DNA of 64,000 nucleotides, from positions 558,001 to 622,000 of the forward strand of contig NZ_FOZE01000001.1 in NCBI RefSeq assembly GCF_900113225.1. The letters run 5' to 3'. The translations under genes were made by a program, and so were the position numbers. Under the pieces are notes generated by a model that saw only the letters and a program-made list of their open reading frames with translations, was not told the origin of the DNA and did no database searches. The stretch comes from Mitsuaria sp. PDC51 (GTDB lineage: Bacteria; Pseudomonadota; Gammaproteobacteria; Burkholderiales; Burkholderiaceae_C). Shown here piece by piece: positions 1-64,000 of this stretch. Numbering within the stretch: position 1 is the stretch's first letter; each line of letters begins with the position of its first letter.

Positions 1-299
1 CGGTCCTGGCGGGCATAACCGAAGTAGGGGATCACGGCGGTGATGCGGCGCGCGCTGGCGCGCTTCAACGCATCGACCATGATCAGCAGCTCCATCAGGT
101 TCTCGTTCGTGGGCGCGCAGGTGGGCTGGATCACGAACACGTCGCGGGCGCGGACGTTCTGCTGGATCTCGACCGTCACTTCACCGTCGGAAAAACGACC
201 GACCACGGCCTTGCCGAGCTCGAGGCCCAGATGCGAGGCGATTTCCTTGGAGAGGGACGGGTTAGCGTTACCCGTGAAGAGGACGGTATTGAGCAGCAC
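1..299 (-). CDS. prs: Ribose-phosphate pyrophosphokinase, N-terminal part (cut by window edge)
   Basis: PRPP synthetase makes phosphoribosyl pyrophosphate from ribose 5-phosphate and ATP for nucleotide, His and Trp synthesis. Only the first 99 codons are in the window. The family's N-terminal blocks are intact: [28 protein letters not shown] and the ATP-loop region [10 protein letters not shown]. The reading frame is closed upstream by a TAA at 312-314, and the only plausible start inside it is GTG at 297-299, preceded by AAGGA at a suitable distance. It lies 68 bases after the tRNA-Gln gene on the same strand, the usual betaproteobacterial ispE-tRNA-Gln-prs arrangement. Confidence 0.95.
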
Positions 300-366
300 G
301 ACGGGCCATCCTTAGATTTATGGCCCGGTGGCCAACCCAGCGGGTCCCGGATTGAAACTGAGAATT

Positions 367-443
367 TGGCAGGGGAGGAAGGACTCGAACCCTCGCATGT
401 CGGAATCAAAATCCGATGCCTTAACCAACTTGGCGACTCCCCT
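367..443 (-). tRNA. tRNA-Gln (TTG anticodon)
   Basis: A 77-base cloverleaf reads on the minus strand. The acceptor stem AGGGGAG pairs with CTCCCCT, the anticodon stem TCGGA/TCCGA carries loop TTTTGAT (anticodon TTG, glutamine), the T arm contains GGTTCGAGTCC, and CCA is encoded. It sits between ispE and prs on the same strand, a typical position in Burkholderiales. Confidence 0.95.
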
Positions 444-481
444 ACACAGGACATTGTTCGAGGAACAACACCCTACAACCT

Positions 482-1585
482 TCAGTCTTCCGCCCAGCCC
501 CGCAAAGGGTGGACCGACAGACTGCGACACATCCTTCCGACCCAACCGTCCGGGAGTTCCTGGAACTCACCTTCCGGTGTCGCCTTGAGATTGCTCTCCA
601 GGCCGGTGACCGTGTCCTTTTCCTGCACCGCGTTTTGCACTGCTGTTTGCGTTGCAATTCGCGAGGGCCGAACTATAGCAAAAACCGCACTGCCTGAACC
701 CGTCATCCGAGAATTTTCGTAGCGGGTTTGCAACCATTCAAGCGCTGTCGATACTTCGTGACTGGCAGCTTCCGCGGGCGGTTGCAGATCATTTCTGCCC
801 CAACCTTCGTACAACTGCTGCACGGGTATTTCTTGCGTTTGGTGATCGCGGCAGATATTGCCTTTGCGTTCACCCGAGCTATTGGCTTCGTCGCTTGGAA
901 AATCCGCTACCGGGGTAACCAGACTATCTTCGCTGCGTCTGCCGTTCGCTGCAGGAAAGCCCGCTACTATAGCCACGCTTTCCGACCTTTGCAACAGCGG
1001 GCTCGAAAAAATTTCCTTGGTGCCGATGCTGACCGCGGGTTTGACCACCGCCAGGCGCAACTCGGGCACCGCCACCGGGGTGAGGACCTCGCCGATGCCT
1101 TCGACGAAGGCATTGCGCCCGCCGACGAAGAACGGCACGTCTGCGCCCAGTTGGAGCGCGATCGGCAATAGCCGCCGACGGGACCAGTTCAGCCCCCACA
1201 GCCGGTTCAGCGCCAGCAGCGTGCTGGCGGCATCCGAGGATCCGCCGCCCATGCCCGCGCCCGAGGGCAGGCGCTTCTCGATGTGGATGTCGGCGCCGAA
1301 GGCGCAGCCGCTGGCCTGCTGCAGCGCACGCGCGGCGCGCAGGCAGAGGTCGTCCGCCGGCAGCGCGTCGCCGCGGTCGTGGCGGCGCAGCGCGCCGTCC
1401 TCGCGGCGCTCGAAATGCAGCGTGTCAGTCCAGTCGACCAGCACGAACAGCGACTGCAGCAGGTGATAGCCGTCCGCCCGCTTGCCCACCACGTGCAGGA
1501 ACAGGTTGAGTTTGGCCGGCGCCGGCACGTCGTAGAGCGCCTTCAAGGGCGCAGCGGTGGAAATCGGGATCATGGGCGTCGACAT
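482..1585 (-). CDS. ispE: 4-diphosphocytidyl-2-C-methyl-D-erythritol kinase, enlarged
   Basis: IspE phosphorylates CDP-methylerythritol in the MEP isoprenoid pathway. It is a cytosolic GHMP kinase. The N-terminal PAPAKLNLFLHVVGKRADGYH motif and the ATP-binding loop LPSGAGMGGGSSDAAS are intact, as is the late SRMTGSGSAVFA motif. At 367 aa it is longer than the usual 280-300. An extra segment of about 50-60 residues lies between the LLQRSESVA region and YEGWGRNDLQP, and there is a long C-terminal tail after the TGSGSAVFA motif. The DNA under these extra parts (roughly 490-980) is visibly less GC-rich than its surroundings. The start at 1585 was chosen because upstream codons are not family-like; ATG at 1573 is an alternative. 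It follows lolB and precedes tRNA-Gln. Confidence 0.93.
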   Translation of the reverse strand: MSTPMIPISTAAPLKALYDVPAPAKLNLFLHVVGKRADGYHLLQSLFVLVDWTDTLHFERREDGALRRHDRGDALPADDLCLRAARALQQASGCAFGADIHIEKRLPSGAGMGGGSSDAASTLLALNRLWGLNWSRRRLLPIALQLGADVPFFVGGRNAFVEGIGEVLTPVAVPELRLAVVKPAVSIGTKEIFSSPLLQRSESVAIVAGFPAANGRRSEDSLVTPVADFPSDEANSSGERKGNICRDHQTQEIPVQQLYEGWGRNDLQPPAEAASHEVSTALEWLQTRYENSRMTGSGSAVFAIVRPSRIATQTAVQNAVQEKDTVTGLESNLKATPEGEFQELPDGWVGRMCRSLSVHPLRGWAED

Positions 1586-1696
1586 GGCGGCGCAGTATGC
1601 CGCCGAGTATTCAGGGGCCGTGCGTGCGATTAACGAGCCGCGCGCGATTCCCTCGTGAAAAGTGCTCGAAAAATACCCCGGCGCCACGCCGGGATA

Positions 1697-2281
1697 TCAA
1701 GGGCTGACGGGCGCGTCGAGTTTCAGGCGCAGCGTCGCCAGCGGTTCGGATCCATTCGGGTTGAGGCGCTGGGCGGAGATCAGCTGGTCGCCGAAGCGGC
1801 GTAGGTCCACCTGCCAGCCCAGTTGCTGGAAGCCGGTGCCGTCCGCCGCCCGCGACGGCGCCTGCGGCCAGGGCCGCCCGCGCAGCCAGTCGAACAGGGC
1901 CTGCACGGGCAGCGCCTCGCCGAGCAGCTCCTGCGTCAGCGCGTCGATGTCGTCGTAGGCGCGGTCGCCGTCGGGCGTCTTGACCCAGGCGGAGCCCGGC
2001 TGCCACGACACCCGCGCGACCAGGCTGCCCATCGGCGTGCTCATTTCGAGCTGGCCGCGGCGGGGATCGCCGAGCAGCTCGAAGCTGGCGTTGACGTTCT
2101 GCCCGCGCGGCTGGCCACCGGGGCCGGCCGGCACGATCAGCCCGAACTTGCCGGTCAGGCGGGGCGCCTGCGCCAGCGCGGCGGCGTCCGCGCCCGAGGC
2201 CCGGGGCACCGAGCTGCAACCGGCGAGCGCCGTCGCCCCGAGAACGGCCAGCGCGCCGAGGTGGAATTGCCGCCGCCGCAT
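1697..2281 (-). CDS. lolB: Outer-membrane lipoprotein insertion protein LolB
   Basis: LolB is the outer-membrane receptor that takes lipoproteins from LolA and inserts them in the inner leaflet of the outer membrane. The 194-aa protein opens with MRRRQFHLGALAVLGATALA followed by the lipobox Cys (LAGC), then the family pattern FEL..DPRRGQLEMSTPMGS, PDGDRAYDDIDAL and DWLRGRPWP. The start codon overlaps the upstream TPR gene's stop by one base (TGATG), which implies translational coupling. lolB directly upstream of ispE is a standard proteobacterial order. Confidence 0.92.
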   Translation of the reverse strand: MRRRQFHLGALAVLGATALAGCSSVPRASGADAAALAQAPRLTGKFGLIVPAGPGGQPRGQNVNASFELLGDPRRGQLEMSTPMGSLVARVSWQPGSAWVKTPDGDRAYDDIDALTQELLGEALPVQALFDWLRGRPWPQAPSRAADGTGFQQLGWQVDLRRFGDQLISAQRLNPNGSEPLATLRLKLDAPVSP

Positions 2282-4095
2282 CAGGGACGGACCTGCAGGC
2301 GTTGCATCACCGACTGCAGCGCCTCGTTGCGCGGATCGCGTCTGGCGGCATCGGCGAGGACGCGGCGCGCCTCGTCCTGCTGGCCGGCGGCCCAGAGCAC
2401 CTCGCCGAGGTGGGCGGCGATCTCCGCGTCCGGGCGCGAGCCGTAGGCCTGGCGCAGCAGCCGCTCGGCCTCGCCCAGCCGGCCGAGGCGGAATTCCACC
2501 CAGCCCATGCTGTCGACGATGAAGGGCTCGCCCGGCGCGAAGCTCAGCGCCTTGGAGATCAGGTCGCGCGCCTCCTGCAGCCGCTCGTTGCGATCGGCCA
2601 GCGAGTAACCCAGGGCGTTGTACGCGTGGTAGTGCTGCGGCTTGAGCTGGATGACCTTCTGCAGCAGCGCTTCCATCTCCTGCGCCCGGCCGAGCTTCTC
2701 GGCCATCATCGACTGCTCGTAGATCAGGTCCGCATCCTCGGGCGACTGCTTGATCGCCTGGCCGAGCAGGTCGTAGGCGGCCTGCCACTGCTTGTTTTCG
2801 CGCAGCAGCTGGGATTCGGCCAGCACGCGGGCGCGGCGGTCCTGGTCGCGGTCGGCGGGCAGTTGCCGCAGCAGTTCGCGGCCCTCGTCGAGCCGGCCCT
2901 GGCGCGCCAGCAGCGAGGCGCGGCGGTAGGCGATGTCCAGGTTGCCCGGCGCGGCCTCGATGCCGGCCAGGCGCTTCTCGGCGGTCTTGAAGTCGCCGCG
3001 CATCTCCGCGGCCTGTGCCAGCAGCAGCTGGCCCTGCAGGCGGGCTTCCTTGTCGGCCTTGTCCAGGCCGGCTGCCGCGATCGCGCGCTCCGCCAGCGAG
3101 GACGAGTCGCCGCCGGGCTTGTCCACCAGCTTCAGATAGCGCTGCAGCGCGGTCTCGGCCGCGTCGGGATGCTGCAAATCCAGCTCCAGCGCGCCCAGCG
3201 CCAGCCAGTGGGACGCGTCCTCGGGCGACTCCTGCGTCAGCACGCGGAACTCCCGCGCGGCGTCGCCGGGCCGCTGGGCCCGTGCCAGCGCGCGGGCGTA
3301 GGCCAGGCGCAGCGCCTGCTTGTCGGGCTTGGCCTGCAGCTCGGCGGTGACCAGCGCCTCGGCCTCGGGGCGGCGCGGCAGCAGCTCCAGCGCCATCAGC
3401 AGCGGTTCCTCGCGCTCGGGGAAGTCCTTCGCGGCGGCGCGGACGTGGATCAGCGCGGTCTCGTAGCGGTCCGCGTTCTTGGCGAGCTGGGCCAGCACCA
3501 GCAGCGACGAGAAACGCGTCTCCGGCTTCGCGGCGGTCTCGCGCAGCAGCGGCTCGAAGGCCTCCAGCACGCGCGCCGGTTCCGGGCTGCGCTGGAACAG
3601 CGCCGGCAGCGCCGCGATCAGCGCGCCGCGGCCGTCGGCCGGCGTCAGCGCCAGCAGCGAGCGCAGCACCGGCGGGATCTCGGCCGGGCGGTTCAGCAGC
3701 GCGAGCAACTGGATCTGCGTGCGGTGCGCCTCCAGCGAAGTCGGCAGTGCCTCGCGCCAGGCGCGGGCGGCGATGGCGGCCTGGTCGCCGGCGCGCGACT
3801 GCAGCGCGATCTGGACCACGCGGCGGAACAGTTCCTCGTCGTTGCTGCGGCGGGCGGCGTCGAGCAGCACCTGGTAGGCGACGCCGGCCTGGCCGCCCTG
3901 GAGCTCGAGCTCGCCGATCAGCAGCTGGTAGAACATCGGCGCGTCGAGGTCGGAATTGACGACCGGCGCCGAGGCGGCGGAGGCGGGCGCGTCGGCCGCG
4001 GCCGGCGCTTGCGGGGGCTGGGTCTGGGCGTGGGCGGCGCAGCTCAGGGCGAGGGCGGCTGGGAGCCACCAGCGGTGGCGCACGAGGGCGGGCAT
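2281..4095 (-). CDS. Exported tetratricopeptide-repeat protein
   Basis: This 604-aa protein has a signal peptide (MPALVRHRWWLPAALALSC, Ala-rich cleavage region) and then helix-turn-helix TPR units along its whole length. Recognisable TPR consensus occurs near the end, for example HYHAYNALGYSLADRN followed by PFIVDSMGWVEFRLG. Proteins of this type sit upstream of lolB in many betaproteobacteria and are presumed to be envelope scaffolds; the exact partner is not known. The start at 4095 has a strong CAGGAG site 6 bases upstream. The gene is divergent from mutM across about 90 bases, so both promoters lie there. Confidence 0.85.
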   Translation of the reverse strand: MPALVRHRWWLPAALALSCAAHAQTQPPQAPAAADAPASAASAPVVNSDLDAPMFYQLLIGELELQGGQAGVAYQVLLDAARRSNDEELFRRVVQIALQSRAGDQAAIAARAWREALPTSLEAHRTQIQLLALLNRPAEIPPVLRSLLALTPADGRGALIAALPALFQRSPEPARVLEAFEPLLRETAAKPETRFSSLLVLAQLAKNADRYETALIHVRAAAKDFPEREEPLLMALELLPRRPEAEALVTAELQAKPDKQALRLAYARALARAQRPGDAAREFRVLTQESPEDASHWLALGALELDLQHPDAAETALQRYLKLVDKPGGDSSSLAERAIAAAGLDKADKEARLQGQLLLAQAAEMRGDFKTAEKRLAGIEAAPGNLDIAYRRASLLARQGRLDEGRELLRQLPADRDQDRRARVLAESQLLRENKQWQAAYDLLGQAIKQSPEDADLIYEQSMMAEKLGRAQEMEALLQKVIQLKPQHYHAYNALGYSLADRNERLQEARDLISKALSFAPGEPFIVDSMGWVEFRLGRLGEAERLLRQAYGSRPDAEIAAHLGEVLWAAGQQDEARRVLADAARRDPRNEALQSVMQRLQVRP

Positions 4096-4186
4096 GAGGA
4101 ACTCCTGAACTGGGCGGGAAGGCCTGACGGGCAAGCCGCGGACCATTCTAGGGAAGCGGCGCGGGCGCCGCGCCTATGATTCCGGG

Positions 4187-5038
4187 ATGCCCGAGTTACC
4201 GGAAGTTGAAGTTACACGACGAAGTTTTGCGCCGGCCATCGCCGGCGCGCGCGTGCTGGACGTGCGGCTGGGAAAACCACTGCGCTGGCCGCTGGGCGTG
4301 GCGGCGGAACGGCTGGTGGGGCGCCGGGTCGGCGAGGCCCAGCGCCGCGGCAAGTACATCTGGCTGCCGCTGGTGGCGACGGCCGAGCAGCCCGGCCATC
4401 CGGACGAGAGCGGCGGCGGCCTGTTGCTACACCTGGGCATGTCGGGCTCGCTGGCCTTCCGCGAGCAGCCCCCCGCCGCGGGGCCGCACGACCACTTCGA
4501 GCTGGTCACCGACCGCGGCGTGCTGCGCCTGACCGATCCGCGGCGCTTCGGCGCGGTGGTCTGGTCGGACGGACTGGCCGTCGAGCCGGCGGCCAAGCTG
4601 CTGGCCCGGATCGGGCTGGAGCCCTTCGACATCGAATTCCACGGCCCCTACCTGCATGACGGTTTCCGCGGCCGGCGCGTGGCGGTGAAGCAGGCGATCC
4701 TGGCCGGCGACGTGGTCGTCGGCGCGGGCAACATCTATGCGTGCGAAGCGCTGTTCCTGGCCGGCGTCGATCCGCGCCTGGCGGCGGGCAAGCTGAGCCG
4801 GCCGCGCGCCGCCAAGCTGGCGGCGGCGCTGCGGCAGGTGCTGGGCGAGGCGCTCGAGGCCGGCGGCAGCACGCTGCGGGACTTCAAGGATGCGCACGGC
4901 GTGGCGGGCAGTTTCCAGATGCAGGCGCGCGTCTATGGCCGCGAGGGCGAACCCTGCCGCGCCTGCGGCACGCCGATCCGGCGCATCGTGCAGGGGCAGC
5001 GCTCGACCTTCTTCTGTCCGGTCTGCCAGAAGCGATGA
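4187..5038 (+). CDS. mutM: Formamidopyrimidine-DNA glycosylase
   Basis: Fpg/MutM removes 8-oxoguanine and formamidopyrimidines from DNA and cleaves the abasic site. The start is fixed by chemistry: Pro2 of MPELPEVE is the catalytic nucleophile and Glu3 follows. The 283-aa protein has the H2TH region ([19 protein letters not shown]) and a C-terminal zinc finger with CRACG and CPVCQ cysteine pairs. Its stop overlaps the mutY start by 4 bases, so the two parts of the 8-oxoguanine (GO) repair system are co-translated. Confidence 0.97.
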
Positions 5039-6162
5039 GCGCCAAAGCGATGAGCGCCAGTACGCCAGCCAAGAAGCAAGCCTTGAGAACGACGCCCGAC
5101 TCCCCGATCCCCGATGCCGACCTGGACGCCCGCGTGGCGGCGCTGCGCGGCGACTTCGCCCCGCGGCTGCTCGCGTGGCAGCGCCGCGAGGGGCGGCACG
5201 ACCTGCCGTGGCAGAACACGCGCGACCCGTACCGGGTCTGGCTGTCGGAAATCATGCTGCAGCAGACGCAGGTGACGACGGTGCTGGGCTACTACAAGCG
5301 CTTCCTGGAGCGCTTCCCCGACGTGGCCGCGCTGGCCGCGGCGCCCAGCGACGAGGTCATGGCCGCCTGGGCCGGGCTGGGCTACTACAGCCGGGCGCGC
5401 AACCTGCACAAGTGCGCGCAGGCGGTCGTCGAGCGCCATGGCGGGGCCTTCCCGCGCAGCGCCGCCGAACTGGCGGAGCTGCCGGGCATCGGGCGCTCGA
5501 CGGCGGCGGCGATCGCGTCTTTCTGCTTCGGCGAGCGCGTGGCCATCCTGGACGGCAACGTCAAGCGCGTGCTGGGCCGGCTGCTGGCCTTCGACGGCGA
5601 CCAGTCCTCGGCCGCGCAGGAGAAGCGCCTGTGGCGCCAGGCTGAGGCGCTGCTGCCGTCGTCGCCCGAGGACATGCCCGCGTACACGCAGGGCCTGATG
5701 GACCTCGGCGCCAGCCTGTGCGCGACGCGCAGCCCGCAGTGCCTGCTGTGCCCGGTGGCGGCGCTGTGCACCGGGCTGGCGCAGGGCGAGCCCACCCGCT
5801 ATCCGGTCAAGACCAAGAAGCTCAAGCGCGGCCAGCGGGAGAGCTGGTGGCTGTGGCTGGAGCACGAGGGCCGCGTCTGGCTGCAGCAGCGGCCGGCCGA
5901 GGGCGTCTGGGGCGGGCTCTGGACGCTGCCGCTGTTCGACGACGAGGCCACGCTGACCGCGCAAAGCGCTGCACTGGGCGTGGCGGCGCCGGAACCGCTG
6001 CCGCGGGTCAAGCATGTGCTGACGCATTTCGACTGGCTGCTGCATCCGCGCCGGGCGCTGCTGCCGCGCGAGACGCGGCCGGCGGGCGAAGGCGTGTGGG
6101 TCGCGCGTGAGCGGCTGGGCGAGTACGCGCTGCCGGCGCCGCTGAAGAAGCTGCTGGACTGA
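5035..6162 (+). CDS. mutY: Adenine DNA glycosylase
   Basis: MutY removes adenine mispaired with 8-oxoguanine, complementing MutM. The 375-aa protein has the catalytic Glu72 in [10 protein letters not shown], the helix-hairpin-helix [10 protein letters not shown], the catalytic Asp in [10 protein letters not shown] and the 4Fe-4S cluster ligands spaced C-x6-C-x2-C-x5-C around residues 222-238. A C-terminal NUDIX-like 8-oxoG recognition domain follows ([14 protein letters not shown]). The ATG at 5035 overlaps the mutM stop. A second in-frame ATG (5050) is possible; the first 30 residues are not conserved-looking. Confidence 0.96.
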
Positions 6163-6214
6163 GGCGGCCGCGCGCTGGGCGGCGACCCCCGGTTTCCGGG
6201 TCGGGCGCGGGGTT

Positions 6215-6231
6215 CCGCCGGTTCCCGGCGG
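6215..6231 (+). terminator. GC-rich hairpin after mutY
   Basis: A 7-bp perfect stem (CCGCCGG / CCGGCGG, loop TTC) lies about 50 bases after the mutY stop. There is no T tract, so it could be a factor-assisted terminator or chance in GC-rich DNA. Confidence 0.3.
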
Positions 6232-6312
6232 GCGCCGCTCCGTTATGCTCCCGCGATTGCCAGAACGGGCCACGACAGGCCCGCGCACGCCACCACCGCA
6301 TTCAGGGACACC

Positions 6313-6672
6313 ATGTCGAACGACGTCAAGCCGGGCCGGGCCGCGGCCCTCAAGAGCGCACTGGAATCGGCTTTCATCGCGGTGCTCGCCAGCGGCGTGT
6401 GCCTGTGGTTCCTGATCAGCGAGACGCAGGTGCCCGGGGAGGGCGATCCCGCCAAGCTGACCATGTTCGGCCTGGGCCTGTTCGCCGGCCTGTGCGCGCA
6501 TTTCGCCTACATGGGCATCGCGCTCAAGCGCGCCGGGCGCAACGTGGTGCTGTGGCTGCTGCTGATGCTGGTGTTGATGCCCTTCGCCTCGGTGGTGCTG
6601 GGCATCCTGCTGTTCAACCAGGTGCAGGAGATGGAGCAGGCACGCGAGGAGGGCGGCGCGAGCGCCGTCTGA
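6313..6672 (+). CDS. Small inner-membrane protein of unknown function
   Basis: The 119-aa product has three hydrophobic spans: about residues 18-36, 52-70 and 77-100. The last runs from NVVLWLLLMLVLMPFASV into GILLFNQVQ. No family was recognised. Codon usage is typical of the host, and the gene stands alone between mutY and the convergent rapZ; the two stops are only about 10 bases apart. A short charged tail (EMEQAREEGG) ends the protein. Confidence 0.7.
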   Translation: MSNDVKPGRAAALKSALESAFIAVLASGVCLWFLISETQVPGEGDPAKLTMFGLGLFAGLCAHFAYMGIALKRAGRNVVLWLLLMLVLMPFASVVLGILLFNQVQEMEQAREEGGASAV

Positions 6673-6681
6673 GCGGACGGC

Positions 6682-7608
6682 TCAGCGGGCGTCCAGCTCG
6701 CGGTGCCGCTTCAGCACCTGGCCGTGATACGCGAACTGCTTGGCCAACGTCTCGACGAGATAGACCGAGCGGTGCTGGCCGCCGGTGCAGCCGATGGCCA
6801 CGGTCAGGTAGCTGCGCTGGTCCTGCGCGAAGTTGGGCAGCCACTGCGCGATGAAGGCGCCGATCTGGCTCAGCATCAAGCGCACCTCCGGCTGGCCTTC
6901 CAGATAGGCCGCGACCGGCTCGTCGCGGCCGGTGAAGGGCCGCAGCTCGCGGTCGTAATACGGGTTGGGCAGCACGCGCACGTCGAAGACGAAGTCCGCG
7001 TCGCTGGGCACGCCGTGCTTGAACGCGAAGGACTCGAACACCAGCGTCAGCGAGGCGCCGCTGACATGCACCAGGTCCCGCAACCAGCCGCGCAGCTGCG
7101 CCGGGCGGAGCTGGCTGCTGTCGATGACGGTGGATTCCATCCGCAGCGGCGTCAGCAGCTCGCGCTCCAGCGCGATCGCCTCCTGCAGCGCGCGGTGGGT
7201 GTCGCTGTCCTCGTTGCCGACGCGCAGCGGATGCGGGCGGCGCGTCTCGGAGAAGCGGCGCAGCAGCGTGTCGTCGTCGGCGTCCAGGAAGATCGAGCGC
7301 AGCGACACGCCTTCCTGGCGCATGGTCTTGATGTGGCCCAGCAGCTGCGGCAGCGAGCCGGCGCTGCGCACGTCCACCGCGATGGCGACGCGGCGCCAGC
7401 CGCGCTGGCGCTCCAGGTCGAGGAACTGCGGCAGCAGCTCGGGCGGCAGGTTGTCGACGCAGAAGAAGCCGGCGTCCTCGAGCGCATGCATCGCGATCGA
7501 CTTGCCGCCGCCGGACATGCCGGTGACGAGCACCACCTCGCCGCGCGGCGAGTTGGCATTGGGCGTGGCCTGAGGCGCCGGCACCGGCGCGGTGTGGGGC
7601 GCGCTCAT
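6682..7608 (-). CDS. rapZ: RNase adapter protein RapZ / nucleotide-binding protein
   Basis: RapZ (YvcJ family) binds small RNAs and in enterobacteria directs RNase E to GlmZ, controlling glucosamine-6-phosphate synthase. The 308-aa protein has the Walker A loop GMSGGGKS (residues 30-37), then FFCVDNLPPELLP, and the C-terminal basic motif IGCTGGQHRSVYL expected for RNA binding. About 20 residues of the N-terminus before GEVVLVTG are nonconserved. The start overlaps the recN stop by 4 bases. Whether a GlmZ-type target exists in this organism cannot be seen here. Confidence 0.93.
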   Translation of the reverse strand: MSAPHTAPVPAPQATPNANSPRGEVVLVTGMSGGGKSIAMHALEDAGFFCVDNLPPELLPQFLDLERQRGWRRVAIAVDVRSAGSLPQLLGHIKTMRQEGVSLRSIFLDADDDTLLRRFSETRRPHPLRVGNEDSDTHRALQEAIALERELLTPLRMESTVIDSSQLRPAQLRGWLRDLVHVSGASLTLVFESFAFKHGVPSDADFVFDVRVLPNPYYDRELRPFTGRDEPVAAYLEGQPEVRLMLSQIGAFIAQWLPNFAQDQRSYLTVAIGCTGGQHRSVYLVETLAKQFAYHGQVLKRHRELDAR

Positions 7609-9332
7609 GGCTTGACCTTCCTGCCGGCGGCCGCGGGCGCGGCGGGCGTGGCGGCCGCGGCAGGCGTGGACTTGGCGGACAGGTCCAGCATCTCCTGCGC
7701 ATGGGCCAGCGAGGTCGACGACAGGCGCTCGCCGCCGAGCATGCGGGCGATCTCGGCGGTGCGGGCCTCGCCGGCGATGGGGCGGACCTCGGAGTTGGTC
7801 TTGCCGTCCTTGAGCGCCTTGGCGACGAGGAAGTGGTGATCGGCGCAGGCGGCGACCTGCGGCAGGTGGGTGACCGCGAGCACCTGCACCCGCTGGCCGA
7901 GCTGCTTCATCAGGCGGCCGACGGTTTCGGCGACCGCGCCGCCGACGCCGGCATCGATCTCATCGAAGATCAGCGTGCCGGCGCCGCTGTTCTGCTGGCT
8001 GGTGGTGACGGCGATGGCCAGCGCGATGCGCGAGAGCTCGCCGCCCGACGCGACCTTGGCCAGCGGGCGCGGCGTGCTGCCGGCGTGGCCGGCGACGAGG
8101 AACTCGGCCGATTCCATCCCGAAGCCCTGCGGCTCGTCCTGCGCCAGCAGCGCGACCTCGAAGCGGCCGCCGGCCATGCCGAGCTGCTGCATCGCCTGCG
8201 ACACCGCATTCGACAAGGCCGGCGCCGCCTTGGCGCGCGCGGTGCTGACGGCCTTGGCTTCCTTCTGGTAGCGCTTGAGCGCGTCAGCCTGGCGGGCCTG
8301 CAGCGCGTCGAGGTCGGAGGCGGCGTCGAGCTGCGCGAGCTCGGCCTTCCATTCGGCCAGCAGCGCCGGCAGCTCGGCCGGCTGGCGGCGATAGCGGCGG
8401 GCGAGCGTGACCCAGGCGGACAGGCGGTCGTCGAGCTGCCGCAGCCGGTCCGGATCGAGGTCGGCGGCATGCAGGTAGGCGCCGAGGCTGTGCGCGGCGT
8501 CCTGCAACTGGGCTTGCGCGCCCAGCAGCGCGTTGACCGTGTCCTGCAGCCCGGCGTCGTAGCCGAGCACGTCCTGCAGCGCGGACAGCGCTTCGTCGGT
8601 CAGCGACTCGGCATTGATCTCGGCCTCCGCGATGCGCTCCAGCGCGCCGCGCGCGGCGTCCATCAGCGATTGCGCATGCGACAGGCGCTGGTGCTCCGCG
8701 TTGAGTTCGTCCCACTCGTCGGCGCCGGGCGCGAGGCGGTCGACCTCGCCGATCTGCCAGCTCAGGCGCTCATGCTCGCGCGCCAGGTCGGCCTGCCTGG
8801 ACTGCGCGGCGCCGAGCGCCTCGCTGGCCTGGCGCCACTCGCTGAAGGCGGCGGCCATCGACCGGGTCTCGATCTGGGCGAAGCTGTCCAGCAACTCGCG
8901 CACGCTGGCCGGCCGGGTCAGGCCTTGCCAGGCGTGCTGGCCGTGGATGTCGAGCAGGTGTTCGGCCAGCTCGCGCAGCTGGGCGACGGTGGCGGTGCCG
9001 CCGTTGATCCACGCGCGGCTCTTGCCCTGGGCGTCGATGACGCGGCGCAGCAGCAGCGTGTCCTCGGCGCCGTCGGTGGTGTCGAAGCCGGCTTCCTCCA
9101 GCCAGGCGGCGAGGGCGGCGGGGCGGTCGAACTCGGCGGAGATCTCGGCGCGGGTGGCACCCTCGCGCACGACGGCGGCGTCGCCGCGCGAGCCCAGGGC
9201 CAGCTGCAGCGCGTCGATCAGGATGGACTTGCCGGCGCCGGTCTCGCCGGTGAGGGCGGAGAAACCGGCGGCGAAATCCAGCTCCAGCGCCGGGACGATG
9301 ACGAAGTCCTTGAGGCTCAGGCGGCGCAGCAT
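7605..9332 (-). CDS. recN: DNA repair protein RecN
   Basis: RecN is an SMC-like ATPase acting in double-strand break repair. The 575-aa protein has Walker A GETGAGKS (residues 29-36) after the family opening LRRLSLKDFVIV, a long alpha-helical central region, the ABC signature KVASGGELSRIALAI and Walker B TLIFDEIDAGVGG. An Ala/Pro-rich tail ends the protein. It shares 4 bases with rapZ downstream and one base with nadK upstream; nadK-recN is a common betaproteobacterial pair. Confidence 0.96.
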   Translation of the reverse strand: MLRRLSLKDFVIVPALELDFAAGFSALTGETGAGKSILIDALQLALGSRGDAAVVREGATRAEISAEFDRPAALAAWLEEAGFDTTDGAEDTLLLRRVIDAQGKSRAWINGGTATVAQLRELAEHLLDIHGQHAWQGLTRPASVRELLDSFAQIETRSMAAAFSEWRQASEALGAAQSRQADLAREHERLSWQIGEVDRLAPGADEWDELNAEHQRLSHAQSLMDAARGALERIAEAEINAESLTDEALSALQDVLGYDAGLQDTVNALLGAQAQLQDAAHSLGAYLHAADLDPDRLRQLDDRLSAWVTLARRYRRQPAELPALLAEWKAELAQLDAASDLDALQARQADALKRYQKEAKAVSTARAKAAPALSNAVSQAMQQLGMAGGRFEVALLAQDEPQGFGMESAEFLVAGHAGSTPRPLAKVASGGELSRIALAIAVTTSQQNSGAGTLIFDEIDAGVGGAVAETVGRLMKQLGQRVQVLAVTHLPQVAACADHHFLVAKALKDGKTNSEVRPIAGEARTAEIARMLGGERLSSTSLAHAQEMLDLSAKSTPAAAATPAAPAAAGRKVKP

Positions 9333-10207
9333 CAGGTGTTTCCTTCGTTCCAGCGGAGCTTGCGGCGCAGCGTGGCGTAGTAGGACCAGCCGCGCGGATG
9401 CAGGAAGGGTGCGCGGTGCTGGGAGCGGCGCACGGTGATGCAGTCGCCGTGCAGCAGCGAGGCCAGGGATTGCATGTCGAAGTTCACCGAGGCATCGCGG
9501 CCGGCGACGATGGTCAGGCGCACCTCGCCGCTGTCGGGCAGGACGATGGGGCGGTTGGAGAGCGCGTGGGACGCGATCGGCAGCAGCACCCAGCCGGCGA
9601 TGCCGGGGTGGAGGATGGGGCCGCCGGCGGACAGCGCGTAGGCGGTGGAGCCGGTGGGGGTGCCGACGATGACGCCGTCGGCGCGCATGTTGGCGACGAA
9701 CTCGTCGCCGACGTCCACGCGCAGCTCGACCATGGCGGCGGTGGCGCCGCGGGAGACCACGACGTCGTTCAGGGCCACGCCGGAGAAGATCTGTTCGCCG
9801 TCGCGGAAGACGGCGCCTTCGAGCAGGGAGCGGTGCTCGATCTCGAAGTCACCGGCGAGGATGGGGGCGAGGGCGTCGCGGAACTGGTCGGCGGAGATGT
9901 CGGTGATGAAGCCCAGGCGGCCCTGGTTGATGCCGACCAGGGGCAGGCCGTAGCGGGCGACCTGGCGGGCGAAGCCGAGCATGGTGCCGTCGCCGCCGAC
10001 CACGATGGCCAGGTCGCACTGGGTGCCGAGTTCGGCGTGGGTCAATGCGGGGAAGGCGGTGATGCCGGTGCTGTCGGCGGTTTCCTGTTCGAGGGAAACA
10101 TCCAATCCCTGGGAGGCGACAAAATCGGCAATCTCTTCCAGGATGGGCCGGATGCCCCGGGACTGGGGTTTTCCGACGATGGCCACGTGACGGAAGCGCT
10201 TGGACAT
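9332..10207 (-). CDS. nadK: NAD kinase
   Basis: NadK phosphorylates NAD to NADP. The 291-aa protein has the GGDGTML motif at about residues 71-77, the following [10 protein letters not shown] and the NAD-binding [13 protein letters not shown] block. It is the first gene of the nadK-recN-rapZ unit and is transcribed divergently from hrcA across 74 bases, an arrangement conserved in many proteobacteria. Confidence 0.97.
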
Positions 10208-10281
10208 AGCGCGGAATTACACCACAGCGAGGTGGCGGGGCCGGGGGGCTGGGAAGGGGTGCCGCTGGTGGCTTCACTAGA

Positions 10282-11304
10282 ATGAAAAACATGCTCGACG
10301 ACCGCGCGAAAACACTGCTGAAGGCTCTGGTGGAGCGGTACATCGCCGATGGCCAGCCGGTGGGCTCCCGCACGCTGTCGAAGGCGTCCGGGCTGGAGCT
10401 GAGCCCGGCGACGATCCGCAACGTGATGGCCGACCTGGAGGAGCTGGGTCTGATTGCCAGCCCGCACACCAGCGCGGGGCGGATTCCGACGGCGCGGGGT
10501 TACCGGCTGTTCGTGGACACGCTGCTGACGGCCAAGCCGGGGATGCCGCGCGAGGCGGGGTCCTTCGAAAGCCAGCTGCTGCCGGATCAACCGCAACGGG
10601 TGATCGCGAACGCGGCGCAGCTGCTGAGCAGCCTGTCGAGTTTCGTGGGGGTGGTGACGTCGCCGCGCAAGACGGCTGTGTTCCATCACATCGAGTTCCT
10701 GCGGCTGGGCGAGCGCCGGGTGCTGGTGATCATGGTGTCGCCGGACGGGGACGTGCAGAACCGGCTGGTGTTCACGGCGCAGGACCTGTCGCAGTCGGAC
10801 CTGACGGAGGCGAGCAACCGGCTGAACGCGCATTACGCGGGGCTGAGCCTGGACGTGGTGCGGGACCGCCTGCGGCTGGAGGTGGATCAGTTGCGCGGGG
10901 AGATCGCCAAGCTGATGAGCGCGGCGGTGGACGTGGGCCAGCAGGGGCTGCAGGAGCACGAGCCGATGATCATTTCCGGCGAGCGCAACTTGCTGACGGT
11001 GCAGGACTTCAGCCACGACATGGGCAGCCTGCGCAGGATGTTCGACCTCTTCGAGCAGAAGACGCAGCTGATGCGGCTGCTGGATGTGTCCTCGCGCGCG
11101 GAGGGGGTGCGGATCTACATCGGCGGCGAGAGCCAGGTGGTGCCGGTGGAGGAGCTGTCCATCGTGTCGGCGCCGTATGAGGTCGATGGGGAGGTGGTCG
11201 GGACGCTGGGGGTCATCGGCCCGACGCGGATGGCCTACGACCGGATGATCGAGATCGTCGACATCACGTCGAGGATGGTGAGCAATGCGTTGTCGCAGAA
11301 GTGA
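10282..11304 (+). CDS. hrcA: Heat-inducible transcription repressor HrcA
   Basis: HrcA represses chaperone genes (groESL, dnaK) through CIRCE operators. The 340-aa protein has the N-terminal winged helix ([20 protein letters not shown], then [14 protein letters not shown]) followed by the [11 protein letters not shown] motif and the dimerisation/inserted domains ending in [16 protein letters not shown]. The start at 10282 (MKNMLDD) is uncertain; ATG at 10291 matches other betaproteobacterial HrcA starts. I saw no CIRCE element in the 74-base divergent region shared with nadK. Confidence 0.95.
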
Positions 11305-11335
11305 GCATGCTCAAGCGCGGCGCTTAAGCATGCTT
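11303..11335 (+). terminator. Long inverted repeat at the end of hrcA
   Basis: The arms GAGCATGCTCAAGCGC and GCGCTTAAGCATGCTT pair over 16 positions with one intervening base and two mismatches that can form G-U pairs in RNA. The stem begins at the hrcA stop codon. There is no clear T tract, but its position suggests it ends hrcA transcription before the tRNA. Confidence 0.6.
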
Positions 11336-11408
11336 ACAATCCGCGCCTCCGGTGCAAAGCCGGAACACGCGAATCCGCCAGGGTTCGTATATGCGCATTA
11401 CCCCCAGG

Positions 11409-11485
11409 GGGCCGTTAGCTCAGTTGGTTAGAGCAGAGGACTCATAATCCTTTGGTCACAGGTTCAAGTCCTGTACGGCCTACCA
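11409..11485 (+). tRNA. tRNA with CAT anticodon (tRNA-Ile2 or tRNA-Met)
   Basis: A 77-base cloverleaf has acceptor stem GGGCCGT/ACGGCCT, D arm GCTCAGTTGGTTAGAGC, anticodon loop CTCATAA (anticodon CAT), T arm CAGGTTCAAGTCCTG and encoded CCA. The loop and the TTGGTC/GGTTCAAGTCC sequences look more like the lysidine-modified isoleucine tRNA than elongator methionine tRNA. The anticodon alone cannot separate them. Low-GC DNA begins right after the 3' end, so this may be an integration site. Confidence 0.93.
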
Positions 11486-11943
11486 GTTCGATAAATCACT
11501 TTCATGCGCTTCGAACAATGACGGGGTGTTTAACGGTCAACCGGCGGTTAACGCATTCAGCGGATGAAACTATTGAATCGCTTGGACGGAATCCGACGCC
11601 GAGCCGTTATTCTGCTGAGCTGTGGAAATGGCGCCGCAACATAGATTTTCAACCCTTCGTCATTAGGTTCGATGTGAATGTGTGTTGCAGCACAGTTCGA
11701 CGAGCCTTTTCGAAAGGCCGATTGGGGCGTGAAAGACGCTGATAGCGCTGCCCTTTCGCGCCATGTCCTAGTGCCGAATAGCGATTACTCTAGAGCTGAA
11801 GCAAGCGCGATAGCGAACCGGCTCAAACTTCGTGTACGGAACTGAGCGGGGGAGCTCTTCGCAGGCATGCGATGTGATCTGGGACTGCACTGTGTATCAC
11901 GACTCTTCTAGCGCGGGATAGACAGATGGCTCAGACTTGCCCG
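11486..11943. other. AT-richer gap with no convincing gene
   Basis: These 458 bases between the tRNA and the convergent nuclease gene are visibly less GC-rich than the housekeeping DNA before the tRNA. The only open frame (to 11742, plus strand) begins inside the tRNA and has no family-like sequence or ribosome binding site. I see no integrase remnant and no obvious copy of the tRNA 3' end. It may be an eroded island border. Confidence 0.5.
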
Positions 11944-13404
11944 TCAGCTCTTTGATGCTGATTCCTTCTCTGTGGCATCGATGAACACTATGTCTTTGCA
12001 TTTCTCAAGTTTCAGGTCCCGCATTATCCTTTGAACCTTGGCAAGCTCCTCAAGCTTGAAGTACAGGATCGCTTTAATCGGGGGATGTGTCGCTCGGGAA
12101 GCGTCGGAATAAATTTCGGCCTGGGTTCTTAGGTTCTTTTCAATTTGACTATTGGAAGCCAGCTTGAATTCGATTATCGATTTGTCGGCACTTCCATAAG
12201 ATACCTGAAAGTCGGCTGGCCCTCGCCCGTTGTTGACTTCGGCGTCAGCGCTAAAGTCGGAAGCGAACCACGTCAGCTTAAACATGATCTGCAGATCTTT
12301 CTCACGTTTTATTGGCTTTCCCTTTATGTAGAAGATCCGATAGCCATCCTGCTTTTCAATTACGTGCTTAAGAAAAAGAACGCGCTGCATCCCCTCTTCG
12401 TAACTCGTACGACCCGTCTGATAGAACTGGGTCTTGTCGAGGAGTTCAACAAGCGCTTTTAGACTTTTAACAAATAACTGTTGAGCTGCTTGAACCTTTC
12501 CCGCGGAGCTTGATGTTGCTTGAGCGCCCGCGTCTTCTTGGCGCTTCACATAAACGTCGAGAAGTTCGGGGTATTTGCTAACCACGGTCTCGATAGCTTT
12601 TTCTACTTCTCTTCGAGTGGCCTCTGTAGGCAATTGCTGCACGAAATATTGTTCAATCTGGCTTCTAAGCGTCTCGTTATCCACACTCGACATGATGGCC
12701 GAGAAATCTTCCACAAATCCTTTGTGAGAAATCCAAGCCTCATCCTTGGTTAAGATATCGACTGGAGTTAAAAGAACGAATTCATTTCCAAACTTTGGAA
12801 GGAGGTATTGGCCTGAAGCCCATGTTCTCGTTGTGTAATTGAAATCAACTTTGGGAATATTAAAGCGCTGCAAATATTTCCGGTCGATGTGCTTCGTGGC
12901 GAATGTCTCAGTGTAACTTGCAAGGAATCCGCGTATGAGATTGCAAGTGAAATCGCTAATTTGATCCTTTCCTACGCCATTCTTGATGAGGGTTAGTTTA
13001 CCAAGATGCGTGCCGGTCGATTTTTCGTCTCCGAAGTCTCGAAAAACCGAGGTCATATTTCGTTTCAGTGATTTCGCAAAGTCTGCTCCGAGACCTCGGC
13101 CACCATTGCCCTTCTCGCTGAAGCCGAACCAGTTTTCCTTAACTTCCGGAAAATAATACCAAGCCCTAATGAGTCCCGGAGGTAAGTCGTTGTTGGAATT
13201 CTCCTTCAAAAAGAGCATGTATTTAATCATCTCGGAATGAAGGCGTTGGTACTCCTGGTGCTTGCTATTGAAAAGTAGGAATGGATCAACGAAGAGCGGC
13301 AAGTCGTTAATAAGTGAGATGTTGAAGGCGCCGTAGTCTTCGAGGCTCTCGGGTGATACCTCAAAGATATCGGAGAAGTAAATCTTGAAGTGGTGTTTCG
13401 ACAT
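11944..13404 (-). CDS. Putative PD-(D/E)XK nuclease-fold protein, unknown family
   Basis: The 486-aa product is not recognised as a named family. Near the C-terminus (about residues 395-415) PADFQVSYGSADK is followed by SIIEFKLASNSQIEKN, an Asp then Glu-x-Lys pattern on predicted beta strands that resembles the PD-(D/E)XK nuclease core. The N-terminal 380 residues, with motifs such as INDLPLFVDPFLLFNS, are of unknown role. The start at 13404 has GGGGAGG 5 bases upstream; a longer reading frame exists but lacks a binding site. Its DNA is strikingly AT-richer than its neighbours, suggesting recent transfer. It lies 139 bases downstream of the EVE-like/HNH gene on the same strand, so a joint restriction or defence role is inferred, not shown. 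Confidence 0.75.
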   Translation of the reverse strand: MSKHHFKIYFSDIFEVSPESLEDYGAFNISLINDLPLFVDPFLLFNSKHQEYQRLHSEMIKYMLFLKENSNNDLPPGLIRAWYYFPEVKENWFGFSEKGNGGRGLGADFAKSLKRNMTSVFRDFGDEKSTGTHLGKLTLIKNGVGKDQISDFTCNLIRGFLASYTETFATKHIDRKYLQRFNIPKVDFNYTTRTWASGQYLLPKFGNEFVLLTPVDILTKDEAWISHKGFVEDFSAIMSSVDNETLRSQIEQYFVQQLPTEATRREVEKAIETVVSKYPELLDVYVKRQEDAGAQATSSSAGKVQAAQQLFVKSLKALVELLDKTQFYQTGRTSYEEGMQRVLFLKHVIEKQDGYRIFYIKGKPIKREKDLQIMFKLTWFASDFSADAEVNNGRGPADFQVSYGSADKSIIEFKLASNSQIEKNLRTQAEIYSDASRATHPPIKAILYFKLEELAKVQRIMRDLKLEKCKDIVFIDATEKESASKS

Positions 13405-13543
13405 TCGGCCTCCCCGGCGCGACACTATGCAGTAACGTTCGTGGGCTTGCGATCTTTGACCATTGGCCAAGTTTTCGTAAAGTCGGCGGCGTGCTGCGTT
13501 GGTGGATGATTTTGCATTGCGATCAATGCGAGCAGCATGGATG

Positions 13544-14497
13544 CTATGGAATGAATATTTGTGTCCTGTGGTAGACGATGTATTGTGAATGCGGGACAAG
13601 TGAAACCTTGGCATTACTATGCTGAACGAGGCCCAATGCACTCACATCTTGTGCATCCAGTGTTAAAGACACCAACAACGAGCCATCCTCTCCGAAAGAG
13701 ATCAAGCCTTTATCGAAGAGCTGATCCAGATTGGGCGCAAGGAGTAGCCCGTTGCGAGGATCCAATCGCTCGATTGATGTCGAGCACAAGCGCCAAGGTT
13801 TGATATGGCTTGCTCGAAGAAGGCGAAGATCTTTGACGCCTGTCACCACGCATTGCGCATGCTGACGGATCACTTGATCCCGGAAGGCCCCTTGGCCTTT
13901 CCGAGCAAGGATGAGCGTCTCCCGCTCTGATTGCGATAGCGCGGAGTCGCGCTGAATCTCCTCGCATTCCTTCTCTTCGAGCTGGTCCAGGATCACCCCA
14001 CTTTCGCACGGGGGACGTACCGGGCCGCTGACGCCTTGTGCCCACTCCAGGGCTAATGCCATGAGGCCCGGACTGATCTCCGACAAATAGGCGTTTTGAT
14101 TTCCCTTGCCCGTTGCAGTATTCAGCGGCGAGTACTTTTGAGGTAAGGCCGGCAAGAGGCGCACGAGATCATCGGTGGGCCGCGCTTCAACTCGAACGGA
14201 TTGCCACTGGACAGGCAAAAGCCATCCCCATTCCGACCAATTCGATCCGACAGATCGGAAGGTCGCCGGTTTGGGCGCCGTGGTGGCGGTGTCCGTGACG
14301 ACTCCTAGAGCTCGGATACGGCCGTCGGCATACGAAACAACGTCGTCGCCTGGCTTGGCGCGCCGCATGTTGTTGTAGAACTGGTTCGTCGCGCCGGACG
14401 CCGAGGTCTTTGGGCTCCACAGGTAGCCGCCCTCAAACTCCTGCTCGAAGGTCTGCTTGTGATTGACCCACCAATGCGCCTTTGGTCTCTCTGACAT
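13544..14497 (-). CDS. EVE-like/HNH endonuclease, probable modification-dependent restriction enzyme
   Basis: The 317-aa protein joins two domains. Residues about 5-120 (HWWVNHKQTFEQEFEGGYLW, PGDDVVSYADGRIRALGVV) look like an EVE/PUA-type domain, a fold that binds modified bases. Residues about 200-275 form an HNH nuclease: CVVTG, then ASHIKPW (His231), DPRNGLLL (Asn249) and LDQLFDKGLI. EVE-HNH proteins are known as type IV enzymes cutting DNA with modified cytosine. The start at 14497 has GGGAG 8 bases upstream. Base composition is below host average, and it probably leads a two-gene unit with the PD-(D/E)XK-like gene. Substrate specificity cannot be read from sequence. Confidence 0.85.
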   Translation of the reverse strand: MSERPKAHWWVNHKQTFEQEFEGGYLWSPKTSASGATNQFYNNMRRAKPGDDVVSYADGRIRALGVVTDTATTAPKPATFRSVGSNWSEWGWLLPVQWQSVRVEARPTDDLVRLLPALPQKYSPLNTATGKGNQNAYLSEISPGLMALALEWAQGVSGPVRPPCESGVILDQLEEKECEEIQRDSALSQSERETLILARKGQGAFRDQVIRQHAQCVVTGVKDLRLLRASHIKPWRLCSTSIERLDPRNGLLLAPNLDQLFDKGLISFGEDGSLLVSLTLDAQDVSALGLVQHSNAKVSLVPHSQYIVYHRTQIFIP

Positions 14498-14611
14498 TCT
14501 TTTGCTCCCTTGGGAGCCGAATGTAGCGTCCAACTAGCATCAATGGGTCAACGAAATGGCCCTTGGCTTACACAAGCAAGTGCAGATGGACCTCTTCGAG
14601 CCCTCCCGCCT

Positions 14612-15547
14612 TCAGCATCCTGGCGGAAGCCGCTTTTCAGACGCGCTCTTCTTCTCAGCCCTACATTCGCCTTGCTGATACCGATAGCCGAAGGGCTTCG
14701 TGTCGTCGGGGATGCCTTCCAGGCATGTTGTCGGTGTCTCCGCGATTTTGAAGTCGGGGAAATACAGCGCCTTCAGCTTCAGGTAGCAGCCGAGGAACGC
14801 GTCATAAGCAATGAGCGGCTCAAACACATGCCGGCCGGTCTTTTTGTTGACCCGCTCGCCGTCGTAGAAGAACGACGAACTCTTGCCCAACGGAATCTTG
14901 AAAGCCTCAAGAAGCTGATAGTCCTCCGTGAACACGGAGGCGCGAAGGAACGCGTTCTTGCCGTAGCTCTCCGCGATCAGGCCGGCGAGCTGTTCAGAGA
15001 ATTCATCTCCATTGCTTCGAGGCGGTTTCAGGCCCTCGATCACCATGATCTGTGAGGTATCGATCGACTTTTCGATTGACGCGAGCAAGCCAGGGAAGGC
15101 GATGGAGTCGCCGAACGTGATTTGCGCGGTGTCGCCAGCCGGGACGCGGATCGGAGTTGTGTCTCCGATGCTGGGCTGAAGCACTCCGGCCCCGAAGTGC
15201 CGCCCCTGCAGGGTCGCCCCCGCCGCCCCGACGACCTCCAGCTTGGCGGAGGTCAGCAGGATGTCCTTGTCGGACAGGTTTCTCAACACCACCGTGAGGA
15301 ACGCGATCTCGTTCGAGTGAGAGGTCCTGGGCACCATGAACCCCGGAGAAGGGCGCAGCCAAGCATTTTTGATGACCACCTTGGCGCGCTTTGGCGCGGG
15401 GGCTGCGAAGGTGCAACGCACTTCCGCGGAGCCGCCGGAGGCGCCGATCGGCGAGCACGGCCCAGAGGTACTGACTTGAGGTTCCGCGTGTGCCAGCAGC
15501 GGCGCGAGCGAGGCGAGCGCGATCGCTCGAAGGAGCAAGGCCTTCAT
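14612..15547 (-). CDS. Secreted protein of unknown function
   Basis: The 311-aa product has a cleavable-looking signal peptide (MKALLLRAIALASLAPLLAHA). The middle of the protein (NEIAFLTVVLRNLSDKDILLTSAKLEVVG) has the alternating pattern of beta strands. Several Cys pairs near both ends suit a periplasmic disulfide-bonded fold. No family was recognised. Its start overlaps by 4 bases the stop of the upstream 120-aa membrane protein, so the two are translationally coupled and probably act together. A lysine-rich C-terminus (EKKSASEKR) follows. Confidence 0.7.
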   Translation of the reverse strand: MKALLLRAIALASLAPLLAHAEPQVSTSGPCSPIGASGGSAEVRCTFAAPAPKRAKVVIKNAWLRPSPGFMVPRTSHSNEIAFLTVVLRNLSDKDILLTSAKLEVVGAAGATLQGRHFGAGVLQPSIGDTTPIRVPAGDTAQITFGDSIAFPGLLASIEKSIDTSQIMVIEGLKPPRSNGDEFSEQLAGLIAESYGKNAFLRASVFTEDYQLLEAFKIPLGKSSSFFYDGERVNKKTGRHVFEPLIAYDAFLGCYLKLKALYFPDFKIAETPTTCLEGIPDDTKPFGYRYQQGECRAEKKSASEKRLPPGC

Positions 15548-15906
15548 TTGGTCTTGAGCGTTGCGCTGGCGTGGCTCTCGGGGCCGACCGCGATGGGCGA
15601 TGCGTCGCCATGCGTGACGAACTTGGCCGAGCTGCTGGCTGCTGGGGCGCGGGACGGGGCGGCGCTTTCGGAGGTCATCGACGCCTCGACGGATGCGCCT
15701 TTCTCGCCCGCGATGGGCGACGCCTTGCCGAACGTCTCGGCAACAGGCTGACCCTCCGCCGCCTGTTTCGAATCCACCTTGATTTCGCCTGTCTTGGTGT
15801 TCATCGAGAGGCCGCGTCCGAGAAACATGGCCAGCACGAGCACGATGACCGCGCCGATCGCAAACACCATGCTGGCGCCTAGCCAGCTGAAAGGCTTCTT
15901 CTTCAT
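15544..15906 (-). CDS. Small single-pass membrane protein
   Basis: The 120-aa product has one N-terminal transmembrane segment (about residues 8-30, MVFAIGAVIVLVLAMFLG) after a basic MKKKPF head, then an Ala/Ser/Glu-rich, probably disordered tail outside. No family was recognised. It overlaps the next gene (the 311-aa secreted protein) by 4 bases, so it is the first gene of a two-gene unit. Confidence 0.65.
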   Translation of the reverse strand: MKKKPFSWLGASMVFAIGAVIVLVLAMFLGRGLSMNTKTGEIKVDSKQAAEGQPVAETFGKASPIAGEKGASVEASMTSESAAPSRAPAASSSAKFVTHGDASPIAVGPESHASATLKTK

Positions 15907-15988
15907 GTCACTCCCTGTTGGACGAACTGTTTCGGCGATTCTTTCTCAATCGCCCGAGGCACTTGGCCTTAATCGTCGAGGGCCGGCC

Positions 15989-16858
15989 TCACGCCGCCCT
16001 CGTCCCCCTACAAACCGGATACGTCGAGCACCCATAAAACTGCTCACCGGCGTTGGGCCCATGTTTCGCGACTCGCCTGACCATTGCGCTTGAGCACAGC
16101 GGGCAGACGACCATCGTCATCTCCGCGTTCGCCCGCTCATCGCGCACAGTGCCCGCCTTCCCAGGCCCACCCGTCCTCGCGACTTCCAGCAGCTCCTTCA
16201 ACCTCGCCCCATCGACGAGCCTGACATTCCGCCCCTGCGCGAACGCCATCGCCTCGGTGGTGAACCTCCCCGACGTCACCACGAACCCGCCCGCCGCGCC
16301 TCGGGCCGCCATCACGCCGTAGAGCTCCCGCACCACGTCGACGCCGACCTTCTGGGCCTTCCAGTGCTTGCACTGCACGACGTAGGTCTCGTTGCCGTTC
16401 GTGACCGGCTTGCGGAGCACCAGGTCGATGCCGCCATCCGGGCCGCCGCCGCCCGTCTCCACCACGGCATAGCCCTTGCGCCGGAACGCCTCGCCGATCA
16501 GCAGCTCGAACTCGTGCCAGGTCATGCCGTCCACTGCCGCGGCGTCCTGCGACCGCAGCGCCTCCTCGAGCAGCTTCCCGCGCCGGTATCGACGCACCGC
16601 CGACACCGCCGCCGCCGCGAGCAGCAAAACCGGTACGAGGTACTGCCCGAAGGTCGCGAGACCCCGAAGCGCCGCGCCGACGAGGAGCTTGTCCATCTGA
16701 TTCAGCGCTTGCGCCGGATCCACCGTCGCCGGCGCCTTCGACGCCAACGCATGCAGCGCCACGTACGCCACCGCCGCCAGAGCCACGCAGGCCCACCACG
16801 GCATCAACGCGAAGAGGTCGATGACCGTCTCCGCGTCGCTCTTCTTCTTTCTGGCCAT
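15989..16858 (-). CDS. Membrane-anchored Mrr-type restriction endonuclease with C4 zinc finger
   Basis: The 289-aa protein starts with two hydrophobic spans (about residues 20-40 and 70-92), continues with an Mrr catalytic domain and ends with a topoisomerase-type C4 zinc finger (CPLCSSAMV...FYGCSTYPVCRG). The Mrr domain shows the expected GMTWHEFELLIGEAFRRKGY, GPDGGIDLVL (catalytic Asp) and VVQCKHWK (Q-x-K in the PD-(D/E)XK core). Mrr proteins cut modified DNA, but this membrane-anchored, zinc-finger subgroup is widespread and its role is not settled. The start at 16858 has a GGGAGAG site upstream. It may add to the neighbouring defence genes. Confidence 0.85.
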   Translation of the reverse strand: MARKKKSDAETVIDLFALMPWWACVALAAVAYVALHALASKAPATVDPAQALNQMDKLLVGAALRGLATFGQYLVPVLLLAAAAVSAVRRYRRGKLLEEALRSQDAAAVDGMTWHEFELLIGEAFRRKGYAVVETGGGGPDGGIDLVLRKPVTNGNETYVVQCKHWKAQKVGVDVVRELYGVMAARGAAGGFVVTSGRFTTEAMAFAQGRNVRLVDGARLKELLEVARTGGPGKAGTVRDERANAEMTMVVCPLCSSAMVRRVAKHGPNAGEQFYGCSTYPVCRGTRAA

Positions 16859-17048
16859 TCGGCTCTCTCCCTGAAGATCTCGGGCAAGCATAGCGAGCAC
16901 CGTGGTCTTGAAGCCGCCCCGGCGCGTGGAGGAGGCGAATGGACCGTTATGGAGTTCTCGTTTCGCGGAGGGCGGTGCTCTTCATCACGAGTCATCCGCC
17001 TGAAAACATCGTGATTGCCTTGCCCGGTGCGATGCCCCAAGTTCTTCC

Positions 17049-17489
17049 ATGTCCTGGTCGACTGCCGCTGAATCTTCACTGCGCGTCCTCACGACGCTCT
17101 CGCTCGCTGCATTCGCCGGTGCTGCTCGGGCCGACGCACCGTCGCCCGCCACGCCCTGCTCGATCGTCGCCTTCGTCGAGGAAACCGACCCCGCCGGCCT
17201 GAACGTCCGCGCCGCGCCGAATGCGAAAGTCCGCGTGCTGGGCACGCTGCCGCCCGTGTGGGTCGACAAGGCCTCGGGCACCTGGATCCGCATCCGTGTC
17301 GAGATCACCGCGAGCGACTCCGGTTGGTTCCGAATCCGCAATGCGCGGGATGACGAGGACCTCACCGGCCAGCCACTGCGGCCCACGTTCGCGGGCGAGT
17401 GCTGGCATCGCCGCCCAAGCAGGCGCGCCATCACCGCTCCCCCGAACGAGAGAGCCGCAATCGCCGCCGCCGAATCAACATCGGGATGA
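17049..17489 (+). CDS. Exported SH3-like domain protein
   Basis: The 146-aa product has a signal peptide and one bacterial SH3-like domain: DPAGLNVRAAPNAKVRVLGTLPP, then SGWFRIRNARDDED. Such domains usually bind cell-wall or other envelope ligands. The last 30 residues (RRPSRRAITAPPN onwards) no longer resemble an SH3 fold and are basic and Pro/Ala-rich. A frameshift or divergence near position 17395 could have replaced the normal end. The porin gene begins 19 bases after its stop on the same strand. Confidence 0.65.
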   Translation: MSWSTAAESSLRVLTTLSLAAFAGAARADAPSPATPCSIVAFVEETDPAGLNVRAAPNAKVRVLGTLPPVWVDKASGTWIRIRVEITASDSGWFRIRNARDDEDLTGQPLRPTFAGECWHRRPSRRAITAPPNERAAIAAAESTSG

Positions 17490-17508
17490 CCTCACCTCCC
17501 TCGTTCCG

Positions 17509-18603
17509 ATGCAGTACCGCTTCCTCCCTTGGCTCATGCACGCGGGTCTCGCGCTCATCGCGGCTGGCGCCCAGGCCCAATCCAGCGTCACGATCTACGG
17601 CCGACTGAACGTCTCCCTCGAGCACGCCGATGCCGCCCGCGCGCCACGCGATCGCGCGGTCAACCGCGAGTCCAACAACCGCTCCGTCATCGGCTTTCGC
17701 GGCGCCGAGGACCTGGGCGACGGCTACCAGGCGGTGTTCCAGATCGAAGGCTCGCTGGCGCTCGACACCGGCGCCGGGACATCGCTCGCCAACCGCGACA
17801 CGCGCGTCGGCCTGCAGACGCCTTACGGGCTGGTCTTCGCCGGTCATTGGGGAACGCCGTATCTGCTGGCCACCAGCGCCCTCGACCCCTGGTACCCGAC
17901 CACCGCCGGCTGCATGGCGTTGATGGCCAACGGCTCCGCGCCCACCACCAACCACCTCGGCAACACCGCGTCCTTCGACCGGCGCCAGCAGAACATCGTC
18001 CAGTACTGGAGTCCGACCTGGCAGGGACTCACCGGACGCGTCGCCTACGCCCTCAACGACGGCGAGATTGGCCCCGGTGGCTCGAAGCCCGACCTGTGGT
18101 CCGCCTCGCTCAGTTGGGACGACGGCCCGTGGAACGTCTCCCTCGCGCACGAACAGCACCGCGGCTACCAGGGCCCTGGTCGCACGGACACGGCGACCAA
18201 ACTCGGCGCCGCGTATCGCGTCGGTCCGGCCCGCCTGACCGGCGCCATCGAGCGCCTCCGGTACGAGACGCCACTCGGCCCGTTGACCCGCACCGCGCTC
18301 TTCATGGCGGCCACCTGGCAGGTCGACCGCTTCAACCTGCGCGCGAGCTTCACCGACGCCGCCGACGGCAAGGGGCCGGCGGGCGCGCGGATCGGTTTCG
18401 TCTCGGCGGGCGACGCCACCGGTGCACGGCAATGGACGCTGGGCGCGGACTACACGCTCTCGCCGCGCACCGGCCTCTATGCGTATGTCTCGCGCATCGA
18501 CAACCAGGCCCGCGCGGCCTACGACTTCGCCATCAACCCGCTGGGCGTGGGCGCGGGGGAGAAGCCGACGGTGGTCGCGCTCGGACTGCGGCACGCGTTC
18601 TGA
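17509..18603 (+). CDS. Outer-membrane porin (Gram-negative general porin family)
   Basis: The 364-aa protein carries a signal peptide ending AGAQAQ, followed by SSVTIYGRLNVSLEH, the opening of betaproteobacterial trimeric porins. SVIGFRGAEDLGDGYQAVFQIE and a terminal Phe (LGLRHAF), the Bam recognition signal, are also typical. It would let small polar solutes diffuse across the outer membrane. The start at 17509 gives the standard signal peptide. Selectivity cannot be predicted. Confidence 0.93.
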   Translation: MQYRFLPWLMHAGLALIAAGAQAQSSVTIYGRLNVSLEHADAARAPRDRAVNRESNNRSVIGFRGAEDLGDGYQAVFQIEGSLALDTGAGTSLANRDTRVGLQTPYGLVFAGHWGTPYLLATSALDPWYPTTAGCMALMANGSAPTTNHLGNTASFDRRQQNIVQYWSPTWQGLTGRVAYALNDGEIGPGGSKPDLWSASLSWDDGPWNVSLAHEQHRGYQGPGRTDTATKLGAAYRVGPARLTGAIERLRYETPLGPLTRTALFMAATWQVDRFNLRASFTDAADGKGPAGARIGFVSAGDATGARQWTLGADYTLSPRTGLYAYVSRIDNQARAAYDFAINPLGVGAGEKPTVVALGLRHAF

Positions 18604-18781
18604 TTCGCTGATCCCGGATCGGGCGCACCCCACCGGCTCCGCGGCACCGATCGACGCAGGGCGTCGACCCTTCCGAGGGGCGTGAAAACTTGCCGGCATT
18701 CGGCCGCGTGAGGGTTTGCGGGCGGAGCGAGCCTCGGGCCGACGTGGACACTGGCCGCCCCGCATTGCCGACACGCAACCC

Positions 18782-19528
18782 ATGGCCCTCGTAGACACCG
18801 TCGTTTCGTTGATCCCCCTACTCGGGAAAGCCCCGCCGCCGATCGCCTACACCTTCGTCGAGCCCCGATATCAATGGGTCCCCGACGTGGCCTTGAAGAA
18901 GATTCACAGTCAGAAGGGCTTCCTGCTGGCCTGGCTCAGCCTCACCAATCTGTCTTCCGTCGTCCTCAGGAACGTGCGGATCAAACTGCCGTTCGCGCCC
19001 GAGTACGAGCCCAACGTCGAAGGCTCGAGCCGCTCCGTGGCCATGGCCGTGGCCTACGACCGCCCGGTCAGCGAGTTCCGGCTGGACAAGCTCGATCCGG
19101 ACGAGCAGCTGTTCATCGCGATCCATCTGCTCCCCGACGAAGCCCATCGATTCACGGAGCCGCAGGTCATCATCGGAGACCGGCTGTTGTCTCGGGGCAT
19201 GCGTACTGCGGGCTTCGTCAAGCGATCGCCCGGGGAGGCGCTCCTGATGACGGCCGCCATCGGGAGCGTGGTGGCTGCGGCCGCCATGGCGGGCTTCCTG
19301 CTCTACCGGACCCTTCATCCCGATGCCGGCACCTTGGCGATCGAGGCCGCTGTGGCGACGCTCCAGCACCGAGGCTGCGTGTTCAAGTCCTTTCCCGCGA
19401 CCATGGTCAACGACACCCTGCTGGCGAAGCACGAGCGGGACGAGGCCTTTCTGTTGCACATCAACCAGGTGGTGACGCGCAAGGACCTGCTTGCGAAGGA
19501 GCAGGTCGTGCTCTGCGTGAGCCAGTGA
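18782..19528 (+). CDS. Protein of unknown function with one membrane span
   Basis: The 248-aa product is not recognised. Residues about 40-135 look like a beta-rich domain (LAWLSLTNLSSVVLRNVRIKL, DKLDPDEQLFIAIHLLP). A transmembrane helix follows at about residues 158-180 (MTAAIGSVVAAAAMAGFLLY), and the C-terminal 65 residues contain a repeated Cys (RGCVFKS, VVLCVSQ). The topology suggests an inner-membrane anchor in the middle of the chain. Start at 18782 was preferred over an upstream in-frame codon that gives an Arg-rich, nonglobular head. Confidence 0.65.
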   Translation: MALVDTVVSLIPLLGKAPPPIAYTFVEPRYQWVPDVALKKIHSQKGFLLAWLSLTNLSSVVLRNVRIKLPFAPEYEPNVEGSSRSVAMAVAYDRPVSEFRLDKLDPDEQLFIAIHLLPDEAHRFTEPQVIIGDRLLSRGMRTAGFVKRSPGEALLMTAAIGSVVAAAAMAGFLLYRTLHPDAGTLAIEAAVATLQHRGCVFKSFPATMVNDTLLAKHERDEAFLLHINQVVTRKDLLAKEQVVLCVSQ

Positions 19529-19637
19529 GCGCCTCGGGCGGCCCCTGTCCCTCATTGCGGCCAGGCATATCCATATGCGGGGGAATGCCGACGACTGGTG
19601 GCAACATCGGCCCCTCCTACGAACAACGAGGGGCCTC

Positions 19638-20429
19638 ATGAAAGCCTTCCGCACTTCCCTGATCGCCGCCGCGCTGCTCGCCGGCGCTTCCCTCGCGGCC
19701 CAGGCCGCCGACCTGCTCGACGACGTGAAGTCGCGCGGCACGCTGCGGGTGGCCGTCGAGGGCACCTACCCGCCGTTCAACTTCAAGGACGCCAAGGGCC
19801 AGCTCGACGGCTTCGACGTCGACATCGCCAAGGCGATCGCCGCCAAGCTGGGCGTGAAGCCGGAATTCACCACCACCGAATGGAGCGGCATCCTCGCCGG
19901 CCTGCAGGCGGGCAAGTACGACGTCATCGTCAACCAGGTCGCCGCCACCGACGAGCGCCGCAAGACCTTCGACTTCAGCGCGCCCTACGTCACCTCCTAT
20001 CCGCAACTGATCGTGCGCGCCAACGAGACCCGGCCGCTGCAGTCGCCGGCCGACCTCAAGGGCAAGAAGATCGGCGTCGGCCAGGGCAGCAACTTCGCCG
20101 ACCTGGCCAAGACCTGGGACGGCGCCGAGGTGCGCACCTATCCCGGCGCCACCGAGTACCTGCAGGACCTGGCCACCGGCCGCATCGACGCCGCGCTCAA
20201 CGACAGCCTGCTCATCCCCTACCTGAAGGAGAAGACCAAGCTGCCGATCAAGGCCGGCGCCGCCATCGGCAAGCCCGCCACCAACGCGATCCCGTTCCGC
20301 AAGGGCAGCCCGAAGTTCCAGGCCGCCATCGACAAGGCGATCGCCGATCTCCAGGCCGACGGCACCTACGCCCGGATCTCGACCAAGTGGTTCGAGCGCG
20401 ACGTGAGCAAGCCCATCGACAACAAGTGA
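19638..20429 (+). CDS. Amino-acid ABC transporter substrate-binding protein (FliY/cystine type)
   Basis: The 263-aa periplasmic protein has a signal peptide (MKAFRTSLIAAALLAGASLA...QA) and the family-3 solute-binding signature GFDVDIAKAIAAKLG after RVAVEGTYPPFNF. The pattern GKYDVIVNQVAATDERRK and YPQLIVRANE resembles FliY/TcyA cystine binders. No permease or ATPase lies beside it. A YecS-like permease occurs 19 kb away at 39.5 kb, but a link is only a guess. The gene converges with the C39 exporter over a repeat. Confidence 0.9.
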   Translation: MKAFRTSLIAAALLAGASLAAQAADLLDDVKSRGTLRVAVEGTYPPFNFKDAKGQLDGFDVDIAKAIAAKLGVKPEFTTTEWSGILAGLQAGKYDVIVNQVAATDERRKTFDFSAPYVTSYPQLIVRANETRPLQSPADLKGKKIGVGQGSNFADLAKTWDGAEVRTYPGATEYLQDLATGRIDAALNDSLLIPYLKEKTKLPIKAGAAIGKPATNAIPFRKGSPKFQAAIDKAIADLQADGTYARISTKWFERDVSKPIDNK

Positions 20430-20476
20430 TCCCTGGCCGGCGCGCGGTCCACGCCGCCTGCCGGCCGGCGCCGGCC

Positions 20477-20566
20477 GTCGCTCAATTGGCTGTCGTTCAG
20501 GTGGCCGTCGCTCCGGTCACCATCGCTCGGGTGCCCATCGCTCAAATGGTCATCGCTCAGGTGGCC
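20477..20566. repeat. Imperfect 15-bp tandem repeat, six units
   Basis: Six consecutive 15-base units share the core (A/G)TCG(C/T)TC followed by a variable GGT-rich half, for example GTCGTTCAGGTGGCC and ATCGCTCAGGTGGCC. They lie between the stop of the binding-protein gene and the C-terminus of the convergent C39 exporter, whose stop codon is inside the last unit. Copy-number change would alter the exporter's last residues or the intergenic spacing. Confidence 0.8.
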
Positions 20567-22674
20567 AGCGTGTCTCTCACCGCCGGGCGCGGCAGTTCGT
20601 CGACTGCGCCGCCCTCCAGCACGATCACCCGCTCCGCGGCCGCGATCGTGTCCGGCCGGTGCGCGATCATCAATCGCGTCAGCGGCAACCGGGCCAGGTT
20701 GGCGGTCACCGCGCGCTCCCGGGTGACGTCGAGGTGGCTGGTCGCCTCGTCGAGCGCCAGGATCCTCGGCCGCCGATAGATCGCCCGCGCCAGCAGCAGC
20801 CGCTGCTTCTGCCCCCCCGACAGGCCGCTGCCCAGGTCCCCGACCAGGGTCTGGTAGCCCATCGGCATCCGGCAGATGTCCTCGTGGATCTGCGCGAGCA
20901 TCGCGGCGGCCTGCACCCGCTCCGGATCGGGCTGCGTGTCGAAGCAGGCGATGTTGTCCGCGAGCGAGCCGGTCAGCAGCACATCCTCCTGCATCACCGT
21001 GCCGATCTGCCGGCGCACGTTCCTCAATCCGAGCTGCCGCATCGGCATGCCGCCGTAGCGCACCTCGCCCTCCTCGGGCGCCAGCAGCCCCAGCAGCACC
21101 TTCAGCAGCGTCGTCTTGCCCGAGCCGCTCGGGCCGGTGATCGCGATGCTCTGGCCGGCAGGCACCGTCAGGTTCACGTGGCGCAGGATCCAGGGCTCGC
21201 GCTCGCCGTAGCGGAAGCTGACGTCGCGCAGTTCCAGGCTGGCCTCCAGGTGCGCGAGGTCATGGTCCGGCACCTCGTCGGGTTCGGGCGGCTCGAGCGC
21301 GATGTCGGCCAGGCGTTCGGCATGCAGGCCCAGCATCCGCAGTTCCACCGCGTAGTTGATCAGCGCCGACACGCGGCCGGTGAACTGGCCCTTGTAGCTG
21401 AGGAACGCGAACAGCATGCCCACCGTCATCGTGACCGTGCCGGCCTGTTGCCCGTCCAGGATGAGCCCGGCGCCGAGGAACAGCACCAGCAGGTTCTCCA
21501 CGCCGAAGAGGAAGGTGTTGGCGGTGCTCATCGCCATCGACAGCTTGGCGGTGCGGACATCGCGGTTCTGGACCTCGACGATCAGGTTCTGCCATTGCGC
21601 GCGCCGCTCCTGCTCGCGGCCAAAGAGCTTCAGGGGCGTCATCGCCCGCAGGGTCTCGAGGAAGTGCGTGCTTTCCCGCGCGGCGACGACCAGCCGTTCG
21701 GCGGCCGCGTCGCGCAGCGGCCGGTAGGCGGCCCAGCGCAGCAGGCCGTACAGCAGCACGGCGGCGATCACGACCAGCGCCAGCGGCCAGGCATAGATCA
21801 GCATCATGACCAGCGCGGCCACACCCATCAGGCCGTCGAGGAGGGCCTCGATCGCGGCGGTGGTCAGCGTCTTTTGGATCGCGTCGACCGCACCGAAGCG
21901 CGAGGTGATGTCGCCGAGGTGGCGCCGCTCGAAGAATCCAACCGGCAGCCGCAGCAGATGCGCGAAGGTGTTGCCCCGCCATTGCAGCGACAGCGTCTGC
22001 GTCAGCAGGACCAGCATCCACGAACGCGCCAGGCCGAGCGCCGTCTGGGTCACCAGCAGCAGGCCGAAGCCGATCAGGAGCACCTTGAGCAGGTCGCGGT
22101 CGCCCGAGGTGAGGACGTCGTCGATGATGAGCTGGTTGCACAGCGGCGCGACGATCGCGAACAGCTCCAGCACCAGCGCGACGAGCAGGATCTGCACCAG
22201 CGATCGACGCAGGCCGAGCACCTTGCCGGTGAGCGCTGCGAGCGAGACCCGCGGCGGCGGCGCGGCGGGCTTGAAGTCGGCGTTGGGCGTCAGTTCGACG
22301 GCGACGCCGGTGAAATGCGCGGAGACCTCGTCCAGGCTCAGCCGGCGCTCGCCGACGGCCGGGTCGAGCACGGTCACGCTGCCGCGGCGGACCCGGGCCA
22401 GCACCACGAAGTGGTTCATGTCCCAGTGCAGGATGCAGGGCAGCGACAGCTTGGCGAGGAAGGGCAGGTCCAGCTTCAGCGGCCGGCCGGAGAAACCAAT
22501 GCCCGCAGCCACCTCCAGCAGGTCGCGCAGCTTCATGCCCTTGAGCGCGACCGGGAAGCGCCGGCGCAGGTCCTGCAGCGTCGTGGCCTGGCCATGGGCC
22601 GTCGCGATCATCGCCAGGCAGGCCAAGCCGCATTCGGCCACCTCGGATTGAAGGATCGGGGTGGGCCGGGTCAT
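20557..22674 (-). CDS. C39-peptidase ABC exporter for a double-glycine peptide (CvaB-like)
   Basis: The 705-aa protein is a peptidase-containing ABC transporter: it cuts the leader of a small peptide after Gly-Gly and exports the mature part. The C39 domain (about residues 5-125) has Gln9, catalytic Cys15 in EVAECGLACLAM, His88 in HWDMNHFVVL and Asp104 in VLDPA. Transmembrane helices cover roughly 160-440. The nucleotide-binding domain has Walker A GPSGSGKTTLL (about 510), signature LSGGQKQR (about 620) and Walker B ILALDEATSHLD. Its start overlaps the upstream 247-aa gene by 4 bases. With the adaptor and precursor upstream it forms a complete peptide export locus; the outer-membrane TolC would come from elsewhere. 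Confidence 0.93.
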   Translation of the reverse strand: MTRPTPILQSEVAECGLACLAMIATAHGQATTLQDLRRRFPVALKGMKLRDLLEVAAGIGFSGRPLKLDLPFLAKLSLPCILHWDMNHFVVLARVRRGSVTVLDPAVGERRLSLDEVSAHFTGVAVELTPNADFKPAAPPPRVSLAALTGKVLGLRRSLVQILLVALVLELFAIVAPLCNQLIIDDVLTSGDRDLLKVLLIGFGLLLVTQTALGLARSWMLVLLTQTLSLQWRGNTFAHLLRLPVGFFERRHLGDITSRFGAVDAIQKTLTTAAIEALLDGLMGVAALVMMLIYAWPLALVVIAAVLLYGLLRWAAYRPLRDAAAERLVVAARESTHFLETLRAMTPLKLFGREQERRAQWQNLIVEVQNRDVRTAKLSMAMSTANTFLFGVENLLVLFLGAGLILDGQQAGTVTMTVGMLFAFLSYKGQFTGRVSALINYAVELRMLGLHAERLADIALEPPEPDEVPDHDLAHLEASLELRDVSFRYGEREPWILRHVNLTVPAGQSIAITGPSGSGKTTLLKVLLGLLAPEEGEVRYGGMPMRQLGLRNVRRQIGTVMQEDVLLTGSLADNIACFDTQPDPERVQAAAMLAQIHEDICRMPMGYQTLVGDLGSGLSGGQKQRLLLARAIYRRPRILALDEATSHLDVTRERAVTANLARLPLTRLMIAHRPDTIAAAERVIVLEGGAVDELPRPAVRDTLAT

Positions 22675-23414
22675 GAATCCTCCTGCCGCACGACGATGAC
22701 GTACGAGCCGCCGCCCGGCGTCACCGTGACCTCATGGACCTGTTCCTCCAGAGGCACGACCACCGCGGGGCCGCGGGCGGTCCGCCGGACCTCGAGGTTC
22801 ACGGGCGCGCCGCTGGCATCGCGTCCGGTCACGGTCAGCGCATCGTCGAGCGGCAGGAAGGTCACATCGGCGCACTGCAGGTCTCGCGCTTGCAGCGCCT
22901 GCAGCCAGCCCTGGGCCTTGAACATGGCCACCGCCTGTGCGCAGGCCTCGCGGAGCAGGTCGACTGGGTAGCGGTCATCGGCGCGCGGGGCGATCGCAAT
23001 CCAGTATTCGAGCGACACGCTGCCTTTCGGCCGATTGACGACGAATCGGGCCTTCGCGGCGTCGACCGCGAATGCGGCGGGCAACGGGGCCCATCCTTTT
23101 CTTGTCGGGATGGGAATGAGGGTGTCGGCGTCCTCGACCGCGAGCGCGAGCTGCTCGAAGGAGAAGTTGGCGGGATCCGATGGCAGCAGGCGCAGGTACC
23201 ACTGCACCCGGTCCTGCGGGCCCGGGTAGGACTTGACGAAGGCCAGAGCCTGGCCCGCCCCGCGAAAGGGAATGTGATGCCGATGGACGGACTGTCCGGA
23301 GATCTCAGACCGGGGGAGCGGGATCGGGTCCCGGAGCTCGGGCTCGGCCGAAGCGCCGCCGAGGACCGCGAATCCGATCAGCCCGAGCAGGCCGGTGAAC
23401 AGGGTGCGTTTCAT
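22671..23414 (-). CDS. Exported protein of unknown function in the peptide export locus
   Basis: The 247-aa product has a signal peptide (MKRTLFTGLLGLIGFAVLGG) and a periplasmic domain of unrecognised family. Two cysteines (REACAQAV, LQCADVTF) could form a disulfide. The C-terminal part (VPLEEQVHEVTVTPGGGSYVIVV) looks like beta strands. It overlaps the C39 exporter by 4 bases, so the two are co-translated and it very probably serves the same pathway. A role in immunity, folding of the peptide or periplasmic delivery is possible; none is shown by sequence. Confidence 0.7.
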   Translation of the reverse strand: MKRTLFTGLLGLIGFAVLGGASAEPELRDPIPLPRSEISGQSVHRHHIPFRGAGQALAFVKSYPGPQDRVQWYLRLLPSDPANFSFEQLALAVEDADTLIPIPTRKGWAPLPAAFAVDAAKARFVVNRPKGSVSLEYWIAIAPRADDRYPVDLLREACAQAVAMFKAQGWLQALQARDLQCADVTFLPLDDALTVTGRDASGAPVNLEVRRTARGPAVVVPLEEQVHEVTVTPGGGSYVIVVRQEDS

Positions 23415-23455
23415 TGCTGGAGGCTGTCATGCGCCGTCGCGGCGCGACGCTGTGA

Positions 23456-23483
23456 GCGGCCGGCCACGGTGGTGGCCGGCCGC
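23456..23483 (-). terminator. Perfect 12-bp hairpin between the precursor gene and exporter genes
   Basis: Arms GCGGCCGGCCAC and GTGGCCGGCCGC pair perfectly around a 4-base loop, 38 bases after the precursor stop codon and 41 before the next start. No T tract follows on the minus strand. In microcin operons such a structure after the precursor often limits read-through so that the peptide is made in excess over its exporter; that role here is inferred. Confidence 0.55.
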
Positions 23484-23521
23484 GGGTGAGGTCGAGTCAA
23501 CGCAAGGTCTGGGCAGGCGCA

Positions 23522-23671
23522 TCAGCTGATGCGCGCCGCCGCCGGGCCGACCAGCCCGAAGTGCGCGCCGAGGTAGGACGCGGCGCAGCGGACCATGAAC
23601 TTGGCGAACTTGGACAGGAATCCGCCGCCGCCATGCACTTGATCGATCTCGTCTTGGGTCAGTTCCGTCAT
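23522..23671 (-). CDS. Class II microcin-like precursor with double-glycine leader
   Basis: The 49-aa peptide has a 15-residue leader, MTELTQDEIDQVHGG. Counting back from the Gly-Gly it shows the canonical pattern: Leu at -12, Thr at -11, Glu at -8, Ile at -7, Val at -4 and Gly-Gly at -2/-1. C39 cleavage would release a 34-residue core that begins GGFLSKFAKFM, carries about five basic residues (Lys21, Lys24, Arg28, His37, Arg47) and no acidic residue, has one Cys (29), and can form an amphipathic helix followed by a Gly/Ala-rich hydrophobic end. The start ATG at 23669-23671 is preceded by GGAG 7 bases upstream. It lies between the adaptor and exporter genes. Cationic antimicrobial or signalling activity is inferred. 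Confidence 0.87.
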   Translation of the reverse strand: MTELTQDEIDQVHGGGGFLSKFAKFMVRCAASYLGAHFGLVGPAAARIS

Positions 23672-23758
23672 TTCAATCTCCGTCAGTTGAAGGGCCGAGA
23701 ACGGTCGGCCGCCGTTTCCCCAGCGTCGATCACTCGCCGCCGGAAGATCGATGTCCCG

Positions 23759-25033
23759 CTAGATCCGCCTGGCCGTCGCCAGCAGCGGTTCCAGCAGCCA
23801 CTCCCAGATGCGCCGGTGCTCCAGCGTCACGTCGGCGTCGAGCGCCATGCCGGCGCGCAGCGGCAGATCGCGGCCATACGCGGCGATCGCCTGGCGCTCC
23901 AGGCGCACGTCGATGCGGTACAGCGGCTCGTTGGCCTGGGCCGCGCTGACCAGCGCCTGCGCCTGTCCGGACGGCAGGTCCTGCGGCGCGATCGGCGTCG
24001 GGCTGACGTGGGCCACCTGGCCCAGCGCCATGCCGAACTTCTGGTACGGGTAGGCCGCGTAGCGCAGCCAGACCTGCTGTCCGGGCTGGATGAAGCCGAC
24101 CGTGCGGCTCGGGGCATAGAGCTGCGCCACCAGCACGTCGGCGTCCGTCGTCGCGGCGCTGACCGGCGTCAGCGTCACCAGGGTCTGGCCGGCCTGCACC
24201 GCCTGGCCCGCATGCAGCGGCAGCGCGCTGACGCGGCCATCGCGCGGCGCCGTCACCTCCAGACCGGCCCGGGCCTCGAGCTCCGCGCGCTCCTGCTCGA
24301 GTTGCGCCGCGGCCCGGTCCAGCTGCGCCAGCGAGGTCGCCAGCGTCGTCGGGATCGCGACGAGTTCCGCCTCGATGGCGCGCGCCTCGCGGCTCAGGTT
24401 CTCGACCGACCGCTGCGCGCCGCGTTCCCGCGCCCGCAGGTCGAGCAGTTCCTCGTCCCGTTGCTGCACCTGGGTGTCGGGCACGAAGCCGTTCTCGGCC
24501 AGGGCGGCGTAACGCGACCGGCTGCGCTGCGCCAGCGCGACGCGGGCGCGTACCATGTCCAGCTCCTCGCCCGCCTGCGTCGCCTCCAGGCGCAGGCTGC
24601 GCAGGCGGTCGCTGAGCGTGTCCTGCCTGTCCCCGGCCTGGCGACGCTGCAGCTGGCGCTCGGTCTCCAGGCTGCCGGCGCGCGTCTGGATCGCGCGCAG
24701 GTTGAGCGCGGTCATGTCGCTGCCGTCCACCCGGCGCTCGCTGCGCACCCGCAGCAGCGGCTGGCCCTGGCGCACCTCGTCGTCCTCGCCGACGAGCACC
24801 GCCTCGACCTGCCCCGCCAGCGGCGAGGACACCTGCAGCAGTCCGCCCACCGGCATCAGCAGTCCCGGCACGCGGGCCTTGCGCGAGACCTGGCCGATCA
24901 GCGCGAAAGCGATCAGCGCGGTCGCCAGCAGCACCGCCACCGCGGCCACCACCTGGAAGGCCGGCCGCTGCGCGACGCGGATGGTGCCCATCCATGGCGC
25001 TTGCTGGAACTCCTGGACCGCCGCTCGAAACAT
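23759..25033 (-). CDS. HlyD/CvaA-family periplasmic adaptor for peptide export
   Basis: The 424-aa membrane fusion protein links an inner-membrane peptide exporter to an outer-membrane channel. It has a short cytoplasmic N-terminus (MFRAAVQEFQQAPWMGTIR), one transmembrane helix (about residues 30-50), a first lipoyl half (LLQVSSPLAGQVEAVLVGE), a coiled-coil hairpin of about 180 residues, the second lipoyl half (APRDGRVSALPLHAGQAVQ) and a beta-barrel region (FIQPGQQVWLRYAAYPYQKFG) shared with CvaA-type proteins. The start at 25033 has AAGGAG 6 bases upstream and excludes a long Arg-rich extension. The precursor gene follows 87 bases later. Confidence 0.92.
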   Translation of the reverse strand: MFRAAVQEFQQAPWMGTIRVAQRPAFQVVAAVAVLLATALIAFALIGQVSRKARVPGLLMPVGGLLQVSSPLAGQVEAVLVGEDDEVRQGQPLLRVRSERRVDGSDMTALNLRAIQTRAGSLETERQLQRRQAGDRQDTLSDRLRSLRLEATQAGEELDMVRARVALAQRSRSRYAALAENGFVPDTQVQQRDEELLDLRARERGAQRSVENLSREARAIEAELVAIPTTLATSLAQLDRAAAQLEQERAELEARAGLEVTAPRDGRVSALPLHAGQAVQAGQTLVTLTPVSAATTDADVLVAQLYAPSRTVGFIQPGQQVWLRYAAYPYQKFGMALGQVAHVSPTPIAPQDLPSGQAQALVSAAQANEPLYRIDVRLERQAIAAYGRDLPLRAGMALDADVTLEHRRIWEWLLEPLLATARRI

Positions 25034-25412
25034 GTGCCGCTCCTTCGCCGATGACGCCGCTGGTGCGGCATGGAAAGGATTCTTTGGTGACCGCGGGCCT
25101 CGGCCGCGACGGCGACGGGGTGGCTCCGAATGAGGATTGATTTCGCCGCGGCGGCATGCACGGCGAACAGGACGGGCCTTCGGCTGACTCGCGTTGATCA
25201 GCCCACTGCCGGATGCAGGTGTATCGATGCTTCGATCTGTCGGTCGGCCCTGGCGAAGTGCTCCCGCATTTGCAGCAGTCTCCACAAGCTGTGGAAGGGG
25301 AGGCCGGGTGCATGCAGCTGCACGGCGTGATCGAAATCGGCGCGCGATGTGGCGTGAGGCCCACGATGGCGGGGCGCCTGTCTACACTGGCGCCCCCGTT
25401 CCCGGACTCCCC
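25034..25412. other. Divergent intergenic region upstream of the microcin-like locus
   Basis: These 379 bases separate the minus-strand adaptor gene from the plus-strand methyltransferase and must hold both promoters. I found no second double-glycine leader peptide in any frame I read by eye, and no clear -35/-10 pair or operator palindrome. Open frames crossing it are Arg/Pro-rich and look spurious. Confidence 0.5.
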
Positions 25413-26336
25413 ATGCAAGCGCTCCTCGACGTCATCGCCACGCTGCCCCGGCCCAGCGGCCCCGGCCGCTTCTTCCACGGTCGCGGCGGCCTGTTTCCCG
25501 GCTGCGAGCAGTGGGTCCTCGATGCCTATCCGCCGGTCTGGCTGCTGACCAGCTTCGCGCCGGTGAGCGACGAAGACCTGGCCCGCATCGGCGCGGCGCT
25601 GGCCGCGCGCTGGGCCGAGGTCGCGCCGGGCGAGCCGCTGAACTGGATGTTCCAGCACCGCGACGAGCACCGTCCCACCAACCGCCTGATGGCCGGCGCC
25701 ATCCCCGACGAGCATGTGGTCGAGGAGGACGGCGCGCGCTTCGTGGTCCACCTGGCGCAAGGACAGAACCACGGCTTCTTCCTCGACATGGCCGAAGGCC
25801 GCCGCTGGGTGCGGCGCTGGGCGGCGGCGCATCCGGGCGGGCGGGTGCTCAACCTGTTCGCCTACACCTGCGCCTTCTCGGTCGTCGCGCTGCAGGCCGG
25901 CGCCGCGACCGTGGCGAACTACGACATGGCGCGCGGCGCGCTCTCCACCGGTCGCCGCAACCACCAGCTCAACGGCGTGCAGGAGCGCGCCGCCTTCCAT
26001 GCGCACGACATCTTCAGCTCGTGGGGGAAGATCCGCCGCGGCGGTCCCTATGACCTGGTCGTGCTGGACCCGCCGAGCTACCAGAAGGGCAGCTTCGTCG
26101 CGACCAAGGACTACGCCCGCCTGGTGCGACGGCTGCCGGAACTGCTGGCGCCGGGCGGCCACGCGCTCGTGTGCCTGAACACGCCCAAGCTGGATACCGC
26201 GTTCCTGCGCGAGCTCGTCGCCGCCGAGGCGCCCGGACTCGCCTTCATCGAACGCGTCGCCAACCCGCCGGCCTTCGCGGACGAGTCGGAGGAGCGGTCG
26301 TTGAAGGTGCTCGTCTACCGGCAGCCGGCGGCCTGA
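25413..26336 (+). CDS. Class I SAM-dependent methyltransferase (RlmI-like)
   Basis: The 307-aa protein has the Rossmann methyltransferase pattern of the RlmI/YccW group, which methylates cytosine in 23S rRNA: VLNLFAYTCAFSVVALQAGA (motif I), YDMARGAL, and the catalytic-site motif VVLDPPSYQKGSF. The PUA domain that begins canonical RlmI is absent; instead about 115 N-terminal residues include GLFPGCEQWVLDAYPPVW and MFQHRDEHRP. The substrate is therefore uncertain. Start at 25413 gives the compact family-like N-terminus MQALLDVIATLPRPSGPGR. Confidence 0.85.
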   Translation: MQALLDVIATLPRPSGPGRFFHGRGGLFPGCEQWVLDAYPPVWLLTSFAPVSDEDLARIGAALAARWAEVAPGEPLNWMFQHRDEHRPTNRLMAGAIPDEHVVEEDGARFVVHLAQGQNHGFFLDMAEGRRWVRRWAAAHPGGRVLNLFAYTCAFSVVALQAGAATVANYDMARGALSTGRRNHQLNGVQERAAFHAHDIFSSWGKIRRGGPYDLVVLDPPSYQKGSFVATKDYARLVRRLPELLAPGGHALVCLNTPKLDTAFLRELVAAEAPGLAFIERVANPPAFADESEERSLKVLVYRQPAA

Positions 26337-26354
26337 CGGGCGGGGCGGCCGCGG

Positions 26355-27689
26355 TCAGAAGGTCCTGGCCTCGATCGCCGCCCTGACACGGTCCAGCGCC
26401 GCGCCCAGCCGCACCAGGTCCACCGACCCCAGTGCCAGCCGGATCGCATGCGGCGCCTGCGGCGTGGTGGCGAAGGGCTCGGCCGTCGACACCGACACCC
26501 GCTCGCGCTGCAGCGCCATCGCCACCTGGTCGGCGCGCACGGCCTCGCCCAGCGGCAACCAGACGAAGTAGGACGACGGATGCGCGATGCGCTTCATCGT
26601 CCCGAGGCGTTCCGCCACCAGGCGCTGGCGGCGTCGCGCGTCCTCGCGCTTGTGCGCCTCGAGCCGGGCCACGGTGCCGTCCTCCAGCCAGCCGGTGGTG
26701 ATGGCCGTCATCACGCCGGGCGTGTTCCAGGTCGTCGCGCGGATCGCCCGTTCCAGCGCGTGGACCCGCGCGGCCGGCGCGACGGCGAACCCCACCCGCA
26801 GCCCCGCCGCGACGCTCTTGGAGAACCCCGACACGTAGACGGTCCGCTCGGGCGCCAGCATCGCCAGGGGCGGCGGCGGATGGTCGGCGAGGTAGGCGTA
26901 GGCGCCGTCCTCGATGATCAGCAGGTCGTGTCGCCGCGCGAGCGCCACCAGCTCGCGCCGGCGCGTGGCCACCATCACCCAGCCGAGCGGGTTGTTCAGC
27001 GTCGGCATCGTGTAGATCGCCTTGACGCGGCGGCGCCGGCACAGCGCCTCCAGTGCGTCGAGGTCGGGCCCCGCGCCGGCCGCCGGCACCGGCGCCAGTT
27101 CCAGCCGCTGCATCCCGGCCACGAGGCGGAAGCCGGGATAGGTGAGCGCATCCACGGCGACCACGTCGCCAGGCTCCAGCATCGCCATCAGCGTCACCGC
27201 CAGGCCGTGCTGCGCGCCGTCCACGACCAGCACCCGGTCGCCTTCGACCTCGAGGCCCCGTCGCCGCAGATGGCGCGCGATCGCGGCGCGGTCGGTGGGC
27301 CGGCCGCCATGCGGCTGGTAGCGCAGCAGCGCTTCCAGGTCGCCCGCGCCGGCCAGCTGGCGCAAGGCGCCGCGCAGCAGTTCCGCCTGACCGGGCAGCG
27401 ACGGGTAGTTGAAGCTGAGGTCGACCATGTCCGCCGCCACCGCGTCCAGGTCTACGCCCTGGCCGGGCGCGAGCGCGGTCTCCTTGACGAAGGTGCCGCG
27501 GCCGGTCTCGCCGCTGATCAGTCCCATCGCCCGCAGCTCGGCGTAGACGCGGGTCGCGGTGACCAGCGCGAAGCCCTCGCGGGTCGCAAGGTCCCGATGG
27601 GTCGGCAGCCGCGCGCCCGCGGGCAGGGCGCCCGATCGGATCTCCGCCGCCAGCCGGTCCACCACCGCCTTGTACCTGGGCTCCGCCAT
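26355..27689 (-). CDS. MocR-type PLP-dependent transcriptional regulator
   Basis: The 444-aa protein has a GntR winged helix (about residues 8-70: LPAGARLPTHRDLATREGFAL, then TRVYAELRAMGLI) fused to an aminotransferase-I fold. The PLP region shows TLNNPLGWVM, IIEDGAYAYL and the Schiff-base lysine in VSGFSKSVAAGLRVGF. MocR proteins sense PLP or amino-acid-like ligands and usually control a divergent gene. Here the EamA exporter starts 90 bases away on the opposite strand, with an AT-rich repeat region between them, so it is the likely target. Confidence 0.92.
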   Translation of the reverse strand: MAEPRYKAVVDRLAAEIRSGALPAGARLPTHRDLATREGFALVTATRVYAELRAMGLISGETGRGTFVKETALAPGQGVDLDAVAADMVDLSFNYPSLPGQAELLRGALRQLAGAGDLEALLRYQPHGGRPTDRAAIARHLRRRGLEVEGDRVLVVDGAQHGLAVTLMAMLEPGDVVAVDALTYPGFRLVAGMQRLELAPVPAAGAGPDLDALEALCRRRRVKAIYTMPTLNNPLGWVMVATRRRELVALARRHDLLIIEDGAYAYLADHPPPPLAMLAPERTVYVSGFSKSVAAGLRVGFAVAPAARVHALERAIRATTWNTPGVMTAITTGWLEDGTVARLEAHKREDARRRQRLVAERLGTMKRIAHPSSYFVWLPLGEAVRADQVAMALQRERVSVSTAEPFATTPQAPHAIRLALGSVDLVRLGAALDRVRAAIEARTF

Positions 27690-27700
27690 GCGCCATCGCC

Positions 27701-27728
27701 TGTATCCATGACAATTTTTTGATTGTAT
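27701..27728. promoter_or_regulatory. Candidate MocR operator with direct repeats
   Basis: Two TGTAT direct repeats, at 27701-27705 and 27724-27728, are 23 bases apart, about two helical turns, in a strikingly AT-rich patch between the mocR-like gene and the EamA gene. CAAT-N6-ATTG between them adds a short inverted repeat. MocR regulators often bind spaced direct repeats in such divergent regions. Confidence 0.45.
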
Positions 27729-27778
27729 TGATGAGCCCGCTTACCCTGCGGTCCTTCTTCCATCGAGGCACCGGGGAC

Positions 27779-28648
27779 ATGGACACCGCATCGCGAGGCT
27801 GGCTGAACGGATTCATCGGCGTGCTGATCTTCAGTGGCTCGCTGCCGGCGACGCGGGTCGCGGTGGCCGACTTCGACCCGGTGTTCCTGACCGCCGCGCG
27901 CGCCACCATCGCCGGGCTGATCGCGCTGGCGGCGCTGCGCCTGCTGCGCGCGCCGCGGCCCACGCGCGCGCAGGCCGGGCCGCTCGCGATCGTCGCGGCC
28001 GGCGTCGTGATCGGTTTCCCGCTGCTGACGGCGCTGGCGCTGCGGCATGTCACCTCGGCCCATTCGATCGTGTTCATCGCGCTGCTGCCGCTGTCGACGG
28101 CCGCCTTCGGCGTGCTGCGCGGCGGCGAGCGCCCGCGCGCGGCCTTCTGGATCTTCTCGGTGCTGGGCAGCCTGTGCGTCATCGGCTTCGCGGCGGGGCA
28201 GGGCCTGCGCGCCGCGCCGCTGGGCGACCTGCTGATGCTGGGCGCCATCCTCGTCTGCGGCCTGGGGTACGCGGAGGGCGCCCGGCTTTCTCGCACGCTC
28301 GGCGGCTGGCAGGTGATCTGCTGGGCGCTGGTGCTGGCGCTGCCGCCGATGCTCGCCCTGGCCGCGTGGCGCGTGCCGGCCAGCTTCGCGCCGGTCGGCG
28401 CCGCGGCCTGGGCGGGGCTGGGGTATGTGTCGCTGTTCAGCATGCTGATCGGCTTCGTCTTCTGGTACCGCGGCCTGGCGCAGGGCGGCATCGCCGCGGT
28501 GGGACAGCTGCAGCTGCTGCAGCCGCTGTTCGGCCTGGCACTGGCCGCGGGCCTGTTGCGGGAAGCGGTGAGTCCGGCGATGCTCGCGGTCACCGTCGCC
28601 GTGATCGGATGCGTGGCGGGCGCGCGCCGCTTCTCGCGCCCCCGCTGA
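27779..28648 (+). CDS. EamA/DMT-family membrane transporter
   Basis: The 289-aa protein has about ten hydrophobic helices arranged as two EamA repeats, typical of drug/metabolite exporters (RhaT/YdcZ-like group). Motifs include TRVAVADFDPVFLTAARATI in the first half and GGIAAVGQLQLLQPLFGL in the second. The start at 27779 gives the standard short cytoplasmic N-terminus; upstream in-frame ATGs would run through the AT-rich operator region. The divergent MocR gene probably regulates it, suggesting export of an amino acid or vitamin-like compound. Confidence 0.88.
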   Translation: MDTASRGWLNGFIGVLIFSGSLPATRVAVADFDPVFLTAARATIAGLIALAALRLLRAPRPTRAQAGPLAIVAAGVVIGFPLLTALALRHVTSAHSIVFIALLPLSTAAFGVLRGGERPRAAFWIFSVLGSLCVIGFAAGQGLRAAPLGDLLMLGAILVCGLGYAEGARLSRTLGGWQVICWALVLALPPMLALAAWRVPASFAPVGAAAWAGLGYVSLFSMLIGFVFWYRGLAQGGIAAVGQLQLLQPLFGLALAAGLLREAVSPAMLAVTVAVIGCVAGARRFSRPR

Positions 28649-28764
28649 ACGCTCGTGGACCGCGCCGTCGAAATGGGCAAGTCTTCCGTCGGATCAGGCA
28701 AGCCGCGTCGCCCGTCGCCTTTCTAGACTGCGGGGCAACCCGACGCAGCCATCAGGAGGTCGAC

Positions 28765-29589
28765 ATGGGTGATCGCTTCGCAGCGGATGTCTCGATGCCC
28801 GCGTCATGCAGGCTGGCGTGCTCGGCGGTGCTGGGCGCGGTGGGCGCGATGGGCATGGCGGCCCTCATGGCCGCGGCGGCGCCGGCGAGCGCGGCCGACG
28901 GTGCCGCCTTCCAGCCGACGCCGATCTCGGCCACGCCGAACCGGCAGGAAGGCCTGGCCGCCTTCGCGCAGCTCGAGCGCGTGCTGCTCCATCCCCGATG
29001 TCTGAACTGTCATGTGCCCAATGCGCCGCTGCAGGGCGACTTCAGCCGGGTCCACTATCCGCCGGTGCAGCGCGGCGCGGACGGCAAGGGCGTCGCGCCG
29101 CTGCAGTGCGCGACCTGCCATTCGACGCGCAACAGCCCGCTCCAGCACGCGCCGCCGGGGCTGGAGACCGACGGCAAGCCGGGCTGGCACATGCCGCCCG
29201 AGACCATGAAGATGTCCTGGCTCGGCCTGAAGGGCACGGCGCTGTGCAAGGTCTTCCGCGAGCCCGCGACCAACGGCCACCGCTCGCTGGCGATGATCGA
29301 GCAGCACCTGGTCACCGACCACCTCGTCGCCTGGGGCTGGCAGCCGGGGCCGGGCCGCGCGCTGCCGCCGCTGGACAAGGCGGCCTTCGACACGCAGGTG
29401 CGCGCCTGGATCCGCAACGGCGCCCCTTGCGACGCCACCGAGCCGCTGCGCAAGTCCATCGGATCGACGAAGGCCGCATCGACGCGCGAGGTCGTCGAGC
29501 ACCTGCGCGCGATGGCCGGCGCCGCCGCCCCGGCCGACACCCTCATCCCCACCAGCGCCACCGCCACGGTGAGCAGGAGCCAACCATGA
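28765..29589 (+). CDS. Exported cytochrome c-like protein of an oxidoreductase operon
   Basis: The 274-aa protein has an N-terminal signal sequence and two CXXCH haem c sites (CLNCH and CATCH), with Met-rich stretches (WHMPPETMKMSW) that may supply axial ligands. It would act in the periplasm, passing electrons from the IorA/IorB enzyme encoded just downstream. It has an AGGAGG ribosome binding site and overlaps the next gene by 4 bases. An additional unpaired Cys (GAPCDAT) occurs near the end. Similar proteins accompany isoquinoline 1-oxidoreductase-type enzymes. Confidence 0.83.
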   Translation: MGDRFAADVSMPASCRLACSAVLGAVGAMGMAALMAAAAPASAADGAAFQPTPISATPNRQEGLAAFAQLERVLLHPRCLNCHVPNAPLQGDFSRVHYPPVQRGADGKGVAPLQCATCHSTRNSPLQHAPPGLETDGKPGWHMPPETMKMSWLGLKGTALCKVFREPATNGHRSLAMIEQHLVTDHLVAWGWQPGPGRALPPLDKAAFDTQVRAWIRNGAPCDATEPLRKSIGSTKAASTREVVEHLRAMAGAAAPADTLIPTSATATVSRSQP

Positions 29590-30044
29590 TCTCGTTCCGC
29601 CTGAACGGCCAAGCGCAGCAAGTCGACGTGCCGGGCGATACGCCGGTGCTCTGGGTCCTGCGCGACACGCTGGGCATGACCGGCACCAAGTTCGGCTGCG
29701 GCGTCGCGGTCTGCGGCGCCTGCACGGTGCATGTGGACGGGGAGCAGCGGCGCGCCTGCGTCACGCCGATCGAGTCCGTCGCCGGCCAGCAGATCACCAC
29801 GATCGAGGCCATCGGCGGCGACCGCATCGGGCAGGCGGTGCAGGAGGCCTGGGTCAAGCACGACGTCGTGCAATGCGGCTACTGCCAGAGCGGCCAGATC
29901 ATGGCCGCGGTCGCGCTGCTGCGGCACCGGCCCCAGCCCAGCGACGCCGACATCGACGCCGCGATGAGCGCCAACCTCTGCCGCTGCGGCACCTACGTGC
30001 GGATCCATGCCGCCGTCAAGGACGCGGCCCGCTCGCTCGCCTGA
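29586..30044 (+). CDS. iorA: 2Fe-2S subunit of a molybdenum hydroxylase (IorA-like)
   Basis: The 152-aa protein is the small iron-sulfur subunit of the xanthine oxidase/aldehyde dehydrogenase family. It has both cluster motifs: plant-ferredoxin type GCGVAVCGACTVHVDG and the C-terminal QCGYCQSGQIM with NLCRCGTY. It passes electrons from the Mo site in the IorB-like subunit to the cytochrome. The symbol follows isoquinoline 1-oxidoreductase, but the true substrate (aldehyde or N-heterocycle) is unknown. It overlaps the cytochrome gene by 4 bases; the large subunit begins 11 bases downstream. Confidence 0.88.
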   Translation: MISFRLNGQAQQVDVPGDTPVLWVLRDTLGMTGTKFGCGVAVCGACTVHVDGEQRRACVTPIESVAGQQITTIEAIGGDRIGQAVQEAWVKHDVVQCGYCQSGQIMAAVALLRHRPQPSDADIDAAMSANLCRCGTYVRIHAAVKDAARSLA

Positions 30045-30055
30045 AGGAGCCTCCC

Positions 30056-32317
30056 ATGCGCCCCATGTTCCAGTACCTCAGCGGTGAACTGCCCGCGGCC
30101 TTGGCCGAGGCGCCCGAGTCCCCGGCCGCGCCGGGCGAGGGCGGCCTCGGTCGCCGCGTCTTCCTCAAGCTGGGCCTGGCCGTCGGCTTCGCGCTGTACG
30201 CGGCGCCCGGCGGCGCGCAGGACGCGTCGGTGGGCGGCTCCGCGCCGGGCGCGCCGGAGCCGCTCAAGCCCTTCCAGCAGCCGTCGGCCTTCGTCGCGAT
30301 CGACGCGGACGGCATCGTCACCGTCACCATCGGCAAGATCGACTTCGGCCAGGGCGTGCAGACCGCGCTGCCGATGCTGGTGGCCGAGGAAATGGACGCG
30401 GACTGGAGCAAGGTCCGCTGCGAGCTCGCGCCGGCGGGCGAGGCCTACAAGGATCCGTTCTTCCACATCCAGATGGTGGGGGGCTCGACCAGCATCAAGG
30501 CGTCCTGGCAGCAGTACCGCGAGATCGGCGCCCGCATGCGCGCGATGCTGGTCGCCGCCGCGGCGAAGCAGCTCAACACGCCAGCCGCGCAGCTGCGCAC
30601 CGAGTCGGGCAGCGTCGTCACGCCGGACGGCCGTCGCCTGGGGTATGGCGCGCTGGCGCAGGCGGCCTTCGCCGAGCCGGTGCCGGCGTCGGTGGCGCTC
30701 AAGGATCCGTCGCAGTTCAAGCTGATCGGCAAGCCGGTCAACCGGCTCGATGCGCGCGCCAAGTCCAGCGGCCGCCAGGACTTCGGCATCGACCTGCAGC
30801 TGCCGGGGCAACGCACCGTCGTCATGGTCCATCCGCCGGTCTTCGGCGGCCGCGTCGCGCGCTTCGACGCGGCGCCGGCGCTCGCGGTGCCGGGCGTCGA
30901 GGAGGTGCTGCAGGTGCCGCTGAGCGGCGGCGCGACCGGCCTGGCCGTCGTGGCCAACGGCTTCTGGCCGGCGCGCAAGGCGCGCGAGCTGGTCAAGGTC
31001 GAGTGGGACCTGAGCGGGGTGGAGCGCGTCGACAGCGCGGCGCAGCTGGCGCAGTTCCGCGCGCTGGCCAGGCAGCCGGGCATCGCGGTCCAGCGGGCCG
31101 ACACCGCGGCGCTGACGGCGAAGCCGGCGCCGGCGCTCATCACCGCCGAGTTCACCTTCCCCTACCTGGCGCACACGCCGATGGAGCCGCTGAACTGCAC
31201 CATCGACTTCCGGGGCGATCGCTGCACGGTGTGGGTCGGCTCGCAGTTCCAGACGGTGGACCAGGCGCAGGTCGCCGGCGTGCTGGGGCTCAAGCCGGAG
31301 CAGGTCACGCTGCACACGATGACCGCCGGCGGCGGCTTCGGACGGCGGGCGACGCCGACCTCGGACTATGTCGTCGAGGCCGCGCAGGTGGCCAAGGCGC
31401 GCCATGCCGCGGGCAAGCCCGGGCCGGTGAAGATGATCTGGACGCGCGAGGACGACGTGCGCGGCGGCTACTACCGCCCGACGCACCTGCACCGCGTCGA
31501 GATCGCGCATGACCGGCAGGGCGGGGTGCTGGCCTGGAAGCATGTGATCGTGGGCCAGTCCATCACCATGGGCACGCCCTTCGCGGACTTCATGGTGAAG
31601 AACGGCGCGGATGCGACGATGACCGAGGGCGTGGCCGAGAGCGCCTATCCCTTCCCGATCGCGCTGGAGGTCCATCACCCCAAGGCCAACGTGCCGGTGC
31701 TGTGGTGGCGCTCGGTGGGGCACACGCACACCGCCTTCGTGATGGAGACACTGGTGGACGAACTGGCGCGCGCCGGCAAGCTCGATCCGGTGGCCTACCG
31801 GCGGCAGCTGCTGGCCAAGCATGCGCGCCATCTGGCGGCGCTGGACCTGGCGGTGGCGAAGTCGGGCTACGGCAAGGCCACGCTCGCCAAGGGACGGGCC
31901 TGGGGCGTGGCGGTGCATGAGTCCTTCAACACGGTGGTGGCCTATGTCGTCGAGGTCTCGATGAAGGGCGGGCGGCCGGTGCTGCACCGGGTCACGGCGG
32001 GGGTGCACTGCAACCTCGCGGTGAACCCGCGCACGATCGAGGCGCAGGTGCAGGGCGCGCTGGTGATGGGCATCGGCATGACTTTGCCCGGTGCGGCGAT
32101 CACGCTGAAGAACGGCGAGGTCGAGCAGAGCAATTGGCATGACTACCGGGTGCCCATCCATGTGGACGCGCCGCCGGTGGACCTGCACATCGTGCCTTCC
32201 GCGGATCCCCCGACCGGCATGGGCGAATGCGGCGTGCCGCCGATCGCGCCCGCGATCGCCAACGCCGTGGCGGCGCTCACCGGCAAGCGCTGGCGCAGCC
32301 TGCCGTTCCCGGCTTGA
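30056..32317 (+). CDS. iorB: Molybdopterin-binding large subunit (IorB-like aldehyde/N-heterocycle dehydrogenase)
   Basis: The 753-aa protein has a Tat-type signal (GRRVFLKLGLAVGFAL at residues 33-48), so the folded cofactor enzyme is exported. The body shows molybdenum-hydroxylase motifs: DFGQGVQTALPMLVAEEM, HTMTAGGGFGRRATPTSDYV and the C-terminal GMGECGVPPIAPAIANAV that contains the catalytic Glu. It forms a complex with the 2Fe-2S subunit upstream. The AAGGAG site precedes the ATG at 30056. Substrate is undetermined; membrane-associated aldehyde dehydrogenases and isoquinoline oxidoreductases share this architecture. Confidence 0.87.
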   Translation: MRPMFQYLSGELPAALAEAPESPAAPGEGGLGRRVFLKLGLAVGFALYAAPGGAQDASVGGSAPGAPEPLKPFQQPSAFVAIDADGIVTVTIGKIDFGQGVQTALPMLVAEEMDADWSKVRCELAPAGEAYKDPFFHIQMVGGSTSIKASWQQYREIGARMRAMLVAAAAKQLNTPAAQLRTESGSVVTPDGRRLGYGALAQAAFAEPVPASVALKDPSQFKLIGKPVNRLDARAKSSGRQDFGIDLQLPGQRTVVMVHPPVFGGRVARFDAAPALAVPGVEEVLQVPLSGGATGLAVVANGFWPARKARELVKVEWDLSGVERVDSAAQLAQFRALARQPGIAVQRADTAALTAKPAPALITAEFTFPYLAHTPMEPLNCTIDFRGDRCTVWVGSQFQTVDQAQVAGVLGLKPEQVTLHTMTAGGGFGRRATPTSDYVVEAAQVAKARHAAGKPGPVKMIWTREDDVRGGYYRPTHLHRVEIAHDRQGGVLAWKHVIVGQSITMGTPFADFMVKNGADATMTEGVAESAYPFPIALEVHHPKANVPVLWWRSVGHTHTAFVMETLVDELARAGKLDPVAYRRQLLAKHARHLAALDLAVAKSGYGKATLAKGRAWGVAVHESFNTVVAYVVEVSMKGGRPVLHRVTAGVHCNLAVNPRTIEAQVQGALVMGIGMTLPGAAITLKNGEVEQSNWHDYRVPIHVDAPPVDLHIVPSADPPTGMGECGVPPIAPAIANAVAALTGKRWRSLPFPA

Positions 32318-32346
32318 CTGCGGCCTGACTTTTCCATCGAAGGGCT

Positions 32347-32985
32347 TCAGCGGCCACCGCCGCTGGCCCGGGCCACGTCCTTGAGCCACGGTTGCGCCGC
32401 CCAGTGCGCGGCCGCGAAGGCCTCGATCCGATCGCGGTAGGTCATCGAGAGCCCGATCGCATCGAGCCCCTCGAGCAGCATCCGCTGGTGCCGCGGCAGC
32501 ATCTCGAAGCGCGCCTCGACGCCCCCGGCGCTCCGCAGCGTGAGCGTCTCCACATCGATCTCGACGGTGTTCCGCGGCACCGCGTCCGCCTCGTCCATGA
32601 GCCGGCGCACCTCGGCCTCCGGCAGCGTCACCAGCAGCAGCCCGTTCCCCATCGCATTCGAATAGAAGATCTCGCCGAACCCCGGCGCGACGACAGCGCG
32701 GATGCCCGCCTGCTGCAGGCCCCAGACGGCGTGCTCGCGGCTGGACCCGCAGCCGAAATTGTTGCCGCCGATGAGCACGGACACCCCGGCGTAGGCGGGC
32801 TGGTTCAGCACGAAGCCGGGCCGCTCGCGGCCCTCGCCGTCGAAGCGCAGGTCGTGGAACAGGCCCTGGCGCAGCCCCTGCTTGTCGATGCCGCGCAGGA
32901 ACTGCTTGGGCATGATCTGGTCGGTGTCGAGGTTCTCCAGGCGCAGGGCCGCGCTGCGGCCCTCGATGCGGCGGACGGGATTCAT
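32347..32985 (-). CDS. leuD: Isopropylmalate isomerase small subunit-like protein
   Basis: The 212-aa protein matches LeuD, the small subunit of 3-isopropylmalate dehydratase: LRLENLDTDQIMPKQFL, GGNNFGCGSSREHAVW and VVAPGFGEIFYSNAMGNGLL. It swivels over the large-subunit active site. The gene starts inside the end of leuC (4-base overlap) with AAGGAG upstream. Its partners here are a dehalogenase-like hydrolase and a DmlR-like regulator rather than leuA/leuB, so it may be a paralogue isomerising a related hydroxyacid such as citramalate. Confidence 0.88.
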   Translation of the reverse strand: MNPVRRIEGRSAALRLENLDTDQIMPKQFLRGIDKQGLRQGLFHDLRFDGEGRERPGFVLNQPAYAGVSVLIGGNNFGCGSSREHAVWGLQQAGIRAVVAPGFGEIFYSNAMGNGLLLVTLPEAEVRRLMDEADAVPRNTVEIDVETLTLRSAGGVEARFEMLPRHQRMLLEGLDAIGLSMTYRDRIEAFAAAHWAAQPWLKDVARASGGGR

Positions 32986-34547
32986 CGCGGGCTCTCCTTG
33001 CCGAGGACGGGCGGCAGTCGGCGGACATCGGTCAGGCGGCCGGTGACCGCGGCGGCGGCGGCCATCGCCGGACTCATCAGGTGGGTGATCGCGCCGCGCC
33101 CTTGCCGGCCCTCGAAGTTGCGGTTGGTCGTCGAGGCGCAGCGGATGCCGTCGGCAAGCACGTCGTCGTTCATCGCCAGACACATCGAACAGCCGGGCTG
33201 GCGCCATTCGAAGCCCGCGTCGAGGAAGACGCGATCCAGGCCTTCCGCCTCCGCCATCGCGCGCACCGCGCCGGAGCCCGGCACCACCATCGCGCGCACG
33301 CCCGGCGCGACGCGGCGGCCGCGCAGCACGGCGGCGGCGGCGCGCAGATCCTCGATGCGGCCATTGGTGCAGGAGCCGATGAAGACATGCTGGATCGGCG
33401 TGCCCGCCAGCGCCGCGCCGGCCTCGAGCCGCGTGTAGCGCAGCGCGCGTTCGGCGCTGTCGCGCGCCGGGCCGACGGCCATCCGGGCCGGGTCGGGCGC
33501 GTGGCCGTCGATCGGCGCGACCTGGTCGGGACTGGTGCCCCAGGTGACCTGCGGCCCGATGTCGGCCGCGTCGAAGCGGTGCTCGGCATCGAAGCGGGCG
33601 CCCGGATCGCTGCGCAGCGTGCGCCAGCGCGCGAGCGCGGGCTCGCGCCATTCGCCGGCGAGGTCGGGACTGCGGGCCAGCACGTAGTTGATCGCCGTCG
33701 CGTCGGGCGCGATCAGCGCGCCGCGCGCGCCGGCCTCGACGGCCATGTTGCAGAGCGTGAAGCGCGCCTCGACGGACAGCGCGTCGATCGTCGTCCCGCA
33801 GAACTCGACCACGTAGCCGCGCGCGCCCTGCGCGCCGATGCGGCCGATGATCGCCAGCACCAGGTCCTTGGCCGTCGTGCCCGCGGGGAGGGGGCCGTCG
33901 ACGCGGATCCGCATGTCCCTGGCGACCCGGTAGACCAGCGTCTGCGTCGCCAGCACATGCTCGACCTCGGTGGTGCCGATGCCGAAACCCAGCGCGCCGA
34001 GCGCGCCATAGGTCGTGGTGTGGCTGTCGCCGCAGATGACGACCATGCCGGGGCGGATCATCCCGTGTTCCGGCGCGACCACGTGCTCGATGCCCTGCAG
34101 CGCGTCGGTCGTGTCGAAGAGGCGGATGCCGTGACGGTCGCAATTGGCCTTGAGGTTGCTCGCCTGCAGTGCCGAAGGCGGGTCGGCGATCACGCGCAGG
34201 GCCGATGGCACCGCATGCGTCGGGATGATGTGGCTCACCACCGCGACCTGCTGTCCCGGCATCGGCACGCCGCGGCCCTGCTCACGCAGGCCGGTGAAGG
34301 CCTGGGGGCTGGTGTACTCGTTCATCAGGTGCAGGTCGCAGAACAGCAGCACGTTCTGCGCGTCGAGCGTCGCCACCGTGTGGCTGTCGACCAGCTTGCG
34401 GTAGAGCGTGCGCGGCGGGGCGTTCGAGGGCTTGGGATCGGGCGTCGCGACGGGCGAGCCGCTGACGGCCTTTGCGTCCGCGGCGTCAGTGGCGTCAGCA
34501 GCGCCCGTGGCGCGGATCGCGCCGGTCACGGCGTTGATGGCGGTCAT
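32982..34547 (-). CDS. leuC: Isopropylmalate isomerase large subunit-like protein with N-terminal extension
   Basis: This aconitase-family protein (521 aa) isomerises 2-isopropylmalate to 3-isopropylmalate in LeuC proper. It has VICGDSHTTTYGALGALGFGIGT, the FIGSCTNGRIEDLR cysteine and the CSMC pair, the three 4Fe-4S ligands of the family. The first 45 residues (Ala/Thr/Asp-rich, ADATDAADAKAV) precede the usual RTLYRKLVDSHTV start, so the protein is longer than the usual 470. A later start is possible. It overlaps leuD and the upstream hydrolase gene by 4 bases each. The context suggests a catabolic paralogue, which is inference. Confidence 0.88.
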   Translation of the reverse strand: MTAINAVTGAIRATGAADATDAADAKAVSGSPVATPDPKPSNAPPRTLYRKLVDSHTVATLDAQNVLLFCDLHLMNEYTSPQAFTGLREQGRGVPMPGQQVAVVSHIIPTHAVPSALRVIADPPSALQASNLKANCDRHGIRLFDTTDALQGIEHVVAPEHGMIRPGMVVICGDSHTTTYGALGALGFGIGTTEVEHVLATQTLVYRVARDMRIRVDGPLPAGTTAKDLVLAIIGRIGAQGARGYVVEFCGTTIDALSVEARFTLCNMAVEAGARGALIAPDATAINYVLARSPDLAGEWREPALARWRTLRSDPGARFDAEHRFDAADIGPQVTWGTSPDQVAPIDGHAPDPARMAVGPARDSAERALRYTRLEAGAALAGTPIQHVFIGSCTNGRIEDLRAAAAVLRGRRVAPGVRAMVVPGSGAVRAMAEAEGLDRVFLDAGFEWRQPGCSMCLAMNDDVLADGIRCASTTNRNFEGRQGRGAITHLMSPAMAAAAAVTGRLTDVRRLPPVLGKESPR

Positions 34548-35632
34548 GGCTGGCGCTCCTCTTCGGCGGCGATGTCGCGGTCCTGCGCGGTGAAGAAGGG
34601 CAGGACCCGATCGAGCAGCGCCTGCGGCGCTTCCTCGGGGATGTAGTGGCCGCAGGGCAGGGCCTCGCCGCGCAGGTCCGTCGCCAGCGGTCGCCACAGC
34701 GCCAGCGGATCGAAGCAGCGATGCACGACACCGTGCTCGCCCCACAGCGCCAGCAGCGGCATGGTGAGCCGACGTCCGGCGTCGCGGTCCTCGCGGTCGT
34801 GGACCAGGTCGATGCCGGCGCTGGCGCGATAGTCCTCGCAGAGGCCGCGGGCGGTGCCCGGCAGTGCGAGGCAGCGCTGATACTCCGACAGGGCCAGCGG
34901 ATCGAAGGGCGCCAGGCCCGCGCTGCGGCGGCCCATCACGTCGCGGACATAGGCGGCGGGATCGGCCTCGATGAGGCGCTCGGGCAGCGGTGCCGGCTGG
35001 ATCAGGAAGAACCAGTGCCAGTAGGCGCGCGCGAAGGCGTCGTTGGCGCCGGCGTACATGTCCAGGGTCGGCGCGATGTCCAGCAGCGCCAGCCGACGCA
35101 CGGCCGTCGGGGCGTCCATCGCGAGCCGGTGGGCGACGCGCGCGCCGCGGTCGTGCGCCAGCACGTCGAAGCGCGGGTGACCGAGCGCCCGCATCACCGC
35201 CAGCATGTCGGCCGCCATCGTCCGTTTGCTGTAGGCGGATGCGTCGGTCGCCGAGCCTGGTGCCGACGCCGACGCCGATGTCGATGTCGATGTCGACGCC
35301 GATGTCGATGTCGATGTCGATGTCGACGCTGGCGGCTTCGATGAATCGCCATAACCGCGCAGGTCGGCGGCGACGACGGTGAAACGCTCCGCCAGCGCCG
35401 GCGCGACCTTGTGCCAGATCGCGCGCGTTTGCGGATGGCCATGCAGCAGAAGCAGTGGCGGGCCCGAGCCGCCGACGGTCGCTTCCACCTGCACGCCATT
35501 GGCGGTGGCAACGCGAATGTGGTGGAAGCCGGGGAACAGCGCGTCGAGCGCGCCGCGGCCGGCGATGGTTTCCGGCGCTCCGGTGAAGGCCGATGAAGCC
35601 GGTGGGGTGTCCATGACGGGGAAGGGCGGCAT
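34544..35632 (-). CDS. Alpha/beta hydrolase resembling haloacetate dehalogenase
   Basis: The 362-aa protein has the epoxide hydrolase/haloalkane dehalogenase pattern: oxyanion HGHPQT, VVAADLRGYGDSSKP, nucleophile elbow AHDRGARVAHRL (Asp instead of Ser) and a C-terminal catalytic His in CGHYIPEEAP. FFLIQPAPLPERLIEADP is characteristic of fluoroacetate dehalogenase-like members. An unusual insert of about 22 alternating Ser/Thr/Ala residues follows the SSKPPA motif and is encoded by a hexanucleotide repeat. Start at 35632 has GGAG 8 bases upstream; 35695 is also in frame. It leads the minus-strand leuCD unit. Confidence 0.85.
   Translation of the reverse strand: MPPFPVMDTPPASSAFTGAPETIAGRGALDALFPGFHHIRVATANGVQVEATVGGSGPPLLLLHGHPQTRAIWHKVAPALAERFTVVAADLRGYGDSSKPPASTSTSTSTSASTSTSTSASASAPGSATDASAYSKRTMAADMLAVMRALGHPRFDVLAHDRGARVAHRLAMDAPTAVRRLALLDIAPTLDMYAGANDAFARAYWHWFFLIQPAPLPERLIEADPAAYVRDVMGRRSAGLAPFDPLALSEYQRCLALPGTARGLCEDYRASAGIDLVHDREDRDAGRRLTMPLLALWGEHGVVHRCFDPLALWRPLATDLRGEALPCGHYIPEEAPQALLDRVLPFFTAQDRDIAAEEERQP
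35262..35327. repeat. Hexanucleotide tandem repeat inside the hydrolase gene
   Basis: Eleven units of G(C/T)CGA(C/T), mostly GTCGAT, run without interruption. On the minus strand they encode an alternating Ser/Thr/Ala stretch between two core motifs of the hydrolase. Because the unit is two codons, copy-number change would lengthen or shorten the linker without shifting the frame. Confidence 0.9.
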
Positions 35633-35734
35633 GCGGTCTCCAGAGGGGGTCGCCGTCGAGGATTGACGGTCGACGGGCAGCGGTCGATGGTCCATGTCGG
35701 CCCCGATTCTGGAAGTGAATCGCAGGCACATAAT

Positions 35735-35747
35735 TTCCGGTTTGGAA
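35735..35747. promoter_or_regulatory. Candidate LysR-type operator
   Basis: TTCC-GGTTT-GGAA forms an inverted repeat in the divergent gap between the hydrolase and LysR genes, followed by a second GGAA...TTCC pair to 35760. The T-N11-A type spacing and location fit a LysR-type binding site controlling both genes. Confidence 0.4.
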
Positions 35748-35772
35748 GTTCTTTCATTCCTGGAGTTCATTA

Positions 35773-36684
35773 ATGGACGGCTTCTCCGACCTGGCCTTCT
35801 TCGCGCTGTTGGTGAAACAGGGCAGCCTGGCCGCCGCGGCGCAGCAGATGGGCGTCACGCCGCCGGCCGTCAGCAAGCGGCTGGCCGCGATCGAGCGCCG
35901 GCTGGGCGTCCAGCTGCTGCAGCGGACCACGCGCCGCATCGGCCTGACGCCGGAGGGCGAGACCTACCTCGTTGACGGCGCGCGCGTGCTGGAGGAACTC
36001 GAGGCGCTGGAGCGCACGGTGGCCGGGAGCCGGGCGGCGCCGAAGGGGCTGCTGCGGGTGTCGGCGAGTTTCGGCTTCGGTCGCAAGCATGTGGCGCCGG
36101 CGCTGTCGCGCTTCGCGCGGCAGTTCCCGGACGTGGAGGTGCAGCTCGAACTCACCGACCGGTCGGTCAACCTGATCGAGCAGGGCGTGGACCTGCAGGT
36201 CCTGGTCGGCACGCCGCCGGATGCGCGCCTGACCGCGCGGTTGCTGGCGCGCAACCGTCGCGTGCTGTGCGCCGCGCCGGCCTACCTCAAGCGCGCTGGC
36301 GAGCCAGCGACGCCGCGCGAGCTCGCGCGACACGCCTGCCTCTTCATCCGCGAGAGCGACGAGACCTTCGGCACCTGGCACTTCCAGCAGGGAGCGCGCA
36401 AGGAGACGGTGAAGGTGCGCGGACCGCTGGCGGCCAACGACGGCGAGAGCGTGCTGGCCTGGGGTCTGGATGGGCACGGCGTGCTGATGCGCTCGCGGTG
36501 GGAGGCGGCGCCGATGCTGCGCTCGGGGCGGCTGCGGCCGCTGCTGATTGACTGGGAACTGCCGCCGGCGGACATCCACCTGATTTATCCGCCGCGCGCG
36601 CAACTGGCAGCGAAGACGCGCGCGCTGGTGGACTTCCTGATGGCGCGCTTCGAGCCGCATCGCGACGGCGACGGAGGTTGGTGA
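35773..36684 (+). CDS. LysR-family transcriptional regulator (DmlR-like)
   Basis: The 303-aa regulator has the N-terminal LysR helix-turn-helix (GSLAAAAQQMGVTPPAVSKRLAAIE; residues about 18-42) and a C-terminal effector domain beginning LLRVSASFGFGRKHVAPAL, the pattern of DmlR-type regulators of organic-acid catabolism. It is divergent from the hydrolase-leuC-leuD operon and the gap holds inverted repeats, so it most likely controls that operon in response to a hydroxy-acid. Confidence 0.9.
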   Translation: MDGFSDLAFFALLVKQGSLAAAAQQMGVTPPAVSKRLAAIERRLGVQLLQRTTRRIGLTPEGETYLVDGARVLEELEALERTVAGSRAAPKGLLRVSASFGFGRKHVAPALSRFARQFPDVEVQLELTDRSVNLIEQGVDLQVLVGTPPDARLTARLLARNRRVLCAAPAYLKRAGEPATPRELARHACLFIRESDETFGTWHFQQGARKETVKVRGPLAANDGESVLAWGLDGHGVLMRSRWEAAPMLRSGRLRPLLIDWELPPADIHLIYPPRAQLAAKTRALVDFLMARFEPHRDGDGGW

Positions 36685-36708
36685 CGCGGGACGAGACCCC
36701 TCACCCCT

Positions 36709-36802
36709 CCCTCTCCCCCGCCGGGGGAGAGGGTGTTCCACCGAGCGTGTGCTGAAGAAGCCACTGCGCCTGCGGACTCCCTCTCCCGCTTGCGGGAGAG
36801 GG
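36709..36802. repeat. REP-like palindromes after the LysR gene
   Basis: Two hairpins of the same type lie here: CCCTCTCCCCC/GGGGGAGAGGG (36709-36733) and CCCTCTCCCGC/GCGGGAGAGGG (36779-36802), each an 11-bp perfect stem with a 2-3 base loop. The second is followed by GGTGAGGG. The same unit occurs twice more at 39340-39433. They are probably mobile REP/BIME-type elements that may also end transcription of the upstream gene. Confidence 0.8.
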
Positions 36803-36837
36803 CTGGGGTGAGGGCCAGCGGCCTTGGCATGAGGGCA

Positions 36838-36876
36838 ATTTGTCCTAGGGCGATCTGTCCTAGGACGATCTGTCCC
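36838..36876. repeat. 15-bp tandem repeat upstream of cydA
   Basis: Two full units (ATTTGTCCTAGGGCG and ATCTGTCCTAGGACG) and a partial third (ATCTGTCCC) lie 38-76 bases before the cydA start. CCTAGG inside each unit is palindromic. They might be a regulator-binding array or only a minisatellite. Confidence 0.65.
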
Positions 36877-36913
36877 TTCCTTGCGATCGCGCAATGCCCA
36901 ACACTGCGCGGCC

Positions 36914-38305
36914 ATGGACCCGTTCATCCTGGCGCGCATGCAGTTCGCGCTCAACATCACCTTCCACATCCTCTTCCCGACGATCACCATCGCACTGGGC
37001 TGGGTGGTGCTCTTCATGCTCTGGCGCTGGCGGCGCAGCGGCGAGGCCGCGTGGCTCGCGGCCTACCAGTTCTGGACCAAGGTCTTCGCGCTGAGCTTCG
37101 CCCTCGGCGTGGTCAGCGGCGTGACGATGAGCTTCCAGTTCGGCACGAACTGGCCCGGCTTCATGGAACGCGCCGGCAACATCGCCGGCCCGCTGCTCGG
37201 CTACGAGGTCCTCACCGCGTTTTTCCTGGAAGCCGGCTTCCTCGGCATCATGCTGTTCGGCCGCGAGCGCGTCAGCCCGCGCCTGCACTTCATCGCCACA
37301 GCCACGGTCGCCTTCGGCACAACGCTGAGCGCGTTCTGGATCCTCAGCCTCAACTCCTGGATGCAGACTCCGGCCGGCTACGAGATGCGCGACGGCATCC
37401 TGCATGCGGTGGACTGGTGGGCGGTGATCTTCAACCCCTCCTTCCCCTACCGGCTGGCCCACAAGCTGCTCGCCTCCGGGCTGACCGTGGCCTTCCTGCT
37501 CAGCGGCCTCAGCGCCTGGCAGATGCTCAAGGGCGTCGAGCGGGCGGAGACGCGGCGGGTGATGCGTCTCGGGCTGACGCTGGGCGCGGTGCTGATCCCG
37601 CTGCAGATCCTGGCCGGCGACCTGCATGGCCTCAACACGCTCAAGCACCAGCCGGCCAAGATCGCCGCGATGGAGGGCATCTGGCACACCGAGCGCGGTG
37701 CGCCGCTGCTGCTGTTCGCGCTGCCCGACGAGCAGGCGAAGGAGAACCGCCTGGCCATCGGCATTCCGCGCCTGGCCAGCCTCATCCTCACCCACGACGC
37801 CGACGGCGAGATCCGCGGCCTGGATCAATTCGAAGGCGCGCATCCGCCGGTCAAGCCGCTGTTCTTCGGCTTTCGCGTGATGGTGGGCATGGGCGTGCTG
37901 ATGCTGGGCTTCGCCTGGGGCGGCTGGTGGCTGTTCCGCCGCTCGGGCTGGCGGCGCCTGCCGCGCGCCTGGCTGTGGGGCCTGTCGCTGATGAGCTTCT
38001 CCGGCTGGATCGCGACCGTCGCCGGCTGGTACGTCACCGAGATCGGCCGGCAACCCTTCATCGTCCACGGCCTGCTGCGGACGCAGGAGGTGGCGGCGCA
38101 CAACCCCGGCTCGATGATCGCCGCGTCGCTGGCCGGCTACGCTACCGTCTACCTGGCGCTGCTGATCGCCTACGTCGCCGCCATCAAGCGGATGGCGGAG
38201 AAGCGTCCCGCCGATGCGCCCGCGCACCTCGGACAGGACGATCCGCAGCCCGGCAGCGCCTCGCACGGCGCCGGCATTCCCGTCATCTCGAGGACCTTCG
38301 CATGA
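36914..38305 (+). CDS. cydA: Cytochrome bd-type ubiquinol oxidase subunit I (CioA-like)
   Basis: CydA carries the haems and quinol site of a proton-pump-independent terminal oxidase with high oxygen affinity. The 463-aa protein starts MDPFILARMQFALNITFH with the conserved His18, and has FWILSLNSWMQTP and GWYVTEIGRQPF. The quinol loop (HGLNTLKHQPAK...) is short, as in CioA/AppC-type cyanide-tolerant oxidases rather than E. coli CydA. It overlaps cydB by 4 bases. No cydX-like small subunit was found after cydB. The repeat upstream may take part in regulation. Confidence 0.95.
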   Translation: MDPFILARMQFALNITFHILFPTITIALGWVVLFMLWRWRRSGEAAWLAAYQFWTKVFALSFALGVVSGVTMSFQFGTNWPGFMERAGNIAGPLLGYEVLTAFFLEAGFLGIMLFGRERVSPRLHFIATATVAFGTTLSAFWILSLNSWMQTPAGYEMRDGILHAVDWWAVIFNPSFPYRLAHKLLASGLTVAFLLSGLSAWQMLKGVERAETRRVMRLGLTLGAVLIPLQILAGDLHGLNTLKHQPAKIAAMEGIWHTERGAPLLLFALPDEQAKENRLAIGIPRLASLILTHDADGEIRGLDQFEGAHPPVKPLFFGFRVMVGMGVLMLGFAWGGWWLFRRSGWRRLPRAWLWGLSLMSFSGWIATVAGWYVTEIGRQPFIVHGLLRTQEVAAHNPGSMIAASLAGYATVYLALLIAYVAAIKRMAEKRPADAPAHLGQDDPQPGSASHGAGIPVISRTFA

Positions 38306-39318
38306 ACGCGCTCGCCGCAACGCCACTGGTCGAGGGCAGCGTGCTGCCGGTGATCTTCATGGCCCTGATGGGCGTGTCGCTGCTGCTCTACGTGGTGCTG
38401 GACGGCTACGACCTGGGCGTCGGCCTGCTGACCGCGGTGGCGCCGGAGGCCGACCGCGACCGGATGGTCGCGTCGATCGGACCGTTCTGGGATGCCAACG
38501 AGACCTGGCTGGTGCTCGCTGTCGGGCTGTTGCTGATCGCCTTCCCGAAGGCGCAGGGCGTGGTGCTGACCGCGCTGTACGCGCCGGTCGTGCTGATGCT
38601 GCTGGGGCTGATCCTGCGCGGCGCGGCCTTCGACTTCCGCGCCAAGGGCGACCCGGCGCACAAGCGCTGGTGGGATGCCGCCTTCGCCGGGGGCTCGGCG
38701 CTGGCCGCGCTGGCGCAGGGCTGGATGCTGGGCCGCTACGTCACCGGCTTCGACGACGGCGCGGGAGCGCGGGTCTTCGCGGCCGGCATCGCGCTGGCGC
38801 TGACGGCCTGTTATGCGCCGCTCGGGGCCGGCTGGCTGCTGATCAAGACCGAGGGCGAGCTCCAGCGGCGCGCCGTCGTCTGGGCCAGGCGCGTGTGGCC
38901 GGCGGTCATCGCGGGGCTGGTGCTGGTGTCGGTCGCCTCGCCGTGCTTGAGCGGCACGGTGCGGGCGCGCTGGTTCGAGCTGCCGGGGATCATCGCGCTG
39001 GCTCCGCTGCCGCTGACGGCGGTGCTCGCGCTCGCGGCCCTGCGGGGATTGCTGAACTCGCATCGCGTGCTGGGCAAGCTGTGCTGGGCGCCGTTCGCGC
39101 TGATGGTGGTGGTGCTGACGCTGAGTTTCTTCGGGCTCTCCTACAGCCTCTATCCGTTCGTCGTGATCGACCGGATCACGCTGTGGCAGGCCGCCGCGGC
39201 GGACGAGTCGCTGCGTTTCCTGCTGGTCGGCGCGGCGCTGACCCTCCCGGTGATCCTGGCCTACAGCCTGTTTTCCTATCGCGTGTTCAAGGGCAAGGTC
39301 CGCGCGCTCGCGTACTGA
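38302..39318 (+). CDS. cydB: Cytochrome bd-type ubiquinol oxidase subunit II
   Basis: The 338-aa multi-pass protein is the second subunit of the oxidase. Family motifs include LLYVVLDGYDLGVGLL near the start, FWDANETWLVLAVGLLLIAFP and the late SLYPFVVIDRITLW. Eight or nine hydrophobic helices are visible. The ATG overlaps the cydA stop by 4 bases. A REP-like element follows its stop. Confidence 0.95.
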   Translation: MNALAATPLVEGSVLPVIFMALMGVSLLLYVVLDGYDLGVGLLTAVAPEADRDRMVASIGPFWDANETWLVLAVGLLLIAFPKAQGVVLTALYAPVVLMLLGLILRGAAFDFRAKGDPAHKRWWDAAFAGGSALAALAQGWMLGRYVTGFDDGAGARVFAAGIALALTACYAPLGAGWLLIKTEGELQRRAVVWARRVWPAVIAGLVLVSVASPCLSGTVRARWFELPGIIALAPLPLTAVLALAALRGLLNSHRVLGKLCWAPFALMVVVLTLSFFGLSYSLYPFVVIDRITLWQAAAADESLRFLLVGAALTLPVILAYSLFSYRVFKGKVRALAY

Positions 39319-39339
39319 CCGCAGGCCTGGCTGTACCGA

Positions 39340-39433
39340 CTCCCTCTCCCGCTTGCGGGAGAGGGAAGGGGTGAGGGTTCCTGCGACGGCCGCTGGCCCT
39401 CACCCCCACCCCTCTCCCGCAAGCGGGAGAGGG
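39340..39433. repeat. REP-like inverted pair after cydB
   Basis: Two copies of the palindromic unit seen at 36779 are arranged head to head: CTCTCCCGC-TT-GCGGGAGA at 39340-39365 and the mirror CCTCTCCCGC-AA-GCGGGAGAGG at 39410-39433, with GGTGAGGG and CCCTCACCCC as inner flanks. The pair flanks a short spacer and forms a BIME-like unit between cydB and the permease gene. Confidence 0.85.
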
Positions 39434-39518
39434 AGTTCGACAGAGGCGGAGAGGGGGCGAGGAGAAGATGGCAACATCGCCACTTCCGCCGCGAGGCGCG
39501 CTGCTCCCGAAGAACTCC

Positions 39519-40181
39519 ATGGATCTCCCGTCCTTGCTTTCCCTGGCCGAGATGGCCTGGCCGGTGCTCTTGAAGGGCACCGGCTACACGCTCCTATTCG
39601 CGGTGATGGCGATGATCTTCGGCCTGCCGCTCGCGGGACTGATCACGCTGGTGCGCGTGCTGCGCGTGCCGGTCCTGGACACGCTGATGGCGGTCTACGT
39701 GAGCGCGATGCGCGGCACGCCGCTGCTGGTGCAGGTGTTCATCGTCTACTACGGCCTCCCGAGCATCGGCATCGAGTTCTCCCCGCTGGTCGCCGGCGTG
39801 CTGACGCTGACGCTGAACGTGGCCGCCTACATGAGCGAGACGATGCGCGGCGCCATCGGCGCGGTGGAGCAGGGCCAGTGGCTGGCGGGCACCTCGCTGG
39901 GTTTGAGCCGCCATCAGACGCTGCGTTTCGTGATCGGGCCGCAGGCGCTGCGCGCGGCGGTGCCCAGCCTGTCCAACAGCCTCATCTCGCTGATCAAGGA
40001 CACCTCGCTGGTGTCGGTGATCGCGGTCACCGAGCTGATGCTGGCCACCAAGGAGTTGATCTCCACCACCTTCCAGCCCTTCCCGCTCTACATGGCGGCC
40101 GCGGCGATCTACTGGCTGCTGAGCTTCGCCTTCGAGCAGGTGCAGAAGTGGATGGAGAAACGGATGGCCTATCCGCATTGA
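39519..40181 (+). CDS. Amino-acid ABC transporter permease (YecS/TcyL-like)
   Basis: The 220-aa inner-membrane protein belongs to the polar amino-acid permease group. It has the EAA-type loop (EQGQWLAGTSLGLSRHQTLRFVIGPQALRAAVPSL) and the opening PVLLKGTGYTLLFA, with about five membrane helices. The start at 39519 matches the family length; an in-frame start at 39468 has a stronger but too-close ribosome site. No binding protein or ATPase is adjacent. It is preceded by the REP pair. Confidence 0.88.
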   Translation: MDLPSLLSLAEMAWPVLLKGTGYTLLFAVMAMIFGLPLAGLITLVRVLRVPVLDTLMAVYVSAMRGTPLLVQVFIVYYGLPSIGIEFSPLVAGVLTLTLNVAAYMSETMRGAIGAVEQGQWLAGTSLGLSRHQTLRFVIGPQALRAAVPSLSNSLISLIKDTSLVSVIAVTELMLATKELISTTFQPFPLYMAAAAIYWLLSFAFEQVQKWMEKRMAYPH

Positions 40182-40283
40182 GGCTTGGCGCTCACCGCTC
40201 ACCGCGGCATGCCTTCCGGCACCCCTCGCGGCACGGGCGCGCATCGCCCGGCCCGTGACGCCGAACGCCGATAGTTCCCACCC

Positions 40284-41210
40284 ATGAGCGCCGCCCCGAT
40301 GACCCATGCCCCTTCGCATCTCTCCACCCACCTGCGCCTGGTCGGCATGGCGGTGCTGTGGGGCGCGTCCTGGCCGTGGGGGCGGGTGCTGGCGCAGGCG
40401 ATGCCGCCGCTGGCAGCGGCCGCCTGCCGTTTCCTGATCGCCGGCGCGATCCTGATGCTGTGGCTGGCGAGCACCGGCCGCCTGGCCGCGCTGCGCAGCT
40501 GGACGGCCTCGCGCTGGGCCGGCATGGTGCTGGCGGCGAGCTTCGGCGTCTTCGGCTACGCGACCTTCTTCATGAGCGGCCTCAAGCATGTGCCGGCCGG
40601 CAAGGGCGCGCTGGTGATCACGCTGAACCCGGTGATCACGCTGCTGCTGGCGGCCTGGATCTTCCATGAGCGGTTGAACAAGCGCATCGGCCTGGGCATG
40701 GCGCTCGCGGCGGTGGGCGCGGCCGTCGTGATCACGCGCGGCGAGCCTTGGCATGTGCTGGACGGGCGCGTCGGCATCGGCGAGCTGCTGCTGCTGGGCT
40801 GCGTCGGCTGCTGGGTGGCCTACACGCTGATCGGTCGCAAGGTGATGGCCGGCGTCGACGCGCTGACCACCACCGCCGTCACCGCCGCGATCGGCGCGGT
40901 GATGCTGCTGGCGCTGACGCTGGCCGTCGACGGCACGGCCGGCCTGGCCGGCGTGCTGGCCGCGCCGCGCAACGCGTGGCTGTGCATGGCGGGCATCACC
41001 GTCGGCTCGACGGCGCTGGCCTACGCCTGGTACTTCGACGGCGTGAAGGCGCTGGGCGCTGGCGCGGCGTCCGGCTACATCACGCTGGTGCCGGTGTTCG
41101 GCGTCGTGTTCTCGGCGCTGTGGCTGGGCGAGGTCGTGGACGCGTCGCTGCTGGTCGGCGGCACGATGGCGATCGCCGGCACCGCGCTGATGAACCTCGG
41201 CCGGCGCTGA
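40284..41210 (+). CDS. EamA/DMT-family transporter
   Basis: The 308-aa protein has ten hydrophobic helices as two EamA repeats: VGMAVLWGASWPWGRVLA in the first and VAYTLIGRKVMAGVDALT leading the second, then GYITLVPVFGVVFSALWLGE. Such proteins export amino acids or other metabolites; the substrate is unknown. It is not regulated by an adjacent MocR gene, unlike the paralogue at 27.8 kb. Confidence 0.9.
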   Translation: MSAAPMTHAPSHLSTHLRLVGMAVLWGASWPWGRVLAQAMPPLAAAACRFLIAGAILMLWLASTGRLAALRSWTASRWAGMVLAASFGVFGYATFFMSGLKHVPAGKGALVITLNPVITLLLAAWIFHERLNKRIGLGMALAAVGAAVVITRGEPWHVLDGRVGIGELLLLGCVGCWVAYTLIGRKVMAGVDALTTTAVTAAIGAVMLLALTLAVDGTAGLAGVLAAPRNAWLCMAGITVGSTALAYAWYFDGVKALGAGAASGYITLVPVFGVVFSALWLGEVVDASLLVGGTMAIAGTALMNLGRR

Positions 41211-41222
41211 GCCGCGGGCCGC

Positions 41223-41441
41223 TTACTTGCGGCCGGCGCCGAGCAGCACCACGCCGCCCAGCGCGATGGCGGCCACGCCGGCCCACATCGGCACGTTGAC
41301 GCGCTTGGTCTCCTCGACCTTGAGCTCGATGGGGCCCAGCTTGGCGGCGGTGTTCTCCTTCGTGTACGAGAAGCCACCGTAGACCAGCGCGAGCACGCCC
41401 GCTGCGATCAGGATCACGCCCACCCAACGAATGCCACCCAT
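41223..41441 (-). CDS. Small two-helix membrane protein
   Basis: The 72-aa product has helices at about residues 4-23 (GVILIAAGVLALVYGGFSY) and 50-68 (MWAGVAAIALGGVVLLG) with a charged loop (AKLGPIELKVEETKRVNVP) between them. Very similar short proteins are common in proteobacteria but have no known function. It is convergent with the EamA gene, 12 bases after its stop. Confidence 0.75.
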   Translation of the reverse strand: MGGIRWVGVILIAAGVLALVYGGFSYTKENTAAKLGPIELKVEETKRVNVPMWAGVAAIALGGVVLLGAGRK

Positions 41442-41620
41442 GACGTCCTCCAGTCCTTGCGATAGGGATTGACCGGCGGCCGCGTCGCTTCGCGCCCATC
41501 CCGCCGGGGTGGCTCATTGGACCTCAAGCCGGCGGCGGCGCAAGTAGGACGGCACCGCATTCTGGCGACGACGCCGGCCCGAGGCCCGGCTCGCGGCACG
41601 CGCCCGTGGAGAATGCGTCG

Positions 41621-42304
41621 ATGCGTGTCCTTCGAGTCCTCGTCCTGACGCGGCGCCATCCGTCCGCCATCCTGTTGCTGGTGCAGTTGCTGGGACTGCT
41701 GCTGTATCCGCTGATCGAGTCCAGCCGCGCCGCGCCGCTGGCGCTCAGCGCCTTCGGCATCGTGGTGCTGGTCTTCACCACGCGCATGGTGCGCAGCACG
41801 CCGGGGCTGACCTGGCTGAGCGTGACCATCGCGCTGCCGGCGATCGCGCTGTTGCTGCTGCAGGCGTTCCGGGGCATGGACCAGCTGCTGCCGTGGTCCG
41901 CCGCGCTGGAGGCGCTGTTCTACTTCTATGCCGCCGCCAGCCTGATCGCCTACATGATGAGCGACTGGCATGCGACCACCGACGAGCTCTTCGCCGCCGG
42001 CGCCACCTTCACGCTGCTGGCCTGGGGCTTCGCCCACCTGTTCGTCGTGGTGCAGGCGCTGTATCCGGGCAGCTTCTCGGCGGCGGTGGATCCGCAGTCG
42101 CCGCGCACCTGGACCGAGCTGATGTTCCTGAGCTTCGCGCTGCTGTCCAGCACCGGCATCGGCGACGTGATCCCGGTCAAGCCGCTGGCGCGCGCGGTCA
42201 CGACGGTCGAGATGTTCGTCGGCGTCATGTACCTGGCGGCCGTCGTGTCGCGGCTGATCGGGCTGACGCTGATCCGGCGCCGCGAGCTGTCCGACCTCGA
42301 CTGA
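41621..42304 (+). CDS. Ion-channel-like membrane protein
   Basis: The 227-aa protein has about six hydrophobic spans. The last two flank SALLSSTGIGDVIPVKP, which resembles the potassium-channel pore (TxGYGD) but with GIGD in place of GYGD, as in two-helix channel (Ion_trans_2) proteins. Selectivity is therefore doubtful. The preceding helices (residues 1-150) do not look like a classical voltage sensor. Start at 41621 has GGAG upstream; a GTG at 41606 is also in frame. Confidence 0.75.
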   Translation: MRVLRVLVLTRRHPSAILLLVQLLGLLLYPLIESSRAAPLALSAFGIVVLVFTTRMVRSTPGLTWLSVTIALPAIALLLLQAFRGMDQLLPWSAALEALFYFYAAASLIAYMMSDWHATTDELFAAGATFTLLAWGFAHLFVVVQALYPGSFSAAVDPQSPRTWTELMFLSFALLSSTGIGDVIPVKPLARAVTTVEMFVGVMYLAAVVSRLIGLTLIRRRELSDLD

Positions 42305-42358
42305 CGATCGCGGCCGCGGCTCAGCGCAGCGCAGCGCCGCGGTCGCCGTCGTCGTCGC

Positions 42359-43555
42359 CTAACGCTTGGCCGGCGGCACGTCGCCGCGCGGCAGCTGATC
42401 GGCGCCGGGGGCCTCGGGTGCGCGCGTCGTCAGGTCCTTGGCCCAGGCGAAGCCCTTCTTCGCGACGCCCATGGCCTGGTTGGCGGCCTCGGCGGTGGTG
42501 CTGCGGACCTGCTCGGCGCTGGGTAGCCGCTCCTGCGTCCACTGGGCGGCCTTGCGCGCCGCGTCGGCCGCCTGCGTGGCGGCGTCGCCGGCCTGCGCGC
42601 GCACCTGGTCGATGGTCGGCAGCTGCTGCTGCGTCCAGTCCGCGGCCTTGCGCGCGGCGTCCCAGGCGGTCGTCGCGGCGGTGGCCGTCGTCGCGCGCAC
42701 CTGGTCGGCGCTGGGCAGGCGCTGCTGGGTCCAGTCGGCGGCGTCGACCAGCACGGTGCGCACCTGGCCCGCCGCGCCGCCGGCCAGGCCCATGGTCTGG
42801 TTCCAGCGCTTGGAGAGCTCGCCCGGCGGCGCGGTGGCGAGCAGCCGCACGACGGTGTCGAGCGCCTCGGCCTCGGCCGGCGTCAGCGGCCCGCCGGCCT
42901 CGAGCATGCCGCGCATGAAGACGCCCAGGTCCTTGGCGATGGCGGCATGGTTGCAGTCGGGATTCAGGTGCAGGAACTCGGCGCCCTCGGCCGCCATCGC
43001 GGCCAGGTCGCTGCCGCCCAGCCGCGCCTCGACGGCGGCGACGGACTGCTCGACGAAGGCGCGGTTCAAGCCCCAGTCGTCGATCAGGTGGTCGACGAGG
43101 TACTGGCGCTCGGCGGCCTCGATGGCGCCGTCGACAGCAGCGAGCCGCAGCGACAGCGGCGCGATCAGGTCGAACAGCGCCAGGCCCAGCGTGTCCAGTG
43201 GGGTGTTGAGGTACTTGGGGATCTCGATGACGCGGTCGCCCTTGGTCGAGCTCAGCAGGCGGTACATGCCGTAGCAGGCGCCGCCCGAGGCGAGCGCCGC
43301 GAAGGCCACCCAGCCGATCGGCGTGGCCGACGCGCCGAGCAGCGACGCGACCATGCCGGTCTTGGCGACCGCCGCGCCCGCGCCGGCGGCGCCGAGGACG
43401 TCCCACACCTCGCGGCCGCGCTTGATCATGCGCAGCGAGGCATAGGCCGCCTCGCCGATGGCGAGCTTGGCCTTGAATCGCAAGGGGTCGGCGACGACCT
43501 CGTCGACGCCCTTCAATTCGGGCGGGGGCAGCAGCAGGGGCGCGGGGGCGGACAT
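42359..43555 (-). CDS. Protein with a TerB-like domain and three C-terminal helical repeats
   Basis: The 398-aa product has two hydrophobic stretches near the N-terminus (about residues 55-75 and 80-97), a helical domain around DLIAPLSLRLAAVDGAIEAAERQYLVDHLIDDWGL that resembles TerB-type tellurite-resistance domains, and three imperfect repeats of about 32 residues near the end: DWTQQRLPSADQVRATTA, DWTQQQLPTIDQVRAQAG and QWTQERLPSAEQVRSTTA. These are amphipathic helices like those of membrane-binding or stress proteins. No named family was recognised. Confidence 0.7.
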   Translation of the reverse strand: MSAPAPLLLPPPELKGVDEVVADPLRFKAKLAIGEAAYASLRMIKRGREVWDVLGAAGAGAAVAKTGMVASLLGASATPIGWVAFAALASGGACYGMYRLLSSTKGDRVIEIPKYLNTPLDTLGLALFDLIAPLSLRLAAVDGAIEAAERQYLVDHLIDDWGLNRAFVEQSVAAVEARLGGSDLAAMAAEGAEFLHLNPDCNHAAIAKDLGVFMRGMLEAGGPLTPAEAEALDTVVRLLATAPPGELSKRWNQTMGLAGGAAGQVRTVLVDAADWTQQRLPSADQVRATTATAATTAWDAARKAADWTQQQLPTIDQVRAQAGDAATQAADAARKAAQWTQERLPSAEQVRSTTAEAANQAMGVAKKGFAWAKDLTTRAPEAPGADQLPRGDVPPAKR

Positions 43556-43622
43556 GCGGGACGGCTCCAGTGGAATGGAGGGAGTCTAGCGAAGTGGCGC
43601 GACGCCCCCGCCGCGCCGGTCC

Positions 43623-44801
43623 TCAGCGCTTCACGTACGCGTCGATCGCCTTGCGCGCCAGGAAGGACTGGTCGCTGAACAGGCCGTCCATGCCGAGCTT
43701 GAGGAAGGCATCGATCTGACCGGCGAGGTTGCCGATCGCCGCCGGGTCGTCGCTGCTGTCGAACTCGTTGGGCAGGAAGCTGTTCTCCGCGCGGAAGGTC
43801 CAGCCGTGCACGATCAGCCCCGCCGCATGCGCGTCCTTCACCAGCGTCGTCGGCGTGCCCAGGCGGCCGGCCACCAGCGGGATCATCAGGTTGGTGTTGG
43901 CGCCGATGCCTTGCGCATAGCTGGAGATCTCGGCCAGGCCGGCCGGCTTGGCCAGGTCGGCGTAGCTGCGCTTGTCGCCGCTGAGCGTGAAGTCGTAGGG
44001 CTGGCCCGTGGCGCTGAGCAACTGCACCAGCGGCACGCGCGTCATGCGCTTGAGCTTGCGCAGGTTGCCGACCTCGAAGGACTGGATGAAGACCGCCGCG
44101 TCCGGGCCGCGGTAGCCGTACTTGTGGAGCAGGCGCACCAGCGGCTCCTCCAGCGGCTGGCCGATGCCGGCGAAGTAGCTCGGGTGCTTGGTCTCCGGAT
44201 AGACGCCGATCGGCTTGACCTTGCGGTGGCCCCAGCGGCCGTCGCGGCCGTCGCGGCTGGCCTCCTCGCGGCGGCGCTCGTTGGCCTGCTGCACCAGCTG
44301 CAGCACTTCCTCGAAGGTTGGCACCTCGAACATGTCGTTGAAGCGGCTGTTGGCCGGCCGGATCTGCGGGATGCGCTCGCGGGCGCGCAGCGTCTTGAGC
44401 TCGGCCAGCGTGAAGTCCTCGGTGAACCAGCCGGTGATGGCCACGCCGTCGATGCTCTTGGTCGTCTTGCGCGAGGCGAATTCAGGCCGCTCGGCCACAT
44501 CGGTCGTCGCCTCGCGCACCGAGCCGTCCGGATTCAGGATCGCGATCGCGTTCTCGTGGCGCGCCACCAGCACGCCGTCCTTGGTCAGCACGAGGTCGGG
44601 CTCGACGTAATCCGCGCCCTGCTCGATGGCCAGCCAGTAGGCGGCCAGCGTGTGCTCCGGCAGGTAGCCGCTGGCGCCGCGGTGCGCGATCAGCAGCGGC
44701 TCCTTGGCCCGCGGCGGGTGGTAGGCCTCGTGCGCGCAGGCGGTGGACGCCAGCGAGGCGGCCGCGACGGCGGCGAGCAGGGTGGAACGGAGCAGCTTCA
44801 T
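43623..44801 (-). CDS. glpQ: Periplasmic glycerophosphodiester phosphodiesterase
   Basis: GlpQ hydrolyses glycerophosphodiesters to glycerol 3-phosphate and an alcohol, recycling phospholipid breakdown products. The 392-aa protein has a signal peptide (MKLLRSTLLAAVAAASLA) and the GDPD domain with LIAHRGASGYLPEHT (catalytic His and Glu) and DYVEPDLVLTKDG (metal-binding Glu/Asp). PIGVYPETKHPSYF and VIVHGWT-like LIVHGWTFR are family blocks. An insert rich in Glu and Arg (NERRREEASRDGRDG) lies in the middle. The gene stands alone, with a 220-base upstream region free of other genes. Confidence 0.93.
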   Translation of the reverse strand: MKLLRSTLLAAVAAASLASTACAHEAYHPPRAKEPLLIAHRGASGYLPEHTLAAYWLAIEQGADYVEPDLVLTKDGVLVARHENAIAILNPDGSVREATTDVAERPEFASRKTTKSIDGVAITGWFTEDFTLAELKTLRARERIPQIRPANSRFNDMFEVPTFEEVLQLVQQANERRREEASRDGRDGRWGHRKVKPIGVYPETKHPSYFAGIGQPLEEPLVRLLHKYGYRGPDAAVFIQSFEVGNLRKLKRMTRVPLVQLLSATGQPYDFTLSGDKRSYADLAKPAGLAEISSYAQGIGANTNLMIPLVAGRLGTPTTLVKDAHAAGLIVHGWTFRAENSFLPNEFDSSDDPAAIGNLAGQIDAFLKLGMDGLFSDQSFLARKAIDAYVKR

Positions 44802-45023
44802 GCGAGGGTCTCCTTCGAGCGGATGGTGTCGTTGGGGCGAGTCACGAAGGTCCGCCAGCGCAGAGGCTGTCGGGCCGATGTGACGGTCGCGTGGTCGAAA
44901 CGTGAAGCGCTCGAAGGGTAGGCGCTGACGGATGAAGATTTGATGATCTCCCCACCGCGGGAAGTCCCCTGAAACAGGTCTTACAGGGGAGGAGGGCGGG
45001 GGAGGGCGCTGAGCGGCTGGCGC

Positions 45024-45974
45024 TCAGGAGGCCAGGGGCAGGATTTCGTCGCCTGGCGCGGCGCGGCAGTCCGGTGGCAGCGGCTCCCAGCCGCGTCGCA
45101 CGACGATCTCGCCGCCGGTCGCGCAGAGCTCGATGCGCTGCGCCTGAGGCACCCGCTGGTGGACGAAGGCCTCGAGCGCCGCCGGGGTGGAGACCTTCAG
45201 GCGCATCGCGTAGAGGTCATCGAGCGGGTGATCGTCGCTGTGGATCAGCGGCACGAACTGGGCGGCGAACATCATCGCATGCGACGGCACGACCACCGGC
45301 GTCGGGTCGTAGCCCAGCGCCCGCAGCGCGCGTTGCGCCTGGGCGCGGTCGGGCGTCGACGCGTCGTCCTCGCGGGGCTGCCAGGCGAAGCCCATCAACT
45401 CCGCGACCCACTGGTTGCAGTTCTGGTAGCGCGTGGCGAAGGCATAGGCGCTCGCGCTGTAGCGCGGCGACAGCAACGCGAGCGCCAGGCGGTTGTCCAA
45501 GGCGCGCGCGGCGAGCCGGCTGCCGGCCTCGCCAGGCAGGGTCACGATGGCGAGCCGGATCGGCGCGGTCTTGCCCGCGCTCAGCAGGAAGCCGGCCAGG
45601 CCCTGGTCGTAGAGCCGGGCCCGTGACTCGTCGCAGGCGTAATACAGCTGGCGCACCGACCAGGGGCTGTTGCGGCTGTCTTTCAGCGCGAGGCCGCTGT
45701 GGGAGTACTGCAGTTGGAAGCGGCTCAGGTCGGTGCCGGAGCGCGACACCAGCGCGGCGTCGACGCCGCTGGCCACCAGCTCGCGGCGCGCGACCGCGAC
45801 GACCTGGAGCTGGCGGTCCTGCTCGGTGGCGGGGACCTCGCCGCCGCGGTCGCAGAAGGTCGCGGCGCGGGCGCTCGTGACGAGCGTGAGTCCGAGGGCC
45901 AGCGCGGCCAGCAGGCCGAGGCCGAGGCCGGCCGCGGCGGGGATCGCGGCGCGGCGCGGCCGTCGCGGGGTCAC
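45024..45974 (-). CDS. DUF2145-family exported protein
   Basis: The 316-aa product has an N-terminal hydrophobic signal (LGLGLLAALALGLTLVTSARA) and resembles DUF2145 proteins of betaproteobacteria: SRSGTDLSRFQLQYSHSGLAL, QNCNQWVAELMGFAW and a C-terminal CATGGEIVVRRGW. Cysteine and His positions recall NlpC-like peptidase folds, but this is speculative. It overlaps by 4 bases the upstream 160-aa gene, so the two form an operon. Confidence 0.8.
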   Translation of the reverse strand: MTPRRPRRAAIPAAAGLGLGLLAALALGLTLVTSARAATFCDRGGEVPATEQDRQLQVVAVARRELVASGVDAALVSRSGTDLSRFQLQYSHSGLALKDSRNSPWSVRQLYYACDESRARLYDQGLAGFLLSAGKTAPIRLAIVTLPGEAGSRLAARALDNRLALALLSPRYSASAYAFATRYQNCNQWVAELMGFAWQPREDDASTPDRAQAQRALRALGYDPTPVVVPSHAMMFAAQFVPLIHSDDHPLDDLYAMRLKVSTPAALEAFVHQRVPQAQRIELCATGGEIVVRRGWEPLPPDCRAAPGDEILPLAS

Positions 45975-46453
45975 AGGGTCACCGGATGGGATTCCAGTTC
46001 GCGGTGCCAGTCGTCGCGCAGCGCCAGCAGGAAGGCCTGGCGGTTCTCGGCGCGGGCGAACTCGTAGCCGTAGTCACGCTGGCGGGCCAGCACATGGTCG
46101 CCGACCCGCAGCGGCTGGGCGGCGACGGCCTGCTTGGGCACGTAGAGGAAGAAATCGGTGCCGCCTTCGGCGCGCACCGGCTGCAGGTGCAGGCGCGTCG
46201 TGTCGGCGCGGCCGGCGGCATCTTCGACGGCGAGGACCTTGTATTCGCCTTCGGCGACCTTGCGGTCCTTGCTGGAGCTGTCGCTCGACTGGCCGATCGA
46301 ATCGGACAGCTGCTTCGACGACACCGAGCCGGCGCTGGAGGCCGAGGTGACCAGGCTGTCGGCGCGGGCGGGCGTGGTGATGAGGGCAGTGGCCGCGGCG
46401 GCGGCGGCAAGGGCGAGGGAAAAGCGGGAGAGGTGAGAGAAGCTGTGGCGCAT
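45971..46453 (-). CDS. Exported protein of unknown function, partner of DUF2145 gene
   Basis: The 160-aa product has a signal peptide (MRHSFSHLSRFSLALAAAAA) and a Ser-rich segment (SSASSAG-like, SSKQLSDSIGQSSDSSSKD) before a beta-like domain (EYKVLAVEDAAGRADTTRLHL, DFFLYVPKQAV). No family recognised. The start at 46453 fits the signal; its end overlaps the DUF2145 gene by 4 bases, suggesting that the pair acts together in the envelope. Confidence 0.65.
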   Translation of the reverse strand: MRHSFSHLSRFSLALAAAAAATALITTPARADSLVTSASSAGSVSSKQLSDSIGQSSDSSSKDRKVAEGEYKVLAVEDAAGRADTTRLHLQPVRAEGGTDFFLYVPKQAVAAQPLRVGDHVLARQRDYGYEFARAENRQAFLLALRDDWHRELESHPVTL

Positions 46454-46526
46454 AGGACCGTCCATGGGCAAGTCGGTCCGGCCGCGGGAGCAGCCGGACG
46501 GCGCAAGCATAGGCGAACGCGCGGAA

Positions 46527-47114
46527 TCAGGTGTTCGGGGCGGCGCACTTCTCGAACACCTCGTCGGGCGCATCGAGCTCCCCGTCGTCTTCCGATCGCT
46601 GCAGGCGGGGCGAAGGAGGGGCCGGATGGATCGACTGGAAGAGCACCAGGAAACCCAGGACGCAAGCGTCGCAGGCGCTGGCCAGCGTGCGCAACTCGCC
46701 GCCAAGATCGTAGGCACGGCGGGGATCGACGTCGACGTGCAGGGTCACCAACACATGGGCGTCGAGGCAGTCGTCCTCGTAGAACCGGATGCCGGCCGGC
46801 CCCTGGCAGATTGGCACTTGCTGCATCCAGAGCACGCCCAGCGCCAGGCGCAGCCGAACATAAGCCTCACGACTGCTGACCTCGTTGCGATTGAAGGCGT
46901 GCCGCAGCTGGACGGCGATCGACGCCCAGTCCGGCGTGGCGGCGCTGGGCGCCGGCCGCTCGCTGATCAGATGGATGAGCCGGGAGGCCGGCGACTTCAA
47001 CAGGTCGACCAGTGGCTCCACCCATGCGTCCCAGGCTTCGCTCGCCCGCATGTCGTCGCCCGCTGGCGTCCGCGTTGGTACCCGGTCCGTCCATGCATTG
47101 ATCACTGCATTCAT
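46527..47114 (-). CDS. Protein of unknown function
   Basis: The 195-aa product has no signal peptide or recognised motif. Its two Trp-containing helices (NAVINAWTDRV, WDAWVEPLVDLL) suggest an alpha-helical soluble protein, ending in an acidic tail (SEDDGELDAPDEV). The gene lies between two other minus-strand genes without overlap. ATG at 47114 was chosen; a TTG 18 bases upstream is also in frame. It may be a host-specific gene of unknown role. Confidence 0.55.
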   Translation of the reverse strand: MNAVINAWTDRVPTRTPAGDDMRASEAWDAWVEPLVDLLKSPASRLIHLISERPAPSAATPDWASIAVQLRHAFNRNEVSSREAYVRLRLALGVLWMQQVPICQGPAGIRFYEDDCLDAHVLVTLHVDVDPRRAYDLGGELRTLASACDACVLGFLVLFQSIHPAPPSPRLQRSEDDGELDAPDEVFEKCAAPNT

Positions 47115-47300
47115 CGCCTCGATCCTTTCCAAACTGCAAACCCATCCCGAAGGCCTGCAGTCTGGATCGGCGCGAGGCGGAAGGCACTCCCTCGGAAGAG
47201 CGCATCGTCGGGGGATGCCGGTTCGAGTAGGTCGGTCCCCCGACGCATATCGATAGTGGGGATGGACGCCGCGGGGTCAGGGCTCGCCTGACCCGCATGC

Positions 47301-49376
47301 TCAGTTGAGCTCGCCCGCTGGCACCACCGGCAGCACGACGCTCGACGGCCGCAGCGGGCCTGCGTGGAGGGTCGTGAGGTTGCCCTCGGCCTGGCGCTGC
47401 AGCGGCGCCGGCCAGATGCCCTGGGCCTGGTTGCTCGCGCTGATCGCAATGCGCAACCGGTGCCCCGCGCGGATCAGCGCCGCGACCGGGAACACCTCCA
47501 CCGGCACCAGCATCGGCTCGCCGGCCACCACCGGCAGCATCGCGGCCGTGGTGAACGGGTGCCACGGCTGGATCATCGTGCCGTTGACGAAGCGGGAGCG
47601 GCTCGTGTCCACCGCCCGGTGCGCGGCCGACATCAGCCCGTGCGTCAGCGGCTTGACCGTGCCGGTGGCCGGGTCGACATCGTCGATGCGCACCGACAGC
47701 GCCGCCTGCGTGCGCGTCGTCGAGATCCAGAGGTCCGCCTGGATCGGCCCGTTCAGGTAGAGGTCCTGCGCCATCGGTGCGGTCTCGAAGACCGCCGCGC
47801 CCTGCAGCGACTCGACGCGCGCGCTGTCCGAGTAGCACGGCCGCGGCAGCAGCCCCGCCAGGCCCAGGGTCCACTGCACCTGGCTCGCCGAGCAGTCGCT
47901 GTGGTCGCGCACCTGGACGCTCGCGGTGAACAGCGTCCCCAGCGCGGTGCCGCGGGTGGCGGTCGGCGCCGGCGGCTCGGCCAGCGTCCGCCCCGCCGCC
48001 TCCGCCGGGATGCGCGCGGCCAGGCTGCCGTCGGGCTGCAGGTACCAGCGCTGCGGCGCCATGCGCGGATGCGGCCAGTCGCTCGCCGTCGCGAAGCGCG
48101 GCGTGTCGCCGGCGCCATAACCGTCGACGAACTGCGTCACCGTCGGCAGCGCCTGCGCGCCGGTCTCGCGCCCCTGGAGGTACTGGTCGAACCATTGCAG
48201 CAGCAGCGAGGTCGTGCTCGGCGGCCCGAACGACGGCGCGCCGCCATAGCCGCCCATGCCCGCCTGCACGGACTGCAGATGCGCCCCCGGCAGGATCGCC
48301 AGCTTGGCCGGCACGTTGCGCTTGAGCTGCTCGTACAGCAGCGGCTGGTCGCGCTGGAAGATGTCCAGCGACGCGCCGACGATGAAGGTCGGCACCCGGA
48401 TCTTCCCGGCGCTCTCCACCGGCGACCGGCCGGCCCAGAAGCCGCCGTCGTCGGTGGCGATGCCGCTCGCGCCACCGACGAAGCCGTCGAAGGTCGGCGC
48501 GTACCAGCCGTCGATCGCGGCGACGTGGTCCGCCGTCGCGGCGTTGATCTGGCTCGCGTACCAGGGATGGAGCAGCAGCTCCGGCGCGTTGGCCACGCTC
48601 AGCGACTGGGTCAGCGGCAGCCAGGTGCTCAGGAACTGCGCATTGAACATTCCGCCGGTGGCCGCGACGCCGCGGTAGGCGTCCCCCATCGGCACCTGCG
48701 CGAAGGCGGCCTTCACCGCCGGGTGCTGCTGGCCGGCGGTCAGCAGCGCGCTGATGCCGAGGTAGGAGGTCCCCGCCACGCCGATGCTGCCGTTGAAGAA
48801 CGGTTGCCGCGTCACCCACTCGACCGCCTCGCGGTAGGCCTGCTGTTCCTCCTCGCCGATCAGCTGCGTCACGCCGCCGCTCATGCCGGTGCCGTGGGCG
48901 TCGATCGCGACGGTGACATAACCGCGGCGCACCATGAACTGGTCCAGGCCGCCGATCAGCAGCGTGTTGCCGCCAGCCGGGGTGAAGACGCCCAGGAACT
49001 GGCCGACATCGATGCGATAGGCCGTCTGCGTCAGCACCACCGGGTAGCGGCCCGACCGGGGAATGCCGAGGAAGTCCGCCGGCATCGACACCAGCACCGC
49101 CAGCTGCTTGCCCGACGAGAGCGGGATGAACCGCAGCGGCAGCGTCACGGCGCGCGGGTGGTCGGGAGCGCGGGTGTACGCGGTGGCGGGCCAGCTCGCG
49201 CCGGCATTGGCGGTCACCGCCGGATTGGGCGCGGCGAGCGTGCCGCGCGTGCCCAGCGTCGTCGTCTGCGCGACGGCCTGAAGCGCCCCGGCGGCGGCGA
49301 GCCCGACCAGCAGCGCGCGGCCGCGCGCGCGCCAGGAACGGTCCGCGCGGCGCGGGGTGGGGTGGGCCTGGGTCAT
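47301..49376 (-). CDS. CocE/NonD-family hydrolase (X-Pro dipeptidyl-peptidase S15-like)
   Basis: The 691-aa protein has a signal peptide, an alpha/beta hydrolase core and a C-terminal jelly-roll domain (from about residue 420), as in cocaine esterase CocE and X-Pro dipeptidyl-peptidases. The catalytic Ser is in GVAGTSYLGISAL, after MVRRGYVTVAIDAHGTG. VGASLDIFQRDQPLLYEQL carries the Asp and LPGAHLQS the His region. It is exported and may cleave esters or peptides. The gene is divergent from the receiver gene. Confidence 0.88.
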   Translation of the reverse strand: MTQAHPTPRRADRSWRARGRALLVGLAAAGALQAVAQTTTLGTRGTLAAPNPAVTANAGASWPATAYTRAPDHPRAVTLPLRFIPLSSGKQLAVLVSMPADFLGIPRSGRYPVVLTQTAYRIDVGQFLGVFTPAGGNTLLIGGLDQFMVRRGYVTVAIDAHGTGMSGGVTQLIGEEEQQAYREAVEWVTRQPFFNGSIGVAGTSYLGISALLTAGQQHPAVKAAFAQVPMGDAYRGVAATGGMFNAQFLSTWLPLTQSLSVANAPELLLHPWYASQINAATADHVAAIDGWYAPTFDGFVGGASGIATDDGGFWAGRSPVESAGKIRVPTFIVGASLDIFQRDQPLLYEQLKRNVPAKLAILPGAHLQSVQAGMGGYGGAPSFGPPSTTSLLLQWFDQYLQGRETGAQALPTVTQFVDGYGAGDTPRFATASDWPHPRMAPQRWYLQPDGSLAARIPAEAAGRTLAEPPAPTATRGTALGTLFTASVQVRDHSDCSASQVQWTLGLAGLLPRPCYSDSARVESLQGAAVFETAPMAQDLYLNGPIQADLWISTTRTQAALSVRIDDVDPATGTVKPLTHGLMSAAHRAVDTSRSRFVNGTMIQPWHPFTTAAMLPVVAGEPMLVPVEVFPVAALIRAGHRLRIAISASNQAQGIWPAPLQRQAEGNLTTLHAGPLRPSSVVLPVVPAGELN

Positions 49377-49677
49377 CTCTTGTCTCCGTGATCCCGAGGT
49401 CGGGTGGTCGCTGCGGCGACTCTGTGCGAGGCATGAGCCGGCGACTATGCCGGCCGTCGCCGTGGCCGGGACGGAGGGGAAATCAGGAGGGCGGTGGGTA
49501 TGCGGCTTGCCTCGCCGGGCCCTCGGATGCGCAGGATGTCACGCGACCGCGCCGTCGCGATGTCGGCCTCCGTCGCCGCGCCCGCGCTGTAGGGCATGTC
49601 CCTACAGCAGCTGCCGCAAGCGGCGTTCATGGGGAGTGGCAGCCGCTTGCTGGCGCCGGCGGCGACGGAAGCGGACC
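49377..49677. other. Divergent intergenic region with a perfect palindrome
   Basis: This 301-base region between the CocE-like gene (minus) and the receiver gene (plus) contains the perfect inverted repeat GCTGTAGGG-CATGT-CCCTACAGC at 49586-49608. No gene was found in it. The palindrome is 70 bases before the receiver start, so it is a likely regulatory site. Confidence 0.6.
49586..49608. promoter_or_regulatory. Palindromic operator candidate
   Basis: Arms GCTGTAGGG and CCCTACAGC are perfect complements around a 5-base spacer. It lies upstream of the receiver/GGDEF genes. I do not recognise the binding factor. Confidence 0.5.
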
Positions 49678-50112
49678 ATGGCGTCCATGAAAGTCGCTGT
49701 CATCGAAGACCATGTTCCCGTGCGCCAGCTGCTGGTGCGCCGCGCCCTCAAGCTGGAGGGACTGACGGTCGTCGCCGAGGCCTCCGGCGAGGACGAGGCG
49801 GTGGACGCCGTGATGGCCACCACCCCCGACGTCGTCCTGCTGGACCTGCGCCTGGCGCAGGGCAGCGGCCTGTCGGTGCTGACGCGCCTGCGCGGCCAGG
49901 CCTACCCCGGCCGCGTCTTCGTCCTCAGCGGCGAATCCTCCGGCGTCGTCGCCGGCCTGTGCCGCCACCGCGGCGCCGACGCCTTCTACGACAAGGCCTT
50001 CGATTTCGAGCAGCTGCTCAGCGACCTGCACGAGCTGTGCAAGCGCGGCGCGGCCAACGCTCCCATGCACGCCCCGACCAGCGACGGCCCCCGCGCCGTC
50101 GCCGTCGGCTGA
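49678..50112 (+). CDS. Stand-alone response-regulator receiver protein
   Basis: The 144-aa protein is a single CheY-like receiver domain with the acidic pair in VAVIEDHVPV, the phosphoryl-accepting Asp in VVLLDLRLAQGSG (about residue 58), the conserved Ser (FVLSGE) and Lys (FYDKAFDFE). No output domain follows; a short Ala-rich tail ends the protein. It is immediately followed by a diguanylate cyclase gene 35 bases later, so it could tune that enzyme or receive a signal for the nearby chemoreceptor. Start at 49678 or 49687. Confidence 0.88.
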   Translation: MASMKVAVIEDHVPVRQLLVRRALKLEGLTVVAEASGEDEAVDAVMATTPDVVLLDLRLAQGSGLSVLTRLRGQAYPGRVFVLSGESSGVVAGLCRHRGADAFYDKAFDFEQLLSDLHELCKRGAANAPMHAPTSDGPRAVAVG

Positions 50113-50147
50113 GGCCGCGCGACCCGGACCACCAGGGAGGACCCGCC

Positions 50148-52061
50148 ATGAAACTCGCAATGACGCTGCCCCGCATTCCGCTGCCGACGCTGCCCAGGCT
50201 GTCCTGGTCGCCGCGCGGCGCCATGGCGTCCTGGCTGGTGGTCGGCAACCTGCTGGTGGTCGTCGCGCTGGTCGGGATGACGGCGCTGAGCCTCTGGAGC
50301 CACCGCGCGACCGAGACCGACCGCGCCCGCGACGTGGTCGAGAACCTGGCGCAGAACATGGCCGTGGAGATCAACGCCGAGCTGCGCAACACCGACAACG
50401 CGCTGGCCACGATCGCGCTGCGCTACCGCAGCGCGCGCCAGTCGCCGGACCAGGCGGCGATGGTCGCCAAGCTGCTGCAGGAGCAGCGCGGCCTGCTGCC
50501 GCAGGTCACCGCGCTGCGCATCGCCGACATCCACGGCACCGTCACCACCGGCCTGATGCCCGGCGAGCGGCCCTTCAACGTGGGCGATCGTGCCTATTTC
50601 TCGCAGGCCCGCACGACCGACGCGATGGTCATCTCCGAGCCGCTGAACAGCCGCGCCCAGAACCACTGGTGCATCATCCTGGCCCGCCGCCTGATCGACC
50701 ACGACGGCAACTTCGACGGCATCGTGTACGCCGTCGTCACCGCCAAGCACTTCGTCGACCGCTTCAGCGGCGTGGCCCTGGGCCCGTCCGGCGCGGTGTC
50801 GCTGCGCTCGGAGGCGATGAACCTGGTGGCGCGCTACTCCGCCAGCGAACCCAACTCGACCAAGGGCTTCGGCACCCGGTCGCTGTCGGAGCAGGCGCAG
50901 CGCTCGCTCGAGCAGAACCCCGAACGCGGCGTCTACATCACGCCGACGGCGATCGACCAGGTCGACCGCATCACCGCCTACCGCAAGGTGCCGGGGTATT
51001 CGATGACGCTGTTCACCGGCATGAGCAGCGACTACTTCCTGGCGGGCTGGCGCACCCAGGTCGTGCGGCAATCGCTGCTGGCGGCGCTGGTGGCGCTGGC
51101 GCTGGCCGCCGCCTCGGGGCTGATCCACCGCATCCACCGCGGCGAGCGCCGCTCGCGGGAGGCGCTGGCGAAGCTGGCGCGCGAGCAGGACGCGATGCTG
51201 CAGAACGACCTGATCGGCATGGTGCGCGTGCGCGACGGCCACGCCGTCTGGAGCAACCCGGCGCTGGAGCGCATGTTCGGCTACGGCCCCGGCGAGATGG
51301 TCGGCCAGGCTGCCATCCGGCTGTTCCTCAGCCCGCAGGAGCATGCCCGCGTGCGCGACACCGCGCTGGCGACGATGCGGGCCGGCGGCCGCTTCCAGAC
51401 GCAGCTGCGCATGCGCCGCCAGGACGGCAGCGAGTTCTGGGTGGACCTGCACGGCACCGTCGTCTCGGAGACCGAATCGATGTGGATGCTGGTGGACATC
51501 GACGGCCTCAAGCGCAGCGAGGAGCAGGCCCAGCACCTGGCGCTGCGCGACGTGCTGACCGGCCTGCCCAACCGCCGCCTGTTCGAGGAGAAGGTCGGCG
51601 ACGCCATCCAGGGCGCGCGCCGCACCGGCCGCGGTTTCGCGGTCTGCTACCTGGACCTGGACGGCTTCAAGGCGATCAACGACCAGCACGGCCACGAGGC
51701 CGGCGACGAGGTGCTGATGGAGATCGGCCAGCGCCTGCAGACCCTGGTGCGCGGCAACGACGTGGTCGCCCGCCTGGGCGGCGATGAGTTCGCGATCCTG
51801 CTCTCGGGCATCGCGCGTCCGGAGGATGTCGAGCAGACGCTGCAGCGCTGCCTGTTCTCGATCCAGCGCCGCATCACGTTGGACTGCGGCGAGAAGGTTT
51901 CGGTCGGCGCCAGCATCGGCGCGGTGGTCGGCGGCGGCGGCGACAACTGCCGCGAGCTGCTCCACGCGGCCGACGAATCGATGTACGCGGTCAAGCGCAC
52001 CGGCAAGGGCCAGATCCAGATCGCCGGCCACGCGCATTCCGAATGGGCCGTGGCCGCATGA
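50148..52061 (+). CDS. Diguanylate cyclase with dCACHE-like sensor and PAS domain
   Basis: The 637-aa membrane protein makes cyclic di-GMP. Helix 1 (about residues 25-48) and helix 2 (about 300-325) enclose a periplasmic double-Cache-like sensor (VGDRAYFSQARTTDAMVIS, KVPGYSMTLFTG). A PAS domain follows (NDLIGMVRVRDGHAVWSNPA), then GGDEF with the intact active site RLGGDEFAILL (about residue 545) and an inhibitory RxxD site (RGND) five residues before it, so product inhibition is expected. The AGGGAGG site precedes the ATG. It forms an operon with the receiver gene. Confidence 0.93.
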   Translation: MKLAMTLPRIPLPTLPRLSWSPRGAMASWLVVGNLLVVVALVGMTALSLWSHRATETDRARDVVENLAQNMAVEINAELRNTDNALATIALRYRSARQSPDQAAMVAKLLQEQRGLLPQVTALRIADIHGTVTTGLMPGERPFNVGDRAYFSQARTTDAMVISEPLNSRAQNHWCIILARRLIDHDGNFDGIVYAVVTAKHFVDRFSGVALGPSGAVSLRSEAMNLVARYSASEPNSTKGFGTRSLSEQAQRSLEQNPERGVYITPTAIDQVDRITAYRKVPGYSMTLFTGMSSDYFLAGWRTQVVRQSLLAALVALALAAASGLIHRIHRGERRSREALAKLAREQDAMLQNDLIGMVRVRDGHAVWSNPALERMFGYGPGEMVGQAAIRLFLSPQEHARVRDTALATMRAGGRFQTQLRMRRQDGSEFWVDLHGTVVSETESMWMLVDIDGLKRSEEQAQHLALRDVLTGLPNRRLFEEKVGDAIQGARRTGRGFAVCYLDLDGFKAINDQHGHEAGDEVLMEIGQRLQTLVRGNDVVARLGGDEFAILLSGIARPEDVEQTLQRCLFSIQRRITLDCGEKVSVGASIGAVVGGGGDNCRELLHAADESMYAVKRTGKGQIQIAGHAHSEWAVAA

Positions 52062-52348
52062 GCCCCCGCGTCGCCCGCATCCCCGCACCGGTGCTGCGCG
52101 CCTGCCGGGCCGGTGCGTGCGGCGCGGCGCCGTCGGGCCTGCTGTGCCTGTCGCGCCGCCCGCGTTCCCCGCGCCAATCCGGCGGCGGGTCCCTCCGATG
52201 GGCGACAGGCGTGGCGGCCAACGCCACCTTGCGCTCAACTTCCGGGCAGGATCTGCCGATGTGGGGGGAAACACCCCCGGCGGGTGGTGGCTAGCCCACG
52301 CCCGCGGCCAGGGGGAATTCATCCAGTCTGTCCAGGAGGAGGGATCAC

Positions 52349-53905
52349 ATGAACATCGGCGCCTGGCGTCTGTCGACGCAATTGACCATGTCCTTCGTGC
52401 TGCTGGTGGCGCTGTGCGCGCTGGTCGGCGGCATGGGGCTGCTGCAGCTCAACCGGGTCCACGAGAACACGACCGAGATCGCGGAGGACTGGCTGCCCAG
52501 CATCCAGAGCATGGCCGCCATCCGGGTCAAGGCCAACCAGATCCGTCGCATGGAGCCGGACCATCTGCTCTCCGACGACCATCAGGAGCGCGCCCAGATC
52601 GAAGGCGCGATCGCCAACGCCCGCAAGGAGCTGGCCGCCGCGGAGCAGGCCTACCAGCCCTTCATCACCAACGACGAGGAGCGTCGGCTCTATGCCGAGG
52701 TGGTCGCCGCGCGCGACACCTATTTCAAGGCGCAGGAGAAGCTGCTGCACCTGTCGCGCGGCGAGAACTCCGACGCGGAGGCGCGGGCCTTCTTCCGCGC
52801 CGAGTCGCGCAGCAGCTTCAACGCCTGGGTGCGGGCGATCGAGCGCAGCGCCGACTACAACGCCGCCGGCAGCGAGCAGTCGCGCAAGGACGCGGAGGCG
52901 GACTACGCGGCCGGGCACGGCTGGAGCGTGTCGCTGACGCTGGTGTCGGTGCTGGTGGCCGTCGGCCTGGCGCTGCTGCTGCTGGGGCACGTCCGCCGCC
53001 TGCTGGGCGGCGATCCGGCCGAGGCGGCCCGGCTGGTGCGGCAGGTCGCCGAGGGCGACCTCAGCGGCGACATCCGCGTGCGTCCCGGTGACCAGCGCAG
53101 CCTGATCGCGGCGCTGCATGCGATGCAGCTGAGCCTGCGCCAGGTGGTGGGCGGCGTGCGCCAGGGCAGCGAGTCGGTGGCCAGCGCCAGCGCGCAGATC
53201 GCCATGGGCAACAGCGACTTGAGCCAGCGCACCGAGGAACAGGCCAGCGCGCTGGAGCAGACGGCGGCGACGATGACCGAGCTCGGCGAGACGGTGCAGC
53301 AGACCTCGGAGAACGCGCAGCAGGCGGACCGCCTGGCGCGCTCGGCCAGCGAGGTGGCGCAGCGCGGCGGTGCGGTGGTGGCGCGCTTCGTCGACACGAT
53401 GCGCGGCATCGACGAGAGCAGCCGCCGCATCGCCGACATCATCGGCACCATCGACGGGATCGCGTTCCAGACCAACATCCTGGCGCTCAACGCCGCCGTG
53501 GAGGCGGCCCGCGCCGGCGAGCACGGCAAGGGCTTCGCGGTGGTGGCGTCGGAGGTGCGCGCGCTGGCCGGCCGCAGCGCCGAGGCGGCCAAGGAGATCA
53601 AGACGCTGATCGGCACCAGCGTCGAGCGCGTCGAGCAGGGCTCCGGCCTGGTGGCCGAGGCGGGCGCGACGATGGAGGAGATCGTCTCGGCCATCGGGCG
53701 CGTCACCGACGTCGTCGGCGAGATCAGCAGCGCGACGCGCGAGCAGTCGCAGGGCGTCCACCAGGTCGGCGAGGCGGTCAGCCAGATGGACCAGGTGACG
53801 CAGCAGAACGCCGCGCTGGTGGAGGAATCCGCGGCTGCCGCCGAAAGCCTGCGGCAGCAGGCCGATGCGCTGGTGCAGTCGGTGGCGCGGTTCCGGCTGG
53901 GGTAA
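52349..53905 (+). CDS. Methyl-accepting chemotaxis protein
   Basis: The 518-aa chemoreceptor has a first helix ([19 protein letters not shown]), a four-helix-bundle periplasmic domain (about residues 35-190), a second helix ([18 protein letters not shown]), a HAMP-like segment and the cytoplasmic signalling domain with the highly conserved hairpin [20 protein letters not shown] (about residues 370-390). Adaptation helices carry Gln/Glu pairs. There is no C-terminal pentapeptide for CheR. The ligand is unknown. It stands alone downstream of the diguanylate cyclase gene. Confidence 0.95.
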
Positions 53906-53996
53906 GTCCGCCGCACGGACGGGGCCGCCCGCCCGTTGTGTGCCGAGGACGCTGAGGGCGCTGAAGGCGCTGAAGGCCGTCAGCGCGGCCCGTCGG

Positions 53997-55040
53997 TCAC
54001 GGCGCGGCGACGGTCACGACGACCTTGCCGAGGTGCCGTCCATCGAGCAGGTCGATCAGGCCCCGGGGCGCGAGCTCGAGCCCGTCGATGACGTGCTCGA
54101 GCGCCCGGACCTCGCCCGCCGCGATGGCGGCAAGCATCTCGCGCTGGAAGGCCTTGAAGCGCGACAGCCCGTCGCCGTAATGGTCCAGCACGATGAAGCC
54201 TTCCATGCGGACGCGCTTCTGCAGCAGCGTCGCGAGCAAGGCCGCCCGCCGGTCCGGCGCCGGGACCTCGTCCTTGCCCGCCTCGTTGTAATGCGCGATG
54301 AAGCCGCACACCGGCACGCGCGCACCGAGGTTGAGCAGCGGCAACACCGCGTCGAGCACCTCGCCGCCGACGCTCTCGAAGTAGACGTCGATGCCGGCGG
54401 GCGCGGCCTCGCGCAGACGCTCGGCGAAGCGCGGATCGCGCCGGTCGACCGCCGCGTCGAAGCCGAAGGTGTCCACCAGGTGCCGGACCTTTTCAGCGCC
54501 GCTGGCGATGCCGACGACGCGCGCGCCGGCCCGCCGCGCCAGCTGGCCGACCATCGCGCCGACCGCACCGGTCGCCGCGCCGACCACGACGGTCTCGCCG
54601 GGCCGGGGCCGGCCGATGTCCAACAGGCCGACCTGCGCGGTGAAGCCCGGCATGCCCGCCGCGCCCAGCGCCAGCGAGGGCCGGCTGATGTCGCCCAGCG
54701 GCACCAGGTCCTGGCCGTCCGACAGCGCGTAGTCCTGCCAGCCGCCGTTCGCCAGCACCAGCTCCCCGGCGCGCCAGTCCGGATGGCGCGACTCGACCAC
54801 GCGGCTGACGGTGCCGCCGACCAGCACTTCGCCCAGCCCGATCGGCGGCGCGTAGCCGGGGCCGACCTCCTCCATCAGGTTGCGCATGTACGGGTCGAGC
54901 GACAGGGACAGCGTGCGCAGCAGCACCTGTCCCGCGCCGGGGGCCGGCACGGGCACGGTCTCGAGGCGGAAGTCCTCCGGCACCGGGCGCCCGGCGGGGC
55001 GGGCGGCGAGCACGATGCGGCGGTTGACGGGCGTGGTCAT
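53997..55040 (-). CDS. NADP-dependent oxidoreductase (CurA-like MDR family)
   Basis: The 347-aa protein is a zinc-free medium-chain reductase like curcumin/leukotriene reductases: LSLDPYMRNLMEE, VVGAATGAVGAMVGQLARRAGARVVGIAS (NADP-binding GxGxxG-like loop) and IDVYFESVGGEVLDAVLPLL. It reduces alpha,beta-unsaturated carbonyls with NADPH. The start at 55040 matches family length. An MFS exporter gene lies 33 bases upstream on the same strand, and the AraC regulator is divergent to both, suggesting a detoxification unit. Confidence 0.92.
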   Translation of the reverse strand: MTTPVNRRIVLAARPAGRPVPEDFRLETVPVPAPGAGQVLLRTLSLSLDPYMRNLMEEVGPGYAPPIGLGEVLVGGTVSRVVESRHPDWRAGELVLANGGWQDYALSDGQDLVPLGDISRPSLALGAAGMPGFTAQVGLLDIGRPRPGETVVVGAATGAVGAMVGQLARRAGARVVGIASGAEKVRHLVDTFGFDAAVDRRDPRFAERLREAAPAGIDVYFESVGGEVLDAVLPLLNLGARVPVCGFIAHYNEAGKDEVPAPDRRAALLATLLQKRVRMEGFIVLDHYGDGLSRFKAFQREMLAAIAAGEVRALEHVIDGLELAPRGLIDLLDGRHLGKVVVTVAAP

Positions 55041-55073
55041 GCGGGATTCCTTCAAAAGGGGTGAGGACGTCGC

Positions 55074-56306
55074 TCAGGCGGCGGCGCGCGGGCCGTGGCG
55101 CAGCGTGAGCAGGGTGCCGAGCGTGATCGCGGCGGCGGCGAAGGTCGGTCCGCCGAGCGCGCCGATGTGGTCGACCAGCATGCCGCCGCCGATCGCGCCG
55201 CTGGCGATGGCGATCTGGAACGCGGCGACCAGCAGGCCGCCGGCGCCCTCGGCCTGGTCCGGCGCGGCCCGCACGATCCAGGTCTGGAAGCCCACCGGGA
55301 AGGCGCCGAAGGCGAAGCCCCACAGCACCACCGCCACCGCGGTCACCCAGGTCGACGATCCGGCCAGCAGCAGGCTGGCGGCGAGCACCACGATGAGGCT
55401 GCCGCCCGCGACGATCGCGCGCCGCTCGCTGCGCTCGGCCAGCAGGCCGCCGGCCAGGTTGCCGAAGAAGCCGCCGATGCCGTAGCCCAGCAGGATCGCG
55501 GTGATCGCGGACACCGGCAGGTGGGTCACGTTCTCCATCAGCGGCCGGATGTAGGTGAAGCCGGCGAAGTGGCCGGAGATCACCAGCAGCACCGCCAGCA
55601 GCGCCACCCGCACGCCGGGTCGCGTCAGCAGCTCGCCGAGCACGCGCAGGTCCGGGTTGTCCTTGGGCGGTAGCGCCGGCAGCGTCGCGACCTGCGTCAC
55701 CAGCGTCACCAGGCTGAGCGCGCTGGCGGCGACGAAGGCGCTGCGCCAGCCCCAGACCTCACCCATCCAGGCGCCCAGCGGCGCGGCGCAGACGGTCGCC
55801 ACCGAGACGCCGGCCAGGATCACCGACATCGCGCGGGCGAACAGGCGCTCGGGCACCAGCCGCATCGCCAGCGCCGCGGCCATCGACCAGAAGCCGCCCA
55901 GCGCCACGCCCAGGATCACCCGGGCGGCCAGCAGCACGCCCAGCGAGGACGCGGTCACCGCCAGCAGGTTGGACAGCACCAGCAGCAGCGTCAGCGCGAC
56001 CATGACCGCGCGCCGGTCGAAACGCCGCGTCAGCAGCGGGATGGACGGCGCCGCGACGGCGCCCACCAGCGCCGTGGCCGTGACCGTCTGGCCGGCCGCG
56101 CCGGCGCTGATGCCGAGGTCGGCGGCCATCGCCGTCAGGAGGCTCGCGGGCAGGAACTCGGCGGTGACCAGGCCGAAGACGCCCAGCGTCAGCGAGGCGA
56201 TGGCGCTCCAATGGGCGTGGCCGTCGTCGGGAAGGGCGGGTGAAGGGGCCGCCGCTGGAGAAACCGGCGAGCGGGCGTCGAGGCAGTCGGTGCAGTGGGA
56301 AGTCAC
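55074..56306 (-). CDS. MFS-family exporter
   Basis: The 410-aa protein has 12 predicted helices of the DHA1-type purine/arabinose exporter group (NepI/AraJ-like): LTLGVFGLVTAEFLPASLLTAMA opens helix 1, VILGVALGGFWSMAAALAMRLVP carries the helix-4 pattern, and WGFAFGAFPVGFQTWIVRAAP is typical of late helices. The substrate is unknown. It is followed by the CurA-like gene and divergent from an AraC gene 76 bases away, which probably controls both. Confidence 0.9.
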   Translation of the reverse strand: MTSHCTDCLDARSPVSPAAAPSPALPDDGHAHWSAIASLTLGVFGLVTAEFLPASLLTAMAADLGISAGAAGQTVTATALVGAVAAPSIPLLTRRFDRRAVMVALTLLLVLSNLLAVTASSLGVLLAARVILGVALGGFWSMAAALAMRLVPERLFARAMSVILAGVSVATVCAAPLGAWMGEVWGWRSAFVAASALSLVTLVTQVATLPALPPKDNPDLRVLGELLTRPGVRVALLAVLLVISGHFAGFTYIRPLMENVTHLPVSAITAILLGYGIGGFFGNLAGGLLAERSERRAIVAGGSLIVVLAASLLLAGSSTWVTAVAVVLWGFAFGAFPVGFQTWIVRAAPDQAEGAGGLLVAAFQIAIASGAIGGGMLVDHIGALGGPTFAAAAITLGTLLTLRHGPRAAA

Positions 56307-56382
56307 GGCGGAAGACAGGTCAGTGGCAATGGCTTTCAGCTTACGGATAGCATCCCGGCGTTTCCATGACGGAAGAGCCGAA

Positions 56383-57444
56383 ATGCTTGACGAATCCTCC
56401 AGCGTTGCCGCCGTCCGTGCCCCCCGTCATGCCCCGGTTCACGTTCCCGTGACCGGGCCGCTGCCGCCCACGCCGCTCAAGCCGGCCGACCTGCTGACGC
56501 AGATCCTGCTGGGCCTGCGACTGGAAGGCGTCGAGTACGGCCGCTGCCTGCTGCGCGCGCCCTGGGCCGTCGCCTTTCCGGCGCGGGCCGAGGCGCGTTT
56601 CCATTTCGTCGCGCGCGGCGGCTGCTGGCTGAAGACCGGCGGCAGCACCGAATGGGTGCGGCTCAATGCCGGTGACGCGGTGCTGCTGCCGCGCGGCAGC
56701 GCGCACGTGCTGGCGAGCGCGCCGGACCTGCCGACGGTGGAGATCGATTCGCTGTCGCGTCGCGCCGTCGCCGACGACATCTACCTGGTGGGCGCCGAGG
56801 CCGAGGCCGCCGCCAAGGCGATGCCGTCCGCCGAGCCGGTCGACGTGATGTTCTGCGGCGCGATGCGCTTCAACCTGGACCCGCTGCATCCGCTGCTGGC
56901 GATGATGCCGGACGCGATGCGCGCCAACGACCTGGCGCGCCGCGACCCGACCGTGCCCGCGCTGCTGGAGGCCATGGAGCGCGAGGTGGCGATGGACCGC
57001 ATCGGCGCCTGCGGCATCCTGGCGCGCATGGCCGACGTGCTGGCCGCCAGCATCATCCGCGCCTGGGTCGAGTGCGCCTGCAACGACGCCAGCGGCTGGA
57101 TCGCCGCGGTGCAGTGCCCCAGCATCGGCAAGGTCATCGCGGCCATCCATGCCGAGCCGGAGCGCGACTGGCGCGTGCCCGAGCTGGCCGGGCTGATGGG
57201 CGCCTCGCGCTCGCGCTTCGCCGAGGCCTTCACTCGCACCGTCGGCGAGAGCCCCGCCAAATACGTGGCCAAGGTCAAGATGTTCCAGGCGCGCCGCTGG
57301 ATCGCACAGGAAGGGATGCGCGTGGCGGTGGCGGCCGACCGGCTCGGCTACGACTCGGAAGCCTCCTTCAGCCGCGCCTTCAAGCGCATCGTCGGGCAGC
57401 CGCCCGGCGCGCTGCGGCGCAGCGCGGCGAGCGCCGCGACCTGA
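56383..57444 (+). CDS. AraC-family transcriptional regulator
   Basis: The 353-aa protein has an N-terminal cupin-like sensor domain (AEARFHFVARGGCWLKTGG, LNAGDAVLLPRGSAH) of the AraC_binding_2/cupin-6 group and a C-terminal double helix-turn-helix: VPELAGLMGASRSRFAEAFTR and then VAVAADRLGYDSEASFSRAFKR. It is divergent from the MFS-CurA pair, so it probably activates those genes on sensing a toxic or small organic compound. Start at 56383 is the only one giving the family-like N-terminus. Confidence 0.92.
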   Translation: MLDESSSVAAVRAPRHAPVHVPVTGPLPPTPLKPADLLTQILLGLRLEGVEYGRCLLRAPWAVAFPARAEARFHFVARGGCWLKTGGSTEWVRLNAGDAVLLPRGSAHVLASAPDLPTVEIDSLSRRAVADDIYLVGAEAEAAAKAMPSAEPVDVMFCGAMRFNLDPLHPLLAMMPDAMRANDLARRDPTVPALLEAMEREVAMDRIGACGILARMADVLAASIIRAWVECACNDASGWIAAVQCPSIGKVIAAIHAEPERDWRVPELAGLMGASRSRFAEAFTRTVGESPAKYVAKVKMFQARRWIAQEGMRVAVAADRLGYDSEASFSRAFKRIVGQPPGALRRSAASAAT

Positions 57445-57753
57445 TCGCCGCGATGTGAGGCCCGCGTGAAGCGCGGCCTGCATTTTCAAGCGCGTTTTTC
57501 AAGCGGTTGCAAAGACGGCCGCTCCGCGTTTTTGCGGGTCATCTCCCCCTTGTTTGCGGGGGCCGGAAGGCCGATGGCGACGAGGGCAGGACCCATTCTT
57601 GCTATGGACCCCTGCGAACCCGGGATGGAGGCCTCCAGACCCCCTGGAATGAGGCAGTTCCGTCATGGTGCAGGGCTACACTCGCCGCTCGCGAGCGCCC
57701 GCTGGCCGCCCTCGACAGGCCTGCGGGACAGACACAACAAACAAGGTCGAAAC
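57445..57753 (+). promoter_or_regulatory. Leader region of the eps operon with hairpins and a possible sigma-54 promoter
   Basis: The 309 bases before epsD hold several GC hairpins followed by short T runs: CCGC-GTTTTT-GCGG near 57520 and CCCCC-TTGTTTGC-GGGGG near 57550. AGGACCC-ATTC-TTGCT at 57588-57603 has the GG and GC of a sigma-54 promoter at the right 10-base spacing, though only the -12 half is a good match. Exosortase-linked polysaccharide operons often depend on sigma-54, which makes this worth noting. No gene seen. Confidence 0.4.
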
Positions 57754-58752
57754 ATGCATGTGAAGCGGACTCGGGTCCACGGTATTCCAGCGCGACGCGC
57801 CGCTCCGGTCGGCGCGTTTTTCACCGCCGTTCTTGCCGCAATCCTGCTCACCGCCTGCGGCGGCGGCAGCGGCGCGAAGGCCTCGCAGACCGCGGCCAAG
57901 GTGAACAAGGAAGAGATCACCGTCCACCAGATCAACTTCGTGCTGCAGCGCCAGCCCAACATCAAGCCCGAGCAGGTGGACGCGGCGTCGCGCCAGATCC
58001 TGGAGCGCCTGATCGACCAGGAACTGGCGGTGCAGAAGGCCCAGGACCTCAAGCTCGATCGCGATCCGCGGGTGGTGCAACAGATCGAAACCGCCAAGCG
58101 GGAGATCATCGCCAGGGCCTATGCTGACCATCTGGGCGAGACGGCGGCCAAGCCGACCGACCAGGAAATCAAGCAGTACTACAACGACAAGCCGGCACTT
58201 TTTGCCGAGCGTCGTATCTACAACTTGCAGGAAATCAACATCGAGGCGAAGCCGGATCAATTCGAATCGATCCGCGCCAAGCTGCAGGGTGCCAAGACCC
58301 TCCCCGACTTCCTCGAAGCGCTCAAGGCCGACAACTTCAAGTTCGTCGGCTCGCAGATGGTGCGCTCGGCCGAGCAGATCCCGCTCAACAACCTCGACGC
58401 CATCGCGCGCCTGAAGGACGGCCAGTTCATCATGAACGGCCATCCCAACGGCCTCACCGTGCTGTTCCTCGCCGGCTCGCAGCGCCAGCCCGCGACCGAG
58501 GCGCAGGCACGCGCGTCGATCGAGATGTTCCTGCTGAACCAGCGCCGTGCCGAGCTGGTCGCCAAGGACATCAAGTCCATGCGCGACAACGCCAAGATCG
58601 AATACGTCGGCAAGTTCGCCGAGGCCGCGGCCTCCGCGCCCGCCGGCACCCCGCCCGCGGCGGCCCCAGCGCCCGCCGTGTCCGACAGCCCCACCGGCGC
58701 CAGCGGCCCGGTGGACAACAACGAACTCGCCAAGGGCCTCGGCATCAAATGA
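57754..58752 (+). CDS. epsD: EpsD-family peptidyl-prolyl isomerase lipoprotein
   Basis: The 332-aa protein is the EpsD-type SurA-like periplasmic chaperone of exosortase-linked exopolysaccharide loci. It has a lipoprotein signal with lipobox LLTAC, a SurA N-domain (KVNKEEITVHQINFVLQRQP) and a degenerate PpiC rotamase region (FAERRIYNLQEINIEA). A Pro/Ala-rich tail follows. It probably helps assemble outer-membrane export components. It overlaps epsE by 4 bases and starts the operon. Confidence 0.88.
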   Translation: MHVKRTRVHGIPARRAAPVGAFFTAVLAAILLTACGGGSGAKASQTAAKVNKEEITVHQINFVLQRQPNIKPEQVDAASRQILERLIDQELAVQKAQDLKLDRDPRVVQQIETAKREIIARAYADHLGETAAKPTDQEIKQYYNDKPALFAERRIYNLQEINIEAKPDQFESIRAKLQGAKTLPDFLEALKADNFKFVGSQMVRSAEQIPLNNLDAIARLKDGQFIMNGHPNGLTVLFLAGSQRQPATEAQARASIEMFLLNQRRAELVAKDIKSMRDNAKIEYVGKFAEAAASAPAGTPPAAAPAPAVSDSPTGASGPVDNNELAKGLGIK

Positions 58753-59627
58753 TGAACACGCGTCGCTTCCCGATCCTCCCGCTCGTCTCGACGGCCATCT
58801 CGGCCGTGCTGGCGGTCTCGCTCGCCACCGGCGCCGTCGCCCAGACGCCCGCCCGTCCCGGCAACGCGCCGGCGCCGACCGGCCTGTCCACCGGCGCCGC
58901 CGCCGAATACCGCCTGGGATCGGGCGACGCGATCAAGATCAGCGTGTTCCAGAACCCGGACATGACGCTGGAGACGCGCGTGTCCGAGGCGGGCACGATC
59001 AGCTTCCCGCTGCTGGGCGTGGTGCGCATCGGCGGCCTGTCCGTCAGCGACGCCGAGAGCCGCATCGCCGAGGGCCTGCGCAAGGGCAACTTCGTCAAGC
59101 AGCCGCAGGTGACGATCCTGGTGCTCAAGGTCACCGGCAACCAGGCCAGCGTGCTGGGCCAGGTGAACCAGCCGGGGCGTTATCCGCTGGAAGTCGCCGA
59201 CACCCGCCTGACCGACCTGCTGGCCAACGCGCGCGGCGTCTCGCCCGCGGGCGGCGACCTGCTGGTGCTGACCGGCCAGCGCGGCGGCAAGCCCTTCCGT
59301 CTCGAGGTCGACCTGCCGACGCTGTTCGGCCCCAACGGCCGCGAGCAGGACGTGGTGGTGCTCAACGGCGACGTGCTGTGGGTCGAGCGCTTCCCGATGA
59401 TCTACATCTACGGCGAGGTCCAGAAGCCCGGCCAGATCCGCCTGGAGCGCGGCATGACGCTGCTGCAGGGCCTGGCCGCCGGCGGTGGCCTGACGCTGCG
59501 CGGCACCGACCGCGGCATCCGCGTGCACCGCAAGGATGCGTCGGGCAAGGTCCAGGAGATCAAGCCCGGCATGGACGAGCCGCTCAAGGACGGCGACGTG
59601 ATCTTCGTCCGCGAGAGCCTGTTCTGA
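58749..59627 (+). CDS. epsE: Polysaccharide export protein EpsE (Wza-like)
   Basis: The 292-aa outer-membrane or periplasmic export protein has a signal peptide (cleaved near AVAQ), the Poly_export domain (YRLGSGDAIKISVFQNPDMT) and SLBB repeats (QVNQPGRYPLEVADTRLTDLL, GEVQKPGQIRLERGMTLLQGL). Unlike Wza it has no lipobox Cys near the start, as is usual in EpsE. It would form the outer channel for the polymer whose length is controlled by EpsF/EpsG encoded next. Confidence 0.92.
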   Translation: MMNTRRFPILPLVSTAISAVLAVSLATGAVAQTPARPGNAPAPTGLSTGAAAEYRLGSGDAIKISVFQNPDMTLETRVSEAGTISFPLLGVVRIGGLSVSDAESRIAEGLRKGNFVKQPQVTILVLKVTGNQASVLGQVNQPGRYPLEVADTRLTDLLANARGVSPAGGDLLVLTGQRGGKPFRLEVDLPTLFGPNGREQDVVVLNGDVLWVERFPMIYIYGEVQKPGQIRLERGMTLLQGLAAGGGLTLRGTDRGIRVHRKDASGKVQEIKPGMDEPLKDGDVIFVRESLF

Positions 59628-59665
59628 CGCAGTAACCCCGGGCACCCGTCCCGGTGAAGGAGTGC

Positions 59666-61084
59666 ATGGTGACGCCCAGCAAATTGATGTCGATCATCCT
59701 GGCCCGCTGGCAGCTGGTGCTGCTGGTGGTCGTGGTGACCACGCTGACGGCGCTCGGGGTGAGCCTCGTGCTGCCCAAGCGCTACCTGGCCAGCGCCTCG
59801 GTGGTCGTTGACGCCAAGCCCGACCCGGTGTCGGCCCTGATCTATCCCGGCATGGCCTCGCCGGCCTACATGAACACGCAGGTCGACGTGATCGCCAGCG
59901 ATCGCGTCGCGCTGCGCGTCGTGCGCGACCTGCGCCTGACCGAGCTGCCCGAGTTGCGCGAGCAATGGCAGGCGCAGGGCGCCGAGGGCTCGATGGAGCA
60001 ATGGGTCGCCACCTTCCTGCAGGCCAACATGGAGGTCAAGCCCTCCAAGGAAAGCAACGTGCTGACGGTCAACTACCGGTCGCCGTCGGCCCAGGTCGCC
60101 GCGCAGATGGCCAATGCCTTCGTCAAGGCCTACATCGCCACCACGCTGGACCTGCGCGTCGAACCCGCGCGGCAGTACGCCGGCTACTTCGACCAGCAGG
60201 CCAAGGCGGCGCTGGACCGGCTGGAGCAGGCGCGCACCAAGCTCTCCGCCTATGAACGCGAGCACGGCATCCTGGCCTCCGACGAGCGCCTGGACGTCGA
60301 GAACGCGCGCCTGAACGAGCTGTCCTCGCAGCTGGTGGCGCTGTCCTCGCTGGCGACCGAGTCGCGCAGCCGCTCCGGCCAGGCCGCGCGCGGCGGCGAC
60401 CAGCTGCCCGACGTGCTGGCCAACCCGGTGGTGTCGCAGCTCAAGGCCGACGTCAGCCGTGCCGAGGCCAACCTGCAGCAGCTCAGCACGCGCTACGGCG
60501 ACAACCATCCCCAGGTGATCGAGGCCAAGGCCTCGGTGGCCGACACCCGCGCCAAGCTCAACGCCGAAATCCGCCGCGTGACCGGCTCGGTGGCGGTGAC
60601 CAGCACCATCAACAGCCAGCGCGAGGCCGAGACCCGCGCGCAGTTGGAGGCGCAGCGCGCCAAGGTCATCAAGCTGAAGGAAGCGCGCGACGAGGCCAGC
60701 GGCCTGATGCGCGAGGTCGAGAGCGCCCAGCGCGCCTACGAGAACATCACGACCCGGCTGACGCAGACCAGCCTGGAGAGCCAGTCGACGCAGAGCAACG
60801 TGAACCTGCTCGCCGAGGCGACGCCGCCGCTCAAGCCCGCCTCGCCGCGCGTGGCGCTGAACACGGCGCTGGCCTTCGTGGCCGGCCTGGTGCTGGCGAT
60901 CGGCCTGGCGCTGCTGCTGGAACTGCGTGACCGCAAGGTGCGCGACGCCGACGACGTCATGGCCGTGCTGCCGCTGCCGATGCTGGGCGTGCTGCCCGCG
61001 CCCGGCAAGCGCGCGCAGGCGCTTCCGTCCGCCGAGCGGCGACTACTTGGCGCACCCGGCGCCGCGAGCCGAGGAGCCGCCTGA
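59666..61084 (+). CDS. epsF: Chain-length determinant protein EpsF (Wzc N-domain type)
   Basis: The 472-aa inner-membrane copolymerase has the Wzz domain with helix 1 (WQLVLLVVVVTTLTALGVSL) and a C-terminal helix (ALAFVAGLVLAIGLALLLEL), flanking a long coiled-coil periplasmic segment (about residues 160-370). The PASPRVALNTALAF motif before helix 2 is typical. The kinase domain is a separate protein, EpsG, whose gene overlaps by one base. Start at 59666 has GGAG 7 bases upstream; GTG at 59654 is also in frame. Confidence 0.92.
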   Translation: MVTPSKLMSIILARWQLVLLVVVVTTLTALGVSLVLPKRYLASASVVVDAKPDPVSALIYPGMASPAYMNTQVDVIASDRVALRVVRDLRLTELPELREQWQAQGAEGSMEQWVATFLQANMEVKPSKESNVLTVNYRSPSAQVAAQMANAFVKAYIATTLDLRVEPARQYAGYFDQQAKAALDRLEQARTKLSAYEREHGILASDERLDVENARLNELSSQLVALSSLATESRSRSGQAARGGDQLPDVLANPVVSQLKADVSRAEANLQQLSTRYGDNHPQVIEAKASVADTRAKLNAEIRRVTGSVAVTSTINSQREAETRAQLEAQRAKVIKLKEARDEASGLMREVESAQRAYENITTRLTQTSLESQSTQSNVNLLAEATPPLKPASPRVALNTALAFVAGLVLAIGLALLLELRDRKVRDADDVMAVLPLPMLGVLPAPGKRAQALPSAERRLLGAPGAASRGAA

Positions 61085-62007
61085 TGTCGGACCTCAAGGA
61101 ACCCATTCCCCTGGCGCAAAGCAAACCCGTGGACGGACCTCTGAACAAGCCTTCCGGCAGCGGCGCCGGCGTGCACGACCGCTCGATCGGCGCGATCATC
61201 GCCGAGACCCGCAACCTCAGCGCCGACCAGGTCGAGCGCGTGCTGCAGTACCAGCGCGAGCGCGGCATCCGCTTCGGCGAGGCCGCCGTGGCGCTGGGCT
61301 ACGCGAACGCCGAGGACGTGCTGGAGGCGCTGTCCAAGCAGTTCCACTACCCCTACGCCCCGAACGAGCGCAAGACCCGCAGCCCGGAACTGGTGGCCCT
61401 GAACCAGCCGTTCTCGTCGCAGTCGGAAGTCTTCCGCGGCATCCGCAGCCAGATCACGATGCGGCTCTATCGCGAAGGCGAACCGCGCCGCGCGCTGGCG
61501 GTGATCAGCCCGGACACGCTGGACGGGAAGAGCTACTTCACCGCCAACCTGGCGGTGACGCTGGCGCAGCTGGGCGGCCGCACGCTGCTGGTGGACGCCG
61601 ACCTGCGCCGGCCGCGGCAGCACGAGATCTTCGACGTCAGCAACCAGGCCGGGCTGTCCTCGATCCTGTCCGGGCGCAGCGAGCCGCGCGTGATCCAGCA
61701 GGTGGAGGGCATGAACAGCCTGTTCATCCTGCCGGTGGGGGCGGTCCCGCCCAACCCGGTGGAGCTGCTCGAGCGCCCTGCGTTCGGCATGCTGATGCGG
61801 GAGCTGGCGGGCAAGTTCGATTACGTCCTGGTGGACACGTCCGCGAGCCGGTACGGCGCGGACGCGGCCATCGTCGCGTCGCGCTGCGGCGCGGCACTGG
61901 TCCTGGCGCGCCAGAACCAGTCGCGGGTGAGCGCGCTGCAGGACCTCACCGACAGCCTGGACGGGGTGTCCACGACCCTCGTGGGCACCGTGATGAACCA
62001 GTACTGA
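61084..62007 (+). CDS. epsG: Tyrosine-protein kinase EpsG (CpsD/BY-kinase type)
   Basis: The 307-aa kinase would phosphorylate tyrosines and control polymer length with EpsF. Its P-loop is AVISPDTLDGKSYFTANLA, an atypical Walker A in which the glycine-rich loop is reduced to a single Gly before the Lys-Ser, as in many EpsG proteins. Walker A' TLLVDADLRRPRQH and Walker B FDYVLVDTS are intact. The first 100 residues form an extra alpha-helical domain (RNLSADQVERVLQYQRERG) of the MshEN/PilB-like kind. The C-terminus lacks a tyrosine cluster (only Tyr307). Confidence 0.9.
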   Translation: MSDLKEPIPLAQSKPVDGPLNKPSGSGAGVHDRSIGAIIAETRNLSADQVERVLQYQRERGIRFGEAAVALGYANAEDVLEALSKQFHYPYAPNERKTRSPELVALNQPFSSQSEVFRGIRSQITMRLYREGEPRRALAVISPDTLDGKSYFTANLAVTLAQLGGRTLLVDADLRRPRQHEIFDVSNQAGLSSILSGRSEPRVIQQVEGMNSLFILPVGAVPPNPVELLERPAFGMLMRELAGKFDYVLVDTSASRYGADAAIVASRCGAALVLARQNQSRVSALQDLTDSLDGVSTTLVGTVMNQY

Positions 62008-62119
62008 CACCGGGCCCCGGGCGAGACGGCACAGCGGCCGCCAGAGCCGCGAGCATCGACCACCGGCACGGCCGCGAGGCCACGCCGCCGCATGTCCGGA
62101 ATCAGCAGCAGGGATCGCA

Positions 62120-63052
62120 GTGAACACCATGTCGCAGAACGTCCTCCCCGGCGCGCCGGGTCACCCGGGCGCGGCCTTCTGGGCCGCCAACCGGATCGCG
62201 CTGATCGCGCTGGCGATCGGCCTGGTCGCGCTCTACGTGCCGACGATCGTCGACTTCATGCGCGGCCCGTGGCGTGGCGACCGCAATTCCCACGGCCCGA
62301 TCGTGCTGGCGCTGTCGGCCTGGTACTTCTATTTCCAGACCCGGCGCATGGCGCGCCAGGGCCAGTCCTTCCGTCCGCGGCCCGCGCCACTGGCCGGCTG
62401 GACGCTGATCGTGCTGGGGCTGCTGGGCTACGTGCTGGGCCGCTCGCAGTCGATCGCGCTGCTGGAGATGGGCTCGCTGATGCCGGTGCTGCTGGGCCTG
62501 GCGCTGCTGCTGCTCGGGCCGACGATCGCGCGCCGCTACGGCTTCGCGTTCTTCCTGCTGCTGTTCGCGGTGCCGCTGCCGGCGTCCATCGTCGACGTCA
62601 TCACCCAGCCGATGAAGCTGGCCGCGTCCTGGGGCGCGGAGTACCTCATGTACGCGCTGGGCTACCCGATCGCCCGGGCCGGCGTGATCCTGCAGATCGG
62701 CCCGTACCAGCTGATGGTCGCGGATGCCTGCGCGGGCCTGAACTCGCTGTTCACGCTGGAGGCCCTGGGCCTGCTCTACATGAATGTCGTGCGTCATGAA
62801 TCGGTGTTCCGCAACATCGCGCTGGCGCTGCTGATCGTGCCGATTTCCTACTGCTCCAACGTGATCCGCATCCTGATCCTGGCCTTGCTGACCTACCACC
62901 TGGGCGACGACGTCGGCCAGGGCTTCATGCACGAGTTCTCCGGCATGGCGCTGTTCCTGACGGCGCTGATGCTGATCGTGGGCGTGGACACCCTGCTGCG
63001 CGGCCTGTCGGCGCGCTGGGACCGCCTGAGCGGTCGGGAGGCGGCGCGATGA
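62120..63052 (+). CDS. xrtB: Exosortase B
   Basis: The 310-aa multi-pass inner-membrane protein is an exosortase, a transpeptidase-like enzyme that cleaves PEP-CTERM anchors and is linked to exopolysaccharide export. The catalytic triad is intact: Cys204 in VADACAGLNSLF, Arg250 in SNVIRILIL and His271 in GFMHEFSG. Type B is inferred from the epsD-G neighbours. The start is GTG at 62120 (AGGGA upstream) or ATG at 62129. No PEP-CTERM protein is encoded within this window, so substrates must be elsewhere. Confidence 0.93.
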   Translation: MNTMSQNVLPGAPGHPGAAFWAANRIALIALAIGLVALYVPTIVDFMRGPWRGDRNSHGPIVLALSAWYFYFQTRRMARQGQSFRPRPAPLAGWTLIVLGLLGYVLGRSQSIALLEMGSLMPVLLGLALLLLGPTIARRYGFAFFLLLFAVPLPASIVDVITQPMKLAASWGAEYLMYALGYPIARAGVILQIGPYQLMVADACAGLNSLFTLEALGLLYMNVVRHESVFRNIALALLIVPISYCSNVIRILILALLTYHLGDDVGQGFMHEFSGMALFLTALMLIVGVDTLLRGLSARWDRLSGREAAR

Positions 63053-63819
63053 GCACGCCCCTGCATCCCCCCGTGCCGACGCCCCGGGGCGTGGCCCCCG
63101 GCATGCCCGACCCGGCCGACGCGCTGCCGCGCCTGTCGCGCCGCGCCTGCCTGGGCGGCGCCGCCCTGATGGGCGTGGCCGCGGTCGGCGCGTGGCTGGC
63201 CACGCCGCGGCTGCAGGCCGTGACCGGCGCGCCCAGCCTGGACGCCATCGTGCCCAAGGCCTTCGGCGACTGGCGCGTGATCGCCGATGCGACCACGCAG
63301 GTCGACGTGGCGCAGGGCGTGGAGACGGTGCTGGAGCAGCCCTACGACCAGACCGTGATGCGGACCTATGCCAACGGCCAGGGCGAGCAGGTGATGCTCG
63401 CGCTGGCCTGGGGCGAGCGCCAGCGCCAGGACGTCAAGGTGCACCGTCCCGAGGTCTGTTATCCGGCGCAGGGCTTCGCGCTGCGCCGGGTCGAGGCGGG
63501 CCCGCCGATCGCCACCGAGGGCCGCGCCAGGCCCGTGCCCACGACCGAGCTGCTGGCCGAGGCCCGTGGCGGTGGTTTCGAGGCGGTGCGCTACTGGATC
63601 CGCATCGGCGACAACTACGGGGGCGACGGGCTGGGCGCGCGCTGGTACATCCTCAACGAGGGGCTGGCCGGGCGCATTCCCGACGGCATCCTGGTGCGCG
63701 CGTCGCAGCGCCTGGCGCAGGCCTCGGCCGCCCCGGGCTCGCAGCGCCTGATGGCGCGTTTCCTGGCCGAGCTGGTCGCGGCGGTGCCGGCGCCCTCCCG
63801 CGGGATGCTGGTCCGATGA
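63049..63819 (+). CDS. epsI: EpsI-family exosortase-associated protein
   Basis: The 256-aa protein belongs to the EpsI (DUF3485) family found beside or fused to exosortases. It has a Tat-like or twin-Arg N-terminal segment (SRRACLGGAALMGVA), then VPKAFGDWRVIAD, KVHRPEVCYPAQGF with the conserved Cys and RYWIRIGDNYG. Its precise role is unknown; it may modify or hold the sorted substrate. It overlaps xrtB by 4 bases and the next gene by 4 bases, so all are co-translated. Confidence 0.9.
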   Translation: MSTPLHPPVPTPRGVAPGMPDPADALPRLSRRACLGGAALMGVAAVGAWLATPRLQAVTGAPSLDAIVPKAFGDWRVIADATTQVDVAQGVETVLEQPYDQTVMRTYANGQGEQVMLALAWGERQRQDVKVHRPEVCYPAQGFALRRVEAGPPIATEGRARPVPTTELLAEARGGGFEAVRYWIRIGDNYGGDGLGARWYILNEGLAGRIPDGILVRASQRLAQASAAPGSQRLMARFLAELVAAVPAPSRGMLVR

Positions 63820-64000
63820 GCGCGACGAGCAGCCCGCTCAAGGGCACCCCGCGGCCGCAGGGCCTGAATCCCTACGGCAACGACCGCCCGTCGCGCTGGC
63901 CGGGCTGGCGCACCCTGTTCGCGGCGGCGGCGTTGGCCGCGGGCTGCGTGGTGATGGGGCTGGTCTGCGTCGTGATGGGCGACATGGTGGCGCAGAAGCC
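63816..64000 (+). CDS. N-terminal fragment of an eps-operon gene (cut by window end)
   Basis: Only the first 61 codons lie in the window: a polar head (SPLKGTPRPQGLNPYGNDRP) followed by a hydrophobic span (LFAAAALAAGCVVMGLVCVV). It overlaps epsI by 4 bases and so continues the operon. The fragment suggests a membrane protein, but the family cannot be assigned. Confidence 0.7.
   Translation, partial: MSATSSPLKGTPRPQGLNPYGNDRPSRWPGWRTLFAAAALAAGCVVMGLVCVVMGDMVAQK

Follow-up and report, generated by a model that had tools for sequence, protein, structure and literature searches.

The window, that is, the whole 64,000-nucleotide stretch of DNA that was analysed, comes from a Roseateles-like bacterium and carries, according to its open frames and their translations, a four-gene operon that lies entirely on the minus strand. 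Its first gene (23759..25033) encodes P0003, a 424-aa periplasmic adaptor of the HlyD/CvaA type, and is followed by an intergenic leader with a conserved box (23672..23758), by the gene for a 49-aa double-glycine precursor (23522..23671) and by an intergenic stretch with a perfect 12-bp hairpin (23415..23521). Next comes the gene for P0001 (22671..23414), a 247-aa protein with an N-terminal signal peptide that fills the slot before the exporter gene and is our candidate for a periplasmic self-protection protein, and the operon closes with P0002 (20557..22674), a 705-aa ABC exporter containing a C39 peptidase domain, whose gene overlaps the preceding one by 4 bases (22671-22674). A methyltransferase (PF10672) gene and a solute-binding protein (PF00497) gene flank the locus. 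An earlier, sequence-only reading had proposed a complete export locus of adaptor, precursor, exported protein and C39 exporter with the last two genes overlapping by 4 bases, and both coordinates and Pfam assignments agree with it. The same holds for its remark that TolC is missing, as none of the 45 OEP (PF02321) domain matches in the genome falls within the window and no TolC-type gene is present at the locus. The proteins of the locus are identical to their counterparts in Roseateles chitinivorans (L010) at 77% (adaptor), 92% (precursor), 79% (247-aa protein) and 95% (exporter) of amino-acid positions, the nucleotide changes lie mostly at third codon positions, and the dN/dS quotients that we computed are 0.29, 0.19, 0.30 and 0.11, respectively. 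Given this identity, the third-position changes and the low dN/dS, the locus is more than a chance arrangement of open frames.

The adaptor matches the Pfam models HlyD_3 (9.7e-11), Biotin_lipoyl_2 (6.8e-12) and HlyD_D23 (2.6e-11) as well as the NCBIfam model type_I_hlyD (1e-36, under the curated cut-off), while the exporter matches Peptidase_C39 (PF03412, 4.5e-32), ABC_membrane and ABC_tran and has PDB relatives in the 'ABC-type bacteriocin transporter' 4ry2 (3.4e-92) and in ComA 8hf4 (2.4e-82). The catalytic residues C15, H88 and D104, previously described as intact, are present and, together with Q9, are kept in all 43 aligned exporter loci, 13 of the 56 sampled loci lying outside this alignment. 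The exporter tree has 42 rows and several long branches, so that parts of it are unsure; L102, L112 and L116 were removed manually, with no test applied, and also omitted were L097 (a copy of L010), L165 (a short exporter frame) and L117-L120, L122, L123 and L125-L128, in which no adaptor was found.

The precursor consists of a 15-residue leader, MTELTQDEIDQVHGG, that ends in GG, and a 34-aa core that is short, cationic (net charge +4) and partly amphipathic. Its relatives comprise an orthologue in L010, two copies in L016 and a diverged one in L099, and the leader is nearly identical across these five precursors of the clade. Further precursor-like matches are weak (G695:C43 at E 0.037, others at E 0.5-1), as are the Pfam matches to ComC (0.03) and Bacteriocin_IIc (0.05), both under the cut-off; a relation to biotin carboxylase, suggested by weak model matches (E 0.009 and above), was judged to be chance and rejected. 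Upstream of the precursor lies a conserved box, AACGGCGG[C/T]CGACCGNN..CGGCC, which occurs once before each of the five precursors and has no other match in the 16 genus genomes, where a control pattern was found 0 times. The leader region as a whole (23672..23758) shows no unusual structure (fold z -0.45). The hairpin after the precursor has a fold z of -2.43, and its L010 counterpart (z -2.94) has changed bases that still pair; inverted repeats of a similar kind, judged by eye, follow both L016 precursors. We infer that this 12-bp hairpin may serve as an attenuator or a processing element.

The 247-aa protein begins with a Sec-type signal peptide, MKRTLFTGLLGLIGFAVLGGASA, as judged by eye, and no membrane span was seen in it. 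No Pfam family matches it at E<=1, and the family profile has no PDB sequence relative at E<=1. Cysteines C158 and C181 probably form one disulfide, and among the residues that are invariant in seven family members there is neither a serine nor a histidine. The protein diverges fast, with 32-36% identity to the L016 copies versus 77% between the exporters. An AlphaFold model built from a two-row alignment (pLDDT 52.8, pTM 0.49) was left unused, and a Foldseek search of the PDB with that model gave no match at E<=0.001. We also considered and dropped an equation with MipB, which excerpts of PMC10936184 describe as a lipoprotein with a beta-lactamase fold.

Within the genus, precursors at E<=1e-4 occur in 4 of 16 genomes, always at the equivalent locus, and the close 247-aa subfamily in 3 of 16, where every copy seen accompanied this precursor and exporter. 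Where it occurs it adjoins the precursor, and the numbers of the two genes match (one and one in the window and in L010, two and two in L016) except in L099. There, the core is acidic (net -3 versus +4), and all that is kept at the place of the 247-aa gene is a 27-aa stub resembling a signal peptide. The sister loci L098 and L100 hold neither a precursor nor a 247-aa protein of this kind. Co-occurrence with C39 exporters, which had been put forward as a check on the family, holds for the close subfamily and fails for the wider one, as none of its 23 loci examined outside the genus has such an exporter.

These relatives outside the genus point to another setting. The outer-membrane protein MipA, whose Pseudomonas relative senses peptide antibiotics, is encoded within 2.2 kb in 9 of the 23 wider-family loci, and in seven of these an OmpR-type regulator and a kinase are present too (Pfam on examples); the remaining 14 have no MipA nearby, and the link to MipA is a genomic one only. 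The window family and the MipA-neighbour proteins are homologous by profile comparison (hhalign 99.5%, E 4.9e-23, 162 columns). More remotely, the family member L056 matches DUF2987 (PF11205) at 2.7e-10, and a profile of L056 and L061 aligns to the window subfamily at 95.1% (E 3.1e-8), P0001 itself remaining under the DUF2987 curated cut-off. We know of no function for DUF2987. Queries with MipA, kinase and response regulator sequences from the wider-family loci found neither MipA nor a kinase in the window at E<=1e-3, and the regulator query gave one weak 69-residue match 25 kb away; the host genome has three MipA genes, all far from the locus.

A precursor together with one or more other genes lies between adaptor and exporter in 21 of the 56 sampled exporter loci, and the contents of this slot are unrelated to one another. 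The slot genes were called from open frames, with membrane spans, signal peptides and the ClpP-like member L121 judged by eye. The occupants belong to the 247-aa family (3/21), to a secreted ClpP-like type (5/21), to the Rce1/CAAX-like family PF02517 (4/21, one of them alongside a ClpP-like gene and one under the cut-off) or to TraB/PrgY/GumN PF01963 (2/21, L115 and L163), or they are small membrane-type proteins only (3/21), and five of the 21 slots could be placed in no family. One occupant has an HExxH motif by eye, and a profile of four ClpP-like slot proteins has no PDB relative at E<=0.1. CAAX proteases and membrane proteins are regarded as immunity genes in the part of PMC4860687 that treats them, and the PrgY protein is thought to break down the cell's own pheromone (from excerpts of PMC7117660); the ClpP-like and GumN occupants are candidate immunity proteins. 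The sequence-only reading was right that no classical immunity gene is visible at the window locus, and the sister loci do have immunity-type genes in that slot.

Here we propose, at a probability of about one half, that the 247-aa protein protects its producer from within the periplasm by binding the cationic peptide. The locus would make a short, cationic, partly amphipathic peptide, whose 15-residue leader, judging by the protein families involved, would be cut after GG by the C39 domain of the exporter, and the 34-aa core would leave through the exporter, its HlyD-type adaptor and a TolC-type protein whose gene lies elsewhere. The 247-aa protein would reach the periplasm by the Sec route and there bind or neutralise peptide that enters or re-enters, so that the producer is shielded from a presumably toxic product; it would be immunity-like yet soluble instead of membrane-bound, and may have been co-opted from a periplasmic-type family found in other loci beside MipA, often with a two-component system. 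This reading, which retains the earlier emphasis on the exported fourth gene and its favoured role in immunity, is based on the number matching, on the analogy with other slot contents, on the homology with MipA neighbours combined with the binding of polymyxin by P. aeruginosa MipA (excerpts of PMC10936184), and on the fast divergence. Several observations count against it: L099 has kept its precursor almost without the 247-aa protein, the occupants of five slots belong to no assigned family and the ClpP-like and GumN ones are no more than candidates for immunity, the 247-aa protein does not resemble the verified immunity proteins of class II microcins, MipA is far from this locus and near only 9 of the 23 wider-family loci, and a DUF2987 protein, a remote relative, decreased instead of increasing on exposure to a cationic disinfectant in PMC10272739, the one paper found on such a protein.

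The main rival is a role in signalling, which we consider unlikely: the peptide would act as a pheromone, and the periplasmic protein, as its receptor or damper, would relay the signal to a histidine kinase encoded at another site in the genome. The MipA and two-component neighbours in 7 of 23 wider-family loci, the three MipA genes of the host and the presence in the equivalent slot of L115 and L163 of a PrgY/TraB-type protein, a type associated with self-pheromone removal in enterococci (PMC7117660, in part), would fit such a role. However, the operon itself encodes no kinase and no regulator, the queries with MipA, kinase and regulator sequences gave only the weak regulator match in the window, and the nearest regulator seen, a GntR/aminotransferase gene (26355-27689), lies past the methyltransferase gene. 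It is rather improbable that the slot protein trims or modifies the peptide before release as a maturation factor: several other occupants are peptidase-like (ClpP-like, Rce1-like and the one with HExxH), but the invariant residues lack serine and histidine, and C39 exporters normally release a finished core. Least probable is a role as a chaperone in the periplasm or as an accessory of the exporter, aiding the passage of the peptide to TolC. The sequence-only reading had raised chaperoning, and the 4-base gene overlap is in keeping with such a role, but the 83-84% identical exporters of L098, L100 and L099 are intact without the 247-aa gene, and elsewhere the slot is taken by unrelated proteins.

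Beyond the single locus, we tentatively suggest, as a possibility that falls short of even odds, that Burkholderiales double-glycine peptide loci have an interchangeable self-protection slot holding exported classes (MipA-neighbour type, ClpP-like and PrgY/GumN-like). The 247-aa family would then represent soluble immunity proteins of the periplasm, drawn from an envelope peptide-sensing module and joining bacteriocin self-immunity to polymyxin-type sensing. No paper describing the locus or the slot pattern was found among the titles, abstract openings and passages of the open-licence PubMed Central literature. A swap slot with a number-matched signal-peptide protein offers a simple route to more pairs of peptide and protector in Burkholderiales, and should binding of cationic peptides prove general among the MipA-neighbour proteins, an unannotated family beside MipA and two-component systems would gain a testable function.

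Among known systems, class II microcins such as microcin V share with the locus a double-glycine precursor, a C39 exporter with Cys/His/Asp, an HlyD-type adaptor and TolC-type proteins elsewhere in the genome. In contrast to them, the window peptide is a putative antibacterial, its precursor has no significant similarity to microcin V (Pfam MccV E 0.2, below the cut-off and the sole microcin model compared) and its core has just 34 aa. Excerpts of PMC9746304 list ten verified class II microcins, whose immunity proteins (51-216 aa) tend to be inner-membrane proteins and are presented there as having no obvious sequence similarity to one another, and the microcin search published there took immunity candidates of <=250 residues near the peptide; the candidate in the window instead starts with a signal peptide and lacks any visible membrane span. 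The PrgY/TraB pheromone-shutdown proteins have a TraB/PrgY/GumN member in the equivalent slot of L115 and L163, a Pfam family to which the 247-aa protein has no match, and to DUF2987 it has a remote profile relation, having itself no Pfam match. In the MipA and two-component envelope loci, of which mipBA-parRS of P. aeruginosa is the studied case (PMC10936184, in excerpt), a relative of the 247-aa protein can be encoded close to MipA in other genera, whereas the window protein, with neither MipA nor a kinase beside it, sits with a peptide exporter.

The operon occupies 20557-25033 on the minus strand and encodes, in order, a 424-aa adaptor of HlyD type by Pfam, a 49-aa double-glycine (GG) precursor, the 247-aa protein and a 705-aa exporter with C39, membrane and ATPase domains. 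Exporter residues C15, H88 and D104 stand at the positions claimed by the sequence-only reading and, with Q9, are conserved in 43 of 43 aligned exporter loci; PDB relatives of the exporter include 4ry2, an ABC-type bacteriocin transporter (3.4e-92), and ComA (8hf4). In the precursor, MTELTQDEIDQVHGG precedes a core of 34 residues with a net charge of +4. By eye, the 247-aa protein begins with a Sec-type signal peptide, and at E<=1 neither Pfam nor NCBIfam had a family matching it. The OEP domain has 45 matches in the genome, where TolC-type genes are located away from the operon. A methyltransferase gene flanks the operon on one side and a solute-binding-protein gene on the other, both with relatives around all five clade loci examined (L010, L016, L098, L099 and L100); a MocR-like GntR/aminotransferase regulator gene (26355-27689, minus strand) lies two genes from the operon, past the methyltransferase gene. 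Compared with the Roseateles chitinivorans locus (L010), amino-acid identity and dN/dS, the latter our own quotient of computed values, are 77% and 0.29 for the adaptor, 92% and 0.19 for the precursor, 79% and 0.30 for the 247-aa protein, and 95% and 0.11 for the exporter. Thus, as judged from these comparisons, the four genes are real.

Within the genus, the close 247-aa family is present in 3 of 16 genomes as four copies, every one at this operon's locus, and precursors were detected at E<=1e-4 in 4 of 16 (two in G288 and one each in the own genome, G688 and G695, with L010 and G688 counted as one). In G288 (L016) the order is adaptor, precursor 1, protein A, protein B, precursor 2 and exporter, A and B being 64% identical to each other and each 35-36% identical to the window protein. 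The G695 locus (L099) has an acidic precursor core (net -3) and, where the 247-aa gene would stand, a frame of 27 codons, MKRTLLTALLALLSIAVLQAFATWPDR, which shares 4 bases with the start of the exporter gene and matches the N-terminus of the window protein at 13 of 27 residues. At L098 (G692) and L100 (G690) neither precursor nor 247-aa gene was found and the adaptor adjoins the exporter; a different GG candidate is located after the L098 exporter. The six exporters form a single clade (SH-aLRT 100), and across their loci cationic precursors and 247-aa-type genes are equal in number, L099 being the exception once all precursors of this kind are counted.

The precursor apparently travels with a box and a hairpin as a single small module. 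The box, AACGGCGG[C/T]CGACCGNN..CGGCC (within 23672-23758 in the window), stands once ahead of each of five precursors and had no other occurrence in 16 genomes, with 0 matches for a control pattern. A perfect 12-bp hairpin follows the window precursor (within 23415-23521; fold z -2.43), the L010 hairpin has changed bases that still pair (z -2.94), and by eye both L016 precursors are followed by like inverted repeats, one with a T run; the leader ahead of the precursor had no unusual structure (z -0.45). We infer that the hairpins raise the peptide message relative to the downstream message.

Our survey covered 56 different exporter loci, namely the window, L010, L016, L020, L022, L098-L128 from the genus and 20 of the best family-search matches (L158-L177), a partial sample skewed to near relatives, since such exporters occur in 132 of 399 genomes at E<=1e-30. 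The adaptor abuts the exporter in 20 loci, no adaptor resembling the window's was found in 11, three (L114, L158, L175) have intervening genes and no clear precursor, L099 forms its own category, and in 21 the slot holds a precursor with one or more other genes. These 21 slots contain the 247-aa family in three (window, L010, L016), ClpP-like secreted proteins in five (L020, L121, L164, L166, L168), Rce1/CAAX-like proteins (PF02517) in four (L165, 3.1e-14; L168, 3.5e-17, which holds both types; L171, 4.4e-18; L167, 0.0074, below cut-off), TraB/PrgY/GumN proteins (PF01963) in two (L115, 9.7e-12; L163, 3.6e-12) and only small membrane-type proteins in three (L101, DUF6404 at 8.6e-14; L107; L124), with five left unassigned (L161, with an HExxH motif, L169, L170, L172, L173). 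Four aligned ClpP-like proteins have S.GG, C.S.CANY and HG in common; their ClpP-related NCBIfam matches are weak (E 1.6e-4 to 3.5e-3), and every one falls well short of the cut-off. The occupants between precursor and exporter are exchanged among loci. In PMC4860687, CAAX proteases and membrane proteins of pneumococcal bacteriocin loci are regarded as immunity genes, and PrgY is believed to break down the donor cell's own pheromone (PMC7117660). These parallels and the swapped occupants are our main argument that the slot may serve self-protection.

At L165 (G251:C69) the exporter reading frame stops early (open frame of 199 or 216 aa), with adaptor, precursor and CAAX-like gene kept. The second exporter locus of the own genome (L022:8263-8505, plus strand; C4 near 1498904) has an 80-aa GG precursor before the adaptor, its core carrying APKGTW at both start and end, and overlapping adaptor and exporter genes; a similar precursor occurs in G688 (L108). 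At the third (L020:10017-11488, minus strand) the GG precursor is 190 aa long and has a poly-glycine tail, and the slot after it holds a ClpP-like secreted protein of 278 aa. At genus loci L117-L120, L122 and L125, between 2 and 5 small GG precursors form an array; they end in GGPQ[VIL].ND and a short tail, and the C39 exporters nearby share 42-44% identity with that of the window. No adaptor resembling the window's was detected at these loci. A C39-like match (C6:2249959-2250363) lies within a 5,554-aa open frame of the own genome.

Beyond the genus, the 247-aa family turned up in two of 299 family genomes (three loci) when a single sequence was the query, and in 13 genomes other than the own one (23 matches) when a profile was run against 399 order genomes. 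Among the 23 of these 26 loci with flanks examined, none had a C39 exporter; a MipA gene lay within 2.2 kb in nine (L017-L019, L047-L052; within 250 bases in eight), seven of which also had an OmpR-type regulator and histidine kinase, and was not found at 14. Pfam was run on examples of these loci. Profile comparison linked the window subfamily to the MipA-neighbour proteins at 99.5% (E 4.9e-23) and to L056 and L061 combined at 95.1% (E 3.1e-8); L056 matches DUF2987 at 2.7e-10. Two cysteines are invariant across seven family members. Three MipA genes are present in the own genome, all of them outside the window. The single paper found on a DUF2987 protein, PMC10272739, describes lower levels of it in Aeromonas under a cationic disinfectant, which neither favours nor decides a protector role.

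Most likely, the 247-aa protein is a putative periplasmic peptide binder that would protect the producer from a putatively harmful peptide. The peptide would be trimmed by the exporter C39 domain and leave through the adaptor and a TolC-type channel, and the 247-aa protein would reach the periplasm by the Sec route, stay there and bind the peptide, so shielding the producer cell. This protection reading fits the number matching, the loss with an acidic core, the slot swapping, the fast divergence and the envelope neighbourhood; its strongest rival is a signalling role.

According to PMC10936184, the MipA of P. aeruginosa is a polymyxin-binding protein that, together with MipB, contributes to ParRS activation, a two-component system being, per its authors, mostly encoded beside mipA. 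For MipB they describe a different, beta-lactamase-like fold, and thus the neighbourhood alone is common to the 247-aa family and that system. An open-access literature search found no description of an exported candidate protector or of slot swapping, the two unusual features here. The operon has the same layout as class II microcins, but its precursor gave no match above cut-off to the one microcin model compared (Pfam MccV), and we therefore use the term microcin-like for it and not microcin, with putative antibacterial activity.
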